IMG/VR virus record: IMGVR_UViG_3300008110_000503
Span: 1 to 21,205 of that record
Origin: a virus
Length of the DNA: 21,205 nt
Reading direction: 5' to 3' (one strand)
The notes under the pieces were generated by a model. The model made no database searches, was not told where the DNA came from, and saw nothing but the letters and a program-made list of their open reading frames with translations. The translations under genes and the position numbers were made by a program. Shown here one piece after another: positions 1-21,205 of this stretch (the first letter of the stretch is position 1; every line of letters begins with the position of its first letter).

Positions 1-1526
1 TTGGTAAGCTCACTTGACCCTATCCCGGCGTAGGCGAGATCGTAGAGGATCGTAGACCCCTGCCCCTCCTTGGGTGGCTTGGGGGTGTGATGCATTACCA
101 TCCATGTCACACCCGTCGCCACACTGATCGGGTTTAGGCAATGCCGCAGGAACATGGTCATGTTCTCTTGGGCAAGCGCATCCCCGCCCATGAAGGACAG
201 GAGCGGATCGATCCAGCATAGGTCGGGACGGTGCAGCCCGATGAGGGACGCAGCCATCTTGGCGAACTCCGGTCCCGTCTTGGTACAGTCGCGGACGATG
301 ACCACGTTATCCAGAATCTGCTTGGTCTCATCCTCGTTCAGGTTGAGCGTACCCTTGAGGTGGCGCAGCACGCCTTGAGCCATTTCCGCCACGTCGCCCA
401 GATCGTTCTCGGCTTGGATGAGTAGCGACCGCAGCGGCTTCTTGGGCGAGATGCCAAGGAAGCTTCTGCCTAGCGCCCACGTCATCATGGCCTGCAAGCA
501 CAGCGTTGACTTGCCCAAGCCCGATCCGCCAACCCACAGGCACGACCCGCCCTTGCATAACCAGCGGTTGCCGAGCAGGCAGTCGTTGTCCGAGCCGGCA
601 TCGAAGTTGAGGATGTCATCCCACGGCGTTGGCTGCGGAAGATTCATGGTCTCCATGTGTGCCTTCCACTCGCTCCACCCAGACCTGCCCGTATTGGATG
701 CGAGCAGCGCCTGATGGCCGTTCTTCAGTTTGCGCGGCGCCCCGGGGAGGCGGGACAGTCTGGACGCATCCTTGTTCTTGGGATCGATATCGAACTGCGA
801 CATCTTGGAGTACAGGTAGGCAACGCGCTCGGCATACTCCTGCGCGTTCTTGGCGTCCACCTTGACCCAAGCATGCACCGATCGGTGGCCTGAATGGATG
901 ATGACCGAGCAGGGCAACTCGAGCGTGTTGACGATCGCCCACTGCTCTTCCATGGTACCGCTATCAAACTCAATCAGGGCGTGCCTGAAATCCTTTACAT
1001 CCTCTGCCTTGCGGGACTCGCCCACGGGATTGATGCATACGTACGCACCGACGTACGCATCCGGTAGCTCGACCCCGGCATGGAACTTATGCAGCCACTC
1101 CTCCCGGGTCATGATGGTTCCCTTGCCGTTGGGGCGCTCGCCATCCTCATGCCCGACCGCGCCCACGATGCAGATCCGTTCCCCCTCCTTGAATGCGGTC
1201 AACAGAAACTTGCGGACATCATCGGAGTTGTCCGAAGGCTTGGGGCAAGGCTCAATCTCGATCTTGAGCGGCTTGAATGGATTGATATAACTATGCGGCG
1301 TGATCGGCTGGCGGGCGCTACGCCTGAATGCCGACGTGATCGCGGCCCGGATCTCGCTCTCCTTCAGCCCGCTTGACTCGGCCGCAGGCGACAGCTTCGC
1401 CATCGCCTCGGCCTCGGTGCCGCCAGCGTCCCTGATTTGTTGTGCGGCGAGGAATAGCTCTTGGTTACGTTCGCCTTCCTGCGCCCCGTTACGGATGAAT
1501 TGCTCTGTTCTGCTCGGTAGTTTCAT
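1..1526 (-). CDS. Primase-helicase: AEP-type primase fused to RepA-like AAA+ ATPase (C-terminus cut by window edge)
   Basis: The frame stays open to the left edge, giving 508 visible residues without a stop, so the gene's 3' end is outside. Residues about 183-266 look like an archaeo-eukaryotic primase core: EFD (186-188), SGHRSVH (212-218, the SxH motif), an FDIDP acidic patch near 245-249, and RLSRLPGAPR (256-265). Residues about 320-508 look like a RepA/DnaB-type hexameric helicase: Walker A GGSGLGKST (333-341), QAEN (371-374), Walker B LCWIDP (436-441), MVMHHTPKP (477-485), then YAGIGSSELT, as RepA-like ATPases have before their arginine-bearing segment. The expected role is priming and unwinding at the phage replication fork, functionally like T7 gp4 but from a different primase fold. 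An AAAGGAAA Shine-Dalgarno lies just before the ATG. The ATPase call is strong. The primase call is good, but its activity is inferred. Confidence 0.85.
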   Translation of the reverse strand, partial: MKLPSRTEQFIRNGAQEGERNQELFLAAQQIRDAGGTEAEAMAKLSPAAESSGLKESEIRAAITSAFRRSARQPITPHSYINPFKPLKIEIEPCPKPSDNSDDVRKFLLTAFKEGERICIVGAVGHEDGERPNGKGTIMTREEWLHKFHAGVELPDAYVGAYVCINPVGESRKAEDVKDFRHALIEFDSGTMEEQWAIVNTLELPCSVIIHSGHRSVHAWVKVDAKNAQEYAERVAYLYSKMSQFDIDPKNKDASRLSRLPGAPRKLKNGHQALLASNTGRSGWSEWKAHMETMNLPQPTPWDDILNFDAGSDNDCLLGNRWLCKGGSCLWVGGSGLGKSTLCLQAMMTWALGRSFLGISPKKPLRSLLIQAENDLGDVAEMAQGVLRHLKGTLNLNEDETKQILDNVVIVRDCTKTGPEFAKMAASLIGLHRPDLCWIDPLLSFMGGDALAQENMTMFLRHCLNPISVATGVTWMVMHHTPKPPKEGQGSTILYDLAYAGIGSSELT

Positions 1527-1595
1527 TTGTGTTTCCTTTCTTTATTGGTTTCTTCGACATCATGTGTGCGTTCGTTTACATGTCATTTGAAAAGC

Positions 1596-1673
1596 ATGCC
1601 GGTGATTCAAGGGGTGAACACACCTTCAGGAGGACAACCCGTCGCAGGATCTCCCTGCGCACCACTCCGGCAT
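1596..1673 (-). other. Structured intergenic element, cloverleaf-like, 78 nt
   Basis: This is the largest gene-free gap (1527-1677) and no ORF in it is convincing. A perfect 7-bp inverted repeat, ATGCCGG at 1596-1602 and CCGGCAT at 1667-1673, encloses a GGTG-AACA-CACC hairpin (1613-1624) and a CGCAGG-ATCTC-CCTGCG hairpin (1643-1659). The size and enclosing 7-bp stem recall a tRNA, and the minus strand even begins GCCGGAGTGGT, but no proper anticodon arm or T loop can be drawn. It sits between the GT9 gene and the primase-helicase gene, so it could process, stabilise or attenuate the operon mRNA. Strand is assumed from the operon direction. Confidence 0.35.
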
Positions 1674-1677
1674 TAAA

Positions 1678-2775
1678 TTATCCATTCAACTCCACCGCCT
1701 TCTTGGCCGCATCGACGATGTCTTGGGCGTTGATATGACGCAGCGCGTTACACCAGTATTGCGTACCCTTGGTCTTGTTGGTCGCGTCCTTGCACATCTG
1801 CTGCGGCAAGCCCGCATGTGGACGGCACGGGCTATGCGGGCAGGTGTCAGGCTTGAACACCGACACGTTGCGCGGGTAGTAGGTCATACGATCATCAGGA
1901 TGGTAGCTGCCCCATAAGGACACACAAGGCGTGTCCAAGCCGGCAGCGACGTGGTTGATCGAACTGTCCGGCGCCACGACGAAATCCGCATTGCTCACGA
2001 TCGGGAACAGCGAGCGGAACTGCTTGGTTGAATTGAAAAGGTCGATCACTCTTGGATGGTCTACCTTAAAATTGTTTGAGTTGTCTAGCCCAATAATCAC
2101 CGCCTTGTGATTGGGGAAAGCCTCGAGCAATGCCAGCACGGCTTCCTGTCCCTGCTTGGGCGGGTAGGTTCGGGTAGGCCCGGAACTGCTGACGTGGTAG
2201 GCGAAGAAGTCTCCCTTGATCGGCCACTTGCCCATCTCGATCAATTCCTTGTGGTCCGGCTCGATCAAGTACAGGTGCGGCCGCTTATACTTTGGATCAA
2301 CGTCGCCGGCATTCATCCAAGTGTAGATGCGGTCATAACAGTTGCCCGGGCCTGTACCAAGCTTGGTGTTTCCAACCTGACCGCTGAACAGGTCGTCGGT
2401 CGGTACGTGCGCGTCATACGAATCCCACGCCTCAAGCGTTGCCGGAAGTGGAAGAAGTCTGGCGCCTAGTCCTGCATATAGGGCTAGGTTGCGCGCGGGT
2501 GCGTATACGTCCACCACGCCACCAGACTCCTGTACAAGATAATGCACGATCGCGGTGGTGATGACTGCGTCACCGATCGCCCCGGCACGGTACACGGCGG
2601 TTGCCCCTCCGGTCGAGCGGCCCGGGTAGTACGGCTTGATCTTATGCGGACACGGCACCGACGTCTTGAATAGCTCGCCCGTCAGTTCGTCGGGCAACAT
2701 ATAGGTTGTGCGCGGCCAGAGGTTATTGTCATCGATGCGATGAACACCGGGTGTTTCGTTCTTCCATAATTTCAT
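1678..2775 (-). CDS. Glycosyltransferase family 9 (heptosyltransferase-like)
   Basis: A 365-aa protein, the usual length for the ADP-heptose:LPS heptosyltransferase family (GT-B fold). The N-terminal Rossmann half opens with RAGAIGDAVITTAIVHYL (63-80), matching the family's glycine-rich acceptor-side loop. The C-terminal half carries SNADFVVAPDSSINHVAAG (261-279) and CVSLWGS (284-290), the nucleotide-sugar-binding signature. Four cysteines near the C-terminus (312, 317, 328, 342) could bind a metal or form disulfides; a Cys cluster there is common in GT9. Family members transfer heptose or related sugars to lipopolysaccharide core. In a phage it may alter the host surface or decorate another acceptor, which cannot be told from sequence. 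The AGGGAGGATATC Shine-Dalgarno region is strong. It lies 15 nt after the HTH gene, in the same operon. Confidence 0.88.
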   Translation of the reverse strand: MKLWKNETPGVHRIDDNNLWPRTTYMLPDELTGELFKTSVPCPHKIKPYYPGRSTGGATAVYRAGAIGDAVITTAIVHYLVQESGGVVDVYAPARNLALYAGLGARLLPLPATLEAWDSYDAHVPTDDLFSGQVGNTKLGTGPGNCYDRIYTWMNAGDVDPKYKRPHLYLIEPDHKELIEMGKWPIKGDFFAYHVSSSGPTRTYPPKQGQEAVLALLEAFPNHKAVIIGLDNSNNFKVDHPRVIDLFNSTKQFRSLFPIVSNADFVVAPDSSINHVAAGLDTPCVSLWGSYHPDDRMTYYPRNVSVFKPDTCPHSPCRPHAGLPQQMCKDATNKTKGTQYWCNALRHINAQDIVDAAKKAVELNG

Positions 2776-2790
2776 GGCTTGATATCCTCC

Positions 2791-3135
2791 CTAAACGTAT
2801 TTAGCCCGCCAGTTGTTTTTCTGGGCATACTGGACCGAGCGCCTGTCGCACTTCCAAGCACGGGCAATCGCGCTGATGCTCATGCCCATGAGGTGCTGCT
2901 GCTGCCATACGGCGTAGCGACGGGCTACGGTTTCTGGAAGCTTGTTGCCCTTGACTGATCTGTCCACCTTGAGGTCGTCGGGTATGACCGGCGCATCCGG
3001 CTTGCCATTGACCGCAAGCATGATGTCCTCAAGGCGTTTCCTTGTGACAAATAATTCCTGCTTGATGGCGACCAGCGTGGCCTCCATCACGGTTAGCCTC
3101 TCAGCTAGAACCTGTTCGCTTTCTTTCGTGTTCAT
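2791..3135 (-). CDS. Small helix-turn-helix DNA-binding protein with coiled-coil N-terminus
   Basis: A 114-aa protein. Residues about 5-42 are a heptad-rich amphipathic helix, probably a coiled coil used for oligomerisation. Residues about 67-110 form a predicted helical domain with a helix-turn-helix: the turn region MSISAIARAWKCDRRSVQYA (85-104) has the spacing of recombinase-like or sigma-region-4-like HTHs, followed by a basic tail. It could be a regulator or an origin or pac-site binding protein; the HTH is visible but the role is inferred. A small terminase subunit is an alternative, but no large terminase gene is nearby. The start overlaps the end of the preceding 64-aa gene by 35 nt and follows an AAAGAG ribosome-binding stretch. 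Confidence 0.7.
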   Translation of the reverse strand: MNTKESEQVLAERLTVMEATLVAIKQELFVTRKRLEDIMLAVNGKPDAPVIPDDLKVDRSVKGNKLPETVARRYAVWQQQHLMGMSISAIARAWKCDRRSVQYAQKNNWRAKYV

Positions 3136-3295
3136 CTCTTTGGATTTCCTTTGCTATGAGGAGCGACGCATCCACCTGCGCGATGATCGCCCTTAGTTTG
3201 TTTATCATCAGGTGGTCCGCCTCATCCCTGCGCTTCACAAGCTTGCGCCGGGATGAGGACAGCATGTCCACCAACCAATCGATCTTCTGGCTCAA
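3101..3295 (-). CDS. Hypothetical small helical protein, 64 aa
   Basis: Not recognised. The protein is almost wholly alpha-helical in appearance and highly charged, with basic patches SSRRKLVKRR and ERKRTGSS. Its start codon overlaps the preceding 63-aa gene's stop in the ATGA manner, which supports translation by coupling, and its end overlaps the HTH gene's start. Charge and size would suit a nucleic-acid-associated accessory protein, but nothing more can be said. Confidence 0.55.
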   Translation of the reverse strand: MSQKIDWLVDMLSSSRRKLVKRRDEADHLMINKLRAIIAQVDASLLIAKEIQRDEHERKRTGSS

Positions 3296-3483
3296 GACGT
3301 GCGGATGCGAAAGGTTTTCGGATACCGCCGGCTCGGCTTGCTTTTCCCTGCGGCGGATAGCGCGATCGCCAACACCTGACTACGGGATCGCGGCTTGCCG
3401 CCGGCACCCCGGGCGCTGCCCTTCTTGCGGTTGTCCGCCATCAGTTCCTTGATGTTCTTACCTACGTTCTTACCTAGTGGCAT
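3292..3483 (-). CDS. Small basic protein, DUF6496-like
   Basis: A 63-aa, strongly basic protein. The N-terminal MPLGKNVGKNIKELM followed by a Gly/Arg/Lys-rich linker and QVLAIALSAAGKSKPSRR resembles the small DUF6496-type proteins common in phages, whose hallmark is a Lys/Arg region followed by (Q/K)xxAIALSxAGKS. The function of that family is unknown to me; it may bind nucleic acid. Start chosen from the clear AGGAGGTAGGCC Shine-Dalgarno before ATG. The stop overlaps the next start by ATGA. Confidence 0.68.
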   Translation of the reverse strand: MPLGKNVGKNIKELMADNRKKGSARGAGGKPRSRSQVLAIALSAAGKSKPSRRYPKTFRIRTS

Positions 3484-3494
3484 GGCCTACCTCC

Positions 3495-4091
3495 TTATGC
3501 TGTTTCTTCCCCCACGACCCCGTCGAACGGTTGTTCTTCGGCGTGGAAGGTTTTCGTTTGTACCCTAAGCCATGTGGGTTTGGCAAGGGAATTCTTTCCG
3601 GTGAAAGACGCCTCCTTGAACATGACGTTGTTCCCCGGGACGCAAGTGATGCGGCCGTTGGCAAGCTCGATGAAGTGATGCGACTTTGTTTGGCTAGGCT
3701 CCATGCTATAAGCGTCACCATAAGGCTCGGCCGTGAACATGTACGATCCCTGCATCCAAACCTGCCGTGACGCCAGCCACACCTGACAGTCCAGTTCGCG
3801 CAGGTAGTCATACTCGATCGTGGTGAAGTTCCAGCCGAAACAATCCCAGCGTTGCGCGTCGCCCAAGGTCCACGGCTCTTCCGTTCCGCCCGGGAATGCG
3901 AGCGCATGCAGGGGCAGCCCACGGTACAGGGCGCCGCACTTGAGCATGACGGTGCATCCCCAAGCCCGGTGCGGCACCGAGTATAACCCGAACCAGACCG
4001 CATCCTCCCATCCCTGCTCCTTACCCTGAGAGCAGAATTGGCGGTCCACCATGACGTACTGATGGCGCGGTAGGTTTGAGGCGAAGGTCAT
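3495..4091 (-). CDS. Conserved-looking phage hypothetical protein, 198 aa
   Basis: No domain can be named confidently. The protein is rich in Trp, Tyr, Phe and Cys and looks globular and mostly beta, with a segment GALYRGLPLHALAF (about 83-96 from the internal ATG) and a later acidic/aromatic region with PYGDAYSMEPSQTKSH. I recall similar architectures in phages of proteobacteria, always uncharacterised. A GTG 15 nt upstream would give 203 aa, but the ATG at 4091 overlaps the stop of a 26-aa ORF as ATGA, so I prefer it. The overlapping 177-aa minus-strand frame (3470-4003) is Ser/Arg-rich noise. Confidence 0.72.
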   Translation of the reverse strand: MTFASNLPRHQYVMVDRQFCSQGKEQGWEDAVWFGLYSVPHRAWGCTVMLKCGALYRGLPLHALAFPGGTEEPWTLGDAQRWDCFGWNFTTIEYDYLRELDCQVWLASRQVWMQGSYMFTAEPYGDAYSMEPSQTKSHHFIELANGRITCVPGNNVMFKEASFTGKNSLAKPTWLRVQTKTFHAEEQPFDGVVGEETA

Positions 4092-4168
4092 TTGCGGTCC
4101 ATCCACATTGCCAATAGCGCAACGCCAATGGCGAACATAAGCATTTCGTTTGGTCCTATATCAATCAT
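4088..4168 (-). CDS. 26-aa single-span membrane microprotein
   Basis: A tiny ORF with N-terminal MIDIGPNE, one hydrophobic helix (MLMFAIGVALLAMWM) and a charged DRK end. It starts within the stop region of the upstream 160-aa gene (the two overlap by 8 nt) and its TGA overlaps the next gene's ATG as ATGA, so both ends look translationally coupled. A GGAG lies 10 nt before the ATG. The topology fits an N-out/C-in or signal-anchor microprotein such as a holin-like, superinfection-exclusion or inhibitor peptide; the function is unknown. It fills the only gap between its neighbours. Confidence 0.55.
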   Translation of the reverse strand: MIDIGPNEMLMFAIGVALLAMWMDRK

Positions 4169-4625
4169 GTAGTTTTAACTCCGATAGGGGTTTGAGATTG
4201 GCGTGCGGCACAAAGAAGCAAGGCGGGTGTTGGCTGAACCTGTACTCATCCTTCTTGCCATCCTCGGCGTGAATCCATCCATGAATCGTATAGTCCGGGC
4301 AGCGGCCGGATACCGACACAACGATCCCGGTGTCGTCCGGTCGTATCTTGAGATCCTTCCGGCTCGACCACCGTACCTCTAGGTTGGTGTTTTCGATGTC
4401 AGGCACATGAAACGTGTTGACCCCGAATCCCCAATAGATCCCCAGCGTTTTGGCAACCGCAAGCTCGGCGTGTGCGGCCTCGATATGATATCCCCATAGC
4501 TCGCCAACCACCTTCTCGGGGAATCTGGGGTTACGGCGCATATAGCTCGCTTCCGCATTCCTGCGCATGCCAACGTATCCTGCGACCAGAATCTCGTTGG
4601 CGGTGAGCGTGACGTTTATCTCCAT
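4161..4625 (-). CDS. Hypothetical phage protein, possibly a degenerate PD-(D/E)XK-type fold
   Basis: About 154 aa from the ATG at 4625; a second ATG at 4643 would add six residues (MDHGAG). I prefer the former because it overlaps the 2OG gene by only 10 nt. An N-terminal helical part (AHAELAVAKTLGIYWGFG) leads into strand-like VPDIENTNLEVRW, then DLKIRPDDTGIVVSVSG and YTIHGWIHAEDGK. The order of helix, PDI...EVR and the following strands resembles nuclease-like phage proteins of the PD-(D/E)XK superfamily, but the usual (D/E)xK lysine is replaced by Arg in EVR, so activity is doubtful. It could also be a purely structural small fold. Confidence 0.65.
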   Translation of the reverse strand: MEINVTLTANEILVAGYVGMRRNAEASYMRRNPRFPEKVVGELWGYHIEAAHAELAVAKTLGIYWGFGVNTFHVPDIENTNLEVRWSSRKDLKIRPDDTGIVVSVSGRCPDYTIHGWIHAEDGKKDEYRFSQHPPCFFVPHANLKPLSELKLHD

Positions 4626-5197
4626 GCCGGCCCCGTGATCCATGCCACCAGCGCCCAGCGCGTACCGAGCAGTGGTGCCTTGGCCTTATGCTTAATCCAA
4701 GATGGGAAGAAGTTTGCCGACCCCTGATGCGTCGACTTTTCTACGCCATGCCAATCCGCCTCGACGCATAGCCCGCCGCCGACGTAATCCTCCGGCCGGG
4801 ACAGGTTCACTACGCATGTCATCTTGCGGTCGCTGCCGTCGTAGGTATCGAAATGCCATTTGAACTTCTGGAGCGGCCTGTACCTAAGCACCTGCAACTG
4901 CTGCATGTCCGATATGTCGAACCTGTAGTGTTCATTGTTAACCTCGGATACAACCGCTGCCAGATAATTATATACCCACTGGAAGTGCGGCGACTTGGGC
5001 AACCAGCATGACGCGCAGGTGCGGGTGCGGCTTGTCACGCGGCTGCCGTCCTTGGCAAGCACGGGCGCCCGGGTCATGCCGATGATCTCGGCGTCTCGGA
5101 TAATCATCTCGCACTGCGAGCGGGTGAATACTTCTGGGACCGTTACGGCCGTCAGGATCTTTTGCTTAAACGCTGCTTCTTGATTTGTGGTGTGCAT
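4616..5197 (-). CDS. 2OG-Fe(II) oxygenase (prolyl 4-hydroxylase-like)
   Basis: A 193-aa protein, typical in length for phage dioxygenases. The metal-binding facial triad is visible as HFD (H115, D117) and the distal H170 in FPSWIKHKA; R180 in LGTRWALVAWITGP matches the residue that holds the 2-oxoglutarate carboxylate. The surrounding LQVLRYRPLQKFKWHFDTYDG and the later GGLCVEADWHG fit the double-stranded beta-helix of the P4H/PKHD group. Such enzymes couple 2-oxoglutarate decarboxylation to hydroxylation of a substrate, here unknown (protein, base or small molecule). An AAAGGAGACAAGAA stretch before the ATG is one of the strongest ribosome-binding sites in the window. The C-terminus overlaps the next gene. 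Confidence 0.88.
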   Translation of the reverse strand: MHTTNQEAAFKQKILTAVTVPEVFTRSQCEMIIRDAEIIGMTRAPVLAKDGSRVTSRTRTCASCWLPKSPHFQWVYNYLAAVVSEVNNEHYRFDISDMQQLQVLRYRPLQKFKWHFDTYDGSDRKMTCVVNLSRPEDYVGGGLCVEADWHGVEKSTHQGSANFFPSWIKHKAKAPLLGTRWALVAWITGPAWR

Positions 5198-5391
5198 TTC
5201 TTGTCTCCTTTTGCAAATGCCTCAATCGCCTTCCTCATGGCGTATGCGGCAAGCTCCTGTCTGTCATACTTGATTTGATTGAAGCCGATATGCGCGAGCC
5301 TGTCTATTGTCTGGTCGTCCATGTCGAGATCAAGCTCGACCATGCTTACCTTGCGCTCACCCAGAATCTTTACCTGTCCCAATTTTGCCAC
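5152..5391 (-). CDS. Hypothetical small acidic/helical protein, 79 aa
   Basis: Starts with GTG preceded by GGAGG about 10 nt upstream. An internal ATG at 5343 (MVELDLDMDDQTIDRLAHIG) also has an AAGGT site, so the shorter 63-aa form is possible. The core, DDQTIDRLAHIGFNQIKYDR followed by QELAAYAMRKAIEAF, resembles a small conserved phage family with an acidic strand followed by two helices. No function known to me. The last 46 nt overlap the oxygenase gene, and the first codons overlap the end of the 54-aa membrane ORF. Confidence 0.6.
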   Translation of the reverse strand: MAKLGQVKILGERKVSMVELDLDMDDQTIDRLAHIGFNQIKYDRQELAAYAMRKAIEAFAKGDKKCTPQIKKQRLSKRS

Positions 5392-5534
5392 TGTGTCCGC
5401 TCCTCCCTGATCCTGTCAAATAGCCATAGGATAAACCCCACCGCACCGGCAATGATGGATAGGACTACCGCAAACATAATAATAATTGCGGCCACGTTTA
5501 CCGACATCTCGAGTATGGTTTTAATTAGTTCCAT
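5370..5534 (-). CDS. 54-aa single-span membrane protein
   Basis: An ORF in the gap between the 103-aa and 79-aa genes. After a short N-terminus (MELIKTILEMS) comes a long hydrophobic helix, about residues 13-39 (NVAAIIIMFAVVLSIIAG...ILWLF), then a basic/acidic cytoplasmic-looking tail DRIREERTQWQNWDR. It overlaps the upstream gene end by 14 nt and the downstream gene start by 22 nt, as its neighbours do. A weak AAGAAG site precedes the ATG. Positive-inside charge predicts N-out/C-in topology. Could be a pinholin-like, exclusion or membrane-anchoring protein; no sequence family recognised. Confidence 0.6.
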   Translation of the reverse strand: MELIKTILEMSVNVAAIIIMFAVVLSIIAGAVGFILWLFDRIREERTQWQNWDR

Positions 5535-5832
5535 GATTCTTCTTTATTACACGATTGAGGGTTGCTTGGTCAATATCTATCCCGGCCACCTTGCACCAGA
5601 ACAGGATCACGCCATTAGAGAAATCGTCCACAAGCTTCCTGACAGACTCAACTCGGCGGTAGCAATTGCAGTCCCTGACGTTCTTGCTTCTTGCACCTGT
5701 CGGTTGTATCCCATTCAGGATGCCTCGTCTCTGTAGCATCCTTATGTCGTCGATTGCGCGGATGACTATTTCCCCGGCAAGCTGCTGGATTCTTGCGTCG
5801 TAATCCCCCGATGTTAATTGCGTCGAGACCAT
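5521..5832 (-). CDS. Hypothetical phage protein, 103 aa
   Basis: Starts at the ATG at 5832 (MVSTQLTSGDYDAR), preceded by purine-rich AGGAAAGAACAAAAAGAA; an ATG at 5886 would add 18 residues but overlaps the previous gene by 73 nt and has no ribosome-binding site. The helical body ends in a Phe/Trp/Leu-rich helix and GIDIDQATLNRVIKK. The arrangement of a helix with two arginines, a small linker, then an F...WC..AGID.D...RVI tail recalls a small helical phage family often found beside regulatory genes. No function can be assigned. Confidence 0.6.
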   Translation of the reverse strand: MVSTQLTSGDYDARIQQLAGEIVIRAIDDIRMLQRRGILNGIQPTGARSKNVRDCNCYRRVESVRKLVDDFSNGVILFWCKVAGIDIDQATLNRVIKKNHGTN

Positions 5833-6050
5833 TTCTTTTTGTTCTTTCCTGAGCGGTCCTGACACCAAACCGCATACATGTTCCATAATTCTGCCGCATC
5901 CCTAGCGGCATCCTTTGTGTCAAACTCGTCATCGATCGGTGGCAATCCGTTTGGCGGTACCGCGCCCCATAGTCTTGGGCCTATCGGTTTGCCCATCATA
6001 GTCTCAAGCTTGTACTTGCCGTTTGCCTGAACAACTCGCACCGGTGTCAT
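5814..6050 (-). CDS. Hypothetical small protein, 78 aa
   Basis: Not recognised. The start overlaps the GT8 stop as ATGA and follows GAGGAAGAG. The N-terminal part looks like a short beta hairpin (VRVVQANGKYKLETMMGKPIG), a single helix AARDAAELWNMYAVW follows, and the last ten residues (SGKNKKKWSRRN) are strongly basic. The pattern of a tiny strand-helix domain with basic tail is common in phage accessory proteins that act on host nucleic-acid machinery, but that is inference only. Confidence 0.6.
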   Translation of the reverse strand: MTPVRVVQANGKYKLETMMGKPIGPRLWGAVPPNGLPPIDDEFDTKDAARDAAELWNMYAVWCQDRSGKNKKKWSRRN

Positions 6051-6712
6051 CGTATCTCTTCCTCAAGCTTCTTAATGTCCGACTCAATCTGCGTCCTAAG
6101 CTTGCTCATATCGTTCGATTGTCCGGCGTAGTGAATCATGTATGCGTCATGGTAACGATTGAGACCGAAGTGCTGCTCGACGCTGGTCATGCAGTTGTAG
6201 ACCGGGTCAAGTTCCTGAAGGTCCAGATCGCACAGATGCGCCATGATGTTCATCCATGTCTGCTCGGCAAAGTGATTGGGAAACAATCCGATGGGCGGCT
6301 GGGCGAAGATCCCGGCAACTTCTTTTGTCGCCACAAAGACCCCGGTGTTGACATAGAATCGCGGGTCGATCTTGTAACCAAAAGCTTTCGCTAGGGCAGC
6401 CATCCCCGGTTTTCGGTCGAGATATGACCCCTCGTCGAAAGCGCAGAACTTCTCGACATCCTTGGAGATATCCGGGCAGTCCAGCGCAACCAGCACATCA
6501 GCATCAAGGAAGGTGACGACATCGTAGCCCTTGGTCGTCATCAGGTGCGGGATAATCAGCTTGCTGTACTGCACCGGATGCGCCAGCGGCTTCTCGATGG
6601 AGATGAAGTCCTGTTCGTGCCTGCGGCAATACTCCTCCATGCGCGGCTTGGTAAGCTTGAGAACCTCCAGCCAATCGTCACCTAAAGCCTGAGTAAGTAC
6701 GACCTTCTTCAT
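6047..6712 (-). CDS. Glycosyltransferase family 8-like (GT-A fold)
   Basis: A 221-aa protein. Metal and nucleotide-sugar binding DAD is at residues 70-72 within VVTFLDADVLVAL; then RFYVNTGVFVATKE (118-131, NTG motif), HFAEQTWMN (147-155) and HYAGQ (194-198). This order (DxD, NTG, EQ, H..G) is the GT8 pattern, seen in glycogenin- and LgtC-like enzymes that move glucose or galactose from UDP-sugars. An ATG 12 nt upstream (MRDGMKK) exists; the chosen one at 6712 overlaps the preceding stop as ATGA. The protein may add sugar to host glycans, phage protein or modified DNA. The C-terminal helix KLRTQIESDIKKLEEEIR is probably a coiled coil. Confidence 0.82.
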   Translation of the reverse strand: MKKVVLTQALGDDWLEVLKLTKPRMEEYCRRHEQDFISIEKPLAHPVQYSKLIIPHLMTTKGYDVVTFLDADVLVALDCPDISKDVEKFCAFDEGSYLDRKPGMAALAKAFGYKIDPRFYVNTGVFVATKEVAGIFAQPPIGLFPNHFAEQTWMNIMAHLCDLDLQELDPVYNCMTSVEQHFGLNRYHDAYMIHYAGQSNDMSKLRTQIESDIKKLEEEIR

Positions 6713-6981
6713 ACCATCTCGCAAAGCTGGTAGTCAGCTTCTTCCAGCAGGAGTTGCGTCGCAAACTCCTTAAGATTCTCATCATCCTTAATCTGTTTGC
6801 CGTCGATCATGACTTCGATCCTAGATAGATCTATGTCATAAGGCACGTCGGCCATATAATGTTCACGGTGGCCCTGCGGCCCGATGTCAACCCGGTGAGT
6901 CTTGTAGATCACGTCTGCAAAAGCCGTGGCCTCCTTGCCTCCCCAGATAAATGTTACGGTTATGTCCTCCAGTTTCTTCAT
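6709..6981 (-). CDS. Hypothetical protein, 90 aa
   Basis: Not recognised. Start taken at the ATG at 6981 because AGAGGTACCAAG lies just upstream and the ATG overlaps the previous stop as ATGA; a farther upstream ATG (7014) would add eleven residues. The sequence has a beta-rich N-terminal half (ITVTFIWGGKEATAFADVIY), an HREHYMADVPYDIDLSRIEV segment and a final acidic helix ENLKEFATQLLLEEADYQ. It lies between the possible nucleotide hydrolase and the GT8 enzyme. Confidence 0.6.
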   Translation of the reverse strand: MKKLEDITVTFIWGGKEATAFADVIYKTHRVDIGPQGHREHYMADVPYDIDLSRIEVMIDGKQIKDDENLKEFATQLLLEEADYQLCEMV

Positions 6982-7274
6982 AGTCTTGGTACCTCTTTCT
7001 TTACTTGCGCCCAAGTAAACAACGCGCGGACCAATGCCCTCTCGAGATGATCCGCTGCTGTTTCCCCGTTATTGTCCGGGCAAGGCGTTGACTTCTGCAA
7101 CTGCAACATGGCTGTGGACAAGTGACGCATAGCGCGACCTATATGGTAATCATGCACCGGCTTGTCAACATTAAACCACTCTCCATAGGCGGATTTCTCC
7201 GAGCCTTTGCCCATAACCCGCCATACAATATCCTCTGCTGCTTTGCCAAGTTCTTCAATGGTGGGTGGTGTCAT
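6978..7274 (-). CDS. Small helical protein, possibly DUF5664-like (dATP/dGTP diphosphohydrolase type)
   Basis: A 98-aa protein starting MTPPTIEELGKA; the ATG overlaps the exonuclease stop as ATGA. The segment YHIGRAMRHLSTAM, then DNNGETAADHLERALVRALF, has the helix-RHL-GE-DHLxxAL spacing seen in the all-alpha DUF5664/MazG-related hydrolases that some phages use to adjust purine nucleotide pools. The N-terminal tail is shorter than in those proteins and the metal-binding acidic residues are incomplete, so the match is only partial. If it were correct the protein would trim dATP or dGTP; otherwise it is an unnamed phage helical protein. Confidence 0.55.
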   Translation of the reverse strand: MTPPTIEELGKAAEDIVWRVMGKGSEKSAYGEWFNVDKPVHDYHIGRAMRHLSTAMLQLQKSTPCPDNNGETAADHLERALVRALFTWAQVKKEVPRL

Positions 7275-8089
7275 AGTTTCATCCCCGGTGGTGTGTATTG
7301 CTTTACCCAAGCCCATACTTTGAGTAAAGCAGAAAATGCTTGGTAGGCTTCGCAAATCTCCCGCTCGTCCCAGACCCTTGTGACAATCTTCTCTGGATCA
7401 TTCGCGGCCAATACAATCGAAACGCAACCAACGCTGGTATCGCCCCACGCCATCCTGTACGCCGCCAACTGCGCAACGTCCGTCTCAAAAAACGGCTCAT
7501 AGCGATCGTTGACCTTGCGGTTCTTTAGATCGATGATGCAGGTGCCGACACCATTAAGATCCACCAGCGCATCGCACCTGCCGGCATACCCCGCCCCGAC
7601 CAGCGCACGCTCGCACCAGTGCGTCTTGGTCACATTCTCGGCCGCCCACTCTTTGAATGTTTTGATATAGGGCGCCATCCGCTCATCCTTGGAAGTCTCC
7701 TGACCCATAAGAATCTTTTCCATTTCCTCATGCATGCGGGTGCCATGCTCGGCCGCCTTGGTGGTCTGCTCCTTGGACGCCTTGATCACTCGCTTGGCGT
7801 AGCTCTCTAGCGATTCGTCCGGCTCCCTAGCGATATTGATGGACGCCAGCAGCACCTGCTCCATCTGCCAGTTGGTAAGCTGCGGTTTTGCCATCGCCGC
7901 CAGCACCGACGTCACGCTCGGGTAAAGCCCAAGCTTCCTTGCGTCGCCGACGGTTGTGTTGCGCTCCAGACCGGTCTTGCCAATGATTACATGAGCCGAC
8001 TTGCCCTCGGCATTATACCAATGACCCGCTTGGTCCGTGAAGACCAAGCGGGTTTGGTTTGGCTCTTTCTGTGAAAAAGTAAGAGCCAC
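7271..8089 (-). CDS. Phage exonuclease of the PD-(D/E)XK superfamily (RecB/Cas4-like)
   Basis: A 272-aa protein. PSVTSVL (57-63) near the N-terminus is the family's opening motif; EHGTRMH (114-120) gives a histidine and glycine turn. Catalytic residues are E160 (WCERAL), D173 (GYAGRCDALVD), D187 and K189 (IIDLKN), and QLAAY (207-211) is the QxxxY motif. These enzymes chew dsDNA ends for recombination, with the ssDNA-binding protein encoded just before it as the likely partner. The start codon is GTG, 4 nt after the previous stop, with only a weak AAAAGA ribosome-binding stretch, so translation probably re-initiates from the SSB gene. No beta or RecT annealase gene is seen nearby. Confidence 0.85.
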   Translation of the reverse strand: MALTFSQKEPNQTRLVFTDQAGHWYNAEGKSAHVIIGKTGLERNTTVGDARKLGLYPSVTSVLAAMAKPQLTNWQMEQVLLASINIAREPDESLESYAKRVIKASKEQTTKAAEHGTRMHEEMEKILMGQETSKDERMAPYIKTFKEWAAENVTKTHWCERALVGAGYAGRCDALVDLNGVGTCIIDLKNRKVNDRYEPFFETDVAQLAAYRMAWGDTSVGCVSIVLAANDPEKIVTRVWDEREICEAYQAFSALLKVWAWVKQYTPPGMKL

Positions 8090-8093
8090 TAGA

Positions 8094-8726
8094 TTAGAAC
8101 GGCATCTTTTCGCCGTTTACATCGGTCGCTTTCGCAACCGGTGCATTGCCGGCAAACTCCCGGGACTCGCGGATTTTGCCCTGCAACCATTCCGGCAACT
8201 TGGAAAAGTCACCGGACTCGCCTTGCTCGATCTCGTAATACACATGCTCGTTCTGCGTCTCCGACGGCGCCTTCATGCCCTTGGGCAATTTGGAAGCACC
8301 GGCAATGGCGCAGTAATTCCTGCCCTGCTGGCTTGTCTTGTGGACAAGGGTCAGCATGGCCGGCTTGCCAAGCAGGTTCTTGAGGCTAAACGCCTGAAGT
8401 TCCTTGGCGGTAAACGCCTGACCGCGCCACTGCTCCAGAAGCTTGCGAAGGCTTGCGCGTTCGCCAAGCGACCGGGTCTGCTCGATGGATACGATCATCG
8501 GCTTGGTCACTTTCGTGGTCTTGCCGTTCTCGGTAACCTCGCCCTCGAGAACCTGATCAGGAAGCTCAAAGGTTAGGCGGACCTTGGGGGACCACTTCTC
8601 CTCGCCATCCCAATTGGTTTTCTGGTGACCAAGGTCGACCAAGCTGAATAGAATGCCGACCGTGGCTCCCGCCTCCGGTAACTGACGTTCCGAGTTTTTT
8701 GATTCTGCGCTGATGGTTAGTGCCAT
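8094..8726 (-). CDS. Phage single-stranded DNA-binding protein (OB-fold type)
   Basis: A 210-aa protein. The N-terminal ~130 residues have the strand pattern of phage ssDNA-binding proteins, with the characteristic segments AGATVGILFSLVDLGHQK, KVRLTFELPDQ, SLGERASLRKLLEQWRGQAF and LKNLLGKPAMLTLVHK. The C-terminal tail is poorly ordered, Glu-rich, and ends GEKMPF, hydrophobic at the very end as SSB tails often are. It should coat ssDNA at forks and recombination intermediates. The GAAAGGACAGT ribosome-binding site before the ATG is good. It sits between resolvase and exonuclease in one recombination operon. The fold call is good; exact family (DUF669-like versus other) is not certain. Confidence 0.75.
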   Translation of the reverse strand: MALTISAESKNSERQLPEAGATVGILFSLVDLGHQKTNWDGEEKWSPKVRLTFELPDQVLEGEVTENGKTTKVTKPMIVSIEQTRSLGERASLRKLLEQWRGQAFTAKELQAFSLKNLLGKPAMLTLVHKTSQQGRNYCAIAGASKLPKGMKAPSETQNEHVYYEIEQGESGDFSKLPEWLQGKIRESREFAGNAPVAKATDVNGEKMPF

Positions 8727-8741
8727 GTTATACTGTCCTTT

Positions 8742-9182
8742 CTATTGTATTTTGTTTGGGTTTATTGGGGTTGAAGGTATTACAAATCCCTGTGCCACGG
8801 TAGTTGCTACAGGATGGGTAGCCACCACGTCAACAACAAAATTGGGTGGCGCGATGTGACGTGCGATCTCGCAAATATCATCGGCTTCGACAATGGCAAG
8901 CCATTTCTTCTCTCCGTTGCGGCGGAAGAACACTGCCGGGATCTTGCCCTCCGGCGCATCGCCCTTGGCCTGCACCATCCACTGCTCCGGCTTAATCTGC
9001 TGGCAGCGCTTTACTTCGCAGTGAAATGGGAAGTTCGCACAGACCACATCCCCAGAACCGCCCTCGGGATCGCCGGCATACTGTTGCGTCCTGCGAGCCT
9101 TCTGCCATCCCTGCTCCCGCAGGTATGAGGCGAACTCCCGCTCGCCGGCCGCCCCCTTACGTCGTGAATTTATTTTTCCCAT
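8742..9182 (-). CDS. Archaeal-type Holliday junction resolvase (Hjc-like nuclease)
   Basis: A 146-aa protein. Residues 8-60 match the PD-(D/E)XK Hjc-like pattern: KGAAGEREFASYLREQGW with E14, then QQYAGDPEGGSGDVVC with D45, then FHCEVKR with E56 and K58, the (D/E)xK pair. The Ser-Gly-Asp loop (GGSGD) is usual for resolvases. It would cut four-way junctions or branched replication intermediates before packaging. A C-terminal extension of about 40 residues (VVDVVATHP onward) is not part of the core. The start overlaps the end of the 80-aa gene by 13 nt. Confidence 0.85.
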   Translation of the reverse strand: MGKINSRRKGAAGEREFASYLREQGWQKARRTQQYAGDPEGGSGDVVCANFPFHCEVKRCQQIKPEQWMVQAKGDAPEGKIPAVFFRRNGEKKWLAIVEADDICEIARHIAPPNFVVDVVATHPVATTVAQGFVIPSTPINPNKIQ

Positions 9183-9412
9183 ATGGACTCCATTAATGTT
9201 AGGTTGATGTCTCCGTTCTGGTCTGTGTCAAAATTGATATAGGCGTTGGGGTGTTTGGTGGTAAATTTGACCGCCTCCTCGAAAGCCCTGCTTGTTATGG
9301 TGATCGACCTTGACTCGTTGTCCAAGCACATGGACATCACGATCATGTTGAGCATGGATATAAGGTCGCTCTTCCGCATCGCGGAAAGGTCGGAAATCTC
9401 TTTGCCCTCCAT
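9170..9412 (-). CDS. Hypothetical protein, 80 aa (candidate leaderless gene)
   Basis: Not recognised. The N-terminal half is helical and Met-rich (DLISMLNMIVMSMCLDNE); the C-terminal half looks like a strand-helix-strand unit with ITITSRAFEEAVKFTTKHPN then YINFDTDQNGDINLTL. No usable Shine-Dalgarno precedes the ATG; instead the upstream promoter places +1 at or next to the ATG. If so it is the first gene of the transcript that continues through resolvase, SSB and exonuclease. A host-takeover or regulatory protein is possible; no function is claimed. Confidence 0.65.
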   Translation of the reverse strand: MEGKEISDLSAMRKSDLISMLNMIVMSMCLDNESRSITITSRAFEEAVKFTTKHPNAYINFDTDQNGDINLTLMESIWEK

Positions 9413-9419
9413 CCCGGGG

Positions 9420-9449
9420 ACTATGCCAGCCGGGGGGCGTTTATGTCAA
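9420..9449 (-). promoter_or_regulatory. Sigma70-like promoter for the 9412 gene and the recombination operon
   Basis: On the minus strand a perfect -35 TTGACA (9449-9444) is followed by an 18-nt spacer and a -10 CATAGT (9425-9420) with an upstream TGG, an extended -10. Only 7 nt (CCCCGGG) separate the -10 from ATG at 9412, so transcription would start at or within a base or two of the start codon. It begins right after the preceding gene's stop. GC-rich spacer is unusual. Confidence 0.6.
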
Positions 9450-9661
9450 CGACTTTTTTTAAGCCCAGAATCTTCGTCGAAACACTGTAAAAGGCCCGCC
9501 CCGGTCATCTTCTTGGCTATATGCGGGTGCTGCCTTAGCCATTCCGCCGCCTGCTCCACCGAGCTACAATGAGCGACCTTGTCCTCGAACAAGCGCCAAG
9601 CCTGCTTGGGTGTCAGAGATCGTTTATGATGCGCCATGAGGAGCCGGTCTTTGGGTGGCAT
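9446..9661 (-). CDS. Hypothetical small protein, 71 aa
   Basis: Not recognised. The reading frame could start at GTG 9682, ATG 9661 or ATG 9637; I chose 9661 for an ATG with a purine-rich upstream stretch and moderate overlap (49 nt) with the PD-(D/E)XK gene. The translation is compact and helical: LTPKQAWRLFEDKV, VEQAAEWLRQHPHIAKKM, then GAGLLQCFDED. It ends in a poly-A run and a basic SR tail. A long overlap and an uncertain start make this one of the weaker gene calls, although it fills the only space between two genes. Confidence 0.5.
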   Translation of the reverse strand: MPPKDRLLMAHHKRSLTPKQAWRLFEDKVAHCSSVEQAAEWLRQHPHIAKKMTGAGLLQCFDEDSGLKKSR

Positions 9662-10011
9662 TTCTTCGTCTTCGTGCTGCACTCTTTTGTCTTAAAAATC
9701 CAATACAAATCAGCGTCGAGCGCGTAGCAGATGATGTAGTCAACATCGCTTTCCGAGTATCGTTTTTTCGCAAAGCACCCCGTGCCGGTGCAGAATCGGT
9801 AGAACACCCTGTTGAGCTCGGTGCCTTGCGTTGACTTCACCTGTATGCGAAAGAAGTTCCCGTTCTTCTCGGCCACAAGGTCATACCCCGAGAAATCCTC
9901 GACAGGGGTAAGCACGTTGTAGCCGTTGCGGAACAATGCCGCGATGACCTTGGCGACACCGACCGCCCCAATCTGCCTGTTCCCAAGCCTCATTTCTTTT
10001 GTTGACTCCAT
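9613..10011 (-). CDS. PD-(D/E)XK endonuclease-like protein (group I intron endonuclease-like family)
   Basis: A 132-aa protein. A helix GAVGVAKVIAALFRNGYNV leads into TPVEDFSGYDLVAEKNG (D44) and FFRIQVKST (Q57, K59). This spacing of YDLV then xQVKS matches the PDDEXK_5-type endonuclease domain, in which Gln takes the place of the acidic residue in (D/E/Q)xK. Later parts (DVDYIICYALDADLYWIF) fit the C-terminal strands. The usual N-terminal Glu is replaced by Val-Ala (GVAKV), so nuclease activity is not certain. It could act in recombination, DNA degradation or as a restriction-like nuclease. First gene of the leftward block, reading away from the plus-strand gene. Confidence 0.75.
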   Translation of the reverse strand: MESTKEMRLGNRQIGAVGVAKVIAALFRNGYNVLTPVEDFSGYDLVAEKNGNFFRIQVKSTQGTELNRVFYRFCTGTGCFAKKRYSESDVDYIICYALDADLYWIFKTKECSTKTKKCHPKTGSSWRIINDL

Positions 10012-10029
10012 TTCATTTTTTTATATTCT
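10002..10029 (+). promoter_or_regulatory. Sigma70-like promoter for the plus-strand exported protein
   Basis: TTGACT at 10002-10007 (5 of 6 to the consensus -35), 16-nt spacer, TATTCT at 10024-10029 (4 of 6 to TATAAT). The next 7 nt (AGCCCTA) lead straight to ATG at 10037. No Shine-Dalgarno exists in the gap, so the transcript is probably leaderless. Confidence 0.55.
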
Positions 10030-10052
10030 AGCCCTAATGAAAGCAACCTTAA
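10025..10052 (-). promoter_or_regulatory. Candidate leftward promoter sharing the -10 with the rightward one
   Basis: On the minus strand TAGAAT (10030-10025, 5 of 6 to TATAAT) overlaps the plus-strand TATTCT by five bases. The best -35 with 16-nt spacing is TTAAGG (10052-10047), only 3 of 6. +1 would fall close to 10018, leaving a very short leader before the ATG at 10011. The -10 overlap suggests a single symmetric, bidirectional promoter. Confidence 0.4.
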
Positions 10053-10483
10053 TTCTACTGTTAACAACCTCGGCATTATTCGCATGGGACGGCGAGGAGG
10101 AGTCCAACCGTCTCCTCGCCGAGACCAAAGCTAAAACCGAGGCGCTCTACGAAAGCCGCAGAAAGTCGGAAGAAATTACAGCGAACTTCACCGGGTCCAT
10201 GGTCGGCGGGAACGGCGCCACCCTGAGCCGCAATACCGCAATAACAGGAGACGGCCAATATGTTTCCTTTGATGGTAAGGGTTTCGCTACAACTGGAAAA
10301 TACTACGGGCATAGCAGGAATCAGAATTGGGGTAACGCTGAATACGTTGTTAGGTCGGGCAGCATGTACTACGGGTCATCCTTGGTATGGCAAACTCAGG
10401 GGGCATTCTTCAGGCTTAACGATGCCAAGCCGTCCTATGTGGTTACTTCGCCCGGGGTATCCGCTTCTATGCGGAAGCCCTGA
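10037..10483 (+). CDS. Small exported protein of unknown function (148 aa, signal peptide)
   Basis: The only plus-strand gene. The open frame reaches further back to 9926, but that part overlaps the nuclease gene antisense and lacks a promoter, so ATG 10037 is preferred. It begins with a clear Sec signal peptide, MKATLILLLTTSALFA, with a likely AxA-type cleavage after LFA, before WDGEEE. Residues about 17-45 form an acidic/basic amphipathic helix (likely coiled coil); the remainder is Gly/Ser/Tyr-rich and probably beta, with NAEYVVRSGSMYYGSS and ends SASMRKP. No lipobox Cys. The gene may encode a periplasmic or virion-associated factor, superinfection exclusion, or lysis helper; no family recognised. 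It overlaps the muramidase gene tail to tail by 17 nt. Confidence 0.75.
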   Translation: MKATLILLLTTSALFAWDGEEESNRLLAETKAKTEALYESRRKSEEITANFTGSMVGGNGATLSRNTAITGDGQYVSFDGKGFATTGKYYGHSRNQNWGNAEYVVRSGSMYYGSSLVWQTQGAFFRLNDAKPSYVVTSPGVSASMRKP

Positions 10484-10498
10484 ACTGCCCGAAGGCAG
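10460..10498. terminator. Paired hairpins at the convergent gene ends (possible weak bidirectional terminator)
   Basis: Two hairpins lie in the convergent overlap. One is TCCGC-TTCTAT-GCGGA (10460-10475). The other is CTGCC-CGAA-GGCAG on plus (10485-10498), which on the minus strand becomes CTGCC-TTCG-GGCAG, a stable cUUCGg tetraloop hairpin. Neither is followed by a strong T tract, so intrinsic termination is only suggested. Confidence 0.3.
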
Positions 10499-11309
10499 CA
10501 TTGCGATTCATAACCCGGTTTTCTAGCCCCGGGTAAAACTTCTCGCGCCTTGCGTCCTTTGCCTTTAGTTGGCGCTCGTAATTCAACTGCTCGAGGCTTA
10601 CCCTGCGCATAAGGTCAGCGGGGTTTTCCTGTTTCAACTTGTCAAGCGTTACGGGACCAAGCACGCCGTCGTCCTTTAATCCCATTGCCCTCTGGAGAAA
10701 CTTAACCGATCCCGTCGGACCGCGATTAAAGGCTAGATCCTGAAAGAAAGGCCGGTAGGTTTCTGGCAACTTGGATGTAACCGGCTCAGTATATTTCACG
10801 ATATAATTAAGCGCATAAGCCTCGCGCTCTTCCGGCGGCAGATCGCGCAAAGTCTTTGCGGCCTCGGGATGATACTTGTCGTTGATCCCGGCCACCTCGT
10901 AAGTCCCGCCCATGTCTCCGCTCGGCAGAGGGTAAACGGCTAGATTGCCCTGCTTGTCGCGGCGAGCCTCCCAATTAAGGGTCTTCTTGGCGGCGTCGAA
11001 AAGACTGCCGGAGAACACGCCACCACCGGCGTCAGGCATCTTGGGGCCAACAAACGACGGCGAGGATTCGATCGAGCTTCTTATTTGTCTTTGCATAATG
11101 TCTCCTTCCAGATCCTTAAACCTTGCAGCAGACCGCATTCTCTCTGCGATGTCAACCTTTTGCTGTGCCTTCTCCCCGCCGGCCCAACTACCACTCGCCA
11201 TGTCCGAGAAACCAAAATACTTCTTGCCAACCTCATCCCTGATAGCGTCGTTGGTAACCCTTTCGTCAATCTTTTTGGGCAGCCTCGATGACAGTTGTGG
11301 GGCGGCCAT
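10467..11309 (-). CDS. GH108-like N-acetylmuramidase with extended N-terminus
   Basis: A 280-aa protein. Residues about 103-250 match a GH108-type glycan hydrolase: LNWEARRD with the probable catalytic E114, GGTYEVAGINDKYHPEAA (134-151), the DLAFNRG motif (191-197), and a small PG-binding-like part VKFLQRAMGLKDDGVLGPVTL (202-222). Such domains cut the glycan backbone of peptidoglycan. The first ~100 residues (Ser/Ala-rich, charged, no signal peptide) are an extension not usual for a lysis endolysin, so this may be a virion-associated murein hydrolase as much as the endolysin. The gene starts with TAATG coupling to the ejection protein and a GGAGGG ribosome-binding site. No obvious holin gene is adjacent. 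Confidence 0.78.
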   Translation of the reverse strand: MAAPQLSSRLPKKIDERVTNDAIRDEVGKKYFGFSDMASGSWAGGEKAQQKVDIAERMRSAARFKDLEGDIMQRQIRSSIESSPSFVGPKMPDAGGGVFSGSLFDAAKKTLNWEARRDKQGNLAVYPLPSGDMGGTYEVAGINDKYHPEAAKTLRDLPPEEREAYALNYIVKYTEPVTSKLPETYRPFFQDLAFNRGPTGSVKFLQRAMGLKDDGVLGPVTLDKLKQENPADLMRRVSLEQLNYERQLKAKDARREKFYPGLENRVMNRNAAFGQFRASA

Positions 11310-13426
11310 TATCGTCCCTCCACGTCTCGCCTGACCATCTCCTGTTTAAGTTCTTCCGCGAAGGCGGCCATGTCAGGGTCATCTGTATCGCTCGCAATGG
11401 TAGACAGCGCACCGATAACACCTGATGCTCTGGAAATTGGTTTATCGATATTTCCTGCCAACCATTCAACAAATTTAGGATTTGTATAAAGTCTTGCGGC
11501 CTGCCTTGCCCCAACAAGAGTACCAATTACACCACTGGCAAAGCCAAACTTGCCTGCTGCTACACCACCCCCAACGGCCATTGCAGAACCAATAGCTCCG
11601 CCAGCAGCCGCCGTACCCGGAGGATTGGCGAGAACCTGAGAAGCCTTGTCGATCTTGTCTGCGACAGTCGCAATCTTCTGTAAATCCTGCTGGAACTTGC
11701 TGCCAAAGCGACCGAACAGCACCTGCCTAGATGCCTTGTCTAGCTTATTATAATTAGTAAGGAAAGTTCGGCTGCTGAATAATTCGCCGGTTTCGTCTTG
11801 CATCCCCGGAGCAACTCGACCCATGCGATTGACGAAGGCGGAAACCACGGCCTTTTGGTCATCCTTCGGAATTGAGCGCAGCATCGCGGTAAGTTTTGTC
11901 GGGCCTTCGGCAGCATTGCTAAGGATATTGCGATAAATTTCGTCCGGGTTGTTACGGCTAAGGGTATCCTGAACCATATCCATTCGGTCGTGAAATGCGC
12001 GGGTAAAGTTATTTGCCCTATCAAATGCTTGCTTTGTTTTATCGAAGCCAGAAACGGCCGAATCAAAGTCTTCCGAAAGCGCCTTGTATAGCGCCTTAAC
12101 CTGCGCCCGGGGAAAATCTGGCGTGAGATCAACGTTTGAAAGTTTCTCTCCGGCCCAAGCCCTAAGATCGCGCATGGTCGAAAGAGGTATTTCGCCCAGC
12201 TCGTTTTTCCCGCCTGCAATCGCGTCTTGTATCGACATTAACTGCTTATTGCCAAGCTCGGTCCTAAGCTCTGGTGTATCCCTAAATCTTTGAAGCACGT
12301 CATCAAGTGCTTGCTGCGTGCGAGTAGGTTGTATGCGCACAAGAGCCGGAGGTATTAGTGAATCTGCCTTATCGTAAAGCGCCTTTTGAGTAGCCCTTGC
12401 GCGTGGCACAAAAACCTCCGTGAATCCCTTCTTGGCTCCACGACCAACAATATAAGGCTCTTTAACCCTTGAGATTTGACCGCGAAGTTCTTGCACCCTT
12501 TCACCAATTTCCTGTTGTTGCGTGAATGCTTTTTCACGCATTGTAGCGAATGCGCTTGGGAATCTTCCTGCGGTGCTTTCAAGTTGTTGGATGTTTGCGG
12601 AACCTGTCATTTGACCAACAGAAGGAGTAGTCCCTGCCGCCCTGAATTCGCCAAGAGTTTTCGCGAGTTCCTCCTGAGACTTGCCGCCCCTAAATAATCT
12701 GATCGTTGCGGCCCGAGTAGGCTCTGTTGCACCGGCCAAAGATATCGCCGGAACAAGCGACTTGCTAACGCCAAATTCTGCGGCTTTTCTGCCAACTTCC
12801 GCCATGCGTGCGGCCGATCCCGGGGCTAATCCTCCTGCAAGTGTCGCAACCGTCTGCCCAACAGGACCGGCGCCCTGCTCTTCCGCAATCGCTCCTGCGG
12901 CTGCTCCCGAAGCAGCCGAAGCGCCCTGAACTACCGGAGAACGGGCAAGCTCCTGACCAACTGCACGAAGAGCGGGGCTTTTAGCTGCTGCTGTAAGCAT
13001 GCGTCCAGCCTGTACCCCCGGGATGGCTGCGGTCGCACCCTGAATTACCCTTTCCTGCAAGCGCTCTGCGCCAGTTTCAGGCTTAGGCAATCCAATAGCG
13101 TTTTTAGCTTCTTCCAGAATATCGTTAACGCTTCTTGCGTTTGGATCTCCGCTAAGAGCCTTGTAAATTTCTGATCCAATGTTTGTGATGAGACCCGCAA
13201 CTCCACCCGCCTGTGCGCCAGCACCCGGCGCACGCATCGGAAGACCTGCAAGCGCACCGGCCGCCATCCCGACAGTTTCAGGGGTTGCGGCAGCCCTTCC
13301 AATCAGGGCCAATTCCCTGCCTACGGTTTGCGCAAAAGAACGATCCTTTTGGCCGTCGATCGGCTCAGATCCGGCCTTGGATTCCCTTAACTTAATCTCT
13401 TCTTCGCTTAGTGGTTTAAACGCCAT
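11309..13426 (-). CDS. Large internal virion/DNA ejection protein, 705 aa
   Basis: Location next to a muralytic enzyme and behind the tail genes, and composition, suggest an ejected internal core protein (the role of T7 gp14-gp16, P22 gp7/16/20). Gly/Ala-rich, non-polar segments occur at roughly 50-80 and 155-210, and the longest at 601-645 (GTAAAGGAIGSAMAVGGG and onward), which could insert in a membrane. Between them is a long, charged, mostly helical middle (about 220-600), with coiled-coil-like stretches such as QQQEIGERVQELRGQI. There is no clear enzymatic motif. Starts with GGAGCCGTAAG before ATG, just 1 nt after the preceding stop. Confidence 0.65.
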   Translation of the reverse strand: MAFKPLSEEEIKLRESKAGSEPIDGQKDRSFAQTVGRELALIGRAAATPETVGMAAGALAGLPMRAPGAGAQAGGVAGLITNIGSEIYKALSGDPNARSVNDILEEAKNAIGLPKPETGAERLQERVIQGATAAIPGVQAGRMLTAAAKSPALRAVGQELARSPVVQGASAASGAAAGAIAEEQGAGPVGQTVATLAGGLAPGSAARMAEVGRKAAEFGVSKSLVPAISLAGATEPTRAATIRLFRGGKSQEELAKTLGEFRAAGTTPSVGQMTGSANIQQLESTAGRFPSAFATMREKAFTQQQEIGERVQELRGQISRVKEPYIVGRGAKKGFTEVFVPRARATQKALYDKADSLIPPALVRIQPTRTQQALDDVLQRFRDTPELRTELGNKQLMSIQDAIAGGKNELGEIPLSTMRDLRAWAGEKLSNVDLTPDFPRAQVKALYKALSEDFDSAVSGFDKTKQAFDRANNFTRAFHDRMDMVQDTLSRNNPDEIYRNILSNAAEGPTKLTAMLRSIPKDDQKAVVSAFVNRMGRVAPGMQDETGELFSSRTFLTNYNKLDKASRQVLFGRFGSKFQQDLQKIATVADKIDKASQVLANPPGTAAAGGAIGSAMAVGGGVAAGKFGFASGVIGTLVGARQAARLYTNPKFVEWLAGNIDKPISRASGVIGALSTIASDTDDPDMAAFAEELKQEMVRRDVEGR

Positions 13427-13427
13427 C

Positions 13428-14699
13428 TTACGGCTCCAGTGTTCCCATTACTCCACCGATATTAACCAAATCACCGTCTTTGTATCCGGCCGCTCTGGCT
13501 GCCTCTTCGCTATCAAATGATGGCATTGCAGGCGCACGTCTTGTTTCGCCGGCGGCCTCTGGGGCGGCAAGAGTTATTTTCGGTCCGGCAACGTCGATAT
13601 CTTCTGGGTCGGAGTATGCGTCAAACACTGGTTGCAGGCTGTTTACATTAAATCCAGCAGCCCTTGCCCTTGTGGTAAAGTCGCGCTTTACAACTCGGCT
13701 AAGTTCGATAAGCCTGTCTCTTGAGGCAAAGTTAATAAAGTCGGTCGGGTTGGCAACGGCTGCCTGCAAGAATTCGCGCTCTGCATCGCTCAACTGACCG
13801 CCACCGGTAAGAGGAACGCGCAAGCTTGCGACGAGAGGAGTTCTGATCAGATCAGCGCGACGCTGTACGCGCAACAATGCTTGGCCCTGAAGATTGGACG
13901 GAAGTTCTCGCTTGATCCTGTCGGCTTCATCTCCAAGCGCAAGCAGGGCGTTGATTTGGCTTACCGAGTTAACCATCCCTGCGGTTCTTTCGCGCATGTC
14001 CTTTGCGATTGCCGTGTCTGGCGCGAATCCATCTAGCCCACGAACCTTTAGCGTATTATCAAGCTCGCGCTTGGTTTGGAGGTTAAACCAAGGCTTGATT
14101 TCCTTGGCGGCCGCCGCCTTGGCAGAAGCCTCTTCCGGCGTGCGCGAATTCTTAATGTCCGCGTCAAGGTCGCCAAGCAACTTGGTCGTCTCCTGATAAC
14201 GCCTTTTGGCTACCGAGGTTGTATCGCTTGCCGGAGCGGAGCCGTAGAATTCCCCAAGATTAACCGATCCCTCAAGACCCTCGCGCTGCTTGCGAATTGC
14301 CTCAAGCTCGCCGCCAATACGCGCCACACGGGCGCGGGCTAAATCCTGCTGTTCGAGCAACTGTTGCCCGGTTGAGATCGCAAGATCCTCCGGCATGACC
14401 GGGCCAGCAGAACCGGCCGGTAACGGAGTTGCAGCAGCCCGAACATTGGCAGCGCGTGTTCCTAGCCTTTCGGCCAGACCGCGCTGCGATGCCAAATCCT
14501 GCTCAACTTCCAAAGACCTTTGCGCAAGCTCGCCTGCGCGTTGGATTTGATACTCGGGGTCTTTGCGACGCGCCTCCATAAGATTAAGCGCAGCCTGCTC
14601 CCTTTCGAGCATGTCTTTTTCTAGCTCTGCCTGCTTCCTAGCCTTATACGCGTCGCTCTCGTAGAGCGTAATGGGTCCGTATGAGATTCTGTCGGCCAT
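13428..14699 (-). CDS. Coiled-coil internal virion protein, 423 aa
   Basis: Mostly helical and charged. Residues about 12-170 are rich in Glu, Arg and Ala with several coiled-coil segments (ELEKDMLEREQAALNLMEAR; ARIGGELEAIRKQREGLEG). Residues about 300-345 contain GGGQLSDAEREFLQAAV, a segment that occurs in several phage structural proteins. A small C-terminal module, SFDSEEAARAAGYKDGDLVNIGG, is a common phage end motif (strand, helix, GD, strand). Synteny between the tail proteins and the 705-aa protein suggests a virion structural or ejection role, but no named family is visible. Ribosome-binding site is weak (AAGATG about 11 nt upstream). Confidence 0.6.
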   Translation of the reverse strand: MADRISYGPITLYESDAYKARKQAELEKDMLEREQAALNLMEARRKDPEYQIQRAGELAQRSLEVEQDLASQRGLAERLGTRAANVRAAATPLPAGSAGPVMPEDLAISTGQQLLEQQDLARARVARIGGELEAIRKQREGLEGSVNLGEFYGSAPASDTTSVAKRRYQETTKLLGDLDADIKNSRTPEEASAKAAAAKEIKPWFNLQTKRELDNTLKVRGLDGFAPDTAIAKDMRERTAGMVNSVSQINALLALGDEADRIKRELPSNLQGQALLRVQRRADLIRTPLVASLRVPLTGGGQLSDAEREFLQAAVANPTDFINFASRDRLIELSRVVKRDFTTRARAAGFNVNSLQPVFDAYSDPEDIDVAGPKITLAAPEAAGETRRAPAMPSFDSEEAARAAGYKDGDLVNIGGVMGTLEP

Positions 14700-14703
14700 G
14701 ATA

Positions 14704-16281
14704 TTAGGACATCTTGAACGGCGTCAGCATGCTACCAATACCAGAAGCAACCTGCCCGAAGGCTTGGAACGGACTTGTGTAGGTGCTGGCAATCGCACCG
14801 ACCTGAGATCCATACATGCTCGCTTGCGCATTCTGCATCGTGTTATAGATGCTGGCCGCATTGCCAGCAAGCTGAACCGGAATCTCAGGGCTTGCGGTCT
14901 GATAGAACGGAACCTGATTGGCCTGCACGTTGAACTGCCCGGGTTGGGCCACGTTTGCGTTGATATAGTTCTGGAACTGCGCCTGTTGTTGGCCGATGCG
15001 CTGCTGGGCGAGGTTTGCCAAGCTTGGGCCACCCGCCAAGAAGCCGGAAGCAGCGCCAAGACGTTCGCGGGTGAGAGCATCGCGGAAGGCAAGATCGCGT
15101 TGCAAAGCGCCTCCGGTCGTTTCGCCGGAAGCTAAGAACTGCTGCGCCGCCCCGTAACGCGCAAGCTTGCGTTGTTCCCCGGCGGCACCCAACTGCGCCG
15201 CTTCCTGCACTGCCGGTCCAAGGCCGAAGATGTTGCCACGGGCGGTCTGGGCGGCACGCACGGCCTGTTCGTATCCACGCCTTTCCTCGGCTCCCAAGGT
15301 CGAGCCAAGGCGAAGCTGGTTAAGTGCTTCCTGCTCGATAGTGTTGCGTAGTTGCTCGGTCTGCGGAGTCGTCGTCGCAGGCAACTCTTCCGTCGCAAGC
15401 TGACGATAGCGTTGTCCGAGACCAACTGCGGTCTTGTAGGATTCTGGGTCGATTTGCCTGAGTTGTTCGCCAGCGCGCTCTTCGGGCAGCTTGACAAATT
15501 CGCGGAAGGACGTGATTTCTTTCAGGCCATCTTCGCTATCAGCGGTGATAGGCTTGTAATTCTTTACCTGCTCGCTCGCCTTGGTAACCGCACCCTGCAC
15601 GCTGGCAAGGTCTGATTTTAACTGGTCGATGGAAACCTTGGCGGACGTACGTCGAGGATCGCCTGACGGCAAACCAGCCAGCAATTCTTCTGAGGCCGCA
15701 AGCCGACTTTGAATGCCGGCGATCTGGGCGGTTCCGTCTTCGACAATGCGGTTCAGCCGGCCGAGGCGGGTAGAATTGTAGTCGTCCAAAATCTGTTGGT
15801 CGGAGACTTGGAAGTTAAGTTTCGTTCCAAGATCGGAAGCGCCGTAGTTCCTGCCAGAGCTAAGTTGAGTAAGTGCTTGGTTCAAGTCTGTTCCTCCACC
15901 GCGACGCACCCCTCCGGTAAGGCCAGCGATTTGGTCTGCAAGTGTATTATACTGCCCCTCTCGGTTTGCGAGATCCGCCAGCTGTTGTTCGTAAGTTTCC
16001 CTTAATTTTGCACTCTGCTGGTTTTGTTGTTTTGATGCAGCATTCTGTGCCTCTAAAAGCGTCTTAAATACATTATCGCCCTTAACGGCTTTTTTGTATG
16101 CATTTACGGAAGGAGTTGATGCCGCATAGCCAAGAGTATAATTTCTTGACCCTCCGTTTCGCTCTGGAGGGGTTATAGTCTCAACCGTTCCATCGTCGTT
16201 TAATTTATATCTTACAAGAGAGTTCATGGCGTTTATCTCTCGCTCTCTTGGCGTGGGACCGTATTTGCCTATCGCTGCCAT
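14704..16281 (-). CDS. Internal virion protein, Gln/Ala-rich, 525 aa
   Basis: A long low-complexity helical protein: Gln, Ala, Ser and Leu dominate. Coiled-coil stretches appear about 75-125 (QQNQQSAKLRETYEQQLADL) and 185-250. The C-terminal 130 residues (FLAGGPSLANLAQQRIGQQQ and onward) are Gln/Gly/Ala-rich, with NAASIYNTMQNAQASMYGSQ, and look like scaffold or ejection-type protein. Position in the tail-to-lysozyme stretch and lack of domain motifs suggest a structural role. Start chosen at MAAIGKYG, 1 nt after the preceding stop codon and preceded by AGGGCGAGATTTAGT. Confidence 0.6.
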   Translation of the reverse strand: MAAIGKYGPTPREREINAMNSLVRYKLNDDGTVETITPPERNGGSRNYTLGYAASTPSVNAYKKAVKGDNVFKTLLEAQNAASKQQNQQSAKLRETYEQQLADLANREGQYNTLADQIAGLTGGVRRGGGTDLNQALTQLSSGRNYGASDLGTKLNFQVSDQQILDDYNSTRLGRLNRIVEDGTAQIAGIQSRLAASEELLAGLPSGDPRRTSAKVSIDQLKSDLASVQGAVTKASEQVKNYKPITADSEDGLKEITSFREFVKLPEERAGEQLRQIDPESYKTAVGLGQRYRQLATEELPATTTPQTEQLRNTIEQEALNQLRLGSTLGAEERRGYEQAVRAAQTARGNIFGLGPAVQEAAQLGAAGEQRKLARYGAAQQFLASGETTGGALQRDLAFRDALTRERLGAASGFLAGGPSLANLAQQRIGQQQAQFQNYINANVAQPGQFNVQANQVPFYQTASPEIPVQLAGNAASIYNTMQNAQASMYGSQVGAIASTYTSPFQAFGQVASGIGSMLTPFKMS

Positions 16282-16282
16282 A

Positions 16283-16837
16283 CTAAATCTCGCCCTTCTT
16301 GTATTTTTCCGTGGTAATCTTCTTCGCCGCCTCGTTCCTTGCGATCACATCTTCAATATTCGTGCTGAACGCAGGCGCTCCGATGGCAGGAGTAATTCCC
16401 GGTGTGTAGCTCGCGGCAGGAACCCCTCCACCGCCCATCATAACCTGCGGTTCGACGCTTCCGTACGGAGTAGATCCATAGAGACGCTCGAACTGGCGGG
16501 TGTACTGATCGCCAAGCGCACGGTTCAGTGCAAAAGCCTGCGGGCTATATTCGTACTGCCGGCGAAGTGATTCAAGCGTACGCTGCGGTCCGTACTGGCG
16601 CTCGATTTGTAAGCCAGCCTGCACCTGAGCCAACTGGTCGGATGCCTGCAATTGACGCTCTAGCTGGCGTTGCTCGGGCTGGTACTTGATCCGAAGCGCA
16701 TTTTCCAAGGCAGCGATGTCCGGCGCCTTTTCAATGTAGGTTTCGAGCGAGGAACGATAAAATAGCGCATTAGCCTGCGCCGACTTCATGGGGTCGGGAG
16801 GGGGAGGAGGCGCCGGGATGGATGGTCCGCCGCCCAT
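16283..16837 (-). CDS. Proline-rich-start virion protein, 184 aa
   Basis: Opens MGGGPSIPAPPPPPDPMKSA, a short Gly/Pro segment seen at the N-terminus of many phage virion-associated proteins, then a long helical region (30-120) rich in Gln, Arg and Leu (KYQPEQRQLERQLQASDQLA) and a Gly/Pro/Ala C-terminus. Likely a tail or internal core component acting with the 525-aa protein just downstream. The ATG overlaps the previous stop as TAATG. No catalytic motif. Confidence 0.6.
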   Translation of the reverse strand: MGGGPSIPAPPPPPDPMKSAQANALFYRSSLETYIEKAPDIAALENALRIKYQPEQRQLERQLQASDQLAQVQAGLQIERQYGPQRTLESLRRQYEYSPQAFALNRALGDQYTRQFERLYGSTPYGSVEPQVMMGGGGVPAASYTPGITPAIGAPAFSTNIEDVIARNEAAKKITTEKYKKGEI

Positions 16838-17226
16838 TAGCTTAGTGCCTTTCGCATAAAATTGTAGTAGTCGTACTCCTTGTATGTACCGTTGCGCTTA
16901 AAGGTGATCCTCCTGCGCGGACCGAATCTATCCCAAAGTATACTCAGCAGGCATTTGAGAGCCTTGCGGCTCAGGGGGTTAGTTTTACCATCAATTGAGC
17001 ATACGGTCAAGTCAACGAATACACTCTCTCCCGCTTCGTCATGTTCATAAGGCTCAGGGGCTTCCATGCCCTTAATGCACCTAGCAATGGCTACCCCAGC
17101 CACCTCATCCCCATCCTTGGCTACACCTACCAAACCACGCTCGGAATGCCAGTTAAACCACTCCCTAAAGTTGGGCCACATTGACTCCGGCACGCCGGAA
17201 GCCTCGATAAACTCTACCGCCGTCAT
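16837..17226 (-). CDS. GNAT-like acyltransferase fold protein, 129 aa
   Basis: Resembles the small GNAT-like acyltransferase proteins often found within phage tail operons. Visible: GLVGVAKDGDEVAGVAIARC (31-50) as strands, ESVFVDLTVC (67-76), a long helix LSRKALKCLLSILWDRFG (85-102), RITFKRNGTYKEYDYYNFM (106-124) as the C-terminal strand and tail. The acetyl-CoA binding motif (Q/RxxGxG/A) is not clear, so enzymatic activity is uncertain. A role in modifying a virion or host protein is possible. It overlaps the nozzle gene by ATGA and the 184-aa gene by TAATG. Confidence 0.5.
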   Translation of the reverse strand: MTAVEFIEASGVPESMWPNFREWFNWHSERGLVGVAKDGDEVAGVAIARCIKGMEAPEPYEHDEAGESVFVDLTVCSIDGKTNPLSRKALKCLLSILWDRFGPRRRITFKRNGTYKEYDYYNFMRKALS

Positions 17227-19076
17227 GAAATGTTCTTCTGAACCTCTATAGTGTCTGGGTTGGCCGCAGCCGTGATTTGGCGGATGGCGAGTTTATTTGC
17301 CGCGCTTGTAATCTTGATATTCAGAAGGCGCCATTTTTGGTATGCCCTGAGATCGCTGGCAATCCTCTTCTTTACCGAAGATGGCAACACTGCCGGCAAC
17401 TGGAACTCAAGCGTTAAGGCCGCGCTGGATGGGTTTAGATTTGGCTGAACATCAATATCGCCAACGTCTATATCCCGTTGAATGGAGATGGTCGTGTCGG
17501 TAGAAAATGAGTCGTCAAAAACCACCTCAAAGTGACTGCCGTGTTTCTCTGCAAACGGATCGCCAAAGTCGAAATCCTTCGTGCGGACATAGGACTGATA
17601 GCTGACTCCTGCATCCTGATAATCTGCGGAGGTGACTTGTGAAGGATTTTTATGACCGTTATATCTTAAAATCACACCATTTGTTGCCTTGCCTAAGGCA
17701 CGCACGCCCTCGCCGTCAAAGTTGCTCAGGGTAAACTGCATAACCTGCGGCGACCAAGTACCTTCGAAAGCGTTTAGAACCGTATTGTACACCAAAAGCG
17801 TATCGTTGTAGTCGTTGGCCTCGGTTGGAATAGCTAGGAAGTAGCGGTTGTCATAGAACAGGGCGGACGCAATCCCAATCTCCGCCGTGTTGATTGACTG
17901 AATGACATCCTTGACCACCTCGGAAATTGGCAAGCCAACCGAGGTGAAGTCGTCGGCAGCAGACCTTACCAGCGATCTAATTCCATCATCGGCAAGGAAA
18001 AAGATGTCGGAACTAACCTGTACGGCTGTCTGCTCGGCAACGCATCCAACATTGTTTGAGATAAGCTCAACCGTCCAATCCGCCCCGGATGTAGCATCCG
18101 GCGGGATTGTGACCTGAAAGATTCGGCGTTTCTTGAAAACAATGATTCGATTCTGGTAGTACTGGACAATGGCCGTGATTTCATCGCCATCGTCAGCGTT
18201 TACAATGATTGAGTTTGACGCATCCCAAATGGAGGCATCCAAAATATCGGAAGCGTAAAGCGTGTTTCTGTATGCGCCAGAACCAACCGCAAACAGGCGG
18301 TTGCCGGTATTAATAAGCAAACGCAAGTTTTGAGGTGGCGGACTAACCGTTGCCGTTGCCGTTGCCCCGGAGCCATCGCCCACGATTGTCACCGTGGGTG
18401 TTGCCGAGTACCCAGACCCACCGTCAACCACAACCACGCCGGTAACGGCTCCTCCGGCCACCGTGGTTGTCAGCGTTGGCAAAGATCCACCCCAGCTTGG
18501 CCCGGTCACAATGGCGGTTGCGCTTGTGTAGTTCGATCCTCCGGTCGTAACCGTAATCGCCCTTACTTTGCCACCCTGCCTCTGGGCAATCTGACCATCC
18601 CAATAGAACAGGTCGCCGTTGGCGTCGGCCATATACATCTTGTCATTGAACTGCGCCATCGAAATCTTAACGTCAATGTCTTCAGAAAACCCGTCCGCCC
18701 AAAATTGCACTTCGCTTCCAAAGGTGCGGTTGACCTGACTCCAAGTTTCGTCCGGCGGGTGCAGGTCGGCGTTGCCGTTGGAGTCAATCGTGTAAAGCCT
18801 GCCCTGCGTGATTGTGACAACCTGTTCGTACTGCGCCGTGTCAAAGAAGCGAAAGCCTCCAATTGAGCCAAGCTCGCTTGTGGCCGTGGAGCAAAACGCC
18901 TCTGCGCCCAAACGAGTTTCAAGACTACCCTTGGGCGACAGGGTCATGTTGTACATCTCCTGCACCTGATTGGCAGCAAGCAGGTCTGATTGCAGACCGC
19001 TGGCTTGACCACCCGCAAAACTGCGGATGCCGTCAAACGCCAATAGGTCGTCGAGGTTGTCCGAGTAGTATGGCAT
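17223..19076 (-). CDS. T7 gp12-like tail nozzle protein with inserted GSGY domain, 617 aa
   Basis: The length and the opening pattern (NMTLSPKGSLETRLGAEAF, 43-61) match podovirus tail tubular protein B, which forms the nozzle of the short tail as a ring of beta-propeller subunits. Propeller-like elements recur: MYMADANGDLFYWDGQ (147-162), NRIIVFKKRRIFQVTI, SSDIFFLADDGIRSL, NRYFLAIPTEANDYNDTLLVYN and NGVILRYNG. Residues about 170-246 interrupt the propeller with two beta-repeat units. It sits directly after the gp11-like adaptor, as in T7-like gene order. The start overlaps the adaptor stop as TAATG. Confidence 0.78.
   Translation of the reverse strand: MPYYSDNLDDLLAFDGIRSFAGGQASGLQSDLLAANQVQEMYNMTLSPKGSLETRLGAEAFCSTATSELGSIGGFRFFDTAQYEQVVTITQGRLYTIDSNGNADLHPPDETWSQVNRTFGSEVQFWADGFSEDIDVKISMAQFNDKMYMADANGDLFYWDGQIAQRQGGKVRAITVTTGGSNYTSATAIVTGPSWGGSLPTLTTTVAGGAVTGVVVVDGGSGYSATPTVTIVGDGSGATATATVSPPPQNLRLLINTGNRLFAVGSGAYRNTLYASDILDASIWDASNSIIVNADDGDEITAIVQYYQNRIIVFKKRRIFQVTIPPDATSGADWTVELISNNVGCVAEQTAVQVSSDIFFLADDGIRSLVRSAADDFTSVGLPISEVVKDVIQSINTAEIGIASALFYDNRYFLAIPTEANDYNDTLLVYNTVLNAFEGTWSPQVMQFTLSNFDGEGVRALGKATNGVILRYNGHKNPSQVTSADYQDAGVSYQSYVRTKDFDFGDPFAEKHGSHFEVVFDDSFSTDTTISIQRDIDVGDIDVQPNLNPSSAALTLEFQLPAVLPSSVKKRIASDLRAYQKWRLLNIKITSAANKLAIRQITAAANPDTIEVQKNIS
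18339..18569 (-). repeat. Two-unit GSGY beta-repeat domain inside the nozzle gene
   Basis: Two related units are visible in the translation: ITVTTGGSNYTSATAIVTGP and VVVVDGGSGYSATPTVTIVG, each strand-GG-S-x-Y-strand, spaced by a Gly/Thr-rich linker. Similar units occur in phage tail fibre and baseplate proteins. They interrupt the propeller between GQIAQRQGG and LRLLINTG, the two sides of which would join smoothly without them. Confidence 0.6.
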
Positions 19077-19774
19077 TAGGAGGACGAGATTTCCTCGATG
19101 GAAAGATCGCCCAAGCTTGACGGCGTTATCTGTTTGATCCCGCCAACCTGCGAAAGCTCGTAGTTAGCCATCGCCGCAAGATCGGCGTTGGCAGTCTGCA
19201 CAACGGTCTGGGCCTTGGCATACTGGCGCTCACGCTCCAGCGCGTCCGCATGGGTCAGGGAAAGAACGACCTGATGAACGTGCGGCAGGCGAAGCTCGTC
19301 GTCAAGCGCCTGAGTGGTCGGCGGAAAATCCACGACAATGTTTGTGCGGGTTAGGCATTTCAGCTTCTCCACCACGCGCAGGCTTATCGTCCCAGCAGTT
19401 TCCAATCGCGGATACAGATCAAGCTGTGCAATTCCGCTAGTATTTCTACCAGTAAAGTGATACAGCACCGGAGTACCCGTGCGGGTGTCTTCGAGCAGAT
19501 CAGCGTCTTGACTGATGATGGTGGCAAGGTCGATGGGTTCAACTTCGGATTGGTCATAGGATACGGAGAGCGGAGTCTCCACGTTGGTTCCAAGCGTGAT
19601 GGTACGGTTGGTTCCAACCGAATAGGTAGAACTTGTGACAGTCTCGCGCCACGGGGCAAAGTTCCAGACCCGGCGGTAAGCCAAGCTTGCGGCTTTCTGG
19701 AGGAAGGTCAGCGTTTCGGAGTCGGTCTTTCCGACCTTCTCACCGGCGTATTGGGCTATTTCAGACAGGGTCAT
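19076..19774 (-). CDS. T7 gp11-like head-tail adaptor protein (tail tubular protein A), 232 aa
   Basis: Length and content fit podovirus adaptor proteins. The N-terminal helix (MTLSEIAQYAGEKVG) and ASLAYRRVWNFAPWRET (29-45) are typical; then beta-rich segments VGTNRTITLG, TPVLYHFTGRN, QLDLYPRLETAG and SLRVVEKLK; the C-terminal helix LPHVHQVVLSLTHADALERE, and a tail of AKAQTVVQTANADLAAMANY. It links the portal ring to the nozzle. A GAGGAGCCAGTAA ribosome-binding site lies before the ATG. The gene precedes the nozzle gene, the same order as in T7. Confidence 0.78.
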   Translation of the reverse strand: MTLSEIAQYAGEKVGKTDSETLTFLQKAASLAYRRVWNFAPWRETVTSSTYSVGTNRTITLGTNVETPLSVSYDQSEVEPIDLATIISQDADLLEDTRTGTPVLYHFTGRNTSGIAQLDLYPRLETAGTISLRVVEKLKCLTRTNIVVDFPPTTQALDDELRLPHVHQVVLSLTHADALERERQYAKAQTVVQTANADLAAMANYELSQVGGIKQITPSSLGDLSIEEISSS

Positions 19775-20024
19775 TTACTGGCTCCTCGGGTTGCGGGATC
19801 GGCTCGGTGTTAAAACGCTCGTACACCTCGCCATCCACCTCCTCAGTATACGCGCCTGTGACCCTTTCGCCAGCGGGTACGCTGGCTGGGTGGTAGGGCT
19901 TGACCCCTATCTGGGCAAGCTGTTCCTTGCTCCAGCACCAGAAGATGCTGGCCGGATGGTTGACATCGCCGATGCGGATGCCTTGGGGTTGGCGGATGAT
20001 GTTATTGGTTGATGTGATCCACAT
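19761..20024 (-). CDS. Small tail-associated protein, 87 aa
   Basis: The N-terminal half (MWITSTNNIIRQPQGIRIGD then HPASIFWCWSKEQLAQIGV) matches the small phage proteins with a strand-rich segment giving x-YPA-x-W then xEELxxIGV, commonly encoded beside tail fibre genes. The C-terminal part is acidic and proline-rich (EPIPQPEEPVND). Role unknown to me; perhaps a fibre chaperone or adhesion accessory. A TAGGAGACCAT ribosome-binding site precedes the ATG and the gene overlaps the adaptor by 14 nt. Confidence 0.65.
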   Translation of the reverse strand: MWITSTNNIIRQPQGIRIGDVNHPASIFWCWSKEQLAQIGVKPYHPASVPAGERVTGAYTEEVDGEVYERFNTEPIPQPEEPVNDPV

Positions 20025-20032
20025 ATGGTCTC

Positions 20033-21205
20033 CTATCTTGCTCTGGCGTATTTGAAGGGTGATTCGGCGAAGGCTGCGAAGATGTAGGTTCCGCCGCTTG
20101 CGTTATTATCTGCTGATGAATCCCTAAGCTTAACTCCATTTGAATTTATATCCATGACAGAACCAGAAAACTCTGCATTTGATAGATGCGGGAATAAAGC
20201 TTTGCCGGAAAGATTGAATGTATCTCTTGCTGTATCAAGAATGTTCCAAGCCCCGGTTGTATTATATCTTTTCCATAAAAAAAATCTCGGCCTAAAACCA
20301 CACCACACAAAAGGCCCGTCTGCCGAACCGTTGCCGGTGTAGCTTCCAAACTTGGAGTAACCTTCGATTTCGGAGAAACAGTAGGCGATCTCTGTCCAAT
20401 TATTAGGGAATCCTCCGCTACCAATATAAAATACTGAAGATGTTGGAGAAGTATTTTGCCATATTAAATTATCAGTAATTGCTCCGGTTGTTGAGTTTAA
20501 TACAAGATATTTATTTGCACCAGATCCCTCATGGTACACATACCAATCATTTGCGTTATTTCTTGGTTTTGTAATAATCATTTTTGGTGAAACTCCCAAG
20601 CCATGACCAACAGTTGAATTTGCACCGGTTGCAGTAAAACTCACAACACTAAACCCAGTTTGTTGATTCGCTCTAACCGTGCTGGCTATTGAGCCGGACG
20701 TGTTGGTTGAAGTGGTTGAGCCCGCATCCCAAGACCAAGCAACATATTGCGTTCCGCTTGTGTTGACCAAGCTGCTTGTGCCAATAGTGAATCCAGCAGA
20801 ATCAAATGCAGTAAGACCGCTTGAGCTAGTAACCTCTACCGCAGTGCTGTTACTGGAAATTTGCGCCTGCGTTCCTCTTGTGGTGTCGTAAAGCGCGTGG
20901 TCTGTCGTCGTCCCGCGATTTTTAATCCACACCAGATCCGGGCTGAAGCCAAGGCTGGAGATGGCATTGGATGCGCCGGTGCCGGTGTAGGTCAAGGCAT
21001 CCATATACTTATTCGGCTTTTGGATCGTTGGCTGGGGTAGGTTCTGGGTGCAGAGAGTTTTGAAACCTGTTGGAGCGGCGTAGGCGAAAGTGCGTTGGCC
21101 GAAGTTGCAATTAACAACACCCTCACCCTGAATAAATGCAGTCCATTGAGATCCAGCAATGTCTGTGAAAGCTGTTCCCTGTGATGTTCCGTTTTTGTAA
21201 AAAAC
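20033..21205 (-). CDS. Tail fibre/spike: SPRY-like segment plus DUF7483-type domain (N-terminus beyond window)
   Basis: The frame is open to the right edge (390 residues visible); the ATG at 21004 is internal. Upstream of it the translation reads VFYKNGTSQGTAFTDIAGSQ, then NCNFGQRTFAYAAPTGF and LCTQNLPQPTI, the core of SPRY-like phage domains. Downstream comes a DUF7483-like region with LVWIKNRGTTTDHALYDTTRG, FTIGTSSLVNTSGTQYVAWS, GHGLGVSPKMIITKPR, YSKFGSYTGNGSADGPFVWC and GFRPRFFLWK. Proteins of this kind occur as phage fibre or virion adhesion proteins. Receptor-binding is an inference from position next to the tail genes. The first part of the protein lies outside the window. Confidence 0.82.
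   Translation of the reverse strand, partial: VFYKNGTSQGTAFTDIAGSQWTAFIQGEGVVNCNFGQRTFAYAAPTGFKTLCTQNLPQPTIQKPNKYMDALTYTGTGASNAISSLGFSPDLVWIKNRGTTTDHALYDTTRGTQAQISSNSTAVEVTSSSGLTAFDSAGFTIGTSSLVNTSGTQYVAWSWDAGSTTSTNTSGSIASTVRANQQTGFSVVSFTATGANSTVGHGLGVSPKMIITKPRNNANDWYVYHEGSGANKYLVLNSTTGAITDNLIWQNTSPTSSVFYIGSGGFPNNWTEIAYCFSEIEGYSKFGSYTGNGSADGPFVWCGFRPRFFLWKRYNTTGAWNILDTARDTFNLSGKALFPHLSNAEFSGSVMDINSNGVKLRDSSADNNASGGTYIFAAFAESPFKYARAR

Follow-up and report, generated by a model that had tools for sequence, protein, structure and literature searches.

A hypervariable, predicted exported protein with an exchangeable mature domain at the muramidase–nuclease junction of uncultured phages

The window, i.e. 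the whole stretch of viral DNA analysed here, spans 21,205 nt (IMG/VR record IMGVR_UViG_3300008110_000503, positions 1 to 21,205). All of its plausible genes point left except the one at 10037-10483, which encodes a 148-aa protein with the N-terminus MKATLILLLTTSALFA and lies between a nuclease gene and a muramidase-like gene. The features of this junction are as follows.

9613-10011, minus strand: PDDEXK_5 nuclease gene, a conserved divergent neighbour whose start overlaps the promoter region
10002-10029, plus strand: predicted promoter, -35 TTGACT at 10002-10007, spacer of 16, -10 TATTCT at 10024-10029, with the ATG at about +1
10037-10483, plus strand: gene for the predicted exported 148-aa protein, from its ATG start to the stop codon at 10481-10483
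10037-10084, plus strand: signal-peptide-like segment MKATLILLLTTSALFA (residues 1-16, by sequence), at the end of which lies the 5' recombination seam of the family
10094-10204, plus strand: long predicted helix (residues 20-56, structure model m9a80a2823d33), in the window type only
10217-10417, plus strand: predicted all-beta repeat domain (residues 61-127, from the model), homologous to other types
10467-10483: tail-to-tail overlap of the 148-aa gene and the muramidase gene, 17 nt
10467-11309, minus strand: muramidase-like gene with a PG_binding_3 domain (PHROG endolysin), a conserved neighbour

An earlier, sequence-only reading of this DNA had proposed a lone exported protein with its own -35 and -10 from 10002 and a 17-nt overlap with the convergent muramidase gene; the overlap is exact, 10002 is the first base of TTGACT, and TATTCT ends at 10029. 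Its remark that every other gene points left is right as far as the plausible genes of the window go, but in near-complete relatives a distinct block of small genes shares the strand of the exported gene. Such blocks lie away from the exported gene, at 7.1-9.0 kb in G001, 8.0-9.8 kb in G003, 24.4-26.2 kb in G004 and 27.8-30.6 kb in G008, and in longer relatives the direction of the exported gene is shared with apparent early genes, in a block several kb away. G005 and G006 have a minority-strand block of small genes, the last protein of which has a hydrophobic start. Elsewhere on the minus strand of the window there are two glycosyltransferase-like genes (1678-2775 and 6047-6724; family 9, E 6e-8, and a sub-threshold family 8 match, E 1e-4) with possible envelope-modifying functions, a 2OG-Fe(II) oxygenase domain protein (4616-5197, E 2e-11) and a DUF7483 protein (20033-21205, E 4e-112), cut by the window end, which is possibly a tail or host-contact protein.

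The 10037-10483 gene is real and selected as coding. Its close relatives L004-L007, roughly 90-93% identical in nucleotides over the alignment, differ from the window ORF at 8-9 synonymous versus 1-3 nonsynonymous codons, with nearly all changes at third positions, and this synonymous excess among strain variants indicates that selection acts on the frame as a coding one. Conservation of the antisense frame only, which would have spoken against a gene here, was checked in the same variants, and the changes proved to be mostly synonymous in the plus-strand frame.

Judged from sequence, the protein has a signal-peptide-like start, consisting of MK, a hydrophobic stretch, a small residue at -1 and no cysteine, and such a start is found in all family members, which agrees with the proposed export. 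The window protein has no lipobox cysteine, nor a cysteine anywhere in its 148 aa, and no second membrane anchor appeared in sequence or model, both of which give a single N-terminal hydrophobic segment. The order of helix then beta, suggested earlier from the letters, is reproduced by structure prediction: the model of the window type (pLDDT 72) has a 37-residue helix and about 10 strands, with the last 21 residues unreliable, and that helix is absent from other types in the family alignment. For L084, a repeat-rich representative, the model (pLDDT 85.7) has a short helix and 12 short strands. Foldseek against the PDB gave nothing at E under 1e-3, the best match in the VIA structure search was the NalP barrel at Z 5.1, in a range that the tool calls common, and BFVD gave one weak short match only. 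Since the structure matches are without significance, we name the predicted fold only as an all-beta repeat domain and leave its topology open; the repeats first suggested a parallel beta-solenoid, but the structural matches listed are up-and-down barrels and Rhs-type sheets. The BFVD entry, A0A6J5Q382 (68 aa, from an uncultured Caudovirales phage, without annotated function), matches the L084 model with Foldseek probability 1.00 over 42 columns at 28% identity but an E-value of only 0.12, and is probably a short member of the exported-protein family.

The sequence-only reading had recognised nothing in the mature sequence, and searches of named families, structures and isolated phages gave the same answer: the window protein has no match in Pfam, PHROGs, NCBIfam, the PDB or isolated-phage records, and three further mature types have none in isolated phages. 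Scans of the family profile for named families returned nothing significant and no enzyme-like domain or motif, and Rfam gave no match. When hosts were sought by two scans of genome contigs with phage genes, only one distant match (29%) was obtained, in an Acidobacteria MAG.

With the window protein as query only near-identical copies were recovered, and the family alignment was too variable as bait; the baits used to gather relatives from metagenomic viral loci were therefore neighbours, namely the muramidase, the PDDEXK_5 nuclease and one structural protein. A homologous exported protein was found on the opposite strand between the muramidase and PDDEXK genes in 131 loci, with 69 distinct proteins; as some of these loci are fragments of a single contig, de-duplication reduces the number to 76. 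The gene order in relatives is ejection-type proteins, muramidase, converging exported gene and nuclease, with the stop codons of the exported and muramidase genes within about 20 nt. The ejection-type proteins beside the muramidase in these loci (11309-16281 in the window) fall into at least three size classes, in which the largest protein has about 700, 1030-1220 or 1350-1580 aa, and these are shuffled among phages with similar structural proteins. Homology of the window type to the others was seen with a mature-domain profile from which the window type and all signal peptides had been left out: run against every ORF in the loci, it picked out the window protein at E 1.4e-9. It was seen also with hhalign (96.9% probability, E 1.8e-10). 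Only two profile matches fell outside our own list (L143 and L219), also at the muramidase end; in each of four near-complete relatives the profile picks out one gene, and a tblastn search with one type gave matches in six contigs, at a single place in each.

In the clade L022-L037 and G009, muramidase and nuclease abut, without the exported gene and without the TTGAC element described below, and the exported gene is missing at the junction in two more distant integrase-bearing relatives. The junction was thus compared in related phages for gain or loss, as the sequence-only reading had suggested: the gene is present there in most relatives found, and its absence is clade-wide rather than sporadic. 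The gene is conserved in position and single-copy, with a conserved promoter. A set of seven contigs (G001-G004 and G007-G009), all but one with the exported gene, yielded no integrase, making a role in lysogenic conversion less likely. In the more distant contigs of L209 and L218 (G005 and G006) a tyrosine integrase lies a few kb from the nuclease gene.

Within 9600-11000 the site at 10002-10029 is the sole promoter-like site, and no plus-strand terminator-like site was found. By consensus alone the promoter is at chance level (1 found versus 0.8 expected in shuffles); support for it comes from the conservation of TTGAC, since 58 of the 59 distinct upstream sequences have it at 34-38 nt, most often 35, from the ATG. 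The motif is at this distance in all 18 upstream representatives less than 80% identical, compared with a mean of 0.35 and at most 3 in shuffles. Those relatives without the exported gene that were checked, namely G005, G006 and six L022-L037 loci, lack it at the matching place in front of the nuclease, so it goes with the exported gene and not with the nuclease. The claim that the gene has its own promoter is borne out by this conservation. The spacing of -35 and -10 to the ATG puts the start codon near the predicted transcription start (~+1), and the message is probably leaderless or nearly so; GGAG precedes the ATG in some relatives. From the promoter alone, we infer that expression would be early.

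The mature domain is a cassette that is swapped at the end of the signal peptide, with purifying selection within types. With a cut-off of <50% identity between mature domains there are at least 18 types, and mean pairwise identity is 0.34 for the mature domain, whereas the catalytic part of the muramidase and the adjacent nuclease both have 0.64 and the three genes that follow about 0.77. In L087 and L109 the nuclease and signal peptide are 100% identical and the upstream region 97% at the nucleotide level, while the mature part is at 50%, about the value for unrelated sequences under the alignment used; the pairs L106/L137 and L076/L135 likewise combine a near-identical flank with a divergent mature part. 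Promoter and nuclease are held in common by different mature domains in 24 type combinations, and in seven both flanking genes are >85% identical with a different mature part, in one of these the signal peptide too. The 5' breakpoints are concentrated at 44-59 nt past the ATG, i.e. at the signal-peptide end, in pairs that are not independent of each other. The sequence-only reading had guessed at lateral acquisition of the gene; this is not supported for the whole gene, and what moves laterally is the mature domain. Within types dN/dS is 0.05-0.25, and the metagenome 3300023179 alone holds five types (T0, T2, T8, T10 and T15). Taken as sequence patterns, these values indicate that diversity is favoured between types and constrained within them.

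A single-copy gene with its own promoter and an export signal, hypervariable, and without an integrase in seven contigs, is best read as a superinfection-exclusion-like factor, early and periplasmic, whose mature domains are type-specific, a reading to which we give a probability of about 0.4. In this model, a small exported protein would be made early from a host-type promoter, with its start codon at about +1, and expression would need no other phage product. Upon Sec export and cleavage, the mature domain would act in the envelope of the infected cell and block the entry of further phages, each type having a different target, which may be the muramidase of a virion, one of the ejection proteins or a surface receptor. 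That many types coexist and are traded would then be explained by competition between phages circulating together. The separately timed factor, for example for exclusion, of the sequence-only reading is thus plausible, given the conserved promoter and the export-like start. We count the five types in one metagenome for this reading, and also the precedent of early periplasmic exclusion proteins such as T4 Spackle (PMC7677548). Against it stand the lack of homology to a known exclusion protein and the one clade and two distant relatives without the gene; moreover, hypervariability would also fit a host-directed factor.

T4 Spackle (gp61.3) is small, early and periplasmic, has a cleaved export signal and acts in superinfection exclusion against the virion lysozyme; its fold is a disulfide-containing helical bundle, and conservation among its homologs is generally good (PMC7677548). 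The window gene resembles it in the export-like start, the separate promoter and the adjoining muramidase gene, whereas the family is predicted to be all-beta and is hypervariable. The window protein, modelled as helix plus beta and without cysteine, lacks the compact disulfide-bonded helical bundle of Spackle, and no significant sequence or profile match tied it to a named family, Spackle included. We regard Spackle as the nearest precedent in logic and, as the folds differ, claim no family membership. Exclusion lipoproteins such as Llp of T5 and Cor of phi80 and N15 are also small exported phage proteins acting in the cell envelope; the window protein differs in having no lipobox cysteine and no similarity to any isolated phage record. 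Exclusion in T5 is the subject of PMC9586334. Receptor-binding and tail-fibre modules of phages have a conserved start, an exchanged variable part and many types, as the exported family does, but here the variable part is exported and non-virion-looking and has its own promoter. The locus might be a phage 'type' locus, in which a fixed promoter and signal peptide form a socket for recombined, divergent mature domains with serotype-like, mutually distinct exclusion specificities, a more specific proposal that we hold as doubtful. In the literature searched, at the level of titles and abstracts, no direct precedent for hypervariable or leaderless exclusion genes was found.

The muramidase next door suggests two other explanations. 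The protein may be a cognate periplasmic inhibitor of the phage's own putative virion muramidase, which would limit peptidoglycan damage by superinfecting virions, with Spackle as the precedent (PMC7677548); this would be a specific form of the exclusion-like reading. The gene is adjacent and convergent, and the mature type tracks the muramidase side more closely than that of the nuclease, both by nearest neighbours of the same type (62/76 versus 33/76) and by partial rank correlation (0.335 versus 0.154). However, a seam located at the signal peptide would lead one to expect this trend from linkage even if no function were involved. Among 220 locus pairs whose muramidases are >85% identical, 70 have mature domains <40% identical; the predicted beta fold also differs from the Spackle bundle, and we consider such an inhibitor unlikely. 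Nor was a strict pairing of mature type found with the ejection-protein module, one ejection-protein type occurring with several mature types and vice versa, or with tail genes, compared in 13 loci only. A place beside the muramidase would also suit a component of lysis, either spanin-like or a lysis regulator, as would the hydrophobic start and the long helix of the window type; but the gene is on the opposite strand with its own host-type promoter, neither spanin architecture (anchor plus lipoprotein, or two anchors) is present, the long helix is missing in other types, and such frequent exchange would not be expected of lysis parts, which makes this explanation improbable.

The main alternative to exclusion, though itself not a likely one, is a host-directed secreted factor that modifies the envelope, changes a receptor or defends against host surface factors, and that diversified as hosts differ. 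Export, hypervariability and type exchange would all fit it, and the same phages carry glycosyltransferase-like genes. The absence of an enzyme-like domain or motif argues against it, as does the occurrence of several types in one sample, although selection driven by hosts and by phages is not separated by the latter. A sporadically acquired moron, along the lines of the sequence-only reading, would explain the separate promoter and the orientation opposite to the neighbours, but most relatives found have the same junction occupied, presence among close relatives is not sporadic, and the promoter is conserved over deep divergence, so that we give this origin very little weight.

Phages sharing a habitat can exclude each other, though little is known about how the specificity of exclusion diversifies in nature. 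The family described here is absent from the libraries searched and tied to one site, where the mature half is traded and the promoter and export signal stay fixed. If the protein is an exclusion factor, natural phages alike in all but the mature half would make the exchange of specificity directly testable; if it is not, the locus would still mark a hypervariable exported factor in uncultured phages.
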